Below are positions 1 to 64,000 of a stretch of DNA of 64,000 nt, one piece after another; position 1 is the stretch's first letter; every line of letters starts with the position of its first letter. Made by a program: the position numbers and the translations under genes. The DNA is from Niastella populi. GTDB lineage: Bacteria; Bacteroidota; Bacteroidia; Chitinophagales; Chitinophagaceae. Location: positions 62,001 to 126,000 of the forward strand of contig NZ_LWBP01000188.1 of assembly GCF_002078015.1 (NCBI RefSeq), given 5' to 3'. The notes beneath the pieces are model-generated. The model was not told the DNA's origin. It saw nothing but the letters and a program-made list of their open reading frames with translations, and searched no databases.

Positions 1-823
1 ACAGCCTGATGGTATGCATCATGTTCTTGGCGTCGTAGCCTTTGCCATGTTCAACATTGCCAAGGTAACGGTGCTCATTCCGCTTTTCTACCCATTCCCA
101 ATACTCTTTGTAATCTTTACAATAGGACGAATAGTTTTCGAGGTTAAAGAACAGGTACGCTTTTTCTTTTTCACCCTTCGGTATCGACGATAACGATACT
201 TCGTTGGCCAGTTCGCTGCTCATAATGCCCCTGTAACGGTGAAGGTTCTTTTCGTCATAGAACAGGGCATACAATCCTTTTGTGTGGGCGATGCTTACCA
301 GGCCGCATTGTTCCTGCACAAAATTGTTTTGCAACAGCCACTCCTTTAACGGTACCGATCGATAGCCCTGCATAATGAAACAAAAATCGAGCACCGACTT
401 CCGCACCTCGTCAACCGGGTTCACTATTTTCTTTTTAAAACCTCTCGCTTTTTTTATTTGGGTGAGGGCATACCCCCCAAACGTTTCTTTGCAAAGTTTC
501 GACAGGAACATGTTTACAGGCAGCATGTCCATTACCGGGTGCCGATAAAGGATGCAGTCATCGGGCGATGCCAGTACCTCCAGGATGTTGGGATTGTTCT
601 TTGTAAGCAATTCTACAAAACGTCCCAGCTCATAATACACTTCATCGCTGGTTTCATTACTGATCTGCGGAGTATAATCGAGGCCATAGAATTGCGCTTT
701 AGGCAAATAAAAAACTCCCTTCAGGTCTGTATCGGATGTGGCGGTATTTAGCCCGTATGCCTTACTGCCGCTTATGCATTCGAACAACAGCAATCCCTGC
801 CCCTTTATATCTTTAATGGTCAT
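1..823 (-). CDS. RlaP/COG3541-type nucleotidyltransferase (3' end cut by window edge)
   Basis: Predicted polymerase-beta-fold nucleotidyltransferase. It starts at the ATG complementary to 821-823 and stays open to the window edge (at least 274 residues). The N-terminus MTIKDIKGQG leads into the signature GSKAYGL...SDTDLKG (about residues 18-37). The GS and the two metal-binding aspartates of DxD are present, so the active site looks intact. Known family: YcgL/RlaP-like enzymes, often found in RNA-repair loci, though their in vivo substrate is unclear. Its start overlaps the stop of the upstream nucleotidyltransferase gene by 11 bp, which indicates translational coupling. Third gene of a minus-strand operon that begins below the tRNA-like RNA. 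The C-terminus and any following gene are outside the window. Confidence 0.85.
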   Translation of the reverse strand, partial: MTIKDIKGQGLLLFECISGSKAYGLNTATSDTDLKGVFYLPKAQFYGLDYTPQISNETSDEVYYELGRFVELLTKNNPNILEVLASPDDCILYRHPVMDMLPVNMFLSKLCKETFGGYALTQIKKARGFKKKIVNPVDEVRKSVLDFCFIMQGYRSVPLKEWLLQNNFVQEQCGLVSIAHTKGLYALFYDEKNLHRYRGIMSSELANEVSLSSIPKGEKEKAYLFFNLENYSSYCKDYKEYWEWVEKRNEHRYLGNVEHGKGYDAKNMMHTIRL

Positions 824-1574
824 ACTTTGTAATGGTGTTTACAAAGAACTCATCCAGCTTTTCTGCACCGAAAGGTTCTTTTTCAAGCGATTTCGATGCT
901 TCATCGATGCGGGCGAATTCCTGGTCGATATAAGTTTTCAATTCAGCATCTATCTGTATTATAAAGCCTTCTGCGGCGGTTGATTTTCTTGTTATCAACC
1001 TGCATACCTGTTCCTGTAAATGCGCCGGCAACAGTGTCATCAACGGGCCAATGGTCATAGGCGCAATTTGTTGTTTTTCGAGGCACCATCTGGCTGCCAG
1101 TAACGGCCTCAGAACATAGAACAGTTTTTTGATCGCAATCTCATTGCCATTGGCGATGCCGGCCAACGCACCCTGGGCTATCCCAAGGTAATGATGAATA
1201 TTCGAACGCCGGCCGAAATAATGCTGGCATAAAGCCCACAGTTCTTCTTTAAAACCTGGCTCCTGCCGGTATATGATGGGCGACTGCAGCCATTCGAACG
1301 GCGTAACGTTCGACTTTCGCGTCAGTTGCAGCACTTTTCGAAGGTCCCAGCCATACATATCGAGGTCGCCGTTGATGGCGAAATTCAGGTCATCGGCCCG
1401 TTCCATTACCGACAGATAGTATCGATAGGGCCGTACGTAAATAAACCGCACGTCGTAATCGCTGTCGGGTGAGGGAAATCCCCAGCCCCGGCTGCCCGAT
1501 TCGCAGGAGAACAGAATCTTTATGCCGTTCTCTTTTTCTACTTCCGCGAGCTTATTGGTTATCAGTTGTTTCAT
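813..1574 (-). CDS. RlaP/COG3541-type nucleotidyltransferase
   Basis: Second predicted polymerase-beta-fold nucleotidyltransferase, 253 aa. I chose the ATG at 1574 because it lies 1 bp after the stop of the preceding gene and starts with MKQLITNKLAEVEKENG; the longer reading only adds residues overlapping that gene. The active-site signature is SGSRGWGFPSPDSDYDVRFIY (about residues 26-46): GS followed by DxD. The C-terminal half is helical and resembles the substrate-facing domain of YcgL/RlaP proteins. It is a divergent paralogue of the downstream enzyme, so the operon makes two different nucleotidyltransferases. Family membership is clear from the motif; a role in RNA end-repair is inferred from the neighbouring tRNA-like RNA. 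Confidence 0.88.
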   Translation of the reverse strand: MKQLITNKLAEVEKENGIKILFSCESGSRGWGFPSPDSDYDVRFIYVRPYRYYLSVMERADDLNFAINGDLDMYGWDLRKVLQLTRKSNVTPFEWLQSPIIYRQEPGFKEELWALCQHYFGRRSNIHHYLGIAQGALAGIANGNEIAIKKLFYVLRPLLAARWCLEKQQIAPMTIGPLMTLLPAHLQEQVCRLITRKSTAAEGFIIQIDAELKTYIDQEFARIDEASKSLEKEPFGAEKLDEFFVNTITKYDH

Positions 1575-1575
1575 A

Positions 1576-1899
1576 TTAATCGGTTTTGAAAATGATCCTG
1601 CCCTGGTATTCGCCAAGGATCACTTTGCCATAAATTATTTTCGTCCAACCGTTTTCAAAGCCATGGTTATTGGCGATCAGAAATCCTTTGTTGGTGTCTT
1701 TCTTTATCACTTTATGGGCATCGATGTATCTGCCTTTTACTTTGCAGAAAACAATATCACCGATGTTGTAATCGGCCGCTTTTATAAAAGTGAGTAAACT
1801 TCCGTTTTTCAAAATGGGCAACATGGAGTTGCCGAATGCTTTTAATTTTCCTGTTCCGGCTACTTCGAGATCGATTTTGAGCCTTTCAAATTTGTTCAT
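1576..1899 (-). CDS. Small S24/S26-fold (LexA/signal-peptidase-like) protein
   Basis: A 107-aa protein made almost entirely of an S24/S26 peptidase-like fold. It contains GNSMLPIL (Ser25 in the GxSM position), an NGS turn, YNIGDIVFCK and then IDAHKVIKK. The AHK arrangement recalls the Ser/His dyad of S26B signal peptidases rather than the Ser/Lys pair of LexA. There is no DNA-binding HTH and no membrane segment, so it is neither a normal phage repressor nor a leader peptidase. The start at ATG 1899 (MNKFERLKID) follows an A-rich stretch. It is first in the operon, about 40 nt below the tRNA-like RNA and 1 bp before the nucleotidyltransferase gene. Its role is unknown; protease-based control of the locus is a guess. 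Confidence 0.75.
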   Translation of the reverse strand: MNKFERLKIDLEVAGTGKLKAFGNSMLPILKNGSLLTFIKAADYNIGDIVFCKVKGRYIDAHKVIKKDTNKGFLIANNHGFENGWTKIIYGKVILGEYQGRIIFKTD

Positions 1900-1937
1900 G
1901 TTCTTTTTAATAAAATGTATCTGTATCAATGATCAGT

Positions 1938-2130
1938 TCCCCTGGTGAGATTCGAACTCACATACTCATCGCTGAGCTGCATGGCTGTAAATACGCTTCC
2001 CTACTTTACTACGAGGTATTTTGGTGCACTGTAAACTCTACCCATAATTTCGCGCAGATATTACGGGATTATCCATACACGCTGCGGTCCCAATTTTACC
2101 GCAGGCTTTGCCTTTTAAGCTACAGGGGGA
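1938..2130 (-). ncRNA. tRNA-like structured RNA with long insertion
   Basis: Read on the minus strand, this holds the landmarks of a tRNA in order. An acceptor-like 5' strand CCCCCTG (2129-2123) is followed by TA, then a 4-bp D-arm GCTT/AAGC with loop AAAAGGCA. Next is an anticodon-like arm with a 7-bp stem CTGCGGT/ACCGCAG and a 9-nt loop. About 119 nt of extra structured sequence follow, including an 8-bp hairpin CCCGTAAT/ATTATGGG and a GCGA-capped stem CTCA/TGAG. The T-arm is perfect: GTGAG-TTCGAAT-CTCAC (1961-1945). The 3' strand CAGGGGA (1944-1938) pairs with the acceptor 5' strand over six bp. At 193 nt, with a giant variable region, it is not a normal tRNA. tRNA-like RNAs are known companions of bacterial RNA-repair loci; belonging to such a group is inference. 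Confidence 0.65.
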
Positions 2131-2191
2131 TAGAAATTAGATCCGCTGTTCTGCCGGCTGAGCTACCGCTTCGGTTCTCAAAAAACGGTAG
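2131..2191 (-). other. Second D-arm-like module and 5' hairpin upstream of the tRNA-like RNA
   Basis: On the minus strand a hairpin CTACCG...CGGTAG (2191-2186 with 2168-2163) runs into TAGCTCAGCCGG (2165-2154), a perfect match to the tRNA D-arm (box A) pattern. It is followed by GAAC closing an imperfect D-stem. Then GGAT/ATCC forms an anticodon-like arm with a 9-nt loop, and its 3' strand overlaps the acceptor strand of the downstream tRNA-like RNA. No matching T-arm or 3' acceptor strand exists for this copy. It may be the 5' part of the same transcript or a decayed tRNA-like half. Confidence 0.45.
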
Positions 2192-2389
2192 TTGAAAAAG
2201 TTTATTTGGCTTTGGAAGTAACTTATTCCTGACCGGCTTTTGATATAGCAAATATGCATATGCGACTACGCAGCGTATTTGCGCAAAGCGAATTTATTTT
2301 TTAGTTTTTTTTAATTATTTGGAAAACAGTTCAATACATCGGAAAATAAATGAAATGGATAAAAATGATGGCCAAACTGCGCAGTTGAG

Positions 2390-2420
2390 TTGCGTACTAA
2401 AATGCAGGATATTATTTTTA
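2390..2420 (+). promoter_or_regulatory. Possible promoter of the WYL regulator
   Basis: TTG at 2390-2392 and TATTTTTA at 2413-2420 are 20 bp apart, close to the Bacteroidetes TTTG-N19-TAnnTTTG pattern. It lies just upstream of the ATG at 2438. If it is real, the longer reading frames beginning at 2390 or 2402 are not translated. The -7 box lacks the final G, so support is modest. Confidence 0.3.
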
Positions 2421-2437
2421 CCGCACCAAAACCTTGT

Positions 2438-3457
2438 ATGTCTGTAAATAAACTGGCCCTGATTCGTTATAAGACCATCGACGACTGTTTGCGTAACAGG
2501 TATCGGAAATGGTCACTAGATGATCTTATTGAAAAAGTAGCGGATGTGCTGTACGACCTCGAAGGTATTACCACCGGCGTAAGCAAACGCACTATTCAGT
2601 CGGATATTCAGGTAATGCGTAGCGACAAACTGGGATACAATGCACCTATCATTGTGATCGACAAAAAGTTCTATTCCTACAGTGAGCCCGATTACAGTAT
2701 CACCAACGCCCCGGTAAATAAAGCAGATGTAGAGAAAATGAAAGAGATCGTTGGCGTGCTGAAGCAGTTCAACGGGTTTTCTTACTTTGATGAAATGAGC
2801 GAAATGATAGCCCGGCTCGAGAACAACCTGCACCGGACCACGCACCATGGGCGTAATTATATTCAGTTCGAGAATAACCAGTTATTGAAAGGGCTGCAGC
2901 ATATCAATCCCCTGTACCAGGCAATTCTAAATAAACGGTCTCTGCTGATAGAATACAAATCATTCAAGGCGGCCGATTCACAACAACTTATTTGTTATCC
3001 TTATCTGCTGAAGGAATACCGTAACCGGTGGTTCCTGATAGTGCGGGCTAAAAAGAAGCACTTGCTGATGACGCTGGCGCTCGACCGCATCATTGAATTT
3101 CAGGAACTGATCAAAGAGCCGTTTATAGATGATGATAAAATAGATTTCGATCATTATTTTAATGACCTCATAGGTGTAACAAAGAATGAGCATGAAAAGG
3201 CGCAACGGGTGGTGCTGTATATTGACAATTACAACGCACCATATGTGCTCACCAAACCGCTTCATCATTCGCAGCAATTATTGAAGGAGGAGGAGAAAGG
3301 CATCATCATAAGGATAGATGTGGTAGTGAATTTTGAGCTGGAACGCGAGATCCTCGGCTTTGGGGAATGCATGAAGGTACTGGCGCCGAAAGCGCTGGCA
3401 GCAAAGATCGCCAGGAGGTTAGGCAAGGCGTCGGAGGGTTATAAAGCCATTGAATGA
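2438..3457 (+). CDS. WYL-domain transcriptional regulator
   Basis: A 339-aa DNA-binding regulator. I start it at ATG 2438 (MSVNKLALIRYKTIDDC) because Bacteroidetes relatives typically begin with this NK..IRY element; in-frame starts also exist at TTG 2390 and ATG 2402. The N-terminal third is a winged helix (RKWSLDDLIEKV...GVSKRTIQSDIQVMR). The middle and C-terminus form the WYL ligand-binding domain (LLIEYKSF..., YPYLLKEYRNRWFLIVRA, LALDRI). WYL domains sense nucleic acid or nucleotide ligands and commonly regulate phage-defence and RNA-repair genes. It is divergent from the tRNA-like RNA and nucleotidyltransferase operon across a short AT-rich gap, so regulation of that operon is the natural inference. 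Confidence 0.88.
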   Translation: MSVNKLALIRYKTIDDCLRNRYRKWSLDDLIEKVADVLYDLEGITTGVSKRTIQSDIQVMRSDKLGYNAPIIVIDKKFYSYSEPDYSITNAPVNKADVEKMKEIVGVLKQFNGFSYFDEMSEMIARLENNLHRTTHHGRNYIQFENNQLLKGLQHINPLYQAILNKRSLLIEYKSFKAADSQQLICYPYLLKEYRNRWFLIVRAKKKHLLMTLALDRIIEFQELIKEPFIDDDKIDFDHYFNDLIGVTKNEHEKAQRVVLYIDNYNAPYVLTKPLHHSQQLLKEEEKGIIIRIDVVVNFELEREILGFGECMKVLAPKALAAKIARRLGKASEGYKAIE

Positions 3458-3498
3458 TTATTCGGGCTTCGATGTAAATACTTTAGGGAGAATCTATT

Positions 3499-3745
3499 GC
3501 CTGTTCAATTGTACACCCGTTCAGTTGAATTTCCGCACTTTTCAATTTAGTTACCACACAGTTTAATTGAATTGCCGCACGATTCAATTGATTTGCCGCA
3601 CGGTTTAATTCAATTACCGCACGGTTCAATTGAATTGCCACACAGTTCAGTTTAATTAAAAGCACGATTAATTCAATTATAAGAACGTTCAATTGAATTC
3701 AATAGTGCGGGAATTGAATTGGATGTCTGTTCGGTTCAATTGTAT
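3499..3745. repeat. Degenerate 21-bp tandem repeat array
   Basis: About ten imperfect copies of a unit near GTTCAATTGAATTGCCGCAC follow each other. Variants swap CAATTGA for TAATTCA, CAGTTGA or CAATTTAG, and the right end decays. The 21-bp period keeps one minus-strand frame open (3483-3692) that reads as heptads of the type LNRAAIQ. It lies in the 640-bp gap between the WYL regulator and the next gene. I see no gene or promoter in the array. Confidence 0.75.
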
Positions 3746-3860
3746 GGATGGCCTTTTGACGCGGCTTTCCCCAATAGTATTTATAAGTTACACTCATGTT
3801 ACAAGGGGCCGAATAGTTCATGTTTAAATTACATGATCGTTCGGTCTCTTTTTAATTAAA

Positions 3861-3897
3861 GGGTGGGCGCTCCGCAGCCCGGAGGACGCACCCTTTT
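3861..3897 (+). terminator. Hairpin followed by TTTT (terminator-like)
   Basis: GGGTG...CG pairs with CG.CACCC around an inner CTCCG/CGGAG stem, followed by TTTTGTG. About 45 bp downstream a related GC-rich block also ends in ACCCTTTTGTG, so the element may be a duplicated intergenic hairpin. It is 400 bp beyond the WYL stop codon. The rest of 3746-4098 shows nothing further. Confidence 0.4.
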
Positions 3898-4098
3898 GTG
3901 TAACGGGAAGGGGCGCGCTTCAGGAGGGCTTACCCTTTTGTGTTAAGGTACCGGATCTTTATAAAGTTTAGCTTTGAACAGCGTATCGGTTTACCGTTAT
4001 AGCGTGGCTTTGTGCAAAAATCTTTAAAAAATAGCCGGTTTATCGGCCACTAATAAGCGTTATGTTTTGTAGCTTTAATCATCACTAAACACCATCCC

Positions 4099-4509
4099 AT
4101 GGCTAAAACTTCGAAAAAAGCAAAGCCTAAGCCTAAGCCCAGATCGATACCTTCTACAAATACCAAAACCAATACTAAAACCATGACCTCATCTTCTCAG
4201 GGCCTTACCGCCGGTTCGCCGGATGCCGAAGACGCCCCGCATTCACAATCGATAGATGTTTCCTTTACATTTACCAGCGGCATAGGGCAGGCCACGGCAG
4301 TGCTTTTCCGCAAAGGTGTTTTGATCAACATGCAAAGCATCAGCAAAAGCGGTAACGTCAATTTTTCGGAAGTGCAAAGCGGCGATGTGATCTCCGTGAA
4401 TGGCATTTGCGCCGGGAAAGCAAACGTTGTTATCAATACCCCCACTACTCCCGCCACACCCGAACAATTCAACTCGGGCCTTATCATTTCAGGTTATTTA
4501 ATTAATTAA
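4099..4509 (+). CDS. Hypothetical protein with basic, low-complexity N-terminus
   Basis: A 136-aa protein I do not recognise. Residues 1-35 are Lys/Pro/Thr-rich (MAKTSKKAKPKPKPRS, then NTKTNTKTMTSSSQG). The rest is a compact, hydrophobic, Gly/Val-rich region (VSFTFTSGIGQATAVLFRKG...GDVISVNGICAG) that looks like a small beta-sandwich. There is no signal peptide. The ATG at 4099 is preceded by ACACCATCCC without a clear ribosome binding site. It lies 12 bp before the next gene and is probably co-transcribed with it, which suggests a two-gene unit of unknown role. Confidence 0.7.
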   Translation: MAKTSKKAKPKPKPRSIPSTNTKTNTKTMTSSSQGLTAGSPDAEDAPHSQSIDVSFTFTSGIGQATAVLFRKGVLINMQSISKSGNVNFSEVQSGDVISVNGICAGKANVVINTPTTPATPEQFNSGLIISGYLIN

Positions 4510-4521
4510 TAAAAAGGTAAT

Positions 4522-5703
4522 ATGACAGGGAAAATTTCCGTGCTTACGGTAGGGCTACTTGTATGCCTGTCCGTACCTGTGGTTGCGCAAAAGAAAGTGG
4601 CCAACCCGGTGCTTACTGCCGACTCACTGGCTACCGGTAACTATAAAGATGTGTTAAACAGCTTTTTTCAACTGGCTTTCGAACGCATGACCAGTCCCAC
4701 CAAAGAACTCAAATTCACCGGTACCCCGTTTGCCGTTATGGCCAAACTCGATACTGCCTTGCTGGTTGATACATTGTATACCAGATACAGAACACTCCGG
4801 AATATCAACTATACATTCGCGCTACGGCTCGATACTTCTTTTAAGTTCGATGGTTTTGCTTCCGGAATAAAATATGCGATCATCAATAAACGTGATGAAA
4901 CCGTTTCAAGGGCATTCCTCGAATTGGTTAAGAACAATGCCAAAGCAAAACAGCTATTTGCATTGAACGATCTCATTCTTGCAAAGATCTCTGCCATGGC
5001 TAACCCCGCTCCCGCCATGCTGGAGTATACCGATTTCAGAAGGGGTATAAAGAATTTCAATGCGTTGAGCCAGCCATTGCGCGATACTATTCTTGCGGTA
5101 GCTGCCAGCAGCGATGCAACCCGCGGCCTGGGTGAAGCATTAAAGCGCAACAGTAACTTTAACCTCGCCGAAACCGCAGATAGTATTTATAACGACCTGC
5201 GTACAAACTTCAATAAAAACCTGTTGTGGACGGTTGGCGTAACCGATACTACTTACAGGAACCAGTTTGTATTTTCCAATATCGTGATCCATACCGAGTT
5301 GTTAAAGGGACTGAATAAATTCGCCGAAACAAAAAATGACGTTGAGTTGAACATCCGCTCGGCCTTGCAGTTGACAGATGACACACTGCAGCTTAAAAGA
5401 GATCTGAAACGGGCCATCTTTAGTTTTGAACCCGGTATCAATGTGGCTATCAAAACAAAACATACCCAAAAGAGCTGGCTCGAAATAAAATTCAGCGGTG
5501 CTTATTATTATAATTTCAGTGAGCTGTATGCCAATGAGGAGCGCAACCGGTTGTTTTTTAACAGCACCATCCGTGTGAGGATCATGAATAATATATGGGT
5601 GCCGTTTGAAATAAAGTATGACCCGAAGAACGGAAATTTGTTTGGGTTCATCAATGTGCGGGCGAACTTCAAAGCCCTTCACGGAGCGGCGAAGCAGCTG
5701 TAG
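4522..5703 (+). CDS. Hypothetical exported protein
   Basis: A 393-aa protein with a clear signal peptide (MTGKISVLTVGLLVCLSVPVVAQ, likely cleaved after VAQ). The mature part is mostly helical from about residue 40 to 300 (SFFQLAFERM..., LGEALKRNSNFN...). It ends in alternating hydrophobic strands (EIKFSGAYYYNFSEL..., NNIWVPFEIKYD...) that resemble beta-barrel or beta-sandwich strands. No catalytic motif is visible. It follows the basic 136-aa gene by 12 bp. It may sit in the periplasm or outer membrane; function unknown. Confidence 0.72.
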   Translation: MTGKISVLTVGLLVCLSVPVVAQKKVANPVLTADSLATGNYKDVLNSFFQLAFERMTSPTKELKFTGTPFAVMAKLDTALLVDTLYTRYRTLRNINYTFALRLDTSFKFDGFASGIKYAIINKRDETVSRAFLELVKNNAKAKQLFALNDLILAKISAMANPAPAMLEYTDFRRGIKNFNALSQPLRDTILAVAASSDATRGLGEALKRNSNFNLAETADSIYNDLRTNFNKNLLWTVGVTDTTYRNQFVFSNIVIHTELLKGLNKFAETKNDVELNIRSALQLTDDTLQLKRDLKRAIFSFEPGINVAIKTKHTQKSWLEIKFSGAYYYNFSELYANEERNRLFFNSTIRVRIMNNIWVPFEIKYDPKNGNLFGFINVRANFKALHGAAKQL

Positions 5704-5733
5704 GCTGAATGTAAGAATGAAGTAAGTTGACGG

Positions 5734-5771
5734 GTTGACGAGTTAACTAGTTAACAAGTTAACTCGTCAAC
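5734..5771. repeat. Perfect 15-bp inverted repeat (TTAAC/GTCAAC-type element)
   Basis: GTTGACGAGTTAACT and its exact reverse complement flank an 8-nt loop, followed at once by the small palindrome TTGTTAACAA. It lies 30 bp past the stop of the exported-protein gene. Lacking a T-tract, it is not a standard terminator. The same words (CGTCAACTCGTTAAC) recur at 36949-36982, so this looks like a dispersed short repeat. Confidence 0.75.
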
Positions 5772-5848
5772 TTGTTAACAATGGTCTCCAAGAGGTCAGT
5801 AGCGTCTAAGCCTTTACTGCCTTAAAAAAACCGAAGCTATATAATATA

Positions 5849-5877
5849 AGGTTGGTGTACTCACCAGCCTTTTTTTT
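5849..5877 (+). terminator. Rho-independent terminator
   Basis: GGTTGGTG-TACT-CACCAGCC is an 8-bp stem with one G-T pair, followed by eight T residues. It terminates the 4099-5703 transcription unit. The following 370 bp (5880-6246) are AT-rich with no gene I can support; they probably hold the SusC promoter region. Confidence 0.8.
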
Positions 5878-6246
5878 GTGGCCCTGAGCTAAGCCGAAGG
5901 GCCTGGGTACGATGTCGAATATATTCAAACGGCCACTCCTCCCCATTTCCCCCCTCCCAATTCCTGCATCCCCCGGTTTGATGTTTAAATAACTTTAATT
6001 ATGTTTCAATTGGTTCGCCGTTTAATTTAATTTTAATACTTCCTGACCGTGAATTCCGCTAATTTTAAACAGTTGAAAATAAGCCGGAAAAACCGGGTGA
6101 ATTTGGGTAATACAATGTAACTCATTTAATTTCAATTAAATAAAAATGTTAACATTGGCGTTTTAATTTGATATTATTTACTTAACATTGTGCTTTAATT
6201 ATCTTAAAATACATTTAATTCCTTTGCCGAAACTAAATGTATTGTT

Positions 6247-6318
6247 ATGATAAAGAAAATAAGACAGCTAACACCCGGCGCAACGAAACGATTGTTCACT
6301 GATTTTATCACCTTCTAA
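6247..6318 (+). CDS. Possible 23-codon leader peptide
   Basis: An ATG-initiated frame reading MIKKIRQLTPGATKRLFTDF plus three residues ends 9 bp before the susC-like start. The KKIRQLTPGA opening resembles N-termini of many Bacteroidetes TonB receptors, so it may be a translated leader, or a remnant of a longer receptor N-terminus now in another frame. There is no other support. Confidence 0.3.
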   Translation: MIKKIRQLTPGATKRLFTDFITF

Positions 6319-6327
6319 CCTTGCTAT

Positions 6328-9300
6328 ATGAGATCAGGTTCTTTCTTCAGGCAGCTACTGCTGCCCACTGTATTTGTGGTAAACGCACTTTTTCTCCTGT
6401 TGGGTTCACCTGCAATAACGATGGCCCAAACCAAAATGCCGGTAAAAATTGAAGGGCAGGTGCTCGATGATAAAGGCGTTCCGCTTTCGGGCGTAAACAT
6501 TACCATCAAAGGCGCCAGTTCGGGAGTGGCCACCGACAGGGATGGAAACTTCAGTTTGGAAACAACGGAAAACGCTACCCTGGTATTCTCCTCTATTGGC
6601 TACGTTACGCGCGAGATCGCGGTAAAGAACGCTACAAAAAACCTTTCCATAAAATTGCAGCCAGCCAGTAATACTTTAAACGATGTGGTAGTGGTTGGTT
6701 ATGGCACACAGCGAAAAGTAAATCTTACCGGTTCGGTTGAAAGTATCAATTCGGCCCGCCTCGCCGACAGGCCGGTAACCCAATTATCAGCCGCATTACA
6801 GGGCATCGCTCCCGGTGTTACCGTAACAACCACCACCGGCGCTCCCGGCAGTGATGCCGGCACCATCCGCATTCGCGGTATCGGCACATTGAACAATGCC
6901 AGCGCGCTTGTTTTGATCGACGGCATTGAAGGTAACATGAACGAGCTCGACCCGAACATGATCGAAAGCATTTCGGTGCTGAAAGACGCCGCCTCTTCGG
7001 CCATTTACGGGTCACGTGCCGCCAATGGCGTTTTGCTCGTTACCACAAAAAGAGCGAAAGGGGAAAAGCTTACCATTACCTACAATGGTTATATGGGTAA
7101 ACAACAGGCTACCAATCTCCCCGATAAAGTAGATGCGCTCGACCATATGCGCCTGTTGAACTTAGCTTATAAAAATACCGGTTTAACGCCCGTTTTTACC
7201 GATGCCCAAATTGAAAAGTATAGCCAGGAAATGTTGAACAACCCCGATCTGTATCCCAATACCGACTGGCAAAAGGAAGTGCTTACGGGTTCAGGAATGA
7301 TGCAGAACCATTCGGTAGGCATCAGCGGTTCGTCGGGAAAACTGCGTTTCCTTACTTCTCTCGGCTACCTGAAACAGGATGGTATAATAAAAACATCTTC
7401 CTACGAACGATATACCCTGCGGAACAATGCCGATGTAAAGTTCAGCGACAAGGTGAGCATGAAGATGGACCTGCAGTTGATCAACCGCACCACAACCCAG
7501 CCGGGCCGCGGTCTTGAGAATGTTTTTTCCCAGATGAACCGTATACCCGCCATTCAGTTGGGCCGGCTCACCAATGGCAAATGGGGCGAAGGCTGGAATG
7601 GTAACAACCCCATTGCCATGGTTGAAGACGGCGGGTTCAATAAAGAAAATACACTGAGCCTGCAGGGAAATTTACAGTTGAGCTACCGGCCTGTTGACTG
7701 GTTGACGGCCGAACTGGTAGCCGCTCCGCGTTTTGTAAATGTATATGGCGATAAATTTATAAAAGCCGTTACTACGTATACCGGTGCAGGTTCCATTGCA
7801 TTTACCCAGCCTGCAAAAACTGAAAAGACCAACACCAATGAACGCTCCTGGTATGGTAATTACCGCGCCAGTTTTACGGCCGATAAAGTTTTTGGCGAAC
7901 ACAGCGTAAAATGGTTGCTGGGTGCATCGAAAGAAACTTCTCATTATTCAGATTTCAGCGCTTTCCGCGATAATTACCTGTTCCCCGATTACACCGTGAT
8001 TGAAGCCGGGGATAAAAGTAACCAGCAAACAACAGGCAGTGCAACCGAATGGGCTTTGCAAAGTTTTTTCAGCCGGATCAATTATGACTACAAGGGAAAA
8101 TATTTGTTTGAGGCCAATGGCCGCTACGATGGCACATCCCGTTTTGGCAAGGGCCATAAATGGGGTTTCTTTCCTTCTTTCTCGGCCGGCTGGCGCATCA
8201 GCGAAGAAGCGTTTATGGATAACCTGCGCGGGGTGCTCACCAACCTGAAGTTCCGCGCTTCGTGGGGGCAACTGGGTAACCAGCTCATCGGTAACAACTA
8301 CAATTTCGCATCCAACATATCTTTAGGTTCCTATGCCATAAACAACCGGGTTGTTTCCATCGGTGCATTAACCGATATGAACAATGCGCTGATGACCTGG
8401 GAATCTACCGACATGACCAATGTGGGGGTGGATGTAACGTTGTTCAATAACCTGTCCATCACAGCCGACTGGTACCGGAAGATCACGAACGACATCCTGC
8501 TGATTTTAGATATTCCTTTGTACATCGGTTTGAACGCACCTTATCAGAACGCAGGTAAAGTAAGTAATGTTGGCTGGGAGTTAGGCATCAATTACAATGG
8601 CCATGCCGGAAAAGATTTCACCTACGGCATCAACTTCAATATTTCCGATGTAAAGAATAAAGTGCTCGATCTGAAAGGCATCAGCACCACGGGGCTCAGG
8701 CAGAACCGCGAAGGCTATTCCATCGGTTCTATCTATGCGCTGGAAGCCGATGGGTATTTTCAATCGCAGGACGAAATTAATGACCACCCTGCACAGGTTG
8801 GCGTGCTGGCGCCCGGCGATATCAGGTATGTAAACCAGAATAAAGACAATATCATCAACAACGAAGATTATAAAATAATCGGTGGAACCATTCCGCGTTA
8901 CACCTATGGCCTTAACCTGAATGCAGCCTACAAAGGGTTTAGCTTTAATGCCTTTTTGCAGGGCGTAGGCAAGGCCAATGGATATTTATACTCCTATGCC
9001 ATTCAGCCATTTTATAGCGGTGGCACAGCGCATGAACAACATAAGGATTACTGGACCGCAGAAAATCCCAACGCACTATTTCCCCGCCTTACCTATAACG
9101 ACGGCGGCAACAACTACCTGCCTTCCAGCTTCTGGATGAAGAACGCGGCTTATCTGCGCCTGAAGAATATTCAACTGGGTTACACCTTGCCTATCTCACT
9201 TATCAGCAAATGGGGAATGAACGCCGTGAAAGTATATGTAGGCGGACAAAACCTGCTTACCCGCGATAAATTCTGGAAAGGATACGATGTAGAAACGCCG

Positions 9301-9366
9301 GTAGGTACAGGTAATGCCTACCCGCAGGTAAAAGTGTATACCGTTGGCCTGGATATCAAATTCTAA
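6328..9366 (+). CDS. susC-like: SusC/RagA-family TonB-linked outer-membrane transporter
   Basis: A 1012-aa outer-membrane importer. The signal peptide ends near ITMAQ (residue 35). A carboxypeptidase-regulatory-like domain follows (EGQVLDDKGVPLSGVNITIKG split over about 42-62, to about 110). The plug begins at LNDVVVVGYGTQRK (about 119) and the 22-strand barrel runs to the terminal aromatic IKF. Known role: with the SusD lipoprotein it binds and imports oligomeric nutrients using TonB energy. It is separated by 19 bp from the SusD gene. It heads a cluster with phosphoesterase, symporter, oxidoreductase and EEP genes. The cluster has no sigma/anti-sigma pair or hybrid two-component regulator. 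Substrate unknown. Confidence 0.95.
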   Translation: MRSGSFFRQLLLPTVFVVNALFLLLGSPAITMAQTKMPVKIEGQVLDDKGVPLSGVNITIKGASSGVATDRDGNFSLETTENATLVFSSIGYVTREIAVKNATKNLSIKLQPASNTLNDVVVVGYGTQRKVNLTGSVESINSARLADRPVTQLSAALQGIAPGVTVTTTTGAPGSDAGTIRIRGIGTLNNASALVLIDGIEGNMNELDPNMIESISVLKDAASSAIYGSRAANGVLLVTTKRAKGEKLTITYNGYMGKQQATNLPDKVDALDHMRLLNLAYKNTGLTPVFTDAQIEKYSQEMLNNPDLYPNTDWQKEVLTGSGMMQNHSVGISGSSGKLRFLTSLGYLKQDGIIKTSSYERYTLRNNADVKFSDKVSMKMDLQLINRTTTQPGRGLENVFSQMNRIPAIQLGRLTNGKWGEGWNGNNPIAMVEDGGFNKENTLSLQGNLQLSYRPVDWLTAELVAAPRFVNVYGDKFIKAVTTYTGAGSIAFTQPAKTEKTNTNERSWYGNYRASFTADKVFGEHSVKWLLGASKETSHYSDFSAFRDNYLFPDYTVIEAGDKSNQQTTGSATEWALQSFFSRINYDYKGKYLFEANGRYDGTSRFGKGHKWGFFPSFSAGWRISEEAFMDNLRGVLTNLKFRASWGQLGNQLIGNNYNFASNISLGSYAINNRVVSIGALTDMNNALMTWESTDMTNVGVDVTLFNNLSITADWYRKITNDILLILDIPLYIGLNAPYQNAGKVSNVGWELGINYNGHAGKDFTYGINFNISDVKNKVLDLKGISTTGLRQNREGYSIGSIYALEADGYFQSQDEINDHPAQVGVLAPGDIRYVNQNKDNIINNEDYKIIGGTIPRYTYGLNLNAAYKGFSFNAFLQGVGKANGYLYSYAIQPFYSGGTAHEQHKDYWTAENPNALFPRLTYNDGGNNYLPSSFWMKNAAYLRLKNIQLGYTLPISLISKWGMNAVKVYVGGQNLLTRDKFWKGYDVETPVGTGNAYPQVKVYTVGLDIKF

Positions 9367-9385
9367 ACATCCTTATTTACAAATT

Positions 9386-11050
9386 ATGAAACGTACTACA
9401 ACTATTATATTGTTTGCCGGCATAGCCGCAGGAATTACGGCCTGTAACAAATCGATCGATAAGCTGCCGCTCGATAGTCCGTCTTCTGAATCATTTTACA
9501 AAACAGCAGCGGAAGTCGATATGGGCATACTGGGTTGTTATAAATCGCTGAACTGGGAATTGAAATCGAACCGGCCCTGGCCCGTTATGCTCGATAATGC
9601 TACCGATGTAAGCTGGAACCGGAGCGCGCATGCGGTGCAGGAACTGGGCAACGGTACCGCTACCAGTGCCAATAGCTCCTCGGAAATTGCCTGGACGCAG
9701 TGTTATAAATCAATTGGCCGTGCCAACTTTTTACTGGAGAATATCCACCGCTCAAAAGAGCTGATCAGCGACGCTTACTATAAGCAGGTGATCGCCGAAG
9801 CCCGCTGGATAAGAGCGTTCAATTACATGTTGCTTGCCGAATTATTTGGTAACGTACCGCTGGTAACAAAAGTGTTAACGCTCGAAGACCCTATTCTGTC
9901 GAGAACGGCAAAAGCGGAAGTAGTAAGTTTTATCTTAAAGGAACTCGATGAGGCTACGCCCGACCTGCCGGCATCGAATGTTGGCATAACAGGCAGGGCT
10001 ACCAGGGTAGCAGCCCATGCATTAAAGGCAAGGGTGGCCCTGTATAATGCACAATGGCAAACGGCGGCCGATGCGGCCAATGCGGCAAGAGCCATTGGTA
10101 AATACGGGTTGTATGATAATTATGGCAACCTGTTCAATTATACCGGTGAAACCAGCAAAGAACAGATCTTCTCCCTGCAGTTCATGAAAGGCATTATCGT
10201 ACATTCGAACAGTAATTTCCTTTCATCACGTTTGGCAGGCGGTGTGGCAAATGAAGTGCCTACCCAGCAAATGATCGATTCATACGAGTGCACCGATGGT
10301 CTTACCATCGATAAATCGCCGCTGTACGATCCATCAAAACCTTTTGAGAACCGCGATCCCCGGCTGGCTATGAGCATCGCGCTGCCGGGCAGTATATATT
10401 ACGGCTTTCAGTTTGAAACGCACCCCGACAGTACAAAGGTGTGGAACTACAACGTAACGCCCGCAGCCCGGGTGCCCAATACCGACGCTACCAATGTATA
10501 CGCCACTTTCACCGGTTATATGTGGCGTAAATGGACCGATATAAAAGACAGGACCGACGACGAGAACTGTGAAGGCGATATTGTGCTCTTTCGTTATGCA
10601 GAACTGCTGCTGACCTATGCGGAAGCAAAAATTGAAAACAACCAGATCGATGAATCGGTTTATAAAGCATTGGATTCGGTTCGTGTAAGAGCGGGCATGC
10701 CGGTAGTACCGCGTGGACAAACACAGGCTTATTTGCGCTCGCTGGTACGCCGCGAACGTAAAATAGAACTGGCCAATGAAGGCCTGCGGCTGTTCGATAT
10801 CCGCCGCTGGAAAATTGCAGAAAAAGTAATGAAAGGCACCAGATATGGCCGCAGCAGAACAACCTGGCTTACCGCAGCGCCAACACTCGATGAAAACAGT
10901 ACGCCCGATTACAGCAACGTATCAAATGCAGGTGTTATGCGGGTCATAGAGAATATGGTGTTCAACCCGGATCGCGATTATCTGTGGCCCATTCCTACTT
11001 CCGAAATTCTGACCACGAAAGGATTAATAACACAAAACGATAACTGGTAG
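9386..11050 (+). CDS. susD-like: SusD/RagB-family nutrient-binding lipoprotein
   Basis: A 554-aa surface lipoprotein. I start it at ATG 9386 because MKRTTTIILFAGIAAGITAC gives a proper lipobox (Cys20); a longer reading overlaps the SusC gene and spoils the signal peptide. The N-terminal SusD-like segment has the conserved LPLDSPSSESFYKTAAEVD, the centre has TPR-type helices (ARWIRAFNYMLLAELFG), and the C-terminal RagB/SusD part ends with the typical RDYLWPIPTSEIL. Partner of the SusC transporter just upstream: it caps the barrel and captures ligand at the cell surface. Confidence 0.95.
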   Translation: MKRTTTIILFAGIAAGITACNKSIDKLPLDSPSSESFYKTAAEVDMGILGCYKSLNWELKSNRPWPVMLDNATDVSWNRSAHAVQELGNGTATSANSSSEIAWTQCYKSIGRANFLLENIHRSKELISDAYYKQVIAEARWIRAFNYMLLAELFGNVPLVTKVLTLEDPILSRTAKAEVVSFILKELDEATPDLPASNVGITGRATRVAAHALKARVALYNAQWQTAADAANAARAIGKYGLYDNYGNLFNYTGETSKEQIFSLQFMKGIIVHSNSNFLSSRLAGGVANEVPTQQMIDSYECTDGLTIDKSPLYDPSKPFENRDPRLAMSIALPGSIYYGFQFETHPDSTKVWNYNVTPAARVPNTDATNVYATFTGYMWRKWTDIKDRTDDENCEGDIVLFRYAELLLTYAEAKIENNQIDESVYKALDSVRVRAGMPVVPRGQTQAYLRSLVRRERKIELANEGLRLFDIRRWKIAEKVMKGTRYGRSRTTWLTAAPTLDENSTPDYSNVSNAGVMRVIENMVFNPDRDYLWPIPTSEILTTKGLITQNDNW

Positions 11051-11108
11051 GAAGGGGAAAATATGATAATGTGATAATGAATACAAAGTGTATAAGTTAA
11101 TTGGTTTT

Positions 11109-12188
11109 ATGATGAAACAGTTTGCCCTTTGTTTGCTGATGCTGCTGGCTGTTGCTACAGGGTTTGCTCAGCAAACAGACAGTACGCAGCCCGCTCTCAG
11201 TGATCCCAATGCGTGGTCGGTAATTGTGTTGCCCGATCCGCAGAATTATGTAAAGTACAAACGCAATCATCCCCTGCTCGATATTATGATGAACTGGATC
11301 GATGAGAACAGAGAGCGGCTTCATATAAAAATGGTATTGTGCACCGGCGACCTGGTTGAGCACAATGATATCACGAACCCCGATGGAAAAAAAATGGACC
11401 AAACCGGTTTGCAGCAATGGGAAACCATTGCTGCTGCCTTTGGTAAGATCGATGGCCGCATACCGTATATAGCGGCGGCAGGCAACCATGATTACAATAT
11501 TTTCAGCTATACCCACGCGCCCAAACACACTAACTACCCCCAATTTTTTACGCCTGAAAAGAATACGCTTAACAAAAAAATGCTCAGGGAGTATACAAAC
11601 AATCCCGATAATACGCCCAGTCTCGAAAACTCCTGTCTTGAATTTACCTCACCGCAAGGCAAACCGTTCCTGTTTATGACCGTTGAATTTGCCCCGCGAG
11701 ATACCATTTTGCAATGGGCAAAAAAAGTAGTGACCCAGCCCAAATATAAAAACCATACAGTGGTATTGCTTACCCATGCCTATCTCAATTATAAGAACGA
11801 ACAAATGAAAACGGCGAAGTACGATCTGGAAGATGCGAATTATGGGGCGGCCATTTGGGAGAAGCTGGTAAAACCGGCCGGTAACATTCAACTGGTGGTA
11901 TCGGGTCATATCGGGGAGAAAGACAATGCGCGCAAACACGTGGGATTCAGAACCGATAAGAACGATGCCGGCAGGAACGTACAGCAAATGACCTTCAATG
12001 CGCAGGCTATGGGCGGCGGTCATTATGGCAATGGCGGCGATGGCTGGCTGCGGATAATGGAATTTATGCCCGATGGAAAAACGGTACATGTAAAAACATT
12101 TTCACCCTTTTTTGCCATGTCGCCCGGTACAAAACACCTGGCCCGGCGCAGGGAATCGTTTGATGAGTTTTCTTTTGAACTGAATTGA
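11109..12188 (+). CDS. Exported calcineurin-like metallophosphoesterase
   Basis: A 359-aa exported phosphoesterase. The start at ATG 11109 (MMKQFALCLLMLLAVATGFAQ) gives a clean signal peptide. Metal-binding blocks appear in order: LPDPQNY (first Asp; Gln replaces the usual His of DxH), CTGDLVEHN, AAGNHDYN, LTHAYLNY and VSGHIGEKD. The set matches the binuclear-metal calcineurin fold. It acts in the periplasm or at the surface on phosphomonoesters or diesters. It follows the SusD gene by 58 bp and precedes the MFS gene by 19 bp, so it probably processes what the SusCD pair imports. Confidence 0.88.
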   Translation: MMKQFALCLLMLLAVATGFAQQTDSTQPALSDPNAWSVIVLPDPQNYVKYKRNHPLLDIMMNWIDENRERLHIKMVLCTGDLVEHNDITNPDGKKMDQTGLQQWETIAAAFGKIDGRIPYIAAAGNHDYNIFSYTHAPKHTNYPQFFTPEKNTLNKKMLREYTNNPDNTPSLENSCLEFTSPQGKPFLFMTVEFAPRDTILQWAKKVVTQPKYKNHTVVLLTHAYLNYKNEQMKTAKYDLEDANYGAAIWEKLVKPAGNIQLVVSGHIGEKDNARKHVGFRTDKNDAGRNVQQMTFNAQAMGGGHYGNGGDGWLRIMEFMPDGKTVHVKTFSPFFAMSPGTKHLARRRESFDEFSFELN

Positions 12189-12207
12189 TTGCTATAAAAA
12201 GAACTTA

Positions 12208-13473
12208 ATGCCTGCCACAGAACAAAAAAAGAATTGGTTTGAAGATAATCGCCGCTGGTTCATAGTGGGGATCATTTTTGTAACGATCGTGTTTAATTAT
12301 GTCGACCGGCAAATGGTGTCGATATTGAAGCCATTGCTGAAAAAAGAGTTTACACTTGATGACAGCGGTTATGCGGTTATCGTAAACATCTTCACCATTT
12401 GTTATGCCATTATGTACCCGGTATCGGGTTGGCTGGTTGATAAATTCGGCGCCGGTAAAGTCATGTTGTATAGCATCATACTCTGGTCGGTGGCCTGTAT
12501 CGGTGGTGGTATCAGCAGAACGGTAGTGCAGTTTGGCTTTTTTCGCGGTATGCTCGGCATGGCCGAGCCGGCCAATTTTCCTGCACAGTTAAAAACCGTT
12601 ACCGTATGGTTTTCGGGTCGGCTGCGGGCAACCGCCAACAGTCTTTGTGTGGCGGGCAGTTCCATTGGCGCCATCATAGCCCCGCCATTGATCGCCTGGC
12701 TAACGATTGCGTTCAGCTGGAAAACGGCGTTCATCATTTGCGGAAGCGTAGGGATAGTGATAGCCCTGCTGTGGAAAATGATCTATCGCAAACCCCCGGT
12801 TGAAGTAACAAAAGAAGTGATGCAGGCGGAAGGCCGCGATGCAGGAGAGCAGTTTACCTGGCGTCAGTTATGGACAACCCAAAGTTTGTGGGGGGTGCTG
12901 CTGATCCGTTTTGTAAGCGATCCCGTTTGGTATTTCTGTTTGTTCTGGCTGCCGGGTTACTTGCAGGAAGGCTCGGGGCTTACCCTGGCGCAGATCGGTT
13001 TGTTTGGCTGGATCCCGTTCTTGATTGCCGATGCAGGCAGTATTGCCACCAGCGCCTGGAGCGATAAAATGGTGCGGGCCGGAAAGCAGCCTTTGCGCGC
13101 CCGCAAGATTATGTTAACGGCCACTGTGGCCATAGCGCCATTGTGTGCATTCATCAATTATTTACCAGGTGCGGTGAGCACCCTGGTTGTATTCAGCCTC
13201 ATTGCCGTGATGGCCCTGAGCTGGCTGGTATCGCTGAGCGTGGTGGTGGCGGAAGCATTTCCTGTGCATAATGTGGCAAGCGTGCTGGGCATAGCCGGCG
13301 GTTTTGGCGCATTCGGCGCGGTGTTGTTCAATTATTATGTAGGCCAGATGATAGGTAAACTTGGCGCAGGAAATATTTTCATGATCATGGCTATCCTGCA
13401 CCCGGTGGCAGCGATGCTTTTATGGTTCATGGTGAAACGGGAGAAGGTGAAGAATGTGAAACGTGAAACGTGA
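12208..13473 (+). CDS. MFS transporter, anion:cation symporter (hexuronate/ExuT-like) family
   Basis: A 421-aa inner-membrane permease with twelve predicted helices. The first helix region FIVGIIFVTIVFNYVDRQMV carries the NYxDR signature of the ACS family (hexuronate, glucarate, phosphate and sialate symporters). WLVDKFGAGKVM is the A-like loop motif, and GMAEPANFPAQLKTV is typical of ExuT relatives. It probably imports the product released in the periplasm by the neighbouring enzymes. The last codons (KNVKRET) are encoded inside an intergenic repeat of GTGAAACG units, so the natural C-terminus may have been changed by the repeat. Confidence 0.88.
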   Translation: MPATEQKKNWFEDNRRWFIVGIIFVTIVFNYVDRQMVSILKPLLKKEFTLDDSGYAVIVNIFTICYAIMYPVSGWLVDKFGAGKVMLYSIILWSVACIGGGISRTVVQFGFFRGMLGMAEPANFPAQLKTVTVWFSGRLRATANSLCVAGSSIGAIIAPPLIAWLTIAFSWKTAFIICGSVGIVIALLWKMIYRKPPVEVTKEVMQAEGRDAGEQFTWRQLWTTQSLWGVLLIRFVSDPVWYFCLFWLPGYLQEGSGLTLAQIGLFGWIPFLIADAGSIATSAWSDKMVRAGKQPLRARKIMLTATVAIAPLCAFINYLPGAVSTLVVFSLIAVMALSWLVSLSVVVAEAFPVHNVASVLGIAGGFGAFGAVLFNYYVGQMIGKLGAGNIFMIMAILHPVAAMLLWFMVKREKVKNVKRET

Positions 13474-13560
13474 AACGGCAAGCCTCTGCGCGGCCTTCTT
13501 CGGCAATCGGCAATAATTTCCGGCGGTGCAAGGTCGTAAATGAAATCTGAATAATCGCGA
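13455..13560. repeat. Dispersed GTGAAACG-rich intergenic repeat, copy A
   Basis: Three GTGAAACG-type units run into CGGCAAGCCTCTGCGCGGCC, then CAATAATTTCCGGCGG, then a part near GGTCGTAAATGAAATCTG. A second copy with the same order of blocks lies at 32271-32452. The left end overlaps the stop codon of the MFS gene. No coding capacity is seen between it and 13608. Confidence 0.7.
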
Positions 13561-13607
13561 CGCCATTCACGGCCCAAGCACAGTTAAAAACACAAACTAA
13601 ATATTAT

Positions 13608-15005
13608 ATGAAAAATAACTTAGGTGCCATCAAAGAACCGGCAAGAGAAATTCCAATACGAACACAGGTAGATGTACTGGTAGTAGGTGGCGGCCCGTCT
13701 GGTATTACAGCAGCTATGGCTGCAGCGGAAGACGGACTGCGGGTACTGTTGATCGAAAGCCGCAGTTTTGTAGGCGGCAACATGACCATTGGGTTACCCA
13801 TTCTCGGATTCCTGGGTCAGAAAGGCAACCAGATCATAAAGGGCCTGCCGCAAAAATTAATTGACCGCCTCGCAGCGCGCCAGGCTGCCAGCGAACATCG
13901 CCCCTGTCCATTACACATGAGCCTTACACTGGTAGAACCGGAAAGCGTAAAAACAGTAGCGCTTGAAATGTTGCGTGAAAGCAATGTAGATGTATTGTTC
14001 TATACCTTTTGCGCCGGCGTGGTAATGGAGGGTGATGAACTGAAAGGCGTTATTGTAGAAAGCAAGGCCGGGCGGGAAGCCATTACGGCGAAAGTAATTA
14101 TCGATTGCAGCGGGGATGCCGATGTGGCTTACCGCAGCGGTGTTCCATGTGAATATGGAAATGATCATGGCGGCGTACAGCCACCCACGCTTATGTTTTG
14201 CCTTGGCGGTGTAGATACGGAGAAATTAAGGTTAAGTGTGGCAAAAGAGCCTAGAACATACCTCACAGATTTTATTCCGGCAGAATATTTCGGACAAAAC
14301 AACCAGTTTGTACTGGTAGGTATGCGTAACCTAGTGCAAAAGGCACAGGCCGACGGACTAACCCTTACAACCGAACGCACCATCCTGATCACCGGTTTGC
14401 GCAAAGGCGAAGTATGGGTGAACATGACCCGGGTGAACGGCGTAAACGGAACAGATCCTGAAAGTTTGACCCACGGTGAAATAGAAGGCCGCAAACAGAT
14501 CTACGATATTCAGCGCTACCTTATAGCATACGTGCCCGGTTTTGAGAACGCCTATTTTTTGAAAACGGCGCCTTTTCTTGGCATTCGTGAAACAAGGCGC
14601 ATAAATGGTTTGTACACCATGACGCGCGAAGATATTATGGGCTGCCGTCATTTCGACGATGCCATTGCTGTGGCCAGTTATCCGCTCGATATTCATCACC
14701 CGCAGGGCGGTGGTTGTACGCTTGAGTGGTGTGGCGATTGTTATGATATTCCCTATCGTTCCCTGGTTCCGCAAAAAATAAAGAACCTGCTGGTGGCCGG
14801 GCGTTGTATCTCTGCAACACATGAGGCGATGTCGGCCATTAGGGTAATGGCGCCCTGTATGGCAATGGGTGAAGCTGCCGGCCGCGCTGCAAAACAGGCG
14901 GTGAGAAGAAATGTGCAGCCCGCCGATGTAGATGTGCAGCAACTGCAACAGGAATTGATAGGTAAAGGCGCTTACTTAAGGTTGAATAAGGAAGCGGCGG
15001 TTTAA
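13608..15005 (+). CDS. FAD-dependent oxidoreductase (FAD_oxidored family)
   Basis: A 465-aa flavoprotein. The N-terminal Rossmann motif VLVVGGGPSGITAAMAAAE (about residues 22-40) binds the ADP part of FAD. The usual ESRSFVGGNMT follows, and the C-terminus has LLVAGRCISATHEAMSAIR, which closes the FAD site. No signal peptide, so it is cytoplasmic. Relatives are common in polysaccharide or polyol utilisation loci, where they oxidise sugar or polyol hydroxyls; the substrate here is unknown. It is 21 bp upstream of the EEP phosphatase gene, in the same strand and cluster as SusCD. Confidence 0.87.
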   Translation: MKNNLGAIKEPAREIPIRTQVDVLVVGGGPSGITAAMAAAEDGLRVLLIESRSFVGGNMTIGLPILGFLGQKGNQIIKGLPQKLIDRLAARQAASEHRPCPLHMSLTLVEPESVKTVALEMLRESNVDVLFYTFCAGVVMEGDELKGVIVESKAGREAITAKVIIDCSGDADVAYRSGVPCEYGNDHGGVQPPTLMFCLGGVDTEKLRLSVAKEPRTYLTDFIPAEYFGQNNQFVLVGMRNLVQKAQADGLTLTTERTILITGLRKGEVWVNMTRVNGVNGTDPESLTHGEIEGRKQIYDIQRYLIAYVPGFENAYFLKTAPFLGIRETRRINGLYTMTREDIMGCRHFDDAIAVASYPLDIHHPQGGGCTLEWCGDCYDIPYRSLVPQKIKNLLVAGRCISATHEAMSAIRVMAPCMAMGEAAGRAAKQAVRRNVQPADVDVQQLQQELIGKGAYLRLNKEAAV

Positions 15006-15026
15006 AAAGAGTTATAAAAAATTATT

Positions 15027-15971
15027 ATGAAAAACAAGAGCCCTGAGAATGTGGCTTCCCGCAGGCGATTGCTAAAGGGGTTGGGCGCGGTTGCTTTAAC
15101 TCCTTTCCTTCCTGCGGCCGGCATGGTTGCCGCAGACGAGGAGTTTATAAAAGGTAACGGCAGCCATAAAGTACTTACCTGTAATATACGTGTAGCCCTA
15201 CCCGAAGATGATGCCAAAGGCTTTGGCTGGCACACGCGCCGCGAAGTATGCGTACAACTGATCAAAGATCAGCACCCCGATATCATCGGCCTGCAGGAAG
15301 TGTTGAAAGAGCAGTCGGTTTACCTGCAACGGCAAATGCCTAAACACAGTTTGTTCGGGTTCGACGGGCCTGAAATGGATGCCAACCCAACAGGGTACCA
15401 TGGCATTGCCAAAAACCCGATCATGTGGTTAACTCAACGCTATGAGTTACTGGCCGGCGGAACCTACTGGCTTTCCGAAACGCCCCTGGTGGCCGGCAGT
15501 ATGTCGTGGAATACGGCAAGGGCGCGCCATGTGAACTGGGTACGGTTGCGCGAAATAAAAACAGGAAAGGAGTTCAGGGTGGTGAACCTGCACCTCGATC
15601 ATAAATCGCATGAAGCCAAAGTGCAGCAGGCAAAACTGATGGCTGTTGAAAGCAGTCAGTACCAGCCGGCATTTCCGCAGATCCTCACCGGCGATTTCAA
15701 CTCGAGGGCATCAGGCGATGTAATTGAAAGCGTAAAGGCCGCCGGTTTTACCGATAGTTATGCCGTTTTGCATGGCGAAGCTGACCCCGGCGTTACAGCG
15801 CATGGGTTTGAACCGGTTGATAGTGCGAAACTCACCGGTAAAGGAAAAATTGATTTTATCTTTTGTAAAGGCAATTGCAAACCGCTGGCGGCTGGTATAA
15901 TAAAAGACAAGCCCAAAGGTATTTTCCCCAGCGATCACTTTTTTGTGTCGGCACAAATAATGTTGTTGTAA
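15027..15971 (+). CDS. Exported endonuclease/exonuclease/phosphatase (EEP) family protein, Tat-type signal
   Basis: A 314-aa hydrolase. The N-terminus has a twin-arginine-type signal, ASRRRLLKGLGAVALTPFLP, suggesting export in folded form. EEP landmarks follow: VLTCNIRVALPEDD (metal-side Asn), IIGLQEVLKEQ (metal-binding Glu), VNLHLDHKS (His), LTGDFNSR (Asp/Asn) and FPSDHFFV (catalytic His). The fold is shared by sphingomyelinases, inositol-polyphosphate phosphatases and nucleases; the best-known Bacteroidetes relatives are secreted phosphodiesterases. With the calcineurin-like enzyme upstream it points to a phosphorylated substrate for the cluster. Confidence 0.87.
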   Translation: MKNKSPENVASRRRLLKGLGAVALTPFLPAAGMVAADEEFIKGNGSHKVLTCNIRVALPEDDAKGFGWHTRREVCVQLIKDQHPDIIGLQEVLKEQSVYLQRQMPKHSLFGFDGPEMDANPTGYHGIAKNPIMWLTQRYELLAGGTYWLSETPLVAGSMSWNTARARHVNWVRLREIKTGKEFRVVNLHLDHKSHEAKVQQAKLMAVESSQYQPAFPQILTGDFNSRASGDVIESVKAAGFTDSYAVLHGEADPGVTAHGFEPVDSAKLTGKGKIDFIFCKGNCKPLAAGIIKDKPKGIFPSDHFFVSAQIMLL

Positions 15972-16099
15972 AATGTAGAAAGACTGGTCGTCTTCAGGGG
16001 GTAGCCCGTCTTATCCTGGTCGAAGACTGAGCGGCAATGGGTTGCGCAACATTTCGCGCTTTGCTTACCCCGTGGCACAATTTTATAATAAGGGTAAGT

Positions 16100-18673
16100 A
16101 TGCGCTGCTTTGTCAGATCATACATAACATATCTGGGGTTAACCTTTGTATACCTAAACTCGATAGCCCAACAACCGGTGGCAGATACCACGGCAACAAA
16201 AACTATTGCAGCCGGTCCCGAATACAAGGGAAGCCGGTTCTATCAAAAGTTGTGGGGTAAAAACCACCGTGTTGAATGGACCACACCTGTATATGTTCCT
16301 ATACTAAAACTCGATACCGCATTCGGTGGTTTGATACCATATAAAGCCGGTGGCGGCAATGAATCGAAGTCGCTTAAGCTGCGTACGAAATCGGGAAAAG
16401 AATACGCACTCCGTTCTATCAATAAATCAAGGGAAGAAGTAATACCCGATAATTTAAAGGGCACTTTTATGGAAGATATCGTTAATGACGGTGTCTCCAT
16501 GTCGCACCCCTACGGAGCGTTTGCCATTGGTCATATGATGGATGCCGCAGGCATTTATCATAGCAGGCCAAGGCTGGTGTATTTACCCAAACAGAAAGCG
16601 CTGGATACATTCAATGCCAGATTTGGCAATGACCTGTATTTGCTTGAAGAGAAACCGGAAGGCGACTGGCGCGAAGCAGATCACCTCGGTAATTTCCGTT
16701 CATTCAGCAGTACCGAAGATTTATTGGTGAAGCTGCAACAGAGCAATACCCATAGGGTTGATCAGCATGCTTATATAAAAGCGAGGTTATTCGATATGCT
16801 GATAGGCGACTGGGACCGCCATGAAGGCAACTGGGAATGGGGCGAAAAGAAAGTTGAAGGCGGCGTCCTGTATCAACCTGTGCCCCGCGATCGCGACCAG
16901 TCATTTTTTTATCACGATGGAGTTGTTATAAATCCCGTAATGCGCGCGGCCGGTCTTTTCTATATGCAGCACTATGATAGTGTTGTTAAGAACATTTCGC
17001 TGATGAGCCATGCAGCCCGTAATATGGACCGGCTGTTTACCAACGAGCTTACGCTTGAAGACTGGGTAAAAGAAGCCGAAGCCTTACAGGAAGCATTGAG
17101 CGATAAAGTGATCGTACAATCGGTGTCGCAGTTACCGCCGGAAGTATACGCTGCAAAAGGTAAAGAACTGATCGATAAAATAAAGGCGCGCCGCAATCAA
17201 CTGCCGGCGTTTGCCCGGCAACATTATCGTTTAATTGCCAAAGAAGTTGAAGTTACAGGCAGCAGCCGGCGCGAGTATTTTGAAGTTGCCGGCAATGGAA
17301 ATAATGAAATGACCGTGTCGGTGTACCGTATGAGTGAAAAGGGAGAAAAAGCACGGCAGCCTTTCTATAAAAGAACATTCAATCCCGGTCAAACAAAAGA
17401 GGTACGGCTGTTTGGAATTAAAGGCGAAGATGTATACGTGGTGAATAATGACGTAGACGATATAACCGTACGCATCATCGGCGGCCCCGGTAAGGATTCG
17501 ATAGTACAGTCGAAACAGAAAGTACATATTTACGATAACGCCAATAATATTTTTGAGACCTCCAAAGCCCGCATGCATTTGTCGGAAAATACCGCTGTGC
17601 ACAAGTGGAACTACAAATGGTTTAAGTACGATAAAAAGGGCTTTCTGCCAATTCTTTTCTACAGTTATGAAGACCGCATTTATGCGGGGTTGAGATACAG
17701 GATGAAAAATCAAAAATGGCGGCGCGAACCGTTTGCCTGGGCACAGGAGTTCGGCGTGCATTATTCCCTGTCGCAAAGAGCCCTCAGTGCATTTTGGGAA
17801 GGTTTATATCCAAATGTGTTGGGAAAGTGGAACTTCACTTACCGGGCGGAATATGATGTGGTACGATGGACAAATTTTTATGGAACGGGTAATGAAACCC
17901 GGTCGGTGACCAGGGATATCGATTACTATCGCATGCGCAGTGAAGAATGGCTTGTAAAGGCCGGGTTGTTTCGCAAACTGGGAAAAAGTACGGTGCAGGC
18001 AATGGGTTATTATCAACGGGTAAGAAGCATGCAGGATAAGGACCGCTTCTTCACAAAATATTTTTTGCACAACCAGGAAGTATTTAATACGCATCCATAT
18101 GCCGGGCTGCAGTTGACCTGGTCATACATACACCTGAAAGATTCAGTGGTGCCCGTATCGGGGTTCACCTTCCAGGCGAATGCGGTATATGCCAATGATT
18201 TCAGGCTGGATGAATTCTTTCAGCGATATAACGCAAGTGCGCAGGTATACGTACCGTTATTGAACAAAGTATCGATGGCCATACGCTTTGGCGGCGAAAC
18301 CATCGTTAACAACGATGTATTGGGAACGGGCCAGGCATATGAGCACGCCATCGTGGGCGGTCCGCGTACTATTCGCGGGTTCCGGCGCGAACGCTTCTGG
18401 GGTAAAACCGCGCTTTATAACAGCAACGAATTACGCTTCATCACCAATATGCGAACACGCTTCATGACCGGTAAAATAGGATTCTTTGGCTTTGTCGACA
18501 ATGGAAGGGTGTGGATGCCGGGCGAAAGATCTGACAAATGGCATTTTGCCTGGGGCCCGGGCATCATTATAGTACCGTTTGACAAATACAATATCACCGT
18601 TTCTTACGGTATGTCAAAAGAGATCAGTTTGGTACAGTTACGGTTGAACCGCATGATAAATATGATGCGCTAG
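16100..18673 (+). CDS. Outer-membrane Omp85/BamA-like barrel with N-terminal kinase-like domain
   Basis: An 857-aa exported protein. I use ATG 16100 because MRCFVRSYITYLGLTFVYLNSIAQ forms a signal peptide. Residues ~60-300 hold a kinase-like region with LIGDWDRHEGNWEW (about 233-246), which matches the GDxDRHxxN catalytic loop of Fam20/HipA/PI3K-type kinases. PRDRDQSFF (about 262-270) supplies a possible metal-binding Asp. The C-terminal ~330 residues form a beta-barrel with GGPRTIRGFRRERFW (about 752), the Omp85 loop-6 signature. POTRA domains are not obvious. It might phosphorylate or bind a surface or periplasmic substrate. It is not tightly linked to the upstream SusCD cluster (128-bp gap). 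Confidence 0.75.
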   Translation: MRCFVRSYITYLGLTFVYLNSIAQQPVADTTATKTIAAGPEYKGSRFYQKLWGKNHRVEWTTPVYVPILKLDTAFGGLIPYKAGGGNESKSLKLRTKSGKEYALRSINKSREEVIPDNLKGTFMEDIVNDGVSMSHPYGAFAIGHMMDAAGIYHSRPRLVYLPKQKALDTFNARFGNDLYLLEEKPEGDWREADHLGNFRSFSSTEDLLVKLQQSNTHRVDQHAYIKARLFDMLIGDWDRHEGNWEWGEKKVEGGVLYQPVPRDRDQSFFYHDGVVINPVMRAAGLFYMQHYDSVVKNISLMSHAARNMDRLFTNELTLEDWVKEAEALQEALSDKVIVQSVSQLPPEVYAAKGKELIDKIKARRNQLPAFARQHYRLIAKEVEVTGSSRREYFEVAGNGNNEMTVSVYRMSEKGEKARQPFYKRTFNPGQTKEVRLFGIKGEDVYVVNNDVDDITVRIIGGPGKDSIVQSKQKVHIYDNANNIFETSKARMHLSENTAVHKWNYKWFKYDKKGFLPILFYSYEDRIYAGLRYRMKNQKWRREPFAWAQEFGVHYSLSQRALSAFWEGLYPNVLGKWNFTYRAEYDVVRWTNFYGTGNETRSVTRDIDYYRMRSEEWLVKAGLFRKLGKSTVQAMGYYQRVRSMQDKDRFFTKYFLHNQEVFNTHPYAGLQLTWSYIHLKDSVVPVSGFTFQANAVYANDFRLDEFFQRYNASAQVYVPLLNKVSMAIRFGGETIVNNDVLGTGQAYEHAIVGGPRTIRGFRRERFWGKTALYNSNELRFITNMRTRFMTGKIGFFGFVDNGRVWMPGERSDKWHFAWGPGIIIVPFDKYNITVSYGMSKEISLVQLRLNRMINMMR

Positions 18674-18775
18674 GCCGCCCGCCAAAACATAGTTTTTCTC
18701 CCTGTTATAAAATCAATGATTTTTTACAATTCTCCCGCTTGCCGGGGTGATAGTTTTGTGCTGCAAACAAAAACA

Positions 18776-19642
18776 ATGAAGGCATTACACATCACCCGGT
18801 ACCTGATAGGCGTGTTGATGATTCCCGCCGGTATCAACGCGCAAACAACAGGCAAGATAAAAAACAATAAAAACAAGGAGATAATTATGAACACCGCACA
18901 ACAGAACAAAGCGATCGTATTGAAGATCTATGAACAATGTTTAAATAAGCGGAATTTTGATCTGCTGAATGAACTTGTATCGGAAGCGTATACCGGTATA
19001 CAGGGTAAAAAAGGTGCGGCCGGTTTTCAGGAACCCATGCAGGCGCTGATAAGATCTTTTCCTGATATGCAATGGAACCTGACGAACCTGATAGCTGAAG
19101 ATGACAAGGTGTTTGCAAGCTGGAAAGTGCAGGGTACACACACAAACCCGTTTAATAATATTCCTGCAACGGGCAAATTCATCAGCAGTGAGGGAACCGG
19201 CGTGTTGACCCTGAAGAACGGAAAAGTGATAAGTACCCACGTATTGACCGACCGTGTCGGTTTTATGCAGGCGCTTGAGGTATTACCGGCCGATGTAAAC
19301 GTGTTGTTCAACAGGAAGGCGCATAACGGGCAGGTGAATTTTATCGACAAATTCTTTGTGCCTGCTGCGGCCATTAAGGAGTTTCGCGAGCGGGTAAAGA
19401 TCAACCGCAATTTTATTGAAAAGCTGCCGGGCTTTATTGAAGATGCCGCTTATGAATATACTGATAACGATGGCAACCTGATCTTCATAACCGTGGCCAT
19501 GTGGCAAAGTGCCGAAGCATTGAACAAGGCCAAAGAAGCGGTGCAGGCCGAATATAAAAAAGAAGGGTTTGATGCGCCTGCCATGTTCAAAAGGCTGGGT
19601 ATTACCGTCGACAGAGGCATTTACACCCGGGTGCATGAGTAG
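18776..19642 (+). CDS. SnoaL-like ester cyclase domain fused to antibiotic-biosynthesis-monooxygenase (ABM) domain
   Basis: A 288-aa protein. The start at ATG 18776 (MKALHITRYLIGVLMIPAGINAQ) gives a signal peptide; an alternative ATG at 18888 (MNTAQQNKAIVLKIYEQC) would give a cytoplasmic form. Residues ~40-165 are a SnoaL-like fold (NKRNFDLLNELVSEAY..., GTHTNPFNNIPATGK, GKVISTHVLTDR), a scaffold used for small-molecule isomerases and binding proteins. The last ~100 residues are an ABM-type ferredoxin fold (VKINRNFIEKLPGFIEDAAY, WQSAEALNKAKEAV). Substrate unknown; the fusion is unusual. Confidence 0.75.
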   Translation: MKALHITRYLIGVLMIPAGINAQTTGKIKNNKNKEIIMNTAQQNKAIVLKIYEQCLNKRNFDLLNELVSEAYTGIQGKKGAAGFQEPMQALIRSFPDMQWNLTNLIAEDDKVFASWKVQGTHTNPFNNIPATGKFISSEGTGVLTLKNGKVISTHVLTDRVGFMQALEVLPADVNVLFNRKAHNGQVNFIDKFFVPAAAIKEFRERVKINRNFIEKLPGFIEDAAYEYTDNDGNLIFITVAMWQSAEALNKAKEAVQAEYKKEGFDAPAMFKRLGITVDRGIYTRVHE

Positions 19643-19654
19643 CAGTTGTATAAA

Positions 19655-19683
19655 TAAAAAAGCTACCCGGTCGCTGGGTAGCT
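19655..19683 (-). terminator. Terminator of the OsmC gene
   Basis: AGCTACCC and GGGTAGCT form an 8-bp stem around GGTCGCT. Read on the minus strand it is followed by TTTTTTATTTA, so it terminates the minus-strand OsmC gene ending at 19755. It lies between two converging genes and may also slow the plus-strand transcript. Confidence 0.75.
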
Positions 19684-19754
19684 CTTCTCGATCATAGATT
19701 GGATTAACAGTAAAACAACCGGAAGGGAGTTAACACTTATTTTGAAAGATCATC

Positions 19755-20216
19755 TTACAACCCACTTTGGGTTACCGGGTTGTTGTGAATAACAGGATTA
19801 AATATAATTTTTGATTTTATTGAATTGGAGATCAGGCAGGCCGCTTCAGATTTTTCCAGCACCTTCAGCGCCTTTTCTTTATCGGCAATATTTTTAATCG
19901 TGAGCTCTGGCGACAGAACAATTTCGCTGATAATATATTTGCCATCTATTTTCTCCAGCTTGCCATTGGCGTTACTGGTGAAGCTGATGAATTCAAATTT
20001 TGAATTTTCTGCAATGGCCAGAAACGTGGTCATAAGACAGCTGTTGACTGCCGCTACCAGCAAATGTTCAGGCGACCAGATGCCCGCTATGCCTTTGTGG
20101 AATTCAGGCGGCGTGGCAACCTCGATATTTGACTGTAGAACCGGCGAGCTTACCAGGCCCTTTCTGTCGGCTTTCCAATCGAGCTTTACTTCGTAGTAAT
20201 GAGCGGTATCATTCAT
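19755..20216 (-). CDS. OsmC/Ohr-family peroxiredoxin-like protein
   Basis: A 153-aa OsmC-fold protein. The two redox cysteines of the family are visible: AAVNSCLMTTFLA (about residue 57) and SEAACLISNSIKS (about residue 131), each in its conserved helix. HLLVAAVNSC follows the usual G(I)WSPEHLLVAA pattern. Known activity: reduction of organic hydroperoxides, using lipoyl or thiol reductants. Cytoplasmic, no signal peptide. It stands alone, facing the SnoaL/ABM gene from the opposite strand, with its own terminator downstream. The plain start is ATG 20216. Confidence 0.9.
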   Translation of the reverse strand: MNDTAHYYEVKLDWKADRKGLVSSPVLQSNIEVATPPEFHKGIAGIWSPEHLLVAAVNSCLMTTFLAIAENSKFEFISFTSNANGKLEKIDGKYIISEIVLSPELTIKNIADKEKALKVLEKSEAACLISNSIKSKIIFNPVIHNNPVTQSGL

Positions 20217-20356
20217 ACTTCAGGTTTTTATAGAATTACGCTTGCTATATCTGTCACAAAACTATAACCGGGCTAATGAAATGCAGCTGATGGTGGTTGG
20301 TGTTGCGGCTGATTGCGGTCAGGTTGTGAAGTTGTAGAAAAGAAGCAGGAGAGGCC

Positions 20357-20387
20357 TTTGAAACCATAGATCTGTTATATATCTTTG
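20357..20387 (+). promoter_or_regulatory. Consensus Bacteroidetes promoter of the RtcB gene
   Basis: TTTG at 20357-20360 and TATCTTTG at 20380-20387 are separated by exactly 19 bp, a perfect match to TTTG-N19-TAnnTTTG. Transcription would begin about 20393, giving a leader of about 90 nt. The sequence from 20217 to 20356 shows no gene. Confidence 0.85.
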
Positions 20388-20392
20388 CACTT

Positions 20393-20449
20393 CCGATAAT
20401 ATCGGCTGCTGACATCTCTGAACGGGGCAGATGTTCCTACCAAAGCCCC
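20393..20449 (+). promoter_or_regulatory. Structured leader: hairpin plus H-type pseudoknot
   Basis: At the start of the predicted leader is a small hairpin CCGAT-AAT-ATCGG. Next, ACATCT (20412-20417) pairs with AGATGT (20429-20434), and GGGGC in the loop (20424-20428) pairs with GCCCC (20445-20449). The two stems abut, giving a classic H-type pseudoknot with loops CTGAAC and TCCTACCAAA. This architecture is shared by small riboswitches such as preQ1-I and SAM-II, but the sequence matches none that I recall. It is 34 nt before the RtcB ATG. Role as a riboswitch or RNA-damage sensor is inference. Confidence 0.5.
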
Positions 20450-20483
20450 ACGATCTAATCTTTTTTATTCCAAATTAAAGAAC

Positions 20484-21614
20484 ATGCAATCTATTGGATT
20501 CTATTGCGATGCCGGTAGCATTGAGCAAAATGCTATGGCGCAATTGCAGCAGTATGCGCAGAAGCCGTATGTGAACGCCATTTGCGCGTTTACCGACATT
20601 CATTACTGTGCCGAAAAAGCGTTACCGGTAGGGGTGGCTTTTCAAACAACCGGCTATTGTTACCCACTCATAACCGGCAAGGACATCGGCTGTGGAGTAA
20701 CGTACCTTAAAATAAGTAAGGCCTTTTGGTTAAAACCGTTCGACAAAAAAGCCCATTTCCAGGCCCTGTACCTGGCTCATCAAAAAATGACCGATGATGG
20801 CCTCGGTGGTGGCAATCACTTTCTGTCGATTGAAGAAGACAGTGAAGCGGTATATATTATTTGTCATACCGGTACCAGGGACAGAGGTATTGCCCTGTAT
20901 CAGCAATGCCTGCAACTTACCTGGGATTTTTCCCGCGAGTACGGACAGGATGTTGATTTTGTGCACCGGGATTTTTTAACAGAAGAATTCCGGCAGTACT
21001 ATAACGCAACCCTCACGTTCGGTTATGACCGGCGTAAAAACTTTTGCATTAAGACCCTGCTCTTTTTGCAGAAAGCCAATTACATAAGGTGCGACAAAAA
21101 CGCCATCGATAAAAGCTACCTCAATCTCAATTTTAATAATATTGAAGAAGAAGGTAGTTTGAATGGAACTCCTTATAAGATGGAAGATTCCATTCATAAT
21201 CATGTGCGTTTTGCTGAGCAGCATATTATGCATCGAAAAGGCAGTACCGAACTGGTAAAAGGAAAAACCGTGGTTATTCCTTTGTCGATGTCAAGGGGCA
21301 GCTTATTGGTACAGGCTGGTTCCGTTACCACAACTGGTACGGCGCTGAATTCCTGTGCGCATGGCGCAGGCAGAAGGTTGTCGCGCTTCGATGCCATGAA
21401 GTACTGGAAAACAGTATTGAAGGAGAAACAACGCCGCGAATATAAGGAGCGTTTTAGCGAATTATTGAACCGTTCGGGTAATTTTCCACCGGGATACATC
21501 CAGGAGTTTGATTTCGCCTACAAGGATGCCGCCGATATTTTTACATATCAGCCGCATTTGAAAATGGTAACGCAAACAACGCCGGTAGTAACGGTGAAGT
21601 ATACGGAAATTTAA
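20484..21614 (+). CDS. rtcB-like: RtcB-family RNA ligase (compact form)
   Basis: A 376-aa RNA-splicing ligase homologue, shorter than the usual ~480 aa. All key blocks of the family are present. GKDIGCGV gives the Asp and Cys metal ligands, GLGGGNHFLS and ICHTGTRDRG give His ligands, and DSIHNHVRF and HRKGST follow. Then come IPLSMSRGSLLVQAGS and NSCAHGAGRR, the His that accepts GMP. Known chemistry: GTP- and Mn-dependent joining of 2',3'-cyclic-phosphate or 3'-phosphate ends to 5'-OH RNA. The missing length lies between the GTRD and HNHV blocks. No archease or release-factor-H gene is adjacent. A strong promoter and structured leader precede it. Confidence 0.9.
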   Translation: MQSIGFYCDAGSIEQNAMAQLQQYAQKPYVNAICAFTDIHYCAEKALPVGVAFQTTGYCYPLITGKDIGCGVTYLKISKAFWLKPFDKKAHFQALYLAHQKMTDDGLGGGNHFLSIEEDSEAVYIICHTGTRDRGIALYQQCLQLTWDFSREYGQDVDFVHRDFLTEEFRQYYNATLTFGYDRRKNFCIKTLLFLQKANYIRCDKNAIDKSYLNLNFNNIEEEGSLNGTPYKMEDSIHNHVRFAEQHIMHRKGSTELVKGKTVVIPLSMSRGSLLVQAGSVTTTGTALNSCAHGAGRRLSRFDAMKYWKTVLKEKQRREYKERFSELLNRSGNFPPGYIQEFDFAYKDAADIFTYQPHLKMVTQTTPVVTVKYTEI

Positions 21615-21621
21615 GAAAAAG

Positions 21622-21664
21622 AAGGGCGGTTCTTTGCCGGTTGGCGGAGGAGCTGCCCTTTTTT
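21622..21664 (+). terminator. Terminator of the RtcB gene
   Basis: AAGGGCGGTT pairs with AGCTGCCCTT (10 bp with wobble pairs), followed by TTTT at 21661-21664. The minus strand also reads into CTTCTTTTTC, so it can serve the converging carboxylase operon too. Confidence 0.75.
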
Positions 21665-23207
21665 ATAATGGTATATTCCCATGCTTCTTTTTCGGCAGGG
21701 TAGCCACTTTGTTCTCGAGCATGGCAAAGGCTTTTATAAGTTTGGCGCGTGTGTGTTTGGGTTCTATCACTTCATCGACAAATCCTCTTTCGGCAGCCAG
21801 GTAGGGCGTAGCAAATTTCTCTGCATACTCCGCTTCTTTTTCTGCCAGCTTTTTCGCCGGATCGGCCGCTTCGGCGATCTCCTTTTTAAAAATGATCTCA
21901 CTGGCGCCCTTGGCGCCCATCACCGCAATTTCAGCCGTTGGCCAGGCATAATTCATATCGGCCCCAATATGTTTTGAATTCATTACGTCATATGCGCCGC
22001 CATATGCTTTTCGGGTAATGACGGTCACCCGCGGCACCGTTGCCTCGCTGAATGCATACAACAATTTGGCGCCATTGGTGATAATGCCATGCCACTCCTG
22101 GTCAGTGCCGGGTAAAAAGCCAGGCACATCAACGAGCACCAGCAATGGAATATTGAAACAATCGCAAAAGCGGATGAAACGGGCCGCTTTTTTTGAACTG
22201 TCGATATCCAATACCCCGGCAAGACTTATGGGTTGATTGGCTACAATGCCGATACTTCTGCCTGCCAGCCGCGCAAACCCGATCACTATATTGGTGGCGT
22301 AATCGCCATGAATTTCAAAAAAGGATGCTTCGTCACTGATGCCTGCTATCACCGACCGCATATCGTATGGCTGATTATTGCTTTCGGGAATAATGGTTTC
22401 AAGCACCGGCCTGGTTTCATCACCTAAATCATAAGGCGCTTTCGGTGTCGTATCTTCGCAGTTCTGCGGAATATAACTTAACAGTTTTTTTATTTCGGCA
22501 ATGCATTCCACATCGTTAGCCGCTGTTAAATGTGTTACACCCGATTTGGTTGAATGCGCAGAAGCACCGCCCAGTTCTTCGGGGCTCACTTCTTCATTGG
22601 TAACTGTTTTTACCACATTAGGCCCGGTCACAAACATATAACTCGTATTCTCCACCATTAATGTGAAGTCGGTCATGGCCGGCGAGTAAACCGCCCCGCC
22701 GGCGCAGGGCCCCATAATAGCGGATATTTGTGGTATTACGCCGGAAGCCAGCACATTCCGGTAAAAGATATCGGCATAACCACCCAGCGATCTCACGCCT
22801 TCCTGGATCCGGGCGCCGCCGGAATCGTTCAATCCGATCATCGGTGCGCCGGTCTTCATGGCCAGGTCCATCACTTTGCATATTTTTTCTGCATGCGTTT
22901 CTGACAGGGCGCCGCCAAATACAGTGAAATCCTGCGCAAACACATACGCCAGCCTTCCATTGATGGTGCCATAACCTGTTATTACACCATCGCCATAAAA
23001 TTGCTGACTGTCCATTCCAAAATCTTTGGTGCGATGCAAAACAAGGGCGCCGATCTCTTCAAAGGAGCCGGGGTCCATCAACAACGTGATGCGTTCCCGG
23101 GCGGTAAGTTTTCCTTTTTTATGTTGCGCGTCGTTCCTGTGCGCTCCGCCGCCCAGTTTTCCTTTCTCTATCTTTTGTTGTAATATCTCCGATTTCGTTT
23201 TTTTCAT
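21663..23207 (-). CDS. pccB: Acyl-CoA carboxylase carboxyltransferase (beta) subunit, propionyl-CoA type
   Basis: A 514-aa carboxyltransferase with the crotonase-like N- and C-halves. Visible landmarks are [20 protein letters not shown] at the N-terminus, [14 protein letters not shown] and [12 protein letters not shown] (oxyanion-hole loops) in the first half, and [13 protein letters not shown] and [13 protein letters not shown] in the second. In AYGGAYDVM the Asp is the position that favours propionyl-CoA; acetyl-CoA enzymes usually have Ile there. It transfers CO2 from carboxybiotin to propionyl-CoA, giving methylmalonyl-CoA. Last gene of a three-gene minus-strand operon (BCCP, biotin carboxylase, carboxyltransferase), 58 bp after the biotin carboxylase. 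Confidence 0.92.
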
Positions 23208-23265
23208 GCAGCGAAATTTTATGCTGAACGGGCCTGATGATTGTGTCCTGAGAATGTTTAGCCTT

Positions 23266-24735
23266 TCAGGATCTACGGGTCCAGTTTGTTGGTAATGGTT
23301 CTGCCGCCTTCACATCATCTTGTTTTTGCAACCAGTATTTTAAGGCGATCATGCCAGCCAGCGCCGCCTTGTTTTTTTGCTGCGCCTGCAGCTTCTCTGC
23401 CGAATAATATTTTTGAACGAATTGGGTATCGAACCGCCCGGTTAAAAATGCATCGTGTTCCAGTACGAAATTGCCGAAAGGCAACGTGGTTTGCACCCCT
23501 TCAATATGGTAACCGGCAATGGCGGTCTTCATTTTTTGTATGGCCTCCGTGCGGTCGTTGCCATGGGTAATAAGTTTGGCGATCATGGGATCGTAATACA
23601 CGGGTATCGGCATGCCCTCGGTATAACCATCATCAACCCGTACGCCATCGCCTGAGGGTTTTTCGTACCTGGTCAACGTGCCGGTTGAAGGCAGAAAATC
23701 ATTGAGCGGGTCTTCGGCATATACCCGTAACTCCAGCGCATGACCGTTGATGGTAAGATCATCCTGGCTGAACCGGAGCTTTTCACCCCGAGCTATTTTT
23801 ATTTGCTCTTCTACCAGGTCGATACCGGTTATCATCTCCGTTACGGGGTGCTCTACCTGCAAACGCGTGTTCATTTCGAGGAAATAGAAATTCAGATCTT
23901 CATCGAGCAGAAATTCTACCGTTCCTGTACTCCTGTAATTACATGACCGGGCAACCATCACCGCCGCTTCACCCATTTTTTGTCTCAGCTCAGGAGTGAG
24001 AACAGAAGAAGGTGATTCTTCTACTACCTTCTGATGGCGCCGTTGTATGCTGCATTCGCGTTCAAACAAATGCACGGTATTGCCATAGTTATCTGCCAAT
24101 ACCTGTATTTCAATATGCCGCGGCGACGCCACATATTTTTCTATAAATACCGACCCGTCGCCAAATGATGATAGTGCTTCGCTGGTGGCGCGCTCCATTT
24201 GTTCTGCCAGCTCACTTTCTTTAGCGGCTATGCGCATTCCCTTACCCCCGCCGCCGGCAGAAGCTTTTATCAGAATGGGATAACCGATCTCCACTGCAAC
24301 CTTTTGGGCTATGGAAATATTGTCAATGGCTTTGTCGATCCCCGGCACCATGGGAATATTATATTTCTTTACGCATTCTTTGGCTGCCAGTTTGGAACCC
24401 ATAATGCGCATGGCTTCGTGGCCAGGCCCAATGAAAGTAATACCGGCTTCTTCTACCTTTTTTGAAAAGGCAGCGTTCTCGCTGAGGAACCCATAACCCG
24501 GATGGATACCGTCGACCCCCAGTTGTTTTGCAAAGCTGATGATCGCATCGCCGTTCAAATAACTTTGGTTCGAGGGAGCGGGCCCTAAACAAACCGCTTC
24601 ATTGGCAAAAAGCACATGCGGTGAATGGCGGTCAGCTTCTGAATAAACAGCTACCGATCGTATTCCCATCCTGTGTATCGTTCGCATGATCCGTAAGGCA
24701 ATTTCTCCGCGGTTCGCGACTAATATTTTTTGCAT
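23266..24735 (-). CDS. accC: Biotin carboxylase subunit of acyl-CoA carboxylase
   Basis: A 489-aa ATP-grasp enzyme that carboxylates biotin. The N-terminal block is [17 protein letters not shown], then [13 protein letters not shown]. The ATP-binding glycine loop is [14 protein letters not shown], the catalytic region has [19 protein letters not shown] and [17 protein letters not shown], and [20 protein letters not shown] contains the catalytic Arg and Glu residues. Length is near that of stand-alone AccC with a short extra tail (about 40 aa) that lacks a biotin motif, because the BCCP is a separate gene upstream. Forms the complex with the flanking pccB and BCCP genes. Confidence 0.93.
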
Positions 24736-24773
24736 CGTCAGTTGTTCTTTTTTTATTTCGGTCCGGGGGTGAT

Positions 24774-25265
24774 CTATTCCAGTTCTACCAATACCTGCCC
24801 TTTTTCAACGGCCTGCCCGGCCTGCACATTTATTTTTTTTATGGTGGCATCGGCATGTATCAGAATGCTGTTCTCCATTTTCATGGCTTCAAGTATCAGC
24901 ATGCGATCGCCTTCTTTTACTGCCTGTCCTTCAGCAACGCTTACCTCAAGCACAAGGCCCGGCATCGGGGCTTTGATCTCTTTCACCTGTTTGCCGCTGG
25001 CAGTGCTAAAGCCCATTTCTTCCAGCCGCTGGTCGAGTGCATCTTTTATTGCTACTTCAAATGTTTCGCCGCCGGTTTCAATGGTAAACGTTTTGGTGAG
25101 CATACCGGCGCTAACCAGTCTTGCATTGACCGACCGGTGATTGTTGTCGATGGCATTGAATTCCGTGGGGGTAATGGCAACCAGGTCAAGCGCATCGAGG
25201 TCGGTTTTTGTGAAGCAGAAAGTGAACCCATTGACAAGGACCTTATACGAATCGTTAGCGGTCAT
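24774..25265 (-). CDS. Biotin carboxyl carrier protein of acyl-CoA carboxylase
   Basis: A 163-aa biotin acceptor. I start it at ATG 25265 (MTANDSYKVLVNG) because the longer frame runs back toward a terminator hairpin. The N-terminal ~85 residues are a BT-like linker domain (VLVNGFTFCF..., TFTIETGGETFEVAIKD). The last 75 residues are the biotinyl domain with KAPMPGLVLEVSV and the biotinylation motif LEAMKMENSI (Lys). It shuttles carboxyl groups between the AccC and PccB proteins. First gene of the operon, 38 bp before accC. Confidence 0.9.
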   Translation of the reverse strand: MTANDSYKVLVNGFTFCFTKTDLDALDLVAITPTEFNAIDNNHRSVNARLVSAGMLTKTFTIETGGETFEVAIKDALDQRLEEMGFSTASGKQVKEIKAPMPGLVLEVSVAEGQAVKEGDRMLILEAMKMENSILIHADATIKKINVQAGQAVEKGQVLVELE

Positions 25266-25308
25266 TAGCGATATTTTGCTGTAATTTAAGTAATTGCATG
25301 GATGCCAT

Positions 25309-25341
25309 AAAAACAAAAGCGTTCCGGTATAAACGGAACGC
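25309..25341 (-). terminator. Terminator of the M43 protease gene
   Basis: GCGTTCCG and CGGAACGC form an 8-bp stem; on the minus strand it is followed by TTTTGTTTTT. It separates the protease gene from the carboxylase operon on the same strand. Confidence 0.85.
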
Positions 25342-25373
25342 AAAGCAAAATCTAATATGTAGTGATGGAGATC

Positions 25374-27542
25374 TCAGTTTTTGATCACTTTTTTCACGAT
25401 CCTGTTGCCATCTATGTCTACCTGTACAAAGTATATGCCAGCACCCATTGCGTTGGTTTCAGGCGATACAGTGGTCGTTGAATGGTTTGTGGTGTGTAGC
25501 GTTTTTGTGTAAAGCAGCTTCCCGGTAACGTCGAGCATTTTTACAACTACTTTCGATTGCCGGGGGGTGGTGATGCTTACGTCGAATTTCTCCCTGAACG
25601 GATTATTAAAAATGGTTACCGCATTTTCGGCATCGATATCATTTTGTATAGTAACCAGCCCGCTGTATTTGAACTGCCCGTTCTTTGCCAGCTGTTTTAT
25701 GCGATAATAGATCACCTTGCCGGAATAATTGTTATCATCATACGTGTATTGCGATCCGGTTGTCTTGTTTTTGGCGGCAATGACGCCAATGGCGGTAAAG
25801 TCGCTGCCGTTGTTCGATCTTTCTATTTCAAACTGGCTGGCTTCGCTTTCCGCATTTGTATTCCAGTTTAACTGTATCGTTTTGTTAAGCTTTTCTCCTT
25901 TGAAGTTTTCCAAACCCAGGGGCAGTAACCCCGATGAAAAAAATACCGGGTAATCTTCAATTTGTCCGTAAGTTGGCGCATAACAGGGGGTAGCAGTATT
26001 CAGCCCGAACCCTGAACTTAGATCCTCGATCACCCGTAAACGCAGCATGGTGTTCATGGCAATGCCCGATGCCGGCACTGTGAACGAACTGGAAACGGTA
26101 ATGAAGTTGGCGAAGTTGGGAATATTGTCTGCAAAAAAGATCTGTTCATTGGCATCATCGAAATCACCGTCATTATTATAATCGATAAATGCCCGCACCT
26201 GTTCAGGATTTTGCGAAAGCACAGTAAAGGAAATAGGGTAGGTGCCGCCCAGCTCAAGCGGAATAAGGTTGCCGCATGCACTGGCGCCATCGATATAACC
26301 GGTAGTATAACCAGACAGGAAATCGCCCCGGGTATAGCTTGAGTTAAAGGTCCTGTTGTTTATGGTAACGCTTGTTAATCCTGCGATGATCGCATTCAAC
26401 CCGGTGCCGGCTGTAGCGGGTGTGCAGCCGGCTGCTGACGGTGATGAAAAACTTACCGGGTACGAACCGGTAGCGCCATAGGAAGTGGCGAAACAACTGC
26501 GGCTCGATAGTCCCATGGCAGCCTGCATCCTGGTCTTTTGCCCGGGCGTGAAAAGGGTATAGCAACTGGTATAGTTCATGAAATTCCTTTCCGTTCTGAT
26601 GCTGTAGCTGGTACCTGTACAACTGTTCACGCCGGTTCTGCAGGTAAAATCAACAACGCCGCCAGTTTGGTTATAAGTAACAGGGTCGGTATCGCAAACC
26701 CTGTCGCCATCGCTGCCGCAGGCGGTATTGGCCGGGCAACTTAGCGCATCGCCCGAACCCTGGAACGGGTGATATAAATTGAGCGCATGACCTATTTCAT
26801 GCGGTAACGTTTTTTGTCCTGCCTGAAACTGGGTGGCCAGCATTACTGTTCCGTCAACGTATGGATTGGTGCCGGGAAAATAGGCGTAGCCGGCAACGAA
26901 CTGCCCGCTGGTGCCATCAACGCCATCAATTTTATGAACCACATAAATGTTATAATAACTGGAAGGATCCCAGCGGCAGTAATTTTTAACCAGCATTTCA
27001 TCGATACCCGGGTTGGCGCCTGCGGTCCTTATCCCGTTTGCGGGGTACCCGGCAATGGCATTGCCGTCGACGCGATCGATGCCATTGGTGGCGGAGCAGT
27101 TAGGGCCGCGGGTAGCCAGTGCAAATTGTATTTGAATTTCTCCGGCCGCATCTGCGCCCGCAGGTTCCATGCCTGCATAGGTTCCGGCATACACCTGGTT
27201 CAGGTAAGAGATGGCGCCGGTGATGGTAGCGTCTGATGGGTTATAAGCGTGGCCAACGGCTTCGCCGGTGTGTATCACATGTACAACAACAGGTATGGTA
27301 TATAAAGCTGCCTGTACGCCTTCCACACGTGCGTTGGATGCATTGGCAGCCTTGCGGCTTTGCTGTTCTTTTATAATTGTTTGTAACTGCGCTTCATTCT
27401 CTATAACCTGTTTACGATACTGCACGTTGGTGGTCATTTGCCGGTTATGGATAGCATCGAAACCGCAAACAGGCTGCGCCATGATTTGCGTTGCGAACAT
27501 ACAGGTGACCAGGGTTAGGAGAGCTAAGTAGCTTTTTTTCAT
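25374..27542 (-). CDS. Secreted M43 (pappalysin-like) metalloprotease with GEVED and T9SS sorting domains
   Basis: A 722-aa secreted protease. The start at ATG 27542 (MKKSYLALLTLVTCMFATQIMAQ) gives a signal peptide. The zinc site is TLPHEIGHALNLYHPF (HExxHxxGxxH, about residue 255), with a Met-turn NFMNYTSC downstream. A GEVED-type beta domain follows (FIDYNNDGDFDDANEQIF, IEDYPVFF), then a fibronectin-like part and a C-terminal type IX secretion signal (NNPFREKFDVS..., GAGIYFVQVDIDG, KKVIKN). It is exported by Sec, then by T9SS to the cell surface or medium, where it digests protein. Single gene with its own terminator. Confidence 0.92.
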   Translation of the reverse strand: MKKSYLALLTLVTCMFATQIMAQPVCGFDAIHNRQMTTNVQYRKQVIENEAQLQTIIKEQQSRKAANASNARVEGVQAALYTIPVVVHVIHTGEAVGHAYNPSDATITGAISYLNQVYAGTYAGMEPAGADAAGEIQIQFALATRGPNCSATNGIDRVDGNAIAGYPANGIRTAGANPGIDEMLVKNYCRWDPSSYYNIYVVHKIDGVDGTSGQFVAGYAYFPGTNPYVDGTVMLATQFQAGQKTLPHEIGHALNLYHPFQGSGDALSCPANTACGSDGDRVCDTDPVTYNQTGGVVDFTCRTGVNSCTGTSYSIRTERNFMNYTSCYTLFTPGQKTRMQAAMGLSSRSCFATSYGATGSYPVSFSSPSAAGCTPATAGTGLNAIIAGLTSVTINNRTFNSSYTRGDFLSGYTTGYIDGASACGNLIPLELGGTYPISFTVLSQNPEQVRAFIDYNNDGDFDDANEQIFFADNIPNFANFITVSSSFTVPASGIAMNTMLRLRVIEDLSSGFGLNTATPCYAPTYGQIEDYPVFFSSGLLPLGLENFKGEKLNKTIQLNWNTNAESEASQFEIERSNNGSDFTAIGVIAAKNKTTGSQYTYDDNNYSGKVIYYRIKQLAKNGQFKYSGLVTIQNDIDAENAVTIFNNPFREKFDVSITTPRQSKVVVKMLDVTGKLLYTKTLHTTNHSTTTVSPETNAMGAGIYFVQVDIDGNRIVKKVIKN

Positions 27543-27750
27543 AAAGGGAACGGTTGACTGCCATACATATGCCAAATGAACTGGTGTTATTGTATCATAC
27601 AGACCGGTTTTTAATGCGTATAATTTTATAATATGAGGGGTGGTTGCATGAAAACCATTAGTGATAGGGAGAAGCCTGTATGGGCTGAAGAACGGAGCGT
27701 AAACGGGCTGTAATAATCAGTAATGGAAGGGAATATCGTAAATTTATAGG

Positions 27751-28275
27751 GTGAATGTAAATGTTTCAATATCATTGGCTACTTCAGCAGATGCAGAGGC
27801 CATTGCCGATGTGATCAGCGCGGCTGCGCATGACCTTACCGATAAACATGGACATGGGCACTGGAGTGCGGTTGCCAGTGCGAAAGGGGTGCTTAACGGC
27901 ATGAGCAAAGCCAAAGTGCTGGTGGCCAGAACAGGAGATAAAGTGGTAGGAACGTTGCGGTTGACGGGATCGAGGCCTTGGGTCATCGATCCTGCTTACT
28001 TTACCCCGGTGCCCCGGCCGGTTTACCTGGTTGATATGGCTGTGCGCCCGGGGTATCAGCGGATAGGTGTGGGCCGGGCATTGATCGAGCAGGCGAAGAC
28101 CGTGACTACTGCGCTGTCGGGCGATGCCATCAGGCTGGATGCCTTTGAAGGCGTTGCCGGCGCTGGAGGGTTTTATGAAAAATGTGGGTTTACCGACAAG
28201 GGGCATATTTTGTATAAAACAGTGCCGCACATTTATTTTGAGTGGCTTAAAGAAAAAATAAACCCGCCGGTGTAA
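27751..28275 (+). CDS. GNAT-family N-acetyltransferase
   Basis: A 174-aa acetyltransferase. The frame opens with GTG at 27751 (MNVNVSISLATSADAEAIADV); no in-frame ATG lies upstream. Acetyl-CoA-binding motif A is visible as VDMAVRPGYQRIGVGRALIEQA (Q/R-x-x-G-x-G/A), and motif B as FYEKCGFTDKG near the C-terminus. Substrate cannot be told. It is divergent from the M43 protease and stands alone, with a terminator overlapping its stop codon. Confidence 0.85.
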   Translation: MNVNVSISLATSADAEAIADVISAAAHDLTDKHGHGHWSAVASAKGVLNGMSKAKVLVARTGDKVVGTLRLTGSRPWVIDPAYFTPVPRPVYLVDMAVRPGYQRIGVGRALIEQAKTVTTALSGDAIRLDAFEGVAGAGGFYEKCGFTDKGHILYKTVPHIYFEWLKEKINPPV

Positions 28276-28297
28276 GCGGCGGGTTTAAGCGCTTTTT
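28260..28297 (+). terminator. Terminator overlapping the GNAT stop codon
   Basis: AAACCCGCCG and CGGCGGGTTT form a 10-bp stem around GTGTAAG, then AAGCGCTTTTTTAT. The stop codon of the GNAT gene lies in the loop. It also faces the converging response-regulator gene. Confidence 0.8.
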
Positions 28298-28322
28298 TAT
28301 AGAAATTTGATAAATAGCAATA

Positions 28323-28703
28323 CTAAACTGCAGGTGGTAACAGCGTGTACAATATTTTATTGAATTCTTCAGAAGACGCATCTTTACACAGATAACCATC
28401 GGCGCCCACTTCTTTTGCCTTTTTCATATAGGTGCTTCCATTTTGCATGGAGAAGAACAGGATCTTCATGGCCGGCCATTTTTTCTTAAGCTGAACAGCC
28501 GTTTCAAACCCATTCATTTCGGGCATATTTATATCGAGCAAACAAAGATCGGGGGAGGGGGCATCTTCAAGCTTGTCGAGAAATTGTTTTCCATTCTCAG
28601 CTTCTATTACAACTTTATAGCCCATGCCGGTTAACCGGTAATTTACTGCTTTACGCAATAAAGCATGATCGTCTACCACAGCAATTGTCGATTGATTTTT
28701 CAT
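28323..28703 (-). CDS. Single-domain response regulator (receiver only)
   Basis: A 126-aa CheY-like receiver. The acidic pocket is VVDDHALLRKA, the phosphorylated Asp is in CLLDINMPEMNG (about residue 54), the Ser/Thr switch is in LFFSMQNGS, and the conserved Lys is in YLCKDASSEEF. The receiver sequence is of the NarL/LuxR type, but no DNA-binding domain follows, so output must be through a partner protein. No kinase gene is adjacent. The 377 bp upstream (28704-29081) carry no gene I can support. Confidence 0.88.
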   Translation of the reverse strand: MKNQSTIAVVDDHALLRKAVNYRLTGMGYKVVIEAENGKQFLDKLEDAPSPDLCLLDINMPEMNGFETAVQLKKKWPAMKILFFSMQNGSTYMKKAKEVGADGYLCKDASSEEFNKILYTLLPPAV

Positions 28704-29081
28704 AGATCCTTAATTAAATTATTACGGGTTTATAATCGCCTCAATTCATCCTGCGGCAGGTGAATTTTACCAGCACCCGGAACATTCACTTTCCGGTATT
28801 TTATAACCCATCGGTTCCCAATTAGCTTAAAGAATTACAAACCGGGTTCAACAATAAAAAAATAAGGCCAGCTGCCGGCCGGTTTATACCGGAAAGCTCA
28901 ATTGACGGGAAAATCACGGTGTCTGGTATAAAAACAACCGGGGCAGAAGGATGATCTATGGTTTTTCAATATTAGAAACAGGAATGAATAATTACCGGGA
29001 GTCGGGTAAATAGAACCACTTAGCGACGTGGGTTTGCCTGTAACGCAAATGAACAGGGTGTAAAATTCAGCAGGCGCCGCT

Positions 29082-29279
29082 TTATTGCGGTTTTATTTCA
29101 TTCTGGCTGCCCGAATTCGGGAATCGTCTGATCTCTGCCAGCAGCTTTTTCACATTGGTTCTGATGAGGATAAGCTCATTTCTCGGGGCGTTATCCTTTA
29201 ACGCCTTCAGGAACTTTCCAACCTCAGCCATGTATTGCCTGTGCAGGATCATAAGATAATCAGATGTACTTTCTTTCAT
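29082..29279 (-). CDS. Small hypothetical helical protein
   Basis: A 65-aa protein that I do not recognise. The start at ATG 29279 (MKESTSDYLMILHRQYMAE) is preferred over a longer frame. It is rich in Lys, Arg and Leu and predicted to be two helices (HRQYMAEVGKFLKALKD, ILIRTNVKKLLAEIRRF) with a polar tail. It could be a small regulatory or binding protein. The region upstream to 29492 holds nothing else. Confidence 0.4.
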   Translation of the reverse strand: MKESTSDYLMILHRQYMAEVGKFLKALKDNAPRNELILIRTNVKKLLAEIRRFPNSGSQNEIKPQ

Positions 29280-29492
29280 GCTCACTAATTCTCGGGGTCC
29301 ACAATAGTTTTGTAACATATTACAATTTGTATACCGTTACGTAGATAATTACCTGAAGCTGTGCTCAGTAAAAAAACGGTCGGCGCACCCGCCAAATTTT
29401 TTTACGTATACTTTTGAGGGTAAGTGTTTTATTTATTTTTCTTATTAAGTGTTAACCCGTATTAACATCTTTTGACTGTAGAAACCGATTTG

Positions 29493-29520
29493 TAAACTGG
29501 GGAACCAGCGCCCCAGTTTA
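29493..29520. repeat. Perfect 10-bp inverted repeat
   Basis: TAAACTGGGG and CCCCAGTTTA flank an 8-nt loop in the gap below the pectinesterase gene. On the minus strand (the direction of that gene) no T-tract follows, so it is not a standard terminator; on the plus strand an ATTTTTTT run follows 6 bp later but no gene precedes it. Confidence 0.55.
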
Positions 29521-29561
29521 TACACATTTTTTTCGGTTATAGGGCATTGCTTACCGTTGCT

Positions 29562-30581
29562 TTACTTCGCCGGCCATTGAAATGTGCTTGTAGTTTGACT
29601 GGTATACCATGTTGGATTTACCGGTAAGGAAGCGCCTTCATTGTTGAATATCGTTGCCAGGGTGTAGCTGGCCGCTTCTTTATCGGTTAACTGATGGCTC
29701 CATTTTACGCGGTTGCTGAGACTAGCGCCGGGGCCGCTGTTCTTATATTCACCATACAGGGTGGTTTGTTCGTTTGCCGGGTTGCCCCAGTTATTCCATC
29801 CTTCAGGGGTAATGTGTTTGCCCATGGTACAACGCAGAAATACGGTTTTTGCATTGCTGCGCCAGGGTCTTCCCAGGTATACTTTATTTACGGCGCTGTC
29901 TGCCGTTAGCTTACAATCGAGGAAAACATACCCGAATTTCTTGCCTTGCGTTGTACTGGCGGCTGTAATGTAAGAATTGGTTTTGCTGTGTATTTCGCAG
30001 TTCTGGAAAACAGCTGTTGCGGGACCAAAAATAAAATCGGTTGTTCCTTCAATATAGCAGTTGACAAATAATTGCCGGGCTGATTCGCCACCGGTAAAAA
30101 TGGTGTCCTGGTGGCCAAGGAAACGACAGTTCACAAAACTTGCGTTATCGGCATCAACATGCAGCGCAACTGCCTGTCCAACCGCACCGGCCGAATTGGA
30201 GAAAGTGATATTTTCCGCCCTGAACCGGTTGCCTGAGATCTTTGCGGTATAGGAGGTGAACGTGGTCAGTTTGCCGCGGCCGGAATAGTCATTGAATACG
30301 ATAATGGTTTTGTCAACGCTTTCGCCGATAAAGGTCACATCGGTGTTGGTGGCCGGTAGTTCTATCTTTTCATTGTACACCCCGTTTTTGATATACAGCG
30401 TTATGGGCGCCAAAGGATATACCCGCATGGCGTCGATGGCGTCCTGGATGTATTTGTATTCGCCTGTTCCGTCTTTGGCTACGGTAAAAACGTATTTATA
30501 TTGTTTCGGATTGGCGGTTTGCGCCTGAGCATGGGTAACGCCCGCAAAGGCAAGCAGAAAGAGAATTACAGGTAGTTTCAT
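29562..30581 (-). CDS. Pectinesterase (carbohydrate esterase family 8)
   Basis: A 339-aa secreted pectin methylesterase. The signal peptide is MKLPVILFLLAFAGVTHAQA. CE8 landmarks in order are DGTGEYKYIQDAIDAM, GQAVALHVDADN, FLGHQDTIFTGG (first catalytic Asp), EGTTDFIFGPATAVFQNC (second catalytic Asp) and YLGRPWRSNAKTVF (substrate Arg, Trp). It removes methyl esters from homogalacturonan, releasing methanol and pectate. Its start overlaps the end of the upstream esterase gene by 4 bp (ATGA), so the pair is translationally coupled. No pectate lyase is in the window. Confidence 0.93.
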   Translation of the reverse strand: MKLPVILFLLAFAGVTHAQAQTANPKQYKYVFTVAKDGTGEYKYIQDAIDAMRVYPLAPITLYIKNGVYNEKIELPATNTDVTFIGESVDKTIIVFNDYSGRGKLTTFTSYTAKISGNRFRAENITFSNSAGAVGQAVALHVDADNASFVNCRFLGHQDTIFTGGESARQLFVNCYIEGTTDFIFGPATAVFQNCEIHSKTNSYITAASTTQGKKFGYVFLDCKLTADSAVNKVYLGRPWRSNAKTVFLRCTMGKHITPEGWNNWGNPANEQTTLYGEYKNSGPGASLSNRVKWSHQLTDKEAASYTLATIFNNEGASLPVNPTWYTSQTTSTFQWPAK

Positions 30582-31594
30582 AATTTATTTAAAGCTCTTT
30601 TTAAGAATTCGTCGATATAGTTGACCGTGGGCTGAAACCAGGGATCGAACAGGCAAAAGGAGTGAGGTGCGTTCTCAAAGGTTTTTACCTCGGAATAGAT
30701 CCCGTGCCGACCGAGTATTTTAATATAATCGTCGCGGCCGGCATGCATGCGGGCTACGGTGCTGTTGATGAACAGGGTGGGTGCAGTATGGGGGCCGGCA
30801 TGTGCAAGGGGCGAAGCTTCTTCCCATAACGCAATACTGTCTTTTTTCGAATACCCAAACCAATAAGTACCGGCTGATATTCTTTTGCTGTCATCCCCTT
30901 CGCCGGTTTCGCGGTGGGTAAACGACAGGGTGCCATCAATATCTACTACTGCATGCACCGGGGCAGGCTGGTTACCATTACAGGTTGCTCCTTCGAATTC
31001 AGGAACGCCGGTGGTGGTGCCTAAGAAGGCCGCCAGTTGTCCGCCCGCGGAAAAACCCAGTACGGAAATTTTAGCGGTATCGATGTGGTATCCGGCCGCA
31101 TGTTGTACTACCCACCGCAATACTGATTTCAGATCGTATATGGCTGCCGGGTATAATGCTTCGGTCGATAACCTGTACGCGGGGGTAAAACAAACATAAC
31201 CCCGCGCTGCCAGGTGCTGTGCAAGCGGATGATGCTGGGTACGGTTGCCTGAACGCCAGCCGCCGCCATGAATGATGACAATGGCGGTTCGTTTCGTTTT
31301 CGTTTTACCGGCGGGGTAAAAAGCATCGAGCTGCAACGATCGCTCGCCCAGGGTGCAATAGGTGATGTTTCTTTTTTCGGCTACTTTCTTCGAGTTCAGC
31401 CCGGGAACGATTTTGATATCAGGGTGTGATTTACGGGTGCTGTTATAGGCGCTCCAGGTAGTATAGGAAGCGTCGGGTTGGTTGGTGATGCCATTTACCG
31501 GCCGGGCCTGGCTATACGCGCCCATTGAAATGAAAAGCGAAGTTATAGCAGCACCCCATACGTGCCATTTGCCGGCAAAACAATTCCTGACCAT
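30578..31594 (-). CDS. Exported alpha/beta-hydrolase (carbohydrate esterase-like)
   Basis: A 338-aa esterase. A signal peptide spans about residues 1-30 (AAITSLFISMGAYSQA). The oxyanion block is VIIHGGGWRSGN and the nucleophile elbow is VLGFSAGGQLAAF (Ser). The acid is probably in SPLAHAGPHTAP or later; the His is in APHSFCLFDPW. It resembles the BD-FAE/CE10-type esterases that remove acetyl groups from plant polysaccharides. Overlap with the pectinesterase start suggests they deesterify pectin together. It is the first gene of the pair. The 208 bp above it, to 31802, hold no gene. Confidence 0.87.
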   Translation of the reverse strand: MVRNCFAGKWHVWGAAITSLFISMGAYSQARPVNGITNQPDASYTTWSAYNSTRKSHPDIKIVPGLNSKKVAEKRNITYCTLGERSLQLDAFYPAGKTKTKRTAIVIIHGGGWRSGNRTQHHPLAQHLAARGYVCFTPAYRLSTEALYPAAIYDLKSVLRWVVQHAAGYHIDTAKISVLGFSAGGQLAAFLGTTTGVPEFEGATCNGNQPAPVHAVVDIDGTLSFTHRETGEGDDSKRISAGTYWFGYSKKDSIALWEEASPLAHAGPHTAPTLFINSTVARMHAGRDDYIKILGRHGIYSEVKTFENAPHSFCLFDPWFQPTVNYIDEFLKRALNKL

Positions 31595-31802
31595 TGCATA
31601 CTATTTAGTTGAATTGACAGAGCGGGCCGCTGCTGAAGAGCGACCCACCCGCACTGGTACAAATTTATCGATTTGGTGTGCGTGGAAGGTTTAAAAAATG
31701 ATCGCGATGGTAAAAAAAACGGTAATGCTTACTTTTAGGCGTAATTAACCGCATCCTGCTGAACATTGTCATAATGGGTATGACAAAAAACGAATTATAA
31801 AA

Positions 31803-32267
31803 ATGTATTCTGTACTGTTAACTATCCACTCACTGGTGCGCTGGCTGGTTTTAATAAGTTTGCTTGTTGCCATCTGCAGGGCATACAAAGGCTGGCTCGG
31901 TAATGAAAAGTATACCCGAACCGATGATGCCATCAGGAGCGCCACGGTCAATATCTCGCATCTTCAAATGGTATTGGGTATTGTTTTATATTGTATCAGT
32001 CCGGTAGTGCGGTATTTTATGAGCTATTTTAAAAGGGCGGTGCATGAACGCGAGATCAGGTTCTTTGGCATGGAGCATATTACCATGATGCTGATTGCGA
32101 TAGTACTCATCACCATTGGCTCGGCCAAAGCAAAAAGGCAAACCACCGACCGGCAGCGTTTCAGGATCATGGCCATCTGGTTTACCATTGCACTGGTCAT
32201 CATCTTTGCGTCTGTTCCCTGGCATTTTTCGCCGTTTACCAGGCGGCCGTATTTCAGATGGTTTTAA
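31803..32267 (+). CDS. Four-helix inner-membrane protein of unknown function
   Basis: A 154-aa membrane protein with four hydrophobic segments (about residues 5-25, 48-66, 92-110, 123-142). A conserved His sits near the start of helix 1 (TIHSLVRW) and another in helix 2 (ISHLQMVLG); a third lies in GMEHITMML. The arrangement recalls small cytochrome-b561-like or DoxX-like proteins, but I cannot name a family with confidence. The ATG is preceded by AAAAAACGAATTATAAA. It stands alone, just before an intergenic repeat. Confidence 0.75.
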   Translation: MYSVLLTIHSLVRWLVLISLLVAICRAYKGWLGNEKYTRTDDAIRSATVNISHLQMVLGIVLYCISPVVRYFMSYFKRAVHEREIRFFGMEHITMMLIAIVLITIGSAKAKRQTTDRQRFRIMAIWFTIALVIIFASVPWHFSPFTRRPYFRWF

Positions 32268-32270
32268 AGC

Positions 32271-32452
32271 GTGAAACGGCAAACGTGAAACGTGAAACGG
32301 CAAACCTCAGCGCGGCGTTCGGCGTCAATCGGCAATCGTGAAACGGCAAACCTCAGCGCGGCCTACGTCGTCAAACAGCAATAAATTCGGGCGGCGCAAG
32401 TTCGTAAGTGAATCTGTGAAATTAGCGAGCCCTTTCACGTTTCACGTTTCAC
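32271..32452. repeat. Dispersed GTGAAACG-rich repeat, copy B, with inverted ends
   Basis: Begins with GTGAAACGGCAAACGTGAAA and ends with TTTCACGTTTCAC, its inverted counterpart, so the element has MITE-like terminal inverted repeats. A block near GGCAAACCTCAGCGCGGC occurs twice inside. The central part (CAATAAATTCGGGCGGCGCA, then GTTCGTAAGTGAATCTG) matches copy A at 13455-13560. No coding capacity. Confidence 0.72.
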
Positions 32453-32501
32453 CCCGGCAATCCGAAAACGAATCAGAATATCCCGAATTAAACATTTATT
32501 T

Positions 32502-33575
32502 ATGGACACTACCGAATTTTTCCAGTTTTACGAAGGCGCAAAAATGGGCATCAAAACTGCCGACGGGCAAATTATCATTCCCGCCGTATATGATTTTGTG
32601 GCCATTCCTTCCGGTGATCTGTTCACGGTCACCGAAGGCGGATACACGGCCTACTTCGATAAAACAGGAAATGTGGTGTTGCCGTTCAGTAACGAATACG
32701 AGTCGTATGGCAATTTCACCCAGGGACTGGCGCGGGTGATGCGCAACGGCAAATGGGGCTTTATAAACACGGCCGGGGAAGAAGTTATTACACCGCGATA
32801 TCATTATGCCGATGAGTTTGCCGATGGCATGGCCATCGTGAGAAATGAAAAAGACCTCCATGGCGCTATTGACGAATGGGGCAACCTGGTGATCGGCTAC
32901 CGGTTTCCGGCCCTTACAAATTTTGAAAAGGGGTACGCAAAATTCGGTGATCTGAAAACCTGGGGACTGATCGATAAGGGCGGCAACATAGTGGTTCCGC
33001 AAATGTATATTTCCATTGGCCCGGTTTACCGCAACAGGGTAACCGTACAGGTACAGGAAGGTGAAGAATACAAAGAAGGCGAGCTCACCATTGGGGGTGG
33101 GGTTGAATGGAATAATAACCTCGATCGCCTGAACGAATTTAACCGGCAGAAAAAACGGTTTGCAGATGCTGCCGCACAAATGATCGATGAAATGTACCGC
33201 GATGGCTGCCCCTGCGAATACGAACGGTTCAGGGATTATATTCAATGGAACCACCCGGTGGGGTTTGTTGACCAGGAAATACTGTTTTCGGTATTCGTAC
33301 AGAAATTACATGACCAGGGCAATGATCAGTTCCGCTGTGCGCATTGCGGAACGGTATACCAGCAAAAATGGGAACAGTTCAGTGCTTTTATGTGGGTATT
33401 GAATGTTGCCATTACCACCACCGGCAGCGTTGTGAATAAAGGCGCTGCGGTTGCCGGGTACCGGCCGGTTGCGCTTGGCTTTTATGGTCATGTTATTGAA
33501 CGGTATACTGAAAAATACCTGCAGCATGATATCGATACCGTTATCAATTATTTGAAACAGGGGGCTGCGGGCTGA
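32502..33575 (+). CDS. WG-repeat protein with Cys-rich C-terminal region
   Basis: A 357-aa cytoplasmic protein with no signal peptide. Residues 1-190 contain four to five WG (KWG) repeats of the type NGKWGFINTAGEEVITPRY. C-terminal to them is a linker and a helical region with two cysteine pairs, DGCPCEYERF and FRCAHCGTVY, that could bind zinc. Repeat proteins of this type are usually binding scaffolds; no enzyme motif is seen. Separated from its neighbours by the repeat upstream and a terminator downstream. Confidence 0.8.
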   Translation: MDTTEFFQFYEGAKMGIKTADGQIIIPAVYDFVAIPSGDLFTVTEGGYTAYFDKTGNVVLPFSNEYESYGNFTQGLARVMRNGKWGFINTAGEEVITPRYHYADEFADGMAIVRNEKDLHGAIDEWGNLVIGYRFPALTNFEKGYAKFGDLKTWGLIDKGGNIVVPQMYISIGPVYRNRVTVQVQEGEEYKEGELTIGGGVEWNNNLDRLNEFNRQKKRFADAAAQMIDEMYRDGCPCEYERFRDYIQWNHPVGFVDQEILFSVFVQKLHDQGNDQFRCAHCGTVYQQKWEQFSAFMWVLNVAITTTGSVVNKGAAVAGYRPVALGFYGHVIERYTEKYLQHDIDTVINYLKQGAAG

Positions 33576-33630
33576 TGCCCGGGCTTTTTGCTTTCCTTTC
33601 CTAAAGCTGCTATTGAACGCATATTTACAT

Positions 33631-33668
33631 AAAAAAGGGTGAATGGAGATTTCCCGTTCACCCTTTTT
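33631..33668. terminator. Bidirectional terminator
   Basis: AAAAAAGGGTGAA pairs with TTCACCCTTTTTT (13 bp) around a short loop. The A and T tracts on both sides serve the converging WG-repeat and L,D-transpeptidase genes. Confidence 0.88.
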
Positions 33669-33686
33669 TGTTTCGTTCCTGCCCGT

Positions 33687-35291
33687 TTAATGCTTTATCA
33701 GCAGGCCTGAAAGCTGGGCATCCCTTTTATAAATATCATCCCTGAAGTTAAGGTCTCCCTGTCTGTCGACCCAGGCAGTAAAATAAGTAATGTATACCGG
33801 CATGGGGTTCCTAATCGCAACATATTGTTCCCTTCCGCTGGCCATTGCTTTTACGATGCGCTCTTCCGTCCAGGTTGAGTCATTGCGCAGCAGATACATG
33901 GCGAGGAATTTCGGGTCGGCCACGCGAATGCACCCATGGCTGAAGGCCCGTTTGTCTTCCTTAAAAAGGCTTTTTGAAGGGGTATCGTGTAAATAGATAT
34001 TATGGCTATTGGGGAACAGGAACTTCACGGCGCCGAGGCTGTTCCAGGGGCCGGGTTTCTGCCGCACGCCGTCACCATACTTTTCCATATGATGTGTTTC
34101 GAGATAATTGGGGTTCTTGGCCATGCCCGGCAACACCTCTTTTTTCAGAATGCCCGGCGGCACGTTCCAGTGTGGACTGAACACTACCTGGCTGATGGAG
34201 CCGGCGAAGATCACTGTTTTGTTTACATCCTTACCTACTACCACATTCATGTTCCATAAAAGCGAATCGTCGTTATACGCATGCAATACAAACTCGGGGA
34301 TGTTAACTGCAAGGTACCGGCCTCTAACATCGGTAGGCAGCCAGCGGTTCCTTTCCATGTTCACGATTATTTTTTCGATCCGCTTTTGTACCGGAACGTT
34401 CAGCTCACGGATCATACTACCGCCGGCAATGCCGTCTTCCTTCATGCCATGTCTTTTTTGAAAACGCTTAACGGCGGTCAACAGGCTGCTGTCGTAGATG
34501 GGTGAGGAAGTGTCGCCGGCACGGGGAAGGTCGCCCAGCAGGAATAACTTCTTCCGTAAACTGGTAACCATGGCCAAGGTATCGCCCGGGCGAATGGGTT
34601 TTTTATTGGGCAGGAAGACGGTGACCTTATCGGCCGGCAGGGCTTTATATTTTTTAAGGTATTCTTTCAGTAAGTTATACTGGCGGTAAACCGGTTCCTG
34701 AGCGGTTGATACTTTGCCCGGTTGCATCATTGAATCGAGCAGGGCGCTATAGCTAAGTTTTTTACGCGGCATATGCCAGTCGACCTTTTGTGTGGCGCTC
34801 TCTTCCAGTCCGCCCCACACTTTCTGCGCAAAGAAGAAGTACATGGAAGTTAACAGCAGTTCCGTTTCGCTTTTCTGATCGGTGCTTTGAGGCAGCGTAA
34901 TGTTGAACAGGCTGTCGAGCTGGCGTTTATAGGGCAGCACGATATTGAGGCCTTCTTCGGGCAGGTTCTCGAGCCGGGCGTACAGGTTACTGGCCTGTTC
35001 GGTAAGGCCGTTCTCGGTATACCAGGCAAAGGCGTAGCTGCGGGTGGTATAGAAGGTGTTCAGGTCGGTTTGAAAGCTGCGTAACGAGTCGTATTTGGCA
35101 AAGAATGATTCAATGCGGGAAGAGGAGAAACGCATGGAGCGTTGATCGCTGAAGTTACCGGCCAGGTCGCTGGCGGCATCCTGCATCTCTTTGTGAATGG
35201 AATCTTTTGTACGGTTTGTGTTTGATTGTTTGTTCGATTCCCTACATCCCCAGATACACAACAGAACAAGGAAACAAGTGAATTTTTGCAT
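33687..35291 (-). CDS. L,D-transpeptidase (YcbB/LdtD-like) lipoprotein
   Basis: A 534-aa cell-wall enzyme. The N-terminus MQKFTCFLVLLCIWGCRES is a lipoprotein-type signal (Cys16). Residues ~50-240 are the YcbB scaffold domain; a peptidoglycan-binding helical domain follows (DSSLLTAVKRFQKRHGMKED). The YkuD catalytic domain has the sequence FSHGCIRVADPKFLAMYLL with the catalytic His and Cys (about residue 455-460). It forms 3-3 (DAP-DAP) cross-links in peptidoglycan. Length matches the family. The 410-bp gap upstream (35292-35702) holds no gene I can support. Confidence 0.93.
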   Translation of the reverse strand: MQKFTCFLVLLCIWGCRESNKQSNTNRTKDSIHKEMQDAASDLAGNFSDQRSMRFSSSRIESFFAKYDSLRSFQTDLNTFYTTRSYAFAWYTENGLTEQASNLYARLENLPEEGLNIVLPYKRQLDSLFNITLPQSTDQKSETELLLTSMYFFFAQKVWGGLEESATQKVDWHMPRKKLSYSALLDSMMQPGKVSTAQEPVYRQYNLLKEYLKKYKALPADKVTVFLPNKKPIRPGDTLAMVTSLRKKLFLLGDLPRAGDTSSPIYDSSLLTAVKRFQKRHGMKEDGIAGGSMIRELNVPVQKRIEKIIVNMERNRWLPTDVRGRYLAVNIPEFVLHAYNDDSLLWNMNVVVGKDVNKTVIFAGSISQVVFSPHWNVPPGILKKEVLPGMAKNPNYLETHHMEKYGDGVRQKPGPWNSLGAVKFLFPNSHNIYLHDTPSKSLFKEDKRAFSHGCIRVADPKFLAMYLLRNDSTWTEERIVKAMASGREQYVAIRNPMPVYITYFTAWVDRQGDLNFRDDIYKRDAQLSGLLIKH

Positions 35292-35702
35292 AAATTAAAA
35301 ATGGCTCTTCAATAGGGGTAGATACGCTACAATAAAAATGGGGTCTATGAATATGACTGGTGTATTCTCTCTTGTAGTTTAAGTTTAACTGCCAGTTATA
35401 CCCGCAAACCCCGCAATATTACGTTATAAACGTATATGGAAGGCGATTTCATACGTTGCGGCCCTGGAAGTCAAATCAGAAACTAACGGGAAAGCAATCG
35501 TATGTTTCAATGGTGATCAGATTCTTAATGATTCCCTTCGAGAAGTAAAGCAGGCCCAGCTCCACATAATTGGGCCGTGAACGGCTAAAGGAATGAACGA
35601 GAAACTATTTGAAAAAAAGTACTTACTAACCCTGTCTTTTACAGTATGAAACCCACTGTATACCCGTAAAAGATCCGATTCCTTCAATTCGCATAACACG
35701 AA

Positions 35703-36080
35703 TTACTTCACGTGTTTGGAAACGATTTTTGCCAGATCAAACATTGAGATCTGATCTTTACCGAACAATGGTTTCAGTTTTGTATCGGCGTTGATCATTC
35801 TTCTGTTCTTTTTGTCTTGCAGATTATTCTTTCTGATATAATCCCAGATCTTCTTAACGATCTCTGTTCTTGGTAAAGGTTTATTACCTATAACCTCAGC
35901 TAAAACAGGGCTGGCAGTAAGAGGAGCCATGAATGCAGCATTAGGTTTTCTTACAGACTTCTTCTTAGCCGCTTTTTTTACCGCTTTCTTTGCTACTTTC
36001 TTAGCTGCTTTCTTTGGAGCCGCTTTCTTAGCTGCTTTTTTTACTGCTTTCTTAGCAGCTTTCTTAGCTGTTTTTGCCAT
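35703..36080 (-). CDS. SWIB/MDM2-domain protein with histone-H1-like lysine/alanine-rich N-terminus
   Basis: A 125-aa basic protein. Residues 1-48 repeat KKAAKKA blocks, like the tails of bacterial histone-H1-like proteins, and probably bind DNA or RNA. Residues ~50-125 are a SWIB/MDM2 fold (LAEVIGNKPLPRTEIVKKIW, KNNLQDKKNRRMINADTKLK, ISMFDLAKIVSKHVK). SWIB domains are best known from eukaryotic chromatin remodellers and occur in Bacteroidetes and Chlamydiae. The role is likely nucleoid architecture. The start ATG at 36080 follows AAATTTTAAAACACT. Confidence 0.9.
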   Translation of the reverse strand: MAKTAKKAAKKAVKKAAKKAAPKKAAKKVAKKAVKKAAKKKSVRKPNAAFMAPLTASPVLAEVIGNKPLPRTEIVKKIWDYIRKNNLQDKKNRRMINADTKLKPLFGKDQISMFDLAKIVSKHVK

Positions 36081-36342
36081 AGTGTTTTAAAATTTAAAAA
36101 GTGAATAATGAAGCTATTGTTTGAATTAATAATGAGAGCAAATCAATGTGAATATATCAAATTTATAAATAACAATACGAATTACACAATATTCCGCTGT
36201 TAAAATCTTTATGAAACCCGCCTGTACACAGCCGTGTTCACTATAGCTACCGGGGTGAATGCAAGTAAGCTGCTGCAAACATAACACTCCTTTTTTATGA
36301 TTTCCCCTATGGAGACCGGGTATTTATTCATAAATTATAAAC

Positions 36343-36385
36343 GCAACCTTTGGGTTGCATTATATTTGCAACCTAAAGGTTTCAT
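36343..36385 (+). promoter_or_regulatory. Twin operator and -7 box upstream of the ArsR-type gene
   Basis: GCAACC-TTTG-GGTTGC (36343-36358) and GCAACC-TAAA-GGTTTC (36368-36383) are near-identical inverted repeats 25 bp apart. A TAnnTTTG box (TATATTTG, 36361-36368) overlaps the space between them. The arrangement fits autoregulation by the ArsR-family protein starting at 36395. Confidence 0.6.
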
Positions 36386-36394
36386 AATTAAACT

Positions 36395-36736
36395 ATGAGA
36401 AGAGACGTATTCCAGGCTATAGCCGACCCCACCCGCAGGGAGATCATCAACATGATTGCCCAGCATCCCCTGAACGTAAATGCCGTGGCCGAGAACTTCG
36501 AAGTAAGCCGTACGGCTATATACAAACACATCAAAATGCTTACCGAATGCGGCCTGGTAGTTATTACGCAGTTCGGCAGGGAGCGTTATTGCGAGGCCCG
36601 CCTGGAGCGGCTTGCAGAGGTTGCTGATTGGGTAGAACAATACCGGAAGGTCTGGACGGAACGCTTAGACAACCTCGAAAATTTCCTCGATGACCTCGAG
36701 ACGAAGAAGCGGAAACCGGGGCGGAAGAAAGGGTGA
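36395..36736 (+). CDS. ArsR-family winged-helix transcriptional regulator
   Basis: A 113-aa repressor-type protein. The opening FQAIADPTRREIINMIAQHP and the recognition helix region FEVSRTAIYKHIKMLTECGL are typical of the ArsR/HTH_20 subgroup that regulates adjacent enzymes such as SRPBCC proteins. Lacks the metal-binding CxC of ArsR/SmtB sensors. It ends in a basic tail (KKRKPGRKKG). It probably represses its own promoter through the twin operator immediately upstream. No regulated partner is adjacent on this strand. Confidence 0.9.
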   Translation: MRRDVFQAIADPTRREIINMIAQHPLNVNAVAENFEVSRTAIYKHIKMLTECGLVVITQFGRERYCEARLERLAEVADWVEQYRKVWTERLDNLENFLDDLETKKRKPGRKKG

Positions 36737-36819
36737 GGAGTTAACTGGTTGAAGGGATGACTGGAATGGGAGTTTGTGTGTTAGTTAAACGCATTTTGGT
36801 TGGTAGGCAGGTTAGTAAG

Positions 36820-36886
36820 TTGTTCAGTTATTCAGTTGTTCAGTTATTTTGTTGTTCAGTTATTCAGTTGTTTAGTTGTTCAGTTG
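36820..36886. repeat. Short tandem repeat of GTTCAGTTATT units
   Basis: Five to six imperfect units of GTTCAGTTATTCA / GTTGTTCAGTT follow each other between the ArsR gene and the AraC gene. The rest of 36737-37009 holds the GTTAAC-type repeat and no gene. Confidence 0.7.
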
Positions 36887-36948
36887 CCAGCCGGGGGTTC
36901 GGCGCCAGGGAGAAAATGTAAATAGGTGAGCGCCTGGTTTAAGTGGAA

Positions 36949-36982
36949 CCCGTCAACTCGTTAACCCGTCAACTCGTTAACC
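36949..36982. repeat. Direct repeat of CGTCAACTCGTTAACC (two copies)
   Basis: Two perfect 16-bp copies in tandem. The words GTCAACTCGTTAAC are the same as in the inverted repeat at 5734-5771, so the two are related dispersed elements. Confidence 0.75.
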
Positions 36983-37009
36983 TGAATCCTACCCCTCATT
37001 CACTTCCAT

Positions 37010-37996
37010 TCAATCAAGCACTAACATTTCCTTATTGTACTTGTTACGATACTCGATGGGCGACAACCCCGTTATCTTCCTGAAGATGGTGCGAAAAGCC
37101 TTTACATCGCTGTATCCCACATCGTACATAACTTCCAGCACATTCTTTCGGCCGGTTTCGAGGTCTTTCTTTGCGGCTTCGATCTTTACCCGTTGTATAT
37201 ATTCCGTAACGGTATTACAGGTAGCTTTTTTGAACCGGCGCTCGAGGCTGCGGCGGCCAACGGCAAAGGTATCTGCCAGCTGATCAACCGTTATTTTCTC
37301 TTCGAAGTTCTTCTCTATGTACTCCTGTGCCTTCTTTACCGTATCGTCTTCATGTGCTTTTTGTCCCTGGAAAATGATAAACGGCGATTGTACAGTACGG
37401 TCGAAGTCTATGCTGAATGCTTTGGAGATAAGGATAGCGATATCCCGGCCGGCATATTTTTCTATCATATACACCAGCAGGTTGAGGTAGGAATAAGCAC
37501 CGCCGCTTGTGTAAATCCCGTCATCATCGGTAATGATCTTGTCATCGACCAGGTTTACTTCGGGATACAGCGCCCTGAATTCATTGGCGAAACGCCAGTG
37601 TGTGGCGCACTGTTTTCCTGTTAACAAACCGGTAGCCGCCAGAAAGAAAGAGCCAATACAAAGGCTGGCCACTTCGGCGCCATTATTGAATTGTTTAACG
37701 ATCCAGGGAAGAAACTCCCTGTTCGTTTCTACCGCCTCTATAAACTGGCCGTGAATAGCGGGTATAATGATCAGGTCGGTCCTGCTCACATCCTTCAATA
37801 AACAATCGGGTTTGATAGTGAACAACCCATCGCGTTGTGAAGTTTCTTTTGAAAGGCCAACCAGCTGAATATCAAACAAAGGAGCTTTACCCATTCCCGT
37901 ACGCAGAATATTCACCTCTGAAAGGATCTGGTGCGTTCCTTCTATATTCACCAGGCTGGTGTGTCCCTGCGGAATAAGTATGGAAACGTGTTTCAT
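37010..37996 (-). CDS. GlxA-type regulator: DJ-1/PfpI domain plus AraC HTH
   Basis: A 328-aa transcription factor. The N-terminal ~200 residues form a DJ-1/PfpI-like domain with the nucleophile elbow EVASLCIGSFFLAA (Cys about 113); the sequence TSGGAYSYLNLLVY follows. The C-terminal ~100 residues hold two AraC-type helix-turn-helix units (TVDQLADTFAVGRRSLERRF and VLEVMYDVGYSDVKAFRTIF). Members act as activators of adjacent catabolic genes. The neighbours here are unrelated. The start ATG 37996 gives a typical MKHVSILIPQGHTSL opening. Confidence 0.92.
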   Translation of the reverse strand: MKHVSILIPQGHTSLVNIEGTHQILSEVNILRTGMGKAPLFDIQLVGLSKETSQRDGLFTIKPDCLLKDVSRTDLIIIPAIHGQFIEAVETNREFLPWIVKQFNNGAEVASLCIGSFFLAATGLLTGKQCATHWRFANEFRALYPEVNLVDDKIITDDDGIYTSGGAYSYLNLLVYMIEKYAGRDIAILISKAFSIDFDRTVQSPFIIFQGQKAHEDDTVKKAQEYIEKNFEEKITVDQLADTFAVGRRSLERRFKKATCNTVTEYIQRVKIEAAKKDLETGRKNVLEVMYDVGYSDVKAFRTIFRKITGLSPIEYRNKYNKEMLVLD

Positions 37997-38378
37997 TTTG
38001 GCAAAGTATTTAATGTTTTTGACCGGTTACCTGCCTTCTCCGACGGAACTGGCAATTACCACGACAAAGGGAGAAACAACCGGGATATCATTATAGACAA
38101 TTATGTTAGCTTTCCCCCTCGTTAAAGATAAAAAACAATTGCCGCAATAATACAGGTGGCAAAAAGCCGCAGATCGGTAACGCGGCGATCAGGATATGAA
38201 GGTGTTGTCGCAAAGGCCCCCTTAATTGGTCGCTTTTGCACCCTTTTGAAAAAGACGAATGCATGTACTTTTGAATACGATTGAGGCAGGCTGTTAGAAC
38301 TTAGCCAGGAAGAAGTTAAATAGCCCCGATAGTGTGATCGGCAGGAATGGTACCGTAAACAAACATAAAGCAAGCTCT

Positions 38379-38588
38379 ATGGTTGAAGTATTCAAAACAA
38401 ATGTGCAGAAGTTTACCGAAGCGCAGAAGCTGGTGGCCTTGTTGCGGCGGCATTTCCCCGGCACCAAAATCAACATCGATATGGATGATTGCGATAAGGT
38501 GCTTCGGGTGGAAGGCAACAACCTGCGAATCGAAAAACTAATGACCCTCGTCACGGAAAAAGGTTTTCTGTGCACGGTGCTCGATTAA
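38379..38588 (+). CDS. Small hypothetical protein with ferredoxin-like (HMA-type) fold
   Basis: A 69-aa protein starting at ATG 38379 (MVEVFKTNVQKFTEAQKLV). Alternating strand/helix spacing (VEVFKTNV, TKINIDMDDCDKVLRVEG, LVTEKGFLCTVLD) suggests a beta-alpha-beta-beta-alpha-beta fold like HMA domains, but the CxxC metal motif is absent. The upstream gap from 37997 has no other gene. The function is unknown. Confidence 0.6.
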   Translation: MVEVFKTNVQKFTEAQKLVALLRRHFPGTKINIDMDDCDKVLRVEGNNLRIEKLMTLVTEKGFLCTVLD

Positions 38589-38675
38589 GTAATTGTGACG
38601 GCGGAACGCTGGCAACCGTTTTGCTGCAAAACAATACACTAACCCGGGGCTCCAATTTTCAAACATTTAAAATAA

Positions 38676-39107
38676 ATGACCATGCCTGCAATGAATCCTT
38701 ACTTGAATTTCAACGGTAACGCCGAAGAAGCATTCAATTTTTACAAATCGGTATTTGGCGGCGACTTTACCATGATCGGCCGGTTCAAAGATATGCCCGA
38801 AGAATACCGCGGCCCCGAGTCGGAGTGGAACAAGATCATGCATATTTCCCTGCCAATAAAAGGTGGTAATATCCTCATGGGCAGTGATTCTCCCGAACAT
38901 ATGGGCAAGGTTATAGTGGGTAATCATATGCATATCAGCCTGCATCCCGAAACCAAAGAAGAAGCGGATAAACTGTTCAACGGATTGTCGGCCGGCGGCA
39001 ATGTGGTAATGCCAATGGCAGATGCTTTCTGGGGCGCTTACTTTGGAATGTTCGTTGACAGGTTTGGCATTAGCTGGATGATCAATGTAGACACCCAACA
39101 GAAATAA
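38676..39107 (+). CDS. VOC-family (PhnB/glyoxalase-like) protein
   Basis: A 143-aa VOC-fold protein. The opening PYLNFNGNAEEAFNFYKSVFGG is typical of the PhnB/3-demethylubiquinone-methyltransferase-like subgroup. A second beta-alpha-beta unit follows (NHMHISLHPETKEEADKLF...GGNVVMPMADAFWGAYFG). Members are small cytosolic enzymes or binding proteins of unknown substrate. It lies 87 bp downstream of the small HMA-like gene; no operon partner is certain. Confidence 0.9.
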   Translation: MTMPAMNPYLNFNGNAEEAFNFYKSVFGGDFTMIGRFKDMPEEYRGPESEWNKIMHISLPIKGGNILMGSDSPEHMGKVIVGNHMHISLHPETKEEADKLFNGLSAGGNVVMPMADAFWGAYFGMFVDRFGISWMINVDTQQK

Positions 39108-39281
39108 TCAGGCGCACAGATCAGAGACCGGTTTATTGAAAACCTGAAATTTTATAAAACGTCCATGGCAAAATTTTCAGTAAGCCACACCGGGGGGCCG
39201 CCGGCTGGCGGATTGCCATGGTAAGTGCCCTGCCCGTACGGTCAGGCCGGCATCTGGCAAAAACTCAATTATTATTTTAAG

Positions 39282-39788
39282 ATGAAAACAGCCAATGAAT
39301 TATTACTGGAATTTGAGGCAGCCACCAACGCAATTATCGAAAAGGTGGCTGCTTTAAGCCAGTCTGAGATCAATAAGGTTCCCTTTAGCGGCAGCTGGAC
39401 GGCTGCGCAGGTTATTGAGCATTTGTGTAAATCGGACCAGGCCATGATACAGGCGCTGAACGGCCCGGTGCAGCCAACCAGCCGGCCGCCCGATGAAATG
39501 GTTGACAACCTGCGGAACATTTTTTTAGATTTCAGCACCAAACTGCCATCGCCTGATTTTATCATTCCTTCCAATGAAACTTTCGATAAGGAAAACCTGA
39601 TCGGTACCTTTAAAGCAGGCCGCGCAGAAATTGGTAAAGCCATTCAAACGCTCAACCTTACCGAAACGGTTCATATGCCCATCTTCGGCAAACCCACCCG
39701 CCTTGAAATTTTAACCTTTGTTATTTTTCATACCATGCGCCATACCAACCAGGTAAAAAACATTACCGAAAAGCTGGCGGCGGTGTAA
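39282..39788 (+). CDS. DinB-like protein (DinB_2 superfamily)
   Basis: A 168-aa four-helix-bundle protein; the start at ATG 39282 (MKTANELLLEFEAATNAI) removes a spurious extension. The metal-binding triad of DinB proteins is visible: His in WTAAQVIEHLCKSD, and His in FHTMRHTNQVKNI near the C-terminus. The family includes DNA-damage-inducible proteins and thiol (bacillithiol/mycothiol) transferases; substrate unknown. 12 bp before the aminotransferase frame. Confidence 0.85.
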   Translation: MKTANELLLEFEAATNAIIEKVAALSQSEINKVPFSGSWTAAQVIEHLCKSDQAMIQALNGPVQPTSRPPDEMVDNLRNIFLDFSTKLPSPDFIIPSNETFDKENLIGTFKAGRAEIGKAIQTLNLTETVHMPIFGKPTRLEILTFVIFHTMRHTNQVKNITEKLAAV

Positions 39789-39848
39789 GAAAACAACCCG
39801 GTGCAGCATTCCTTTGGCTATTTTAGCGGTAGAACAAACCGCCTGCAC

Positions 39849-40958
39849 ATGTTGTACAAACGAATGCCAATAGAGAAGGAGTCGCCCGAGGAAAAAGGCT
39901 ACGACACCATTTTGCATAACCTGGCCGAAAGTTCGGTAAGCGACCTTATGTTTAGTGAACTGAACCTGCAGCTGGGTGAGCTGAAACTGGAGTACATCCC
40001 TCACCGTGGCCATAATGCGCTCAGGCAAATGATAGGGAACGATGCAGGTGGTTTGCAAAAAGACCAGGTGCTGCTTACCAACGGGGCGGCGGGTGCGCTG
40101 TTCATCATAAATACCGCATTGCTTTCGCCGGCCAGCCACCTGATCGTCATTCGCCCCAACTACGCCACCAATATTGAAGTGCCGGTAACTATAGGATGTT
40201 CCATCGGTTATATCGATCTGCAGCTGGAAACAGGCTGGCGTATGAACATCCCGGCTATTGAAGCGGCCATTACACCGGCCACCCGGCTTATTAGTATCAC
40301 TACGCCGCATAACCCTACCGGCATGACGATGACGCAGGAAGAATTACAGGCGTTGATCGCTATTGCCGAAAAAAGAGATATTTACCTGCTGGTAGATGAA
40401 ACCTACCGCGATACCTGTTTTAAAACACCTTACCCGGTGGCGGCCTCCCTTAGTAAAAAGGTTATCAGCGTTTCATCCCTCTCAAAAGCTTTTGGCCTGC
40501 CCGGCCTTAGAATGGGTTGGCTTATAACGCAGGATGAAGAGCTGATGGAACAATTCCTGGCCGCCAAGGAAATGATCTATATCAGCAACTCCGCGCTCGA
40601 TGAAGAAGCAGCCTTTCAGTTTTACCGGCAGAAGGAAAGGTTTGCTGCGGCCATCAATGAAAAAGCTATGGAGAACTATCAGCGGCTGGCCACCTGGCTG
40701 CAACAGGAAACCAGCGTAGAGTATGTGCTGCCGCAGGGCGGCGTTGTTTGTTTTCCCCGTTTCAGGGAACCTGAAGGCATTGACATCCCCCGCTTTTACG
40801 ACACGCTTTTAAAAAATCACAAAACCATGGTAGGCCCGGGTCATTGGTTTGCCATGCCCGATGCCTATATGCGTATTGGTTTCGGCTGGCCCGGCAAACA
40901 GGCCTTTGAACAGGGGCTCCTGCATATAAGTGCGTCAATTAAAGCGAGTAAATTGTAA
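39849..40958 (+). CDS. PLP-dependent aminotransferase, class I/II
   Basis: A 369-aa fold-type I PLP enzyme. I start it at ATG 39849; a GTG at 39801 would add 16 residues. The landmarks are VLLTNGAAGALFI (phosphate-binding turn), TTPHNPTGMTM (Asn), LLVDETYRDTCF (Asp), SSLSKAFGLPGLRMGW (Schiff-base Lys and Arg-binding region) and VGPGHWFAMPDAYMRIGFGW near the end. It transaminates an amino acid of unknown identity; some relatives make capreomycidine or other non-proteinogenic residues. Adjacent to the DinB-like gene, perhaps co-transcribed. Confidence 0.88.
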   Translation: MLYKRMPIEKESPEEKGYDTILHNLAESSVSDLMFSELNLQLGELKLEYIPHRGHNALRQMIGNDAGGLQKDQVLLTNGAAGALFIINTALLSPASHLIVIRPNYATNIEVPVTIGCSIGYIDLQLETGWRMNIPAIEAAITPATRLISITTPHNPTGMTMTQEELQALIAIAEKRDIYLLVDETYRDTCFKTPYPVAASLSKKVISVSSLSKAFGLPGLRMGWLITQDEELMEQFLAAKEMIYISNSALDEEAAFQFYRQKERFAAAINEKAMENYQRLATWLQQETSVEYVLPQGGVVCFPRFREPEGIDIPRFYDTLLKNHKTMVGPGHWFAMPDAYMRIGFGWPGKQAFEQGLLHISASIKASKL

Positions 40959-41073
40959 GCGGTATTTTTAATATCAGCGGTAGTATTGCTACTACCCGTT
41001 ACCAGTAGGGATTACACTATTATTTAAGTAAATTTGAATAGCACAAAACCTCTGTTCAATACATAGCCATCAT

Positions 41074-41379
41074 ATGCGAAAGATGTTCCTGGCCATATTG
41101 TTAACCGGAATGCTCACCACAGCCTGCTCAAAGGATACCCGTGAGGAACCTACTGATAAAGAAACTATCGAATACTTCAATTACAACCTGAAGGCTGATC
41201 TGACATATGACGATCTGGTGAACCTGTTCGGTGTGCCCGATGGCGATATAGGAAGTGGTATTCATATTTATGTGTACGACCTCAAAGATGGTACAAAGGT
41301 GTACATTGGGTATTCCGACAAGATCATGTACGCCCGGCATATGAGCAGCGGCGGCCAGTTATTACATAATATAATTTAG
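41074..41379 (+). CDS. Small lipoprotein
   Basis: A 101-aa lipoprotein: MRKMFLAILLTGMLTTACSKD with lipobox LTTAC (Cys18). The mature 83 residues begin with a Glu/Asp-rich linker, then a beta-rich SmpA/OmlA-like fold (ADLTYDDLVNLFGVPDGDIG, HIYVYDLKDGTKVYIGYSDK). It ends 2 bp before the end of the converging minus-strand gene, leaving no room for a hairpin terminator. Function unknown. Confidence 0.82.
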   Translation: MRKMFLAILLTGMLTTACSKDTREEPTDKETIEYFNYNLKADLTYDDLVNLFGVPDGDIGSGIHIYVYDLKDGTKVYIGYSDKIMYARHMSSGGQLLHNII

Positions 41380-41381
41380 TA

Positions 41382-42080
41382 TCACTCCAAAGCCAGCTCG
41401 CCAAAGGCCGAAGGAATGTGAAAGTCGGGCCGGGGCGCATCGGGTTTTATCCAGCTGATCCAGTGTAAACCCGCTTTCCCCTCTTTTATGTTTTTACATT
41501 CAGCCCTGAAAAGACCGGCCAGCATGCGCCTGTTCTTAAGCAGGCCAAGCCCGGTGAGTGATTTAATGCTGATCGCCAACTCAACAATATACCCGTTTTT
41601 CACCGCGCTGGTCTTAATAACAAGTTGTTTCGCGGGCCATTGCCAGGCATAATCCATTTTACGGTAAAAGAACGCCCGGTAATCGAGCACCCTGCCTTTT
41701 GCATCCATTTCAAGACAATAGTAAGGGTTGAGGGCGGAATCGCGGGCCATAAAGATCTCTACCCGGTCCGATGCACCTACCTCTATCTTATTGTTGTTCT
41801 TCACAAGCGTGATCACGGAATCATCTTTTACCCGGTATAAACAATACAGCCATTTCCCGTCCCACAAGGCTGAAAAGGAAGTAGCCGGCGCTTTTTCTTT
41901 TTCCCATGGAAAACTAAAATCAGACAGCACGGCGGCCTTGTTCCAGGCCTTATTATCGCCTTTGCCGTTTAAGCGCATCACATTTTCCGGGATCTTTTTA
42001 ACCACATAGGTTTGTGCCTTTGCCGGTACAACTGATTCGGCCAGTACCATAATAAATAATATAAATACAGCTCGCTTCAT
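41382..42080 (-). CDS. Exported carbohydrate-binding (CBM9/DOMON-like) protein
   Basis: A 232-aa protein; start ATG 42080 (MKRAVFILFIMVLAESVVPAKAQ) gives a signal peptide. The mature part is a CBM9-like beta-sandwich (VMRLNGKGDNKAWNKAA, FSALWDGKWLYCLYRVKDDS, VEIFMARDSALNPYYCLEMD, WISWIKPDAPRPDFHIPSAFG). The family binds sugar reducing ends in some xylanases but also occurs with c-type cytochromes as redox domain companions. It is 22 bp after the PQQ-type dehydrogenase gene on the same strand, so the two likely work together in the periplasm. Confidence 0.82.
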   Translation of the reverse strand: MKRAVFILFIMVLAESVVPAKAQTYVVKKIPENVMRLNGKGDNKAWNKAAVLSDFSFPWEKEKAPATSFSALWDGKWLYCLYRVKDDSVITLVKNNNKIEVGASDRVEIFMARDSALNPYYCLEMDAKGRVLDYRAFFYRKMDYAWQWPAKQLVIKTSAVKNGYIVELAISIKSLTGLGLLKNRRMLAGLFRAECKNIKEGKAGLHWISWIKPDAPRPDFHIPSAFGELALE

Positions 42081-42102
42081 ACTATGTAAGATAAAGAAGA
42101 GA

Positions 42103-43911
42103 TCAATTGCCTGTTTTGTTTTTCGCGGTTGACAGGCCGTTACCCGTTGAATCATTTCTTATTTTGGCAACCGCCGCCGAGGAGATCAGCGTGTTGTCGT
42201 TATTGAACCTTTTATTGATCCAGGTGGCAATGGACGCAATGGCATGATCATCGAGAAACCCGCCATGCGCAGGCATAACCCCATTGTACGTTTTCCCGTT
42301 TACGACGATCTCGCCCTGCAGTCCGTATAAGATCACTTTTATCAGTTGTTCCTTATTGTTGAGCCAGTCTGACCCCGCCAGCGGGGGATAGCGATTGTTA
42401 TCGCCCCTGCCGTCGCGCTGGTGGCAACTGGCGCAATAGCTGTTATATAATATCAGTCCGTTCATTTCACCGCCCAGGCCGAGGTTGTCTTTTATTTCAT
42501 CGGGCGTTTTTATATAGGTGCGCGATTTGCGTTGCTCCATCGCGGTCAGGTCGTTTGCATTGAAAGCCTTCCTGTTGCCCTTGTACATCACCCGCCAGAT
42601 CTTTCCTTTATTGGATTCTGAAATATACAACGACCCGTCTGGTCCCTGGGCCAAGCCCATGGGGCGGTACAATGCATCGCTGGTATTGAACACGGTATCA
42701 ACGCCGGTAAAGCCATCGGCAAAAACCTCCCAGTTACCTGTAGGTTTTCCTTTTTCAAAGGGAACAAAACAAACGATATAACCCGCCTGCGGGTAGGGCG
42801 AGCGGTCGGTTGAACCATGAAAGGCAACAAAGGCGCCGTGTTTATACCGTTCGGGAAATTGATCGCCGGTATAGAACAGCAGGTCCATCGGCGCCCAGTG
42901 GCCGGGAAAACCCATCAGCGGCACATCGAATTTTGCCGCCCGGCCAATTATTTTTCCATCGCCGCCATAACCGGGTTGTAATACATTTTTACCCTGCATG
43001 TGATCGTAATAAGCGTATGGCCAACCGAAATCGGAATGCTCGGTAACTTTTAACAGGGGTTCAGCAGGAAGCACGGCCGCCTGCCAGGCGGTAAATACCT
43101 GGGGGTAGCGGGTATGAAAGTTATCCATTCCGTTCATGGCAACATATAAACTGTTATCCATGGGGTTCCAGTCGATAGCCAGTACGCTCCGGATGCCGGT
43201 GGCATATTTATGACCATCTTTTTGGGTTTGCCCTTTTTTGTCGGCACGGAACCGCCAGATGCCGGCATATTTTTCAAGGTCCGGGGCCGGGTCGAGCCCT
43301 TTGCCGCCCGGGATACCGGCAGGGCCGGCCATGTTTATATCCTGCGCGGCATCGGTTGGCGCCCCGAATGGCACATACATATTTCCCCTGTTGTCAAAGG
43401 CGAATGGTTTGGCCGTATGCCAGTGTTTGCGCAGGTGCTCGTCATCATCGGTGAGCATGATCTCGGTTTTACTATCGGGCACCAGCTGGCCTTTTTTCAG
43501 TTTGTTCCTGAAGATATTTTTAATAGTAGCGGTATACAGATAGTTATTATGAACGGCTATGCCGGCCGGCAGGCCGCCTTCATCTTTATAATCGCCAAAA
43601 TAGGTTATGATGTCGGCTTTGCCGTCATTGTCGGCGTCACGCAGGCCCACCGTGCCCCCGCGGCCATGCATAATGTCGTTAAAGGTTAATTTAACGTATA
43701 TGTCACCGTTGGTGTTTACGGTAAGGTGCCGGGCCCGGCCAATGCTGTCGGCAACTACTACGGCCTCAAAACGGCCGGGTAAAAAAAGGCCGCCATTGCC
43801 GGGGTCGCCGGCAGGCAGGGGCGGTTGTTTGTTCCGGCTGCAGAAAGCCAGGAACATACATATACAAATCAATTTGCTCATCCGGTAACGGTATGTAAGC
43901 TTTGAGGGCAT
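42103..43911 (-). CDS. PQQ/GSDH-like sugar dehydrogenase with C-terminal cytochrome c
   Basis: A 602-aa exported oxidoreductase. The start at ATG 43911 (MPSKLTYRYRMSKLICICM) is preferred; ATG 43881 also gives a lipoprotein-like signal (FLAFCSRN). Residues ~30-470 are a glucose/sorbosone-dehydrogenase beta-propeller (GGTVGLRDADNDGKAD, YATGIRSVLAIDWNP, YRPMGLAQGPDGSLYISES). The last 110 residues are a class I cytochrome c with YCASCHQRDGRGDN (heme motif CxxCH) and VMPAHGGFLDDHAI (distal Met). It oxidises a sugar or polyol and passes electrons to the respiratory chain. The 140-bp upstream gap up to 44175 has no gene. Confidence 0.88.
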   Translation of the reverse strand: MPSKLTYRYRMSKLICICMFLAFCSRNKQPPLPAGDPGNGGLFLPGRFEAVVVADSIGRARHLTVNTNGDIYVKLTFNDIMHGRGGTVGLRDADNDGKADIITYFGDYKDEGGLPAGIAVHNNYLYTATIKNIFRNKLKKGQLVPDSKTEIMLTDDDEHLRKHWHTAKPFAFDNRGNMYVPFGAPTDAAQDINMAGPAGIPGGKGLDPAPDLEKYAGIWRFRADKKGQTQKDGHKYATGIRSVLAIDWNPMDNSLYVAMNGMDNFHTRYPQVFTAWQAAVLPAEPLLKVTEHSDFGWPYAYYDHMQGKNVLQPGYGGDGKIIGRAAKFDVPLMGFPGHWAPMDLLFYTGDQFPERYKHGAFVAFHGSTDRSPYPQAGYIVCFVPFEKGKPTGNWEVFADGFTGVDTVFNTSDALYRPMGLAQGPDGSLYISESNKGKIWRVMYKGNRKAFNANDLTAMEQRKSRTYIKTPDEIKDNLGLGGEMNGLILYNSYCASCHQRDGRGDNNRYPPLAGSDWLNNKEQLIKVILYGLQGEIVVNGKTYNGVMPAHGGFLDDHAIASIATWINKRFNNDNTLISSAAVAKIRNDSTGNGLSTAKNKTGN

Positions 43912-44175
43912 GGCAGTTGGTTTAATGAATAAAAGATGCCTTATCAGTTCGCATGGGCAACTGACAGAAATATTACAGCAGGTTTCGCGTACTACAGGAG
44001 GGCGGACAAAAACGAGAGCTGGTCCTGTTACAAAACGAGGTGGGTTGTTAAGTGTAGTTTGTAATCTAAAATTATAAAAAAAATTGTCCCGGCCCGGGAG
44101 GAAGTTTTTTATTTTTTTACCTTTAAACGGTTGACCCTTAAATAACAGCAGACCCTTAAACAACCGAAACAGGCT

Positions 44176-44877
44176 ATGGGACTCGATTCCGTAGAAATTC
44201 TGGTGAATGTGGAAAATGCATTCGGCATTACCATTTCCAATTACGAAGCGGAAAAAATTACCACCGTTGGCGACATTCACAACGTCGTATGGCGCCATGT
44301 GCAGGGCCGCCAAAGCATGCGCTGCAGATCGCAGCAATTGTTTTACAAACTGCGCTACCTGCTCATCAATAAATTTCAGGTACCCCGCGAGGCCATCGAA
44401 CCGGATGCCTCGCTCAACGACATCTTTCCGAAAAAGAACAGGCGGTTAAAGTACCTCAGGCTGAAAAAGGAACTGCAGTTAAAGGTTCCTGAACTGGCGC
44501 TGCCGGCAGTATGGGGCAGGTTCTTAATGGTTACTGGCATTACCCTCATCGCCGGATCGCTTGCCCTGGCGCTGGTGTTAATTTATGGTTATGGCTATAC
44601 CCCGTGGTTGTACGTGCTGCCTGGCCTCGGTATAATTTCAACCGTTTTTATATCGAACATCCTCGATGCGGTTCGTACCGAATTCAAACCCGGTCTTGTC
44701 AAAGCTTATACACAAATGGTACTGGCTTATAACTACGGCACCCTTATGACCAATAAAAGCATTGGCAGGCAGGAAATGGAGGTTATTATCAATCATATTG
44801 TCGCCGAAACCGCCGGGCTCGATCTGCATGAGATCGCCCCGGAAAAGAGCCTGACGAACGATCTGGGGATCGATTAA
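44176..44877 (+). CDS. Acyl-carrier-like membrane protein with permuted/split carrier halves
   Basis: A 233-aa protein. It opens directly at the phosphopantetheine motif, MGLDSVEILVNVENAFG, followed by the rest of a carrier domain (EAEKITTVGDIHNVVW). Two hydrophobic segments (about residues 115-135, 140-158) form a membrane hairpin. It ends ...EIAPEKSLTNDLGID and stops just before the Ser position, so the C-terminus reads as the first half of a carrier domain. The two halves could fold together in circularly permuted order or dimerise. Probably anchored in the inner membrane; no partner enzyme is near. Confidence 0.72.
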   Translation: MGLDSVEILVNVENAFGITISNYEAEKITTVGDIHNVVWRHVQGRQSMRCRSQQLFYKLRYLLINKFQVPREAIEPDASLNDIFPKKNRRLKYLRLKKELQLKVPELALPAVWGRFLMVTGITLIAGSLALALVLIYGYGYTPWLYVLPGLGIISTVFISNILDAVRTEFKPGLVKAYTQMVLAYNYGTLMTNKSIGRQEMEVIINHIVAETAGLDLHEIAPEKSLTNDLGID

Positions 44878-44940
44878 CCCCCGTTAAACAAAAGCGCTGC
44901 CTGGTTGGTTATTGTTGTATCAATTTTAAAAAATACAACT

Positions 44941-45456
44941 ATGAGTGATGTTGCCTTAACAACCGGAACACCCGTAAACGAACTGTTTATTAAAATGGCG
45001 GTTGATGCCTGGGATACCCAGTGCACCCGGCTTACAAAATTATTCGATGCACTTTCCGACGAACAATTGGCCGCAAATACTGCCCCGAACAGAAATACCG
45101 GAATTTACCTGCTGGGTCATCTGGTAGCTGTTACAGATGGTATGTTGCCGCTACTTGGTTTTGGTGAAAAATTATACCCTCAACTGGAAAAACCGTTCGT
45201 TACCAGTGCCGATGGCTCAGGCGCCGAATATCCGCCGGTACAGGAATTGAGAAAATACTGGAAAGAAATAAACGCAAAACTTTCAGGGCATATAGCTGCC
45301 ACAACCCCTGCTGAATGGTTTGCAAAACATGCCGCGGTATCGGCTGAAGATTTTGCCAAAGAACCTCACCGCAATAAACTGAACGTTCTTATAAACCGCA
45401 CGAATCACAACAGCTATCATTTAGGCCAGCTTATTTATCTGAAGCCAAAGAAGTAA
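44941..45456 (+). CDS. DinB-like protein (DinB superfamily)
   Basis: A 171-aa helical-bundle protein starting at ATG 44941 (MSDVALTTGTPVNEL). The three histidines of the metal site are clear: YLLGHLVAVTD (first), then NRTNHNSYHLGQLIYL (second and third). It is a distinct subgroup from the DinB-like gene at 39282. Known family relatives bind nickel or zinc and act as thiol-dependent transferases or remain uncharacterised. Single gene, 63 bp after the carrier-like membrane protein. Confidence 0.87.
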   Translation: MSDVALTTGTPVNELFIKMAVDAWDTQCTRLTKLFDALSDEQLAANTAPNRNTGIYLLGHLVAVTDGMLPLLGFGEKLYPQLEKPFVTSADGSGAEYPPVQELRKYWKEINAKLSGHIAATTPAEWFAKHAAVSAEDFAKEPHRNKLNVLINRTNHNSYHLGQLIYLKPKK

Positions 45457-45571
45457 TGCAGTTGTTGTACGAATCATCTCTTGTGTTGTTGAATTCTGTT
45501 TAATGAACTGCAGCTCCTGTTTTATTTGCTAACTTAACGCGCCAATCGTTCGTTCAAAAGAAATACTGCAC

Positions 45572-46426
45572 ATGAATAAGAAGATCGATCATATTCTTCA
45601 TGCCCGTGAGAAGAAGATCACCGATGAAGAAACCGTACGGCAACCCCTGCCTCATATGGATTTTCGCTTTGCCAACCCGTTTATCGTAATTCATCATAGC
45701 GGTCCGCTCACCTACAAACCCGGTCAGCAGGCCAGGATTCACCCGCACCCGCACCGCGGGTTTAGTCCGTATACGTTTATGCTGCAGGGCGAAGGGTTTC
45801 ACCGCGACAATGCAGGTAATGATGAAGTGATAAAAGCAGGTGGCGTACAGTGGATGTTTGCGGGCAGGGGCATCCTGCACAGCGAAGGGCCAACAAAGGA
45901 ATTGCTTCAGCAGGGCGGTGTAATGGAACTTATTCAGCTATGGATAAATGCGCCGCGGGCTAACAAAGGCGACAAACCTTTTTACCAGGCCGCTTCCGCC
46001 GGCCAGTTGCCAAAGGTAATTGACGAAGACGGTGTGCAGTTCAGGCTGGCCAGTGGGGAGTATAATGGCCAAACCGGGCCAATACAGAATTTCACGCCTG
46101 TTGTTTCAATGATCGGCGAAATAGGAGCCGGCAGGGAAATTGAATTGAATGCAACGCCCGGTTACTGGACATTGCTCTATGTTGCCAAAGGAAAGGTGAC
46201 AGTAAACGATCAGCCGGTTGAAATGCATCACCTGGTGGTGTTTGACAAGGCGGCAGGAGATATCTTTGTATCGGCAACGGAAGATGCGCAACTATTGTTT
46301 CTAAGTGCAGAACCGATCGATGAGCCGGTTGCGGCCAAAGACAATTATGTAATGAACACCGCAGAGGAGATCGAGCAGGCGATGAGCGATTATAAAAACG
46401 GATTGTTTGGAACTTTAAGTTATTAA
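45572..46426 (+). CDS. Pirin-family cupin protein
   Basis: A 284-aa double-cupin protein. The N-terminal metal site is PHPHRGF (HPHPHRG) with HRDNAGNDEVIKAGGVQWMF and GILHSE following, matching the pirin iron site (His, His, His, Glu). The second cupin lies at about residues 170-270 (ARIELNATPGY-like strands, LLYVAKGKVTV). Pirins act as redox-active iron proteins or quercetinases. 12 bp before the Dps gene, so a stress-response pair is likely. The start ATG 45572 fits the MNKKIDHILHARE opening. Confidence 0.92.
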   Translation: MNKKIDHILHAREKKITDEETVRQPLPHMDFRFANPFIVIHHSGPLTYKPGQQARIHPHPHRGFSPYTFMLQGEGFHRDNAGNDEVIKAGGVQWMFAGRGILHSEGPTKELLQQGGVMELIQLWINAPRANKGDKPFYQAASAGQLPKVIDEDGVQFRLASGEYNGQTGPIQNFTPVVSMIGEIGAGREIELNATPGYWTLLYVAKGKVTVNDQPVEMHHLVVFDKAAGDIFVSATEDAQLLFLSAEPIDEPVAAKDNYVMNTAEEIEQAMSDYKNGLFGTLSY

Positions 46427-46438
46427 AATAGTATTTAT

Positions 46439-46912
46439 ATGCAACCTAACATTGGTATTAAACCTGAAAATCTAACTGGTGTATCGCACCTCCTGAACGG
46501 AATTCTGGCAGATGAATTTTTGCTCTATACCAAAACCCGCAATGCGCACTGGAATGTTGAAGGCCCCGATTTCCATGATAAACATAAATTTTTCGAAAGC
46601 CAGTACGGGCAACTGGATGAGATCATGGACGAAGTGGCAGAACGCATTCGCATTCTTGGCCACTATGCACCGGCTACCCTGAAAGATTTTCTTAAACTCA
46701 CGCGCCTGACCGAACAAATGCGTGAGAAGAACGATAGCCAGGGTTATATTCGCGAGCTGCTGGCCGATCATGAAACCATTATCATTGCCATGCGGGAGTG
46801 TATCGATCGTTTTGCCAATGAGTTCAAAGATGCGGGTACCAGCGATTTCATTACCGGTCTTATGGAAGAACATGAGAAAATGGCCTGGATGTTAAGATCG
46901 CATCTGAGATAG
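46439..46912 (+). CDS. dps: Dps-family ferritin-like DNA-protection protein
   Basis: A 157-aa ferritin-like protein. The Dps ferroxidase site residues are visible: NAHWNVEGPDFHDKHKFF (His, His, Asp) and QYGQLDEIMDEVAERIR (Glu). It oxidises Fe(II) with hydrogen peroxide and stores the iron in a 12-mer, protecting DNA in stationary or oxidative stress. No long basic tail is present, so DNA binding may be weak. It follows the pirin gene by 12 bp and ends at a strong hairpin terminator. Confidence 0.95.
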   Translation: MQPNIGIKPENLTGVSHLLNGILADEFLLYTKTRNAHWNVEGPDFHDKHKFFESQYGQLDEIMDEVAERIRILGHYAPATLKDFLKLTRLTEQMREKNDSQGYIRELLADHETIIIAMRECIDRFANEFKDAGTSDFITGLMEEHEKMAWMLRSHLR

Positions 46913-46930
46913 AGCCACTATAAATGTGTA

Positions 46931-46970
46931 CATGCAAATGCCTCCCGGCCAACCGGGAGGCATTTGCATG
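46931..46970. terminator. Perfect 18-bp hairpin between converging genes
   Basis: CATGCAAATGCCTCCCGG and its exact reverse complement flank the 4-nt loop CCAA. It sits between Dps and the minus-strand lipoprotein gene, so it can end both transcripts, although neither side has a long T-run. Confidence 0.8.
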
Positions 46971-46981
46971 TAGGAGATATC

Positions 46982-48253
46982 TTAATCATAGTCAGACAGG
47001 CGAACGGCAAACACACAACGATTATCCACCCCGTATTTCTCCGTTTCATATTCGGTGAGGTTCCATAAATAACTGGTGGCGGTTTCGAGGTACAGGTCTT
47101 CTGCGCCATGCGGCCAGCGATAGCGAACACCGGCAGCTGCGCCGTCGTTGTAACGCGTTAACCGGGCTGTAGAACCTTCGTAACTGCTGTTGCCGGTAGT
47201 GGCCATAAAGGTTTTGTTACCGGCACGGTATACGCCCTGAATGCCGTTCACGTTGGTATTGTCGTTATCGATAGGCGTAATTACTTCGGGCTGCGGACTG
47301 GTTACAATTTGCCCGGCCGCGTTCAGATGGAAGCCATAAACTTTGGGAACGGTAGTGCTCGACGCCTCTATGTACTGGCCGGTCCATAGCATTTTATCCG
47401 GAGCGGTAGCGCCGGTGCCCAGTTCTATGCACGAGAATGGTTTTGCATTGGTGATCTTGTAATAGCCGGTCTGCGGCAAAATATAGGAGTAGTTGAACGC
47501 TTTCAGGCTGCCGCCGGTTTCCATGCCCAGCCTTGTTTCAGTGGCGTCGCCTGCTGCGGAAACGAACTTCGTAAGATCAAATACGCGAATGCCGAGGTTG
47601 GTATCGGCTACGTACACCTTGCCGGCATAACAGGCAATGCCGCCTGCGTGAATGGTTACCGGTGCATAGGACCCCAGCTGTACATACGAATTGGACGCTT
47701 TATACAATTCGCTGTTCGACATATTGGCTTTCTCCTGCACAAGCAGAATATGCCTGTACGTGATATTGCTCATGCTGGTAATATCAACCAGTGAAACGCG
47801 AACGCCTTTGTGCTGGTTGTTTACGCCGGCGATGTTACCGGGGCCAACACCATACCAGGTGATCAGCAGGAAATTCCTGCCGCCCCAGGTAAAACCGGTA
47901 ATGCCCTGGGGGCGCCATTCATTGGTTTGCTGGTCGCCGCTGTTCCATTTGAAACCTTTTACCTGGTTGGCGGCGGGTATATTGAATCCGTAAACACCTG
48001 TATAACCACTGCTGGTGCCCACCCGGTTAAGGTTTAACTGGTCGGGCGTTTTATAACCATACGACGACAGGCTGTTCACGAAACTGCTTTCATCGGTGTA
48101 GGTTACCGTTACATTGGCGGCAATGGCGTTTTCCGTTGGCAGGCGGGGGCCGGGGTTGGATGTTTGATCGTCTGCAGCCGGCTGTGTATGTTTCTGGCAG
48201 GCATGCAATGTGGTGGCTGCTATTGCAGCAATACAATAGTTGCGAAGACTCAT
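46982..48253 (-). CDS. Beta-propeller-like lipoprotein
   Basis: A 423-aa exported protein. The signal MSLRNYCIAAIAATTLHAC gives a lipobox (Cys19, LHAC), followed by a Pro/Asn-rich linker. The rest is beta-rich with spaced YVADTNLGIRVFDL, WGGRNFLLITWYGV, MLWTGQYIEASS, GIQGVYRAGNKTFMAT motifs, typical of propeller blades. No catalytic residue pattern is recognised. It may be a surface binding protein. The 518-bp region upstream (48254-48771) shows no gene and no structured element that I can support. Confidence 0.72.
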   Translation of the reverse strand: MSLRNYCIAAIAATTLHACQKHTQPAADDQTSNPGPRLPTENAIAANVTVTYTDESSFVNSLSSYGYKTPDQLNLNRVGTSSGYTGVYGFNIPAANQVKGFKWNSGDQQTNEWRPQGITGFTWGGRNFLLITWYGVGPGNIAGVNNQHKGVRVSLVDITSMSNITYRHILLVQEKANMSNSELYKASNSYVQLGSYAPVTIHAGGIACYAGKVYVADTNLGIRVFDLTKFVSAAGDATETRLGMETGGSLKAFNYSYILPQTGYYKITNAKPFSCIELGTGATAPDKMLWTGQYIEASSTTVPKVYGFHLNAAGQIVTSPQPEVITPIDNDNTNVNGIQGVYRAGNKTFMATTGNSSYEGSTARLTRYNDGAAAGVRYRWPHGAEDLYLETATSYLWNLTEYETEKYGVDNRCVFAVRLSDYD

Positions 48254-48771
48254 AGGATTGTTTTTAGGTTAAATTATAGTTGTTGATAGTTACAGAATAA
48301 GAAACGGGGGTGTATTGAATGCATTCAAATTTTCCTGTTCATAGTTAGCCAAAATCGGTAACAATAACAAAATAACTACCTGTTATTGGGCGGTGTTTTT
48401 TCCACAAAATACAGGCACACATTGCGTTTGAGCGGTATATTAAGTGTATGTGAAATCTGCAGTAATAAATGAAGGTTTATATTGAAGTTGGCTGGCAAAA
48501 AGCCGCAGTCCGGCCAAAGAAATATTCTATAATAATAGTATGTGAAGATGTGCCGCTGGTAACGTAATTTGAGGCGTGCGACCGGAAGTAATTTTTACGG
48601 GAATATCAATAATTGGAAATAAGGTGATTACGGTTTTCCTAAAAACGAAGAAAACCGGCCGGGCATCCTGGACAAGAACGGAAAAATATCATTTCACGTG
48701 ATTAACTAAGGGACGGTATAAAACCGGTAAACGGCTGCTTTTTTTATACTTTCATTCTAAAATCATTACGC

Positions 48772-50073
48772 TTGCAATTATCCGAAGAACAAGTACTTGC
48801 CCTGGCGCCTGATGAATCTTCGAAAAAATCGGGAAAGGAATTATCCAATCCTGCCAAATGGGTAAGTAAAGGAATAAATGAACTGGCGCTTTGGGGCGAA
48901 TGTCAGGGTAGCGGCAGCAAGCCATATCAAACCCAGATCGATGTGGTGAATGTTGCTTTTAAATGCAGTTGTCCAAGCCGCAAGTTCCCATGCAAACACG
49001 GTATTGGATTATTGTTGTTGTATGCCCGCCGTAAAGATGATTTTACCGTAAATGAAATGCCCGCCTGGGTGGCTGAATGGATCGGCAAACGGGCTGAACG
49101 GCAGGAAAAACAGGCGGTGCAAAAAGAAAAACCGGTTGATGAAGCGGCACAGGCCAAACGCCGCCAGGCGCGCGAGCAAAAAGTAAGCGACGGCATAGAG
49201 GAAGTTTTACAGTGGACAAAAGATATCATTCGCAATGGCATCATAGGCATACCTGAAAAAGGTGCTGCCTGGTTTGAAGGCATGGCCCGCCGCATGGTAG
49301 ATGCACAGGCGCCCGGGCTGGCCGGCATGATCAGGAACCTGAGCGAAATAAATTTCTATCGCGATGGCTGGCAATCGGAGTTTATGGATCAGTTGTTGCG
49401 CCTTTACCTGGTGATCACCGGCTTTAAGAATAATGACAACCTTCCGTCTTTATTGCAACAGGACATTCGCACCTGGATCGGCTTCACCCAAAACCAGGAA
49501 GAATTAAAAGAGCAAACAGGCATTACCGATACCTGGCTCATACTGGGCAAGCAGGTTACCGAAGACGATAACCTCACTGTAGAGCGTAACTGGTTGTATG
49601 GTATCAAAAGCGACCGGTATGCGCTGGTGCTTCAGTTCATTGCGCGCGGACAGGGCGCGCAGTTTGCCTTTACACCCGGTTTGTTTGTAGAGGCGGAGCT
49701 GGTATTTTATCCATCCGTTGCGCCCCTGCGGGCTATTGTAAAAAAGCAGATCAATACCGATCAGGTACAGCAATACAAAGGCTTTTCAAACTGGCAGCAG
49801 GTGGTGGAAGCTGAAACCGCTTTCAGCAGTGCATTGCCTTTCCGCAGCGAACGGCCTTTCATTATTGAACAGGTACGCCCTGTTTTTTATAACCATCAAT
49901 GGTGGCTGCAGGATAGCAGCCATGCCATGATGAATATTAAAGGCGGGTTTAAGAACATCTGGAAGCTATTGTCGTTAAGCGGCGGTGAAGCGCTGAATAT
50001 GGCAGTAGTAGGGAAAGAAAAAGTGTACGAACCCTTTGGGGTTTGGTATCAGCACGAATACAAAATTTTATAA
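48772..50073 (+). CDS. SWIM zinc-finger protein
   Basis: A 433-aa protein and first gene of a six-gene operon. It starts with TTG at 48772 (MQLSEEQVLALAPDESS), since no in-frame ATG lies near. The SWIM motif is FKCSCPSRKFPCKHGIGLL (CxC...CxH, about residues 63-81), a predicted zinc-binding fold for DNA or protein. A Lys/Gln-rich linker (residues ~110-145) leads to a large C-terminal part rich in Trp, with no further motif. It lies 29 bp upstream of the next gene. The set matches the SWIM/DUF5691/MoxR/DUF5682/VWA gene order seen in many bacteria. Confidence 0.85.
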   Translation: MQLSEEQVLALAPDESSKKSGKELSNPAKWVSKGINELALWGECQGSGSKPYQTQIDVVNVAFKCSCPSRKFPCKHGIGLLLLYARRKDDFTVNEMPAWVAEWIGKRAERQEKQAVQKEKPVDEAAQAKRRQAREQKVSDGIEEVLQWTKDIIRNGIIGIPEKGAAWFEGMARRMVDAQAPGLAGMIRNLSEINFYRDGWQSEFMDQLLRLYLVITGFKNNDNLPSLLQQDIRTWIGFTQNQEELKEQTGITDTWLILGKQVTEDDNLTVERNWLYGIKSDRYALVLQFIARGQGAQFAFTPGLFVEAELVFYPSVAPLRAIVKKQINTDQVQQYKGFSNWQQVVEAETAFSSALPFRSERPFIIEQVRPVFYNHQWWLQDSSHAMMNIKGGFKNIWKLLSLSGGEALNMAVVGKEKVYEPFGVWYQHEYKIL

Positions 50074-50102
50074 CAGGAAGAGATTCTTTCAAATTGGGGG
50101 TT

Positions 50103-51554
50103 ATGCAAACCTGGGATCAAATTATTAATACTGCCCTGTTGGGCACCGATAAACGAGGGCCTGGCGCCAATGAACTACCTGCCGCGCTTGCAGAAGCGGC
50201 GGCAATTATTCAACAAAAAACTACTGATAAAGAAGAACAGTTTTTACAAACCGCGGCACTGGCATTTAATTACCGCCAGTGCGGCACCATGCCATTGAAA
50301 AAAGAAAACGTTACCATCGAAAAGGCAGCACCGGAGGAAAAACAATACTGCTCGCTGCTGGCCGTGCAAACGCTGAACGATATTCTTGATTCGGAAAGTA
50401 ATTCGCTGTTGCAGTTCTGGCTACAGCAATGCAGCGATAAAGCGCGTATTGTAACCCCGGAGTTTGTGCCGTTATTGATGAATATGGGCATTCAGCAAAA
50501 AAAACTGCAGCACCTGGTAGTTGCATGCTGTGGCAAACGCGGCGAATGGCTGAGCCGGTTCAACCCCGAATGGAATTTTTCTACCGCATCAACCGATGAA
50601 GACCTGTGGCAGACAGGTTCTCCCGAACAGCGCAAGTTGGTTTTGGAACAGGTACGCAAGGTTGATCCCGAAACCGCACGCGCCTGGCTGATGCAAACAT
50701 GGCCGCAGGAAGATGCCGGTACAAAGATCGAATTCCTGCTGTTGCTGGGCATTAACATCGGTGCAGCGGATATTGTATTCCTCGAAAGCCTGTCGAAGGA
50801 AAAAAGCAAAAAAGTAAAAGATATTGCGCTTTGGTTGCTGAAACAGATCCCCGGTTCGCCGGTCGTACTGCAATACCAGCAGTTACTACAACAAAGTGTT
50901 ACCAACGGACGAAAAGGATTGCAGGTTGAATTACCCGCGCTGGATGAAAACATTTTAAAGACGGGGATAGACAAACTAAGCAATAATAAAGATTATACCG
51001 ATGATGAATTTGTGGCCATGCAGTTGATACAGGCCGTGCCGCCTTCCTTTTGGGAAACGCATTTACAAAGCACGCCTGATGTTATCATAAAAACATGGCA
51101 AAAAGATGCTACCGGTAAAAAACTGTTGCCCGCCATTGTGCAGGCGGTGGTTGCATTTAAAGACCAGCGCTGGGCAACGGCGTTTATGCAGAACAGCCAT
51201 GTATTTTACATTGATATCATTCCCCTGTTGCCGGTAAAGGAACAGGAGTTCTACAGTATTAAATTTATTGGCCAGTTTGCCGAGAACGTTATCGAACACG
51301 CAATAAAAAGGGAAGATACCTGGAGCATCGATCTTACCCGCGCTATTTTCATTCATACCGCCAGAAGTGTTTACCAGTATAACCGCTCGTTCTACAGCCG
51401 GTACATACATTGTATTCCCGTTGGCATCATTCCTGAGCTGGCCAAATGCGCGCCAGGCGAAGAGCACCTGCGATCGACCTGGAACAATACCAGCGAGTAC
51501 GTCACCACGCTGGTTAACCTCAAAAAACAAACCATACAATCCTTTAACGATTAA
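50103..51554 (+). CDS. DUF5691-like helical-repeat protein
   Basis: A 483-aa protein starting at ATG 50103 (MQTWDQIINTALLGTDKR), which is typical of the DUF5691 opening. It is almost all helical with repeated Leu-rich units (LLQFWLQQCSDKA, FLLLLGINIGAADIVFLE) like an armadillo/HEAT scaffold; no catalytic motif is visible. It is cytoplasmic. 29 bp after the SWIM gene and 14 bp before the MoxR gene, so it is almost certainly part of one transcript and probably one complex. The family name is recognised from context and opening; its biochemical role is unknown. Confidence 0.75.
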   Translation: MQTWDQIINTALLGTDKRGPGANELPAALAEAAAIIQQKTTDKEEQFLQTAALAFNYRQCGTMPLKKENVTIEKAAPEEKQYCSLLAVQTLNDILDSESNSLLQFWLQQCSDKARIVTPEFVPLLMNMGIQQKKLQHLVVACCGKRGEWLSRFNPEWNFSTASTDEDLWQTGSPEQRKLVLEQVRKVDPETARAWLMQTWPQEDAGTKIEFLLLLGINIGAADIVFLESLSKEKSKKVKDIALWLLKQIPGSPVVLQYQQLLQQSVTNGRKGLQVELPALDENILKTGIDKLSNNKDYTDDEFVAMQLIQAVPPSFWETHLQSTPDVIIKTWQKDATGKKLLPAIVQAVVAFKDQRWATAFMQNSHVFYIDIIPLLPVKEQEFYSIKFIGQFAENVIEHAIKREDTWSIDLTRAIFIHTARSVYQYNRSFYSRYIHCIPVGIIPELAKCAPGEEHLRSTWNNTSEYVTTLVNLKKQTIQSFND

Positions 51555-51568
51555 ATAGTAAAACCATT

Positions 51569-52648
51569 ATGTCGTCCTTATTACGTCAACACGCCGAACA
51601 GTTATTTGCACAGGAGCTGGAAGAATTGCAAAAACAGGATACAGGCAAACGTCCGGCCAACTGGAAATTAACGCCGCAGGGTGTGGTTACTTACCTTATT
51701 GGTGGTAAACTTAAAAACGGATTTGAAGTAACACCAAAATATATCGGTAATAAACGGTTGATGGAAATAGCCGTTGCTACGTTGACAACCGACCGTGCTT
51801 TGTTATTGTATGGATTGCCCGGAACGGCAAAGAGCTGGGTAAGCGAACATTTATCGGCGGCTGTAAGCGGCGATTCAACCATGATCGTTCAGGGAACTGC
51901 CGGCACCAGCGAGGAATCGATTCGCTATGGCTGGAATTATGCGCGGCTGCTGGCCGAAGGCCCTTCAGAAAAAGCGCTGGTTGAAACGCCGGTGATGCGT
52001 GCAATGAAAGATGGTAAGATCGTTCGCATTGAAGAGCTTACCCGTATCGGCGCCGATGTACAGGATACGCTCATTACTATTTTGTCGGAAAAAACATTGC
52101 CTGTGCCCGAGTTGAATATGGAAGTGCAGGCGGTTAAAGGATTCAATGTAATTGCCACGGCAAACAACCGCGATAAAGGCGTGAACGAACTATCAAGCGC
52201 ATTGAAGCGCCGGTTCAATACGGTTATTCTGCCCGTTCCCGATTCAATGGAAGAAGAGATCGATATCGTAAAACGCAGGGTGGAGAGTTTTGAAAAGGTA
52301 ATGGAGTTACCCGCCGAACCACCTGCCCTGCAGGAGATACGCCGTATTGTAACCATCTTTCGCGAATTGCGCAGCGGCGTAACCCTCGATGGAAAAACCA
52401 GGATCAAAACACCCAGCGGAACGCTGAGCACGGCCGAAGCGATATCGGTGGTAAACAATGGACTGGCCATGGCCGCTTATTTTGGCGACGGGCAACTGAA
52501 AGCGGCCGATCTCGCTGCAGGTATTATCGGTTCCGTGGTAAAAGACCCCGTACAGGATAAACTGGTTTGGCAGGAATACCTTGAAACCGTGGTAAAGCCA
52601 AGAGATGAGTGGAAAGATATTTACCGCGCCTGCAGAGATCTGATGTAA
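51569..52648 (+). CDS. MoxR-type AAA+ ATPase
   Basis: A 359-aa AAA+ ATPase. Walker A is LYGLPGTAKSWVSEHL (GxxGxxKS, about residue 75). Walker B is KIVRIEELTRIG with the acidic pair in the usual place. Sensor 1 is NVIATANNRDKGVNELSSALKRRF with the Arg finger. The C-terminal lid region follows. MoxR ATPases remodel or mature partners carrying VWA domains, as in RavA-ViaA and NorQ-NorD. The VWA partner is three genes downstream in the same operon. Its substrate is unknown. Confidence 0.9.
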   Translation: MSSLLRQHAEQLFAQELEELQKQDTGKRPANWKLTPQGVVTYLIGGKLKNGFEVTPKYIGNKRLMEIAVATLTTDRALLLYGLPGTAKSWVSEHLSAAVSGDSTMIVQGTAGTSEESIRYGWNYARLLAEGPSEKALVETPVMRAMKDGKIVRIEELTRIGADVQDTLITILSEKTLPVPELNMEVQAVKGFNVIATANNRDKGVNELSSALKRRFNTVILPVPDSMEEEIDIVKRRVESFEKVMELPAEPPALQEIRRIVTIFRELRSGVTLDGKTRIKTPSGTLSTAEAISVVNNGLAMAAYFGDGQLKAADLAAGIIGSVVKDPVQDKLVWQEYLETVVKPRDEWKDIYRACRDLM

Positions 52649-52657
52649 GCAAGGTAT

Positions 52658-52693
52658 GCCACACTTACGACCGCATCGCCAGGGAAGTGTGGC
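52658..52693 (+). other. Intercistronic hairpin between the MoxR and DUF5682-like genes
   Basis: GCCACACTT and AAGTGTGGC form a 9-bp stem with an 18-nt loop in the only long gap (80 bp) of the operon. No T-run follows, so it is more likely a processing or stability element than a terminator. Confidence 0.5.
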
Positions 52694-52728
52694 TCTCCTA
52701 AATTAATTTTCACTATTGACCATTCACC

Positions 52729-55014
52729 ATGATTCACATTTTAGGCATACGGCACCATGGTCCCGGTTCGGCAAAGAATGTAAAGGAATTCCTCGAAAAG
52801 GTTCAACCCGATATCGTACTGGTAGAAGGGCCGCCCGAGGCAGATCCTTTGCTGAAGTGGGTGAACCATGCAGAGCTGAAACCACCGGTAGCCATACTCG
52901 TATATCAGCCCGACGATCCGCAGCATTCATCCTTTTATCCTTTTGCAGAATTCTCGCCCGAGTGGCAGGCCATAGCCTATGCCCGCAGGAACGATATCCA
53001 TGTGCGGTTCATGGATCTTCCCATGACCCATCATATGGCGCTGGAGAAAGAAACTTTTGAACGCTTAAAGCAGGACGGGGAAAATAAAAAGGAAGGCGAA
53101 CAGCCCGGTGATGCGGCCCCTTCGGTAAATAATTATGCGTTCCGGAATAATGAAGTGGCGCCGCCGCCCGCGGTAAGGAAAGATCCTATTTCCTGGCTGG
53201 CGGAAGCGGCCGGCTACGATGATGGCGAGAAATGGTGGGAGCATATGTTCGAGCATCGCCATGGCAATGAGCAGGTGTTCGATGCCGTAACGGAAGCCAT
53301 GCAGGTATTGCGTGAGGAGTTCGCGCAAAAAGAAAGCCGCGTAGAACAAATGCGGGAAGCGTGGATGCGCAAGACCATCAGGCAGGCAGAGAAAGAAATG
53401 TTTCAGACCATAGCCGTGATCTGCGGCGCCTGGCATGCACCTGCATTGGTGAATATGCCTAAAGCAAAAGACGATAACGAGTTGCTGAAGGGTTTGCCGA
53501 AGGTAAAAGTGGAATGCACCTGGATTCCCTGGACGTTCAGCCGCCTGAGTTACTATAGCGGTTATGGCGCCGGTATAGAATCGCCCGGCTGGTACGATCA
53601 TCTCTGGCATTATCCCAAGGACGACGGTACCCGCTGGATGGCAAAGGTTGCCAAACTGTTCAGGACAAAACAAATGGATACTTCTGTGGCGCATGTGATA
53701 GAGGCGGTCAGGCTTGCCGAAACGCTGGCCAGTATGCGCAACTTATACAAGGCGGGTTTGGAAGAGCTGAACGAAGCAACGAAGACCGTGCTCTGCAATG
53801 GCGAGGATGTTTTAATGCAGCTCATTCGCGAAGAGCTCATAGTAAGCAACAGAATTGGCGATGTGCCTACGGAAATTCCCAAGCCGCCGTTACAACTCGA
53901 TATTGAAAGAACGCAAAAAAAATTGCGCCTGCCTGCAACGGCCGACTACAAAGATTACACGCTCGACCTGCGTAAGGAGAATGACCTCGAACGCAGTATT
54001 TTCCTGCACCGGTTACAATTGCTCGAAATAAAATGGGGCGAACGGCACGATGTATCGGGGAAAGGTACATTTAAAGAGTTGTGGCGTTTACAGTGGCACC
54101 CCGAGATCTCCATCAACATTATTGAAAAAGGCAACTGGGGAAATACCGTCGCTGAAGCGGCAGAGAAATTCGTAATACAAAAAGCAAAGGAAGCAGATGC
54201 ATTAAGCACGGTGAGCGCCCTGCTCGGGAACACCATTCCGGCCGAACTGCACCAGGCCGTGGAAGTATGTATACAATGTATCAATAACCTGGCCGCAGCC
54301 AGCGGCGATGTGATCCAGTTAATGGAAGTGCTGCCCGGCCTGGTTCAGGTTACGCGATATGGCAGCGTTCGAAAGACCGATGCCGACCTGGTGCTGGGCA
54401 TCGTAAACAGCATGCTCACCCGTATTTGCGTGAGCCTGCCAACGGCCTGCACGGCGGTAAGCGATGATGCCGCGCAAAAACTGCTCGAGCTTTTCTTCAA
54501 ACTGAACGATGCGGTAAATGTGCTGCAGCAATCAGAGATCACCGCATTATGGCAGCAAACCCTGCGGTCGATAGCTGCGTCGGATAATGCTTCGCCCATG
54601 ATCTCGGGTTATGCAACACGCCTGCTGGCCGATTATAAATTACTGGAAGGGGATGAATTGGTACGTGTATTTCATTTTTCCATGAGCTCCGGTACCCCGC
54701 CCGATAAAGCAGCTTCCTGGCTGGAAGGATTTCTGAAGGGCAGCGGTACCATTCTTCTTATTGATAACGATCTGTGGTGCCTTGTCAATAACTGGGTAGA
54801 TACACTCGATGAAGAAACCTTTACCAGGGTATTGCCTTTATTGCGCAGAACCTTTGCCGGTTTTTCTTCACCCGAAAGAAAAAAGATCGGCGAGAAAGTG
54901 AAAGCAGGCGGCAGCGGCGCTGTTGTAAAACAGGTGGCGGAAAATGCCATCGATGAAGAACGGGCTAAACAGGGCATTCCGGTTATAATGCAATTGTTAG
55001 GCATAAAAAATTAA
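52729..55014 (+). CDS. DUF5682-like protein of the EreA/ChaN/TraB-like fold
   Basis: A 761-aa protein. The N-terminal signature ILGIRHHGPGSAKNVKEFL and VEGPPEADPLL (about residues 3-45) has the conserved His/Glu pattern of the ChaN/EreA/TraB hydrolase-like superfamily, and ICGAWHAPALVNM supplies another His near residue 230. The remaining ~500 residues are helical and lack recognisable motifs. The VEGP and RHHGPGS blocks define the DUF5682 group. It lies between the MoxR and VWA genes (3 bp before VWA), so it is part of the same complex by inference. A hydrolase role is possible but unproven. Confidence 0.78.
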   Translation: MIHILGIRHHGPGSAKNVKEFLEKVQPDIVLVEGPPEADPLLKWVNHAELKPPVAILVYQPDDPQHSSFYPFAEFSPEWQAIAYARRNDIHVRFMDLPMTHHMALEKETFERLKQDGENKKEGEQPGDAAPSVNNYAFRNNEVAPPPAVRKDPISWLAEAAGYDDGEKWWEHMFEHRHGNEQVFDAVTEAMQVLREEFAQKESRVEQMREAWMRKTIRQAEKEMFQTIAVICGAWHAPALVNMPKAKDDNELLKGLPKVKVECTWIPWTFSRLSYYSGYGAGIESPGWYDHLWHYPKDDGTRWMAKVAKLFRTKQMDTSVAHVIEAVRLAETLASMRNLYKAGLEELNEATKTVLCNGEDVLMQLIREELIVSNRIGDVPTEIPKPPLQLDIERTQKKLRLPATADYKDYTLDLRKENDLERSIFLHRLQLLEIKWGERHDVSGKGTFKELWRLQWHPEISINIIEKGNWGNTVAEAAEKFVIQKAKEADALSTVSALLGNTIPAELHQAVEVCIQCINNLAAASGDVIQLMEVLPGLVQVTRYGSVRKTDADLVLGIVNSMLTRICVSLPTACTAVSDDAAQKLLELFFKLNDAVNVLQQSEITALWQQTLRSIAASDNASPMISGYATRLLADYKLLEGDELVRVFHFSMSSGTPPDKAASWLEGFLKGSGTILLIDNDLWCLVNNWVDTLDEETFTRVLPLLRRTFAGFSSPERKKIGEKVKAGGSGAVVKQVAENAIDEERAKQGIPVIMQLLGIKN

Positions 55015-55017
55015 ACA

Positions 55018-56160
55018 ATGATCAACGACGAACGACATCTTCACAAATGGCGCCTCATCCTCGGCGGCCAGCAAAACGACGGCACCGGTGCTTCGTTGAG
55101 TGAGCGCGAATTGCAAATGGATAAAACCCTCGAGGCGTTGTACGATAGTAACCGCCAGGGCGGGCTGGGGCCTTCATCGCCCAACGTGGCGCGCTGGCTG
55201 GGCGATATTCGTACCTTCTTTCCTTCTTCTATTGTACAGGTAATGCAACAGGATGCATTGAACCGGCTGAACCTTACCCAGATGTTGTTTGAAAAAGAAA
55301 TGCTCGAGAATGTAGAACCCGATATACACCTGGTGGCAACCCTGATGACGTTGAGCAAGGTGATTCCCGATAAAACAAAAGATACCGCCCGTTTGGTAGT
55401 GCGTAAAGTAGTGGATGAATTAATACGCAAGCTGGCGCAGCCAACGCAACAGGCCATCATTGGCAGTGTGAACAGAAGTACTCGCAACCGGCGGCCAAGG
55501 CACAATGAAATAAACTGGCATGCTACCATTCAGAAAAACCTGAAACACTATCAACCCGAATATAAAACGGTGATCCCCGAAACGAAGATCGGTTATGGCC
55601 GGAAGCGTACATCGTTAAAAGATGTAGTGCTATGTATCGATCAGAGCGGATCGATGGGTACGTCTGTCGTTTATTCCGGTATTTTCGGTTCGGTGATGGC
55701 TTCTATTCCGGCCATTAAAACCAAAATGGTGGTGTTCGATACCGCCGTTTCAGATCTTACCGAAGAACTGACCGATCCCGTTGAGTTATTGTTCGGCGTG
55801 CAATTGGGTGGTGGTACCGATATCAATCTGGCGCTTACCTATTGCAAACAAATAATTACAAAACCGAACGATACCGTGCTGGTATTGATCACCGATCTGT
55901 ACGAAGGCGGCGATGTAGATAAAATGCGTAAACGCGCCGTTGAAATGGTGGCTGCCGGTGTGCAGGTTGTGGTGTTGCTGGCGTTGAACGATGAAGGCGC
56001 ACCCTTTTATGATCATAACAACGCACAGTTCTTATCGAACCTCGGCATACCGGTATTCGCCTGTACGCCCGATAAATTTCCCGACCTGATGGCTGCAGCG
56101 CTTAGCAAACAGGATATTGGCCTGTGGGCGGCAAAAGAAGATCTGGTGTTGAAAAAGTAA
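55018..56160 (+). CDS. VWA-domain (MIDAS) protein
   Basis: A 380-aa protein. The N-terminal half is a helical region. The VWA domain (about residues 195-370) has a complete MIDAS: VVLCIDQSGSMGTSV (DxSxS), GGGTDINLALTYC (Thr) and VLITDLYEGGD (Asp). VWA/MoxR pairs use the MIDAS to hold metal and bind the ATPase's client. The gene begins 3 bp after the DUF5682-like stop and runs without a terminator into the HEAT/DUF4132-like gene. Confidence 0.9.
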   Translation: MINDERHLHKWRLILGGQQNDGTGASLSERELQMDKTLEALYDSNRQGGLGPSSPNVARWLGDIRTFFPSSIVQVMQQDALNRLNLTQMLFEKEMLENVEPDIHLVATLMTLSKVIPDKTKDTARLVVRKVVDELIRKLAQPTQQAIIGSVNRSTRNRRPRHNEINWHATIQKNLKHYQPEYKTVIPETKIGYGRKRTSLKDVVLCIDQSGSMGTSVVYSGIFGSVMASIPAIKTKMVVFDTAVSDLTEELTDPVELLFGVQLGGGTDINLALTYCKQIITKPNDTVLVLITDLYEGGDVDKMRKRAVEMVAAGVQVVVLLALNDEGAPFYDHNNAQFLSNLGIPVFACTPDKFPDLMAAALSKQDIGLWAAKEDLVLKK

Positions 56161-56195
56161 CCTTGTTAAATAACTAATCAGAATTGTTACCCCCT

Positions 56196-59138
56196 ATGGC
56201 ATTTACTATTGAACAACTGCAGCCCTTTAAAGCGAAAGTCGATTTCTCATACAACAGTTCAACCTTTCAGAATAACCTTGCATTGGTAATTGCTTATTTA
56301 ACCGGCGATGCCAATGCGCTGGCAGGTGTTGCCACCTGCTATGATAACGGACATTTCAGGAACCTGTCTATGCTGGTAAAACAGCCGGGCCAGTGGGATC
56401 ATAATGATCAGTTGGTACTGGATGTTGTTGCCCACTCTTTACTGGGGCCGGGCGTATTAAATGGTTTTGCCGAAATGATAGCGCAAAAAGTTGATGCGTC
56501 AGGAACGGAACAGGACTGGAATAGCTTAATAGGTTTTTGGGAAAAACATCTTCCGTTGATCGGGATTTTTCAGTCGTTGCTGCATGCCAACGGGGGAATA
56601 TATGACCAGGAGAAAAGAACTGTCAAAAACACCCTGACTGTAAAATGGCTTAAAGCGTTTTTCATTACTGCGGATAAAACAGCGGTGACAACGCTTTTCA
56701 AACAATACAGCCGGGCACAATTCAGTCGTGATCTGCTGGGGCTGCTCATCGAGTGCCATCCATCGCTTGTAGATCTTTATTTGCAACAGAACCTCGAAGA
56801 CGGACAGTTTTTAAATATTACGGTTGTTTATTGGGCGCTGAAGTATGATTCAGGAAAATACCTAGCCTACGTTATTGAAAAGATCAGGAGCCATTATAGC
56901 CATCTTAAAAACCGCGAGAGCGTAGAGAACCGATTCAACACCTTGTGGTTGTTGCAATCGGAAAATCCGGAGCCGGTAAAGGAATTGCTGGCCCAGGCTG
57001 CCAATGATTACCTGGCGCTGTACGTTTCAATTGATGACAAAGGCTGGGAACACAGGATCAGGGTTCAGGGCGATTCATCCGAATTCAGCGTAGTGGCTAC
57101 AACCGTTTTACTGGAAGCGGACCCTGCAGCAGTAAAAGATAAGTTATGGGATATTATACAACAGACGAAATATTTGCCCTTTGCCCTGCTTGCCATTTTA
57201 GCCGACAACTTCAAAGCGGAGGCTTTCCCTTTCGTTTCAAAAGCCTTACAGGCAGATGTGTCGATCGGGGGCGTGCGATATCATAAAAAACTGCTTGAAT
57301 TGCTTGAGCATTCCTACAAAGACAAATACAATGATGCTTTGTGGGAACTGGTGCAGCACAAATCTAAACAAATAAGGCAGCTGGCCATACAGGCGCTGGG
57401 TGCAGATGATAGTGGTGTAGAGAAATGCGCGGCATTGCTGAACCATAAAAGTGCCGACGCCCGGCAAGCTGCCGCACAGATCTTAGGCATGATAGGTACG
57501 CCCGAAGCGAAGACCGTTTTACAAAAAGCAATTGCCGGCGAAAAGAATGATGATGCCCGCGATATAATGCTGCAGGTGGTGGCTGAAGGAATTTATGATG
57601 AGGCCGGTGATGAAATGATAGCGCAATTGATCGAAGACGCGCGTAACCGTGGAAAACTGGCCAAACCACTGGAAGAATGGCTTACCGAAGCGGAACTGCC
57701 TACGCTGTATTATGCAAATGGAACACAATTGAGCAAGGATGAAATTCGCTTTTTGTTATACCGCATGAACCGGGTAAAAACCATGCGTTCCGACCTGGAG
57801 GCCAGGTTGATCATCGACCGGCTCGATAAAGAAAAGGCGGCGGAATTTGCCTTGCATCTCATAAAGCTGTTTATCGATAAGAATACCAAACCCGAACATA
57901 AATACCTGCTGGCGTTGTCGGCCCTGTTGGGTAATGAAGCGGTGGCCGAAAAAATTAGGATAACCATCGATAAATGGATTGACGATAGCCGGTTCAAAAT
58001 GGCGGAGTATGGGGTAGGCGCGCTGGCGCTGCAGGGAAGCAACAAAGCATTGCGCTGGGTTGAACTGTACAGCCGCAAGTACAAAACCAAAAAGGCCAAT
58101 GTGGGCGCTGCAGCATTGGCGGCGCTGGAGGCCGCCGCCGAAGAACTGAACATTACGGTGTATGAGCTCGGCGATAGAATTGTGCCCGATTTTGGCTTTG
58201 AAGGATTGTTCAGGGAGTTTGACGTCGACGGTGAAAATTACCGCGCGTTTATTGACAGCAATTTTAAAATAGCTTTCTTTAACGACGACAATAAAAAGCT
58301 GAAGGCCATTCCTGCCAGTGCGGATAGCGAATTAAAGGAAGCGTTCAAAGCCATTGCAAAGGAGGTGCGGGATGTGGTGAAATCACAGTCATCGCGGCTT
58401 GAGCATTACCTGGTGGTTCAACGCCGCTGGAATAAAGCGCAATGGGAACAATTCTTTTTAACCAACCCGGTGATGTTTATTTATGCCACCAAACTGGTTT
58501 GGGGTATTTATGATAAAAATGTACTGAAACAATGTTTTTATTGCCAGGAAGACACAACGCTGGTTGATGTGGAAGACAATGAGATCTTGATAGAGGAGGC
58601 CGCCCAAATAGGTATTGTACATCCGTTGCAACTGCCGGAAAGCGAGTTGAAACAATGGCAGCGTAAGTTTTTCGATCTTTCCGTGGAGCCGGTATTCTCA
58701 CAGCTCGACCGCAAAATTTATCCAATGACGCCTGAAGATAAACAGGTGACCATAATACAAACTTTTAATGGCATTAAAACAGAATCAGGTTCTATAAAAA
58801 CTACCCTTGAAAGATATGGATGGCGCAAAGGCCCTACCGGCGATGGCGGCACTATAGATACGTTTTTTAAGGACGATCATGCCGGTAATTTAATGGCGGT
58901 GCTGGAAGTGGAAGGCGTGTCTGTTTCGGGTTTTGATTCAGATTATGATCCTAAGCTGGGAATGCTCTATTTCAGGAACAGGCCAAAAGAGCGGAAAGCC
59001 TGGGTAACGCATCCCAAAGATGATAAAGATCCGGTGCTGATACCCCTGGGCAATTTGCCTGAAGTGTTTTATTCCGAAGTGATGACGGGCGTTAAAGCCA
59101 TCAAAGTGCATACTGTAAAGGATGAGGTTGCGCAATAA
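56196..59138 (+). CDS. Large HEAT-repeat protein with DUF4132-like C-terminal region
   Basis: A 980-aa protein; the start at ATG 56196 (MAFTIEQLQPFKAKVDFS) is preferred over a TTG at 56184. Residues ~330-500 have HEAT-like repeats (KSKQIRQLAIQALGADDSGV..., ARQAAAQILGMIGTPEAKT). The C-terminal ~330 residues have RWNKAQWEQFFLTNPVMF and the His/Pro-rich IVHPLQLPESELKQW that recall DUF4132 (MolR-like) proteins. DUF4132 proteins occur in several MoxR/VWA and metal-related loci. It ends the six-gene operon and is followed by a terminator. Confidence 0.75.
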   Translation: MAFTIEQLQPFKAKVDFSYNSSTFQNNLALVIAYLTGDANALAGVATCYDNGHFRNLSMLVKQPGQWDHNDQLVLDVVAHSLLGPGVLNGFAEMIAQKVDASGTEQDWNSLIGFWEKHLPLIGIFQSLLHANGGIYDQEKRTVKNTLTVKWLKAFFITADKTAVTTLFKQYSRAQFSRDLLGLLIECHPSLVDLYLQQNLEDGQFLNITVVYWALKYDSGKYLAYVIEKIRSHYSHLKNRESVENRFNTLWLLQSENPEPVKELLAQAANDYLALYVSIDDKGWEHRIRVQGDSSEFSVVATTVLLEADPAAVKDKLWDIIQQTKYLPFALLAILADNFKAEAFPFVSKALQADVSIGGVRYHKKLLELLEHSYKDKYNDALWELVQHKSKQIRQLAIQALGADDSGVEKCAALLNHKSADARQAAAQILGMIGTPEAKTVLQKAIAGEKNDDARDIMLQVVAEGIYDEAGDEMIAQLIEDARNRGKLAKPLEEWLTEAELPTLYYANGTQLSKDEIRFLLYRMNRVKTMRSDLEARLIIDRLDKEKAAEFALHLIKLFIDKNTKPEHKYLLALSALLGNEAVAEKIRITIDKWIDDSRFKMAEYGVGALALQGSNKALRWVELYSRKYKTKKANVGAAALAALEAAAEELNITVYELGDRIVPDFGFEGLFREFDVDGENYRAFIDSNFKIAFFNDDNKKLKAIPASADSELKEAFKAIAKEVRDVVKSQSSRLEHYLVVQRRWNKAQWEQFFLTNPVMFIYATKLVWGIYDKNVLKQCFYCQEDTTLVDVEDNEILIEEAAQIGIVHPLQLPESELKQWQRKFFDLSVEPVFSQLDRKIYPMTPEDKQVTIIQTFNGIKTESGSIKTTLERYGWRKGPTGDGGTIDTFFKDDHAGNLMAVLEVEGVSVSGFDSDYDPKLGMLYFRNRPKERKAWVTHPKDDKDPVLIPLGNLPEVFYSEVMTGVKAIKVHTVKDEVAQ

Positions 59139-59183
59139 AGGTGGGTTATAGTATACGTTTAACATCTTCATTTAAAATTATTG

Positions 59184-59217
59184 TGGCTATCATGAATTGC
59201 ATGATAGCCATTTTTTG
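59184..59217 (+). terminator. Terminator of the MoxR-VWA operon
   Basis: TGGCTATCATG and CATGATAGCCA form an 11-bp stem with loop AATTG, followed by TTTTTTG. It ends the plus-strand operon. Confidence 0.88.
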
Positions 59218-59298
59218 TTTTCATGACAGGCAGCTTTAAGATCATTACAGGTATTCTGCTTTTCATTTTTTGCCACTTTTATATCCTTTCGACATTAA

Positions 59299-59328
59299 AA
59301 AAGGGCCCCGATGCACCGGAGCCCTTTT
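59299..59328 (-). terminator. Terminator of the 59373-61640 gene
   Basis: AAAAGGGC pairs with GCCCTTTT (8 bp). On the minus strand it continues into TTTTTTAATG, a clear T-run. It lies 45 bp past the stop of the minus-strand lipoprotein gene. Confidence 0.8.
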
Positions 59329-59372
59329 AAGCGGCAAAATATTGGTTTAGTTATATGTTGAAATGGCTGTAA

Positions 59373-61640
59373 CTATTTTTGCGACCATGTTCTGAAATAC
59401 CCGCACTCCCTGATCGCTTCCTGGTAAAATTTTGTGGTTTTATATTGTTTCAGTGATTTGAAACCGTCCCACGCCAGGTAGTCGGCCAGGTTGGCCCTGT
59501 CGCCGTAATGATATTCCTTTTTGTTGTAAAGGTTCGTGTTGTAATACTTATTCCGCTCGCATTTGGCCAGCATAAAATAACATTTTGCTTTCTGCTCATC
59601 CGTTTTGGCGGCATTCAATGCCTGCGTATAATATTTAGTGGGCAGGCTCATATCTATCAATAATGACCTGAATTGCTGGTCGATGGCGAATGGGGAATAG
59701 TGGTATGAGCCAATGATCTGGTTCTCATAAAAAGCGCGGGCATTGCCATAATGTGTCATGTTGTAAAACGCATTGGCCACCAGCATGGCATTGGTATATA
59801 CCTCGGCTCCGCCGGCTTTTATTTTATCTTCCATTTCTTTCATTTTTTTAAGCAATGAAAGTTTGGTGTATTTAATTTTTTGCGCGGCTTCATGATCGCA
59901 GTCGTGGCAATCCTGTAAACGGCCGTTAAAAGGGTTGCCGGGGAGGGTGGTATTGGTTGCCGGCAGGGTTTCCATTTTGGCAATAGCCTCCTCCAGGTTA
60001 TCGTGCAGCGCCAGAGCGATGGCCTGGTACTCTACCAGGTTGTTGGCAGTAAGCGGGTATAGTTTAGCGTACAGCGCTTCATAAGGCGTTTTGTTGGTTT
60101 TGGCGAGGAAGGTCTTCATTGCTTCTATATTGTTATTGTCAACATAAAAGTTTTGGTAATTACTGAAACAAACCGCCTTTATATATTCCTTCTGGGTTTT
60201 ATACCGGTTGCTCAGCGTTTGCCGTACCCAGCTCAAAGCAGATTGATGTCTGAATGCACCGTCTTCGAGTTTAATACCGGTTAACCATTCGAGTTCAGGT
60301 AAAATAGTTTTTTCGAGCTTGCTATCGGCTTTTGTTGCGCTTGCAATGATGTTTATTAGTTTAAGCAATCTCAGTTGCGACTGCGCCAGTTCTTCTTTTG
60401 GTAACTTTTTTTCTGCCTGTGCATAAGCGGCTGCGGCCTTTTCCGTATTGCCTTTCAGCATATTTAAATATCCCAGGGCCGTATGCCATTTCCAGGGCTG
60501 GCTGGTGTTGCCGGCCTGTGCAACGCGGGTTACCAGGGCGAACAGGCTGCTGTTAACGGTATCTTTCTTTATTGCCAGTATACTACCTTGTATGCCCTCA
60601 TTATAATCATTGAAATTTTGTTCCGTTTTGTTAATGGCGCGGGTTAACAGCAGATCGAGTTTTTCGCTGCGCGGGTTCAATGCATATATTTCCTGCATGG
60701 CGCGCACTTCGTCGGCGTAATAGATGCCCAGCATTTGCCAGAGCGTTGCTTTTTCATCATTATTCGCGGCGAGGGCAAGGGTGGCGGTCCAGTCGGCCTG
60801 CTCCTGCGGGTTAAAACTGTAATGGGCAACCGTGCGTAAAGCTGTACAGCTATCGAACACCCGGCTGTAATAATAATTGGCCTTGCTGAAATTCTTTAAT
60901 TTATTATATACACCGGCGGCATAGGCCATGGTGCGGTAATACATGTCGTTTTTAGGGAACGATTTTTCATTGTTTTCGAAGAGATCGATCGCTTTTTGCG
61001 AAGGCCCGTTGAAGAAATAAGAACGCTCGAGCTGGAACCAGTACCGTTGTTTCAGGAAGGCATCTGTTGTTTTGGTGAATTCCTGCAATAGTTTGCTGTT
61101 CAGCGGGGCGGCGTTAAAGCTGGTATTTTTTTTCTTTGAGTCGTATTCCCAGGAATACTCAAAATTATTTACCGCAAATGCCTCGCTTTTTTTCGCCAAC
61201 GATAAGTAAGACAGAAAGGAAGTTGTTTTAGTGTTAAGTTTTTTAAACAACTGGAACGATTTCATGCCCGATGGGAGTGATTTCGTTTTGCCGTTGGCAA
61301 AATCGGCTGCGCTGTCGATAGCTGTTTCAGTAGCGGTTTGCAACAGGTGTTCGAGTTCAGTGCGGCGTGTGCCACTGCCTAAGTAAGTTAACCAGTCGCT
61401 GATATTTACATCGTTAAAGCGGTTGTCGTGTTTTGTGTCGTACCCGATATCATAATAGAACGAGGTGCCTGAATAAAAAAAGGGCCTGTAACTGTCGTCG
61501 CTCACAAAGGCTTCGGGCGTAAAGCTCGATGTGCCGTATTCAGGCCCCCAGTCGCCTGCACAGGCTAAAATTATTCCGGTGCCTGCGGCAAAGGAACTAA
61601 TTAAGGTTGTCAAGTGCTTTTTCGAAAATAGCTGTTTCAT
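59373..61640 (-). CDS. Hypothetical TPR-like exported protein
   Basis: A 755-aa protein starting at ATG 61640 (MKQLFSKKHLTTLISSFAAG), with a lipoprotein-like signal ending IILACAGDWG. Most of the mature chain is helical and TPR-like (YFFNGPSQKAIDLFENNEKS, YYRTMAYAAGVYNKLKNFSK, WHTALGYLNMLKGNTEKAAA), a protein-binding scaffold. A Cys/Asp-rich segment (DCHDCDHEA) lies near residue 585. Its start overlaps the end of the upstream lipoprotein gene by 44 bp, so the two are coupled. No family name is recognised. Confidence 0.75.
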   Translation of the reverse strand: MKQLFSKKHLTTLISSFAAGTGIILACAGDWGPEYGTSSFTPEAFVSDDSYRPFFYSGTSFYYDIGYDTKHDNRFNDVNISDWLTYLGSGTRRTELEHLLQTATETAIDSAADFANGKTKSLPSGMKSFQLFKKLNTKTTSFLSYLSLAKKSEAFAVNNFEYSWEYDSKKKNTSFNAAPLNSKLLQEFTKTTDAFLKQRYWFQLERSYFFNGPSQKAIDLFENNEKSFPKNDMYYRTMAYAAGVYNKLKNFSKANYYYSRVFDSCTALRTVAHYSFNPQEQADWTATLALAANNDEKATLWQMLGIYYADEVRAMQEIYALNPRSEKLDLLLTRAINKTEQNFNDYNEGIQGSILAIKKDTVNSSLFALVTRVAQAGNTSQPWKWHTALGYLNMLKGNTEKAAAAYAQAEKKLPKEELAQSQLRLLKLINIIASATKADSKLEKTILPELEWLTGIKLEDGAFRHQSALSWVRQTLSNRYKTQKEYIKAVCFSNYQNFYVDNNNIEAMKTFLAKTNKTPYEALYAKLYPLTANNLVEYQAIALALHDNLEEAIAKMETLPATNTTLPGNPFNGRLQDCHDCDHEAAQKIKYTKLSLLKKMKEMEDKIKAGGAEVYTNAMLVANAFYNMTHYGNARAFYENQIIGSYHYSPFAIDQQFRSLLIDMSLPTKYYTQALNAAKTDEQKAKCYFMLAKCERNKYYNTNLYNKKEYHYGDRANLADYLAWDGFKSLKQYKTTKFYQEAIRECGYFRTWSQK

Positions 61641-62607
61641 ATTGAACGAGGTTAGTGCTGTCAAGATCGTAGAAGATCAGTTTGCCAATGCGGTGATTGG
61701 AATTTTTATTGATTTGGTTAGTTATGTCTATGAGATCGCTGGCCGGTACCTGCTCTTTTTTTACCTGGTCATTTTCTTTGAAATAGTACCCTGCTTTAAA
61801 ACAGGCATGTTTTACCTGGTACCGGTCGCTGCTTACTTTTATGAAATTAGAATCATTTTCAAACTGCGGGAAATTAATTTTATTCAGCAGTTGCACCACT
61901 TTCCCCTCGCGTATGGTAAGCGCCCACGAAAAAACCGGTAGCGCTACATCGAGGGGTAGGGGATACGATTTTATGTAAGCGTTGTATTTACCGGCAATCG
62001 ATTTTTCGTAAATGCTATTGTTATTATCGCCATTGATGGCGCCCATGTTGTAATACATCAATACGCCGTAATCGACCGGCGGCACACCGGTTATGTCTTT
62101 ATACTTCACCTGGTGCAGGCGGATGGTGGAAGAAATAATTTGTTCGCCAAGGGCGCGATATTGTTTTATGAACTGAAAGAAATGAACGCGTGTGCGTTCC
62201 GTCCAGTCGCAATCGAACTGAATTTGCTGGGTGCTGATGCCCTGTGACCTGTTTATTTGAGCCACCAGCGCAAATACATTTCTGGCAAGCGTTGGAATAT
62301 CGGCAGTTGTCAGGCGCTCGAATGTCCGGTTCCTTATAAATATAACAGGAATGATCCTATAGTGCCTGATAGACGTATCTGCCTGTAATGGAGAAACGGG
62401 CACCGGTTGCTGGTCTCCGGGTTTAAAGTCAACATCAAAATAACGCACGTACAGGGTCTTTACCTCATGTTGCTGTAATACGTTTCTTTCATAATTATTC
62501 AGCGCAAACTGTGTTTTCCAGTAATAGAACGACAACGGTTTCTTCTGATGCCGGCATGCGGCAGTCAATACCAATAAGAATAAAATGGGCGGCCAATACT
62601 TTTTCAT
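61597..62607 (-). CDS. Lipoprotein with TIM-barrel-like (GH-type) fold
   Basis: A 336-aa lipoprotein: MKKYWPPILFLLVLTAACRHQ with lipobox (LTAAC). I start it at ATG 62607. The mature part is rich in alternating strands and helices with IIPVIFIRNRTFERL, QIQFDCDWTERTRVHFF, IISSTIRLHQVKY and VPPVDYGVLMYYNMG, which look like TIM-barrel strand ends carrying acidic residues. It might be a distant glycosidase-like or binding protein (DUF3142-like); not certain. It is upstream of and overlapping the TPR-like gene. Confidence 0.7.
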   Translation of the reverse strand: MKKYWPPILFLLVLTAACRHQKKPLSFYYWKTQFALNNYERNVLQQHEVKTLYVRYFDVDFKPGDQQPVPVSPLQADTSIRHYRIIPVIFIRNRTFERLTTADIPTLARNVFALVAQINRSQGISTQQIQFDCDWTERTRVHFFQFIKQYRALGEQIISSTIRLHQVKYKDITGVPPVDYGVLMYYNMGAINGDNNNSIYEKSIAGKYNAYIKSYPLPLDVALPVFSWALTIREGKVVQLLNKINFPQFENDSNFIKVSSDRYQVKHACFKAGYYFKENDQVKKEQVPASDLIDITNQINKNSNHRIGKLIFYDLDSTNLVQYETAIFEKALDNLN

Positions 62608-62651
62608 CACCTTGTAAGGGGTTATACAATTGCAGGCCGAAGATAAGCGTG

Positions 62652-64000
62652 TTATGCTTTTACACCAATCAAAAACATAGTGGTTACTGGGTAATCTAGC
62701 GGTTCGGGAATGCCGTTCTTGGTTGTAAACAATGCTGCTTTGCCTTTCCAGCGGTTGTTTACTATCCATTCATTGGTAAATGCTTTTGACGAAGGGTGAA
62801 TGGTAAACCCTGCTGTTTGCAGGTGTGTTTTCCATTCTGAAAAATCCCAAAAGCAGAAAGTTTCGTGCATTTCACTTTGCCAGTTGTCGGTATAATCTTT
62901 CCGGCTCAGGAATTCCATGGCATCGTGCAAACTGGTAATAACGTAATTCTTTTTGTTGATGGTGGTAGTTGAATACTTCAGCACATAACCTTCTTTGTGC
63001 CTGAAATCACGGGCAAAGCGCAGAAAGCGCGCATAGGTCGACAGGCCGGAAATATAAGCGGCAAATTCCTGTTTATCGGCGTACACTTTAAAAGGATCGG
63101 TGTTGTCGCCATCCGAATCGTTTAACCACAGGTGAACGATCCGGTCTTTATTGTCGGGGCCAACCACATCGCGATTTACCCAAACGCCGCCGGGCGCCAG
63201 TTCGTCATAGCGGTTTTGTATGAATTGCAACAGGTCGTTGCGGCTGCCATACGATTCAATTTCATGGGTAAGCGAAGAGGTGTGAATGGTGTTCATGGAG
63301 TTGGGCTCAAAAACCAGTCCGGTTACCGCATTTTTTTGCGAGAAGAAAACAAAGGGGTTGGCAAACTCGCCGTTCTCTTTTCGCTGCTGGCATAATACAT
63401 ACAAATAACGCGAGACTTCGATACCATAAAAATCTGATTCCCGCAGGCGTTCATCTTTACAGGCCAGTTTTATCCACGAGCCTACTGCGCAGCCAATATC
63501 ACCAATACGGCCGGGTTGGATGAACTGTGCCGTATCGTGGTATTTCATTTCGGCAATATCATCCATTTGTCGAACGTAAACATTGTAGTCGCGGGTTTCG
63601 GTAAGGTCGCCATCGCTGCTGATCATGGCGTCTCTGAACAGCATTTGTACTTTTTCGCCTCTTTTATATTTCTGCCATACGTTGAATGCGGCAGGGTGCA
63701 TATGCGTTTGTACGTAAGGGTCGGTTTGCCATTGATCGCTTTTGGCAATTTGTTCAACCACATCCCAGGGCATGGGCGTATGGTGCTGCCAGGTGGCCAT
63801 ATCTTTCAGTTCCGCCGGCAGAATGGTAAAACCAAGATCGTGATACATATTCAGTACGGGGGTAGAACAGATCACAACGGTATTTTCGGGTGTGCATTGG
63901 AACAGCCCTTCACTGTCGTGGTGAATGCGTTTAAGCGTGTATGCGGCAAAATTCGGCACCTGTCCAACATCGTCGATGCCATACATATAAGTTGGGGCGG
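62652..64000 (-). CDS. SAM-dependent methyltransferase (5' end cut by window edge)
   Basis: At least 449 residues; the frame runs open to the window edge (upstream codons read ...APTYMYGIDDVG), so the start is outside. The SAM-binding motif I is RIGDIGCAVGSWIKLAC (about residue 165 from the first in-window Met), followed by FYGIEVSRYLYVLC. A later segment, RYDELAPGGVWVNRDVVG, fits motif IV/post-I of class I methyltransferases. The N-terminal ~150 residues (VVICSTPVLNMYHDLGFTILPAEL) are a separate domain, possibly nucleotidyl- or adenylyl-transferase-like. Its stop lies 44 bp upstream of the lipoprotein start, so co-transcription is likely. Substrate unknown. Confidence 0.8.
   Translation of the reverse strand, partial: APTYMYGIDDVGQVPNFAAYTLKRIHHDSEGLFQCTPENTVVICSTPVLNMYHDLGFTILPAELKDMATWQHHTPMPWDVVEQIAKSDQWQTDPYVQTHMHPAAFNVWQKYKRGEKVQMLFRDAMISSDGDLTETRDYNVYVRQMDDIAEMKYHDTAQFIQPGRIGDIGCAVGSWIKLACKDERLRESDFYGIEVSRYLYVLCQQRKENGEFANPFVFFSQKNAVTGLVFEPNSMNTIHTSSLTHEIESYGSRNDLLQFIQNRYDELAPGGVWVNRDVVGPDNKDRIVHLWLNDSDGDNTDPFKVYADKQEFAAYISGLSTYARFLRFARDFRHKEGYVLKYSTTTINKKNYVITSLHDAMEFLSRKDYTDNWQSEMHETFCFWDFSEWKTHLQTAGFTIHPSSKAFTNEWIVNNRWKGKAALFTTKNGIPEPLDYPVTTMFLIGVKA

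Follow-up and report, generated by a model that had tools for sequence, protein, structure and literature searches.

Organization of the Locus

The window, i.e., the whole 64,000-nt stretch of the Niastella populi contig NZ_LWBP01000188.1 analysed here, opens with two divergently oriented transcription units, the features of which are as follows.

1–823 (ORF 2–823), minus strand: RlaP2, second nucleotidyltransferase, open at the left edge, 352 aa when complete
813–1574 (ATG at 1574), minus strand: RlaP1, nucleotidyltransferase with GS...DxD (Pfam PF10127, E = 4.7e-71, query 813–1577)
1576–1899, minus strand: S24/S26-fold small protein, 107 aa (Pfam PF00717, E = 2.5e-6)
1935–2130, minus strand: RNA-B, complete tRNA-like RNA, 196 nt (225.6 bits with covariance model R1, built from seven copies, this one among them)
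1985–2040, minus strand: conserved core of the RNA-B insert, with strands 2019–2040 and 1985–2005 flanking a variable hairpin
about 2132–2173, minus strand: 5' stump of RNA-A, a second tRNA-like RNA (from alignment with intact RNA-A of relatives)
2249–2256, minus strand: –7-like promoter element of the RNA/RlaP operon, CATATTTG, counterpart of GCATCTTTGT
2267–2285, no strand: WYL box 1, RNA side, TACGCAGCGTATTTGCGCA, putative operator matching TRCGCA-N7-TGCGYA
2378–2396, no strand: WYL box 2, WYL side, TGCGCAGTTGAGTTGCGTA, putative operator matching TRCGCA-N7-TGCGYA
2438–3457, plus strand: divergent WYL-WCX transcription regulator, 339 aa (Pfam WYL E = 1.5e-10 and WCX E = 1.8e-10, query 2390–3457)

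Both nucleotidyltransferases pass the curated cut-off of PF10127 (for RlaP2, E = 8.9e-19 with the part in the window and 9.8e-21 with the full protein, L003:15765–16823), and both keep the GS...DxD motif as judged by eye. Their genes overlap by 11 bp, and the S24 gene lies one base off the RlaP1 start codon; Ser25 and His62 of the S24 protein are unchanged across eight sequences (alignment A8). The layout described in the initial annotation, with tandem RlaP2, RlaP1 and S24, a same-strand tRNA-like RNA before S24 and a divergent WYL regulator, was confirmed, as was its statement that the set continues leftward, where RlaP2 reaches its full length and a DUF2459 gene follows. The single tRNA-like RNA of that annotation does lie upstream on the same strand, but it is actually a complete RNA-B plus the stump of RNA-A.

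Searches of PDB sequences with RlaP1 and with alignment A6 gave nothing of use. When nine proteins of the set were compared with the PADLOC models, seven had no match, the WYL protein matched a Cas3c model as well as two models for WYL signalling, and two weak matches were obtained with the AAA protein of the second locus described below; no known anti-phage defence system was found.

RNA-B Is a Structured tRNA-Like RNA

On the window alone, RNA-B is indistinguishable from chance, because ARAGORN and Rfam at gathering thresholds report no RNA in the window and the single-sequence folding energy is unremarkable (z = −0.95; 39 of 200 shuffles equal or better). In a permissive Rfam search, its sole match up to E = 5 was tRNA (RF00005), at 18 bits and below the cut-off of 29. 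Comparison with relatives shows that RNA-B is a real structured RNA, since in 15 sequences two-sided changes occur at 40 of the 53 pairs and 94.8% of the alignment cells are paired, versus 76.2% in shuffles, none of 500 of which reached 94.8%.

RNA-B consists of an acceptor stem formed by its own 5' and 3' ends, a D arm, an anticodon-like arm, a structured insert of approximately 110–120 nt and a T arm. The two core strands of the insert, which sits after the anticodon-like arm, rank among the most conserved parts of the molecule, with 15/22 and 17/21 invariant columns (32/43 together, 15 sequences), and the T loop has 6/7. RNA-B is a tRNA-shaped RNA without an Rfam family of its own.

It was found in six families of the phylum and is rare, with at least 7 carriers among 396 genomes sampled across the order and at least 4 among 395 sampled across the phylum, the genome of the window being counted in both. 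The view of RNA-B as mobile cargo was rejected, since blastn with the window copy found no match among 72,556 plasmid and 50,697 phage records.

Genomic Neighbours of RNA-B

A TROVE gene shares a stretch with RNA-B in L017, L086, L087, L089, L091 and L209, which is consistent with RNA-B being a Y RNA, the partner of Ro60/TROVE, and a relic in the genome of the window. The gene cluster of the relative L017 also includes YrlA-like RNAs (best E = 1.3e-9, 49 bits, under the gathering score of 69), and RNA-B, like YrlA (RF02553), joins a tRNA-like module with D and T arms to another structured module. However, the YrlA covariance model finds no match in RNA-B up to E = 5, and the order of the arms differs: in YrlA a loop closes the acceptor and the T arm precedes the D arm, whereas RNA-B runs acceptor–D–insert–T–acceptor and has its two ends in the acceptor stem. 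Moreover, the genome of the window has no TROVE match, yet its RNA-B shares 91–92% identity with the copies of three relatives and conforms to the covarying structure, and TROVE is absent from the stretch seen around RNA-B in L085, L046 and L092. We therefore regard a Y RNA relic as unlikely.

RNA-B lies directly upstream of S24 in the window, in five relatives and in L089, as would be expected of a cis-acting leader of the S24–RlaP operon, either an attenuator or a tRNA-responsive switch, rather than a free RNA. It occurs without an adjoining S24, however, before a tRNA array (L085), between TROVE and an array (L086), between the tRNAs of an array (L046) and between the RNase H-like and SPFH genes (L092), as well as in L088, where a box lies 27 bp upstream of it and no queried repair gene was seen in the 20 kb covered. 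Together with the closure of the tRNA-like acceptor stem by the ends of RNA-B itself, this distribution makes a cis-acting leader very unlikely.

No RNA ligase or kinase was seen at either locus of the genome of the window, that is, at the window locus or at the tRNA array and RtcB locus. Two relatives with RNA-B, L087 and L089, carry a kinase and a T4 Rnl1-type ligase, and L089 has a HAD phosphatase as well. The assignment to RNA repair in the initial annotation gains support here, relatives with the same RNA carrying, within the same stretch, RtcB, TROVE/Ro60, or RNA ligase and kinase (with the phosphatase in one), in agreement with what that annotation predicted.

The Putative WYL Box and a Second Locus with a tRNA Array and RtcB

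The WYL protein has a single match in its own genome at E ≤ 0.001. The 19-bp palindrome TRCGCA-N7-TGCGYA, which after comparison of orthologues superseded an initial candidate operator (a broader palindrome of 35 bp that fitted both loci), has six sites in the 8.6-Mb genome versus one for the reversed-pattern control. Two lie between WYL and RNA-B, and two lie within a second locus (L004), so that these loci hold four of the six.

The second locus comprises 10 diverged tRNA genes and genes for AAA, RNase H-like, slipin (SPFH), DinB-like and RtcB proteins, the last (E = 2.1e-78) with two boxes upstream. The array tRNAs are far from the housekeeping tRNAs with the same anticodon (alignment score 0.42–0.63 per base, eight anticodons), and they keep their base pairs across seven genomes. 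A further tRNA cluster (L130), which neighbours an EF-G-like gene, lacks a box and was set aside. Because the operator-like palindrome is common to the window locus and the tRNA array and RtcB locus, the description of the former as self-contained does not hold; some relatives add a TROVE locus.

In 10 genomes of the same genus, 50 box sites were found versus 7 control sites. Twenty of the 50 lie outside the three kinds of loci (WYL, tRNA array, TROVE), and the WYL-less relative G003 has one; two such stray sites, those of the genome of the window, were inspected, and no repair gene was present in about 3 kb. It should be noted that the RtcB loci of the WYL-bearing genomes G001 and G007 have no box, which counts against a common regulon; no tRNA was detected at the G007 locus.

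It could be assumed that the palindrome is the site of a sigma factor or of some other regulator, with WYL only a neighbour, given that GCATCTTTGT is conserved in 37 loci at a fixed distance from the box and that the tRNA array of the WYL-bearing G001 has no box. Against this, a box lies within 400 bp upstream of WYL in 70 of 80 other WYL loci from many genera (12 sites in the remaining 1.33 Mb), and the box is missing at the tRNA array of G003, which has neither WYL nor an RlaP match. This assumption is, in our estimation, highly improbable.

RNA-A and Its Neighbouring Gene

The window locus is without the rest of RNA-A and without the neighbouring gene of about 745 codons; RNA-A is intact in relatives, where this gene lies between it and S24. 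The L011 protein matches NCBIfam RING_SCO0854 (E = 7.3e-38, 130 bits, under the model cut-off of 600). The suspicion that the gene product is a diverged Ro60 was not supported (hhalign probability 0.2, alignment A6 versus A7). Left out before this comparison were L142, a truncated copy among the 18 RING-type ones, and L156 and L206, among the 18 TROVE copies.

That RNA-A and RNA-B are intron-bearing precursor tRNAs spliced by the RtcB of the regulon is hardly credible: L011 RNA-A does score 51 bits as a tRNA, its anticodon loop carrying an insertion of about 95 nt, and RtcB does sit in the box-bearing second locus, but the invariance of the RNA-B insert core is unlike a discarded intron, this insert is placed after the anticodon-like arm, and the RNA-A insert forms a long conserved hairpin.

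Cargo Upstream of WYL in Relatives

In 69 of the 80 WYL loci, parts of the set were found upstream of WYL; six of these loci are counted for RNA-A or the RING protein only and three for SPFH only. RtcB was upstream in 45 loci (downstream in 6), SPFH in 37, the RlaP pair in 20 and TROVE in 13. Five of the 11 loci with no part upstream are on contigs with less than 2.8 kb there. T-arm motifs upstream of WYL numbered 149 on the cargo strand versus 13 on the opposite strand; three or more tRNAs detected by ARAGORN were upstream in only 2 of the 80 loci and downstream in 3. At four further box places fetched in relatives (three WYL-spaced pairs and one single box), TROVE was the next gene in all cases, with a tRNA-like RNA behind it in three.

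The recurrence of the five-part set (WYL, RNA-B, S24, RlaP1 and RlaP2), which the initial annotation proposed as a check, was observed, but only in 6 of the 18 genomes with an RlaP1 match (99 genomes searched), and RNA-B is present in only 3 of the 80 WYL-centred loci. The link between regulator and cargo is therefore general, and RNA-B is one cargo among several.

Discussion

We consider the window locus to be the regulator end of a dispersed WYL-controlled regulon for tRNA damage, with a probability of about 0.7. Repair enzymes, a bank of spare tRNA genes and a tRNA-shaped RNA are probably all turned on by a single regulator. The model draws on what can be read from the sequence: gene content, box distribution, promoter geometry, the structure and recurrence of RNA-B, and the redundancy and divergence of the array tRNAs. 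We infer that the WYL protein, an expected nucleic-acid sensor, binds TRCGCA-N7-TGCGYA and controls, through activation or derepression, (1) the window operon RNA-B–S24–RlaP1–RlaP2; (2) the 10 diverged spare tRNA genes, followed by the AAA, RNase H-like, slipin (SPFH), DinB-like and RtcB genes; and (3), in some relatives, a Ro60/TROVE gene, which in most cases is followed by tRNA-like RNAs. The ligand or signal that switches WYL would come from tRNA cleavage, as fragments or other products of the damage. In the predicted chemistry, RtcB would rejoin broken tRNAs and the RlaP pair would adjust or rebuild RNA ends, and the tRNA array would be a source of replacement or decoy tRNAs. RNA-B would act in trans as a tRNA mimic, its putative activity being that of a decoy or, with repair proteins as partners, of a docking scaffold via the conserved insert. 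A further possibility, which seems quite doubtful to us, is that RNA-B is a sentinel: as an unpermuted tRNA mimic, it would be attacked like tRNA by anticodon nucleases or other RNA-damaging agents, its intact or cut state would be read by the regulon via the conserved insert, and it would thereby both decoy the attacker and report to WYL or the repair enzymes.

Two described systems are close to the proposed regulon. As outlined for Salmonella, the rsr-yrlBA-rtcBA operon with RtcR comprises the RtcB ligase, a Ro60-type protein, a tRNA-mimicking RNA and a divergent damage-responsive regulator (PMC7790460); correspondingly, RtcB occurs here in a box-bearing set, a Ro60-type protein in relatives, and a tRNA-mimicking RNA beside a divergent regulator. 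Relative to that outline, the regulator beside the operon is WYL-WCX instead of the CARF/sigma-54 RtcR, the RlaP pair, S24 and the tRNA array are added, the parts are spread over two or three loci, the genome of the window is without TROVE, and RNA-B is not a YrlA by model score. For the TrcR regulon, the published outline connects a repressor of the ribbon-helix-helix family, which has an 8-bp consensus site, with a 26-tRNA trn operon, rtcB, slipin and AAA genes in Anabaena PCC 7120 (PMC10272220). The second locus similarly joins rtcB and the genes of a slipin and an AAA ATPase to a spare tRNA array, but here WYL-WCX lies beside a 19-bp palindrome, and the set includes tRNA-like RNAs and RlaP enzymes.

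WYL regulators such as PafBC and DriD are summarized as answering nucleic-acid damage, binding single-stranded DNA and controlling DNA-damage response genes; the regulator of the window shares with them the WYL domain (together with WCX), whereas its cargo consists of RNA-repair genes. Clusters of RlaP, RNA ligase and PNKP were reportedly delineated by Burroughs and Aravind in 2016. The window locus has in common with these an RlaP-family enzyme, and L087 and L089 add ligase and kinase; in contrast, the window locus has two RlaPs and no adjoining ligase or kinase, and RtcB is in the box-bearing second locus. A text search of the literature at the abstract level returned no description of a WYL-type regulator for a tRNA-damage response.

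Taken together, on the best reading, the proposed regulon would resemble the RtcR/Rsr–Y RNA–RtcB and Anabaena TrcR/trn systems, with a different regulator and new RNAs, and the window locus resembles one half of an emergency kit with which a bacterium would cope with damaged tRNAs. One switch would tie together three ideas each known on its own: RtcB repair, Y-like RNAs and silent spare tRNA arrays. For the tRNA-damage responses of Bacteroidota, the model predicts a binding site, a regulon and a new RNA family, and it makes testable both the role of tRNA-mimicking RNAs in repair operons and the signal that a WYL regulator may read when RNA rather than DNA is damaged.

Layout of the locus and structure of RNA-B

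Re-reading of the window, which is C187:62001-126000 of an 8.6-Mb genome, bore out the gene layout that the initial annotation had proposed at its left edge, as well as its expectation that the set runs on past this edge, where RlaP2 reaches its full 352 aa and a DUF2459 gene comes next. The features concerned are the following.

1576–1899, minus strand: stand-alone S24/S26 protein
1935–2130: RNA-B, a complete tRNA-like RNA
2132–2173: first part of RNA-A, a second tRNA-like RNA
2438–3457, plus strand: WYL-WCX regulator
3500–3720, 3′ of the WYL gene: short imperfect TTCAATTGAATTGCCGCACG-type repeats, noted by eye

Judged from the window alone, the RNA region is unconvincing: it gave no ARAGORN match and no Rfam match at gathering, the Rfam tRNA model scored 18 bits, and the folding z was −0.95. 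Relatives settle that the RNA is real, and the tRNA-like structured RNA claimed upstream of S24 is upheld by both identity and covariation. Four same-genus genomes carry the ~195-nt element directly upstream of S24 at 86–92% identity, and in another genus the identity is 78%. A covariance model (R1) was built from seven copies of RNA-B; the window copy, itself one of the seven, scores 225.6 bits. Among 396 genomes sampled from the order, at least 46 match at E 1e-6 or better and at least seven, the window's own genome included, reach 144 bits or more; the remaining 39 score at most 40 bits, and we take them to be probable tRNAs, which is what the weak local matches are. At least four of 395 genomes sampled from the phylum, again including the own genome, match at E 1e-10 or better. 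Since scoring was limited to six candidates in each genome, these genome counts are minimum values; six families are represented among the genomes with RNA-B.

In an alignment of 15 copies, two-sided changes are seen at 40 of 53 pairs, and the share of cells that pair is 94.8%, compared with 76.2% for shuffled data (0 of 500 shuffles reach 94.8%) and at most 44.8% for slid structures; it should be noted that this alignment was fitted to the model and is hence biased towards R1, which seven of the 15 copies also built. When RNAalifold is applied to this alignment, 37 of 46 pairs nevertheless show two-sided changes. The arms follow the tRNA order, namely acceptor (6 bp), D arm, anticodon-like arm, a structured insert of ~110–120 nt, T arm with the loop UUCGA, and acceptor, and by model score RNA-B is neither YrlA nor tRNA. 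Invariant columns are concentrated in the two insert strands (32/43), the D arm (7/16), and the T loop (6/7) and are absent from the acceptor strands (0/12), the insert hairpin (0/27), and the insert loop (0/13); therefore, letters are conserved in the elbow parts and in the core of the insert, and the stems are conserved in pairing only.

Gene neighbourhoods of RNA-B and RNA-A

Gene order around RNA-B in loci of relatives (TROVE, Ro60 gene)
L089: WYL / TROVE – RNA-B – S24 – T4 Rnl1-type RNA ligase – nucleotidyltransferase (slightly below the RlaP cut-off) – PNKP kinase/phosphatase
L087: TROVE – RNA-B – other ORFs – RlaP1 – RlaP2 – other ORFs – RNA ligase – P-loop kinase
L085: RNA-B – 11 tRNAs – unnamed – RNase H-like – AAA – SPFH – RtcB
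L086: TROVE – RNA-B – 12 tRNAs – RtcB (cut at contig end)
L091: WYL / TROVE – two ORFs – RNA-B – RtcB
L092: 14 tRNAs – RNase H-like – RNA-B – SPFH
L046: WYL / tRNAs – RNA-B – tRNA – SPFH – RtcB
L017: WYL / TROVE – YrlA-like RNAs – RNA-B – S24 – RlaP1 – RlaP2 – RtcB

Two loci are weaker cases. At L090, RNA-B is adjoined by WYL, with no repair enzyme near and the sole S24-like match 9 kb off. At L088, none of the queried repair genes lies within ~10 kb of RNA-B on either side, and the palindrome TRCGCA-N7-TGCGYA (the WYL box) is found 27 bp upstream of it; an RNA that has the box and no repair genes argues for RNA-B being a free RNA that would act in trans.

RNA-A, which lies closer to the regulator than RNA-B, is carried by five same-genus relatives (G002, G005, G006, G007, and G009), each time with a gene of ~745 codons behind it. 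The copy at locus L011 scores 51 bits as a tRNA and has an insertion of ~95 nt at its anticodon loop, and the ~745-aa protein of this locus matches the RING_SCO0854 model below that model's cut-off. The window has the first part of RNA-A alone, the ~745-codon gene being missing from the stretch, and G001 has a similar stump. The RING_SCO0854-like protein (L011:6631-8859) was aligned with 16 relatives; it is ~745 aa long, and RNA-A frequently lies upstream of its gene. No stretch among the best 80 of 585 WYL loci holds both this protein and TROVE; G002 and G005 carry the two, each at a box-bearing locus of its own.

The DUF2459 gene stands beside the set in 7/7 same-genus relatives with a fetched WYL locus (G001, G002, G004–G007, and G009), in G009 although the RlaPs are missing. 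At the G009 locus (L043, contig C25), WYL, RNA-A, the RING-like protein, S24, and DUF2459 are kept, and neither RlaP nor RNA-B was found, so that the cargo is modular. The S24/S26 protein is better conserved than the RlaPs, with 86–88% identity within the genus and 75–76% in three other genera; its Ser and His are invariant, which suggests that it is an active protease of the signal-peptidase type, and no membrane segment was seen on reading by eye.

Distribution of the WYL box

The box was derived by comparing orthologous intergenic regions. The own genome has six sites, versus one for the reversed-pattern control: two between WYL and the RNA, two in a tRNA array on contig C224, one inside a HAD-type ORF, and one at the start of a TonB-receptor ORF (the last two read by eye). 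Ten same-genus genomes have 50 sites versus seven control sites; judged by position, WYL intergenic regions account for 13, tRNA arrays for 10, TROVE loci for seven, and other places for 20, the contents of this last class having been examined for the own genome's two. The other 18 may include some further regulon members and some chance sites.

Four further box places were tested, three chosen for their pairs 111–114 bp apart, as at WYL (G001, G002, and G005), and one being a single site whose sequence recurs at known sites (G004). In every case, the neighbouring gene, 46–158 bp away, is TROVE/Ro60, 67–70% identical to that of L017. At three of these places, TROVE is followed by an ARAGORN tRNA or by a short match (22–23 nt) to RNA-A, and neither was detected in G002. 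The own genome has no TROVE match.

The tRNA array as a second locus

The 49-bp stretch upstream of the RNA has one other copy in the genome, 84% identical, within the C224 array of 10 same-strand Rfam tRNA matches above gathering score, after which come AAA, RNase H-like, unnamed, SPFH/slipin, DinB-like, and RtcB genes. The array region contains two boxes in five of the eight genomes having the RtcB locus. No box was found there in G001 or G007, both with WYL, the latter with no tRNA detected, nor in G003, a genome lacking WYL and RlaP matches that has one box elsewhere.

ARAGORN calls nine array tRNAs; eight anticodons recur among the genome's 46 other distinct tRNAs, and Glu(ttc) is found nowhere else in the draft genome. 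Against the housekeeping tRNA of the same anticodon, these eight score 0.42–0.63 per base in global alignment. Across seven genomes, the 12 array anticodons with at least four copies retain 96–100% of consensus pairs, with 1–8 pairs each varied on both sides, the structures being drawn from the same alignments, which favours retention. We read the array tRNAs as probable diverged extra copies under selection for tRNA shape, which might serve as replacements or decoys.

Six further tRNA genes (Leu, Leu, Cys, Ser, Ser, and Tyr) form a second cluster at 6788–7432 of G000:C134:60001-72000, just beyond, and on the same strand as, a gene reading by eye as EF-G (7695–9758). Its anticodons complement those of the array, and no WYL box was found at it.

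Generality across WYL loci

A contig search with the WYL alignment confirmed 585 loci, of which the best 80 were analysed; they come from Chitinophaga, Pedobacter, Sphingobacterium, Taibaiella, Myroides, Flavobacterium, Empedobacter, Pontibacter, Rufibacter, Dyadobacter, others, and MAGs. Because the query was taken from loci of this system, the sample represents its close kin and not WYL proteins at large. Within 9 kb upstream of WYL, on either strand, one or more parts of the set are present in 69 of these 80 loci; in six of the 69 the part is the RING protein or RNA-A alone, and in three it is SPFH alone. The upstream counts are RtcB 45, SPFH 37, RlaP1 20 and RlaP2 20 (invariably together), TROVE 13, RING protein 12, tRNA 11, RNA-A 10, S24 4, RNA ligase 3, PNKP 3, and AAA 2; over a similar length downstream they are tRNA 7, RtcB 6, unnamed protein 2, and AAA 1. 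R1 finds RNA-B in three of the 80. The T-arm motif occurs upstream 149 times on the cargo strand versus 13 on the other, and downstream 37 and 15 times on the two strands. A box lies within 400 bp upstream of WYL in 70 of the 80 loci, with two or more in 33; other sites in the same loci number 12 in 1.33 Mb.

Relation to known systems and predicted direction of control

In our reading, the system resembles in its working both the RtcR/Rsr-Y RNA-RtcB operon (PMC7790460) and the TrcR regulon of Anabaena, which ties a silent operon of 26 tRNAs to rtcB, slipin, and AAA (PMC10272220). The adjacent regulator is WYL-WCX, and by this regulator membership in the RtcR or TrcR system does not follow. At the level of titles and abstracts, we found no paper on this putative WYL regulon or RNA-B; some of the gene neighbourhood may have been published before.

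The element GCATCTTTGT recurs in 37 loci having a box on the cargo side, at positions 29–38 from the box start. We take this element to resemble the Bacteroidota −7 element, in which case the box would occupy the −33 region, a placement that suits either a repressor or an activator replacing the −33 contact. For WYL, the ligands predicted in a 2014 paper on CARF and WYL domains are nucleotides or nucleic acids (PMC4012209). On the model of PafBC and DriD, we lean towards predicting that the WYL regulator would act as an activator.
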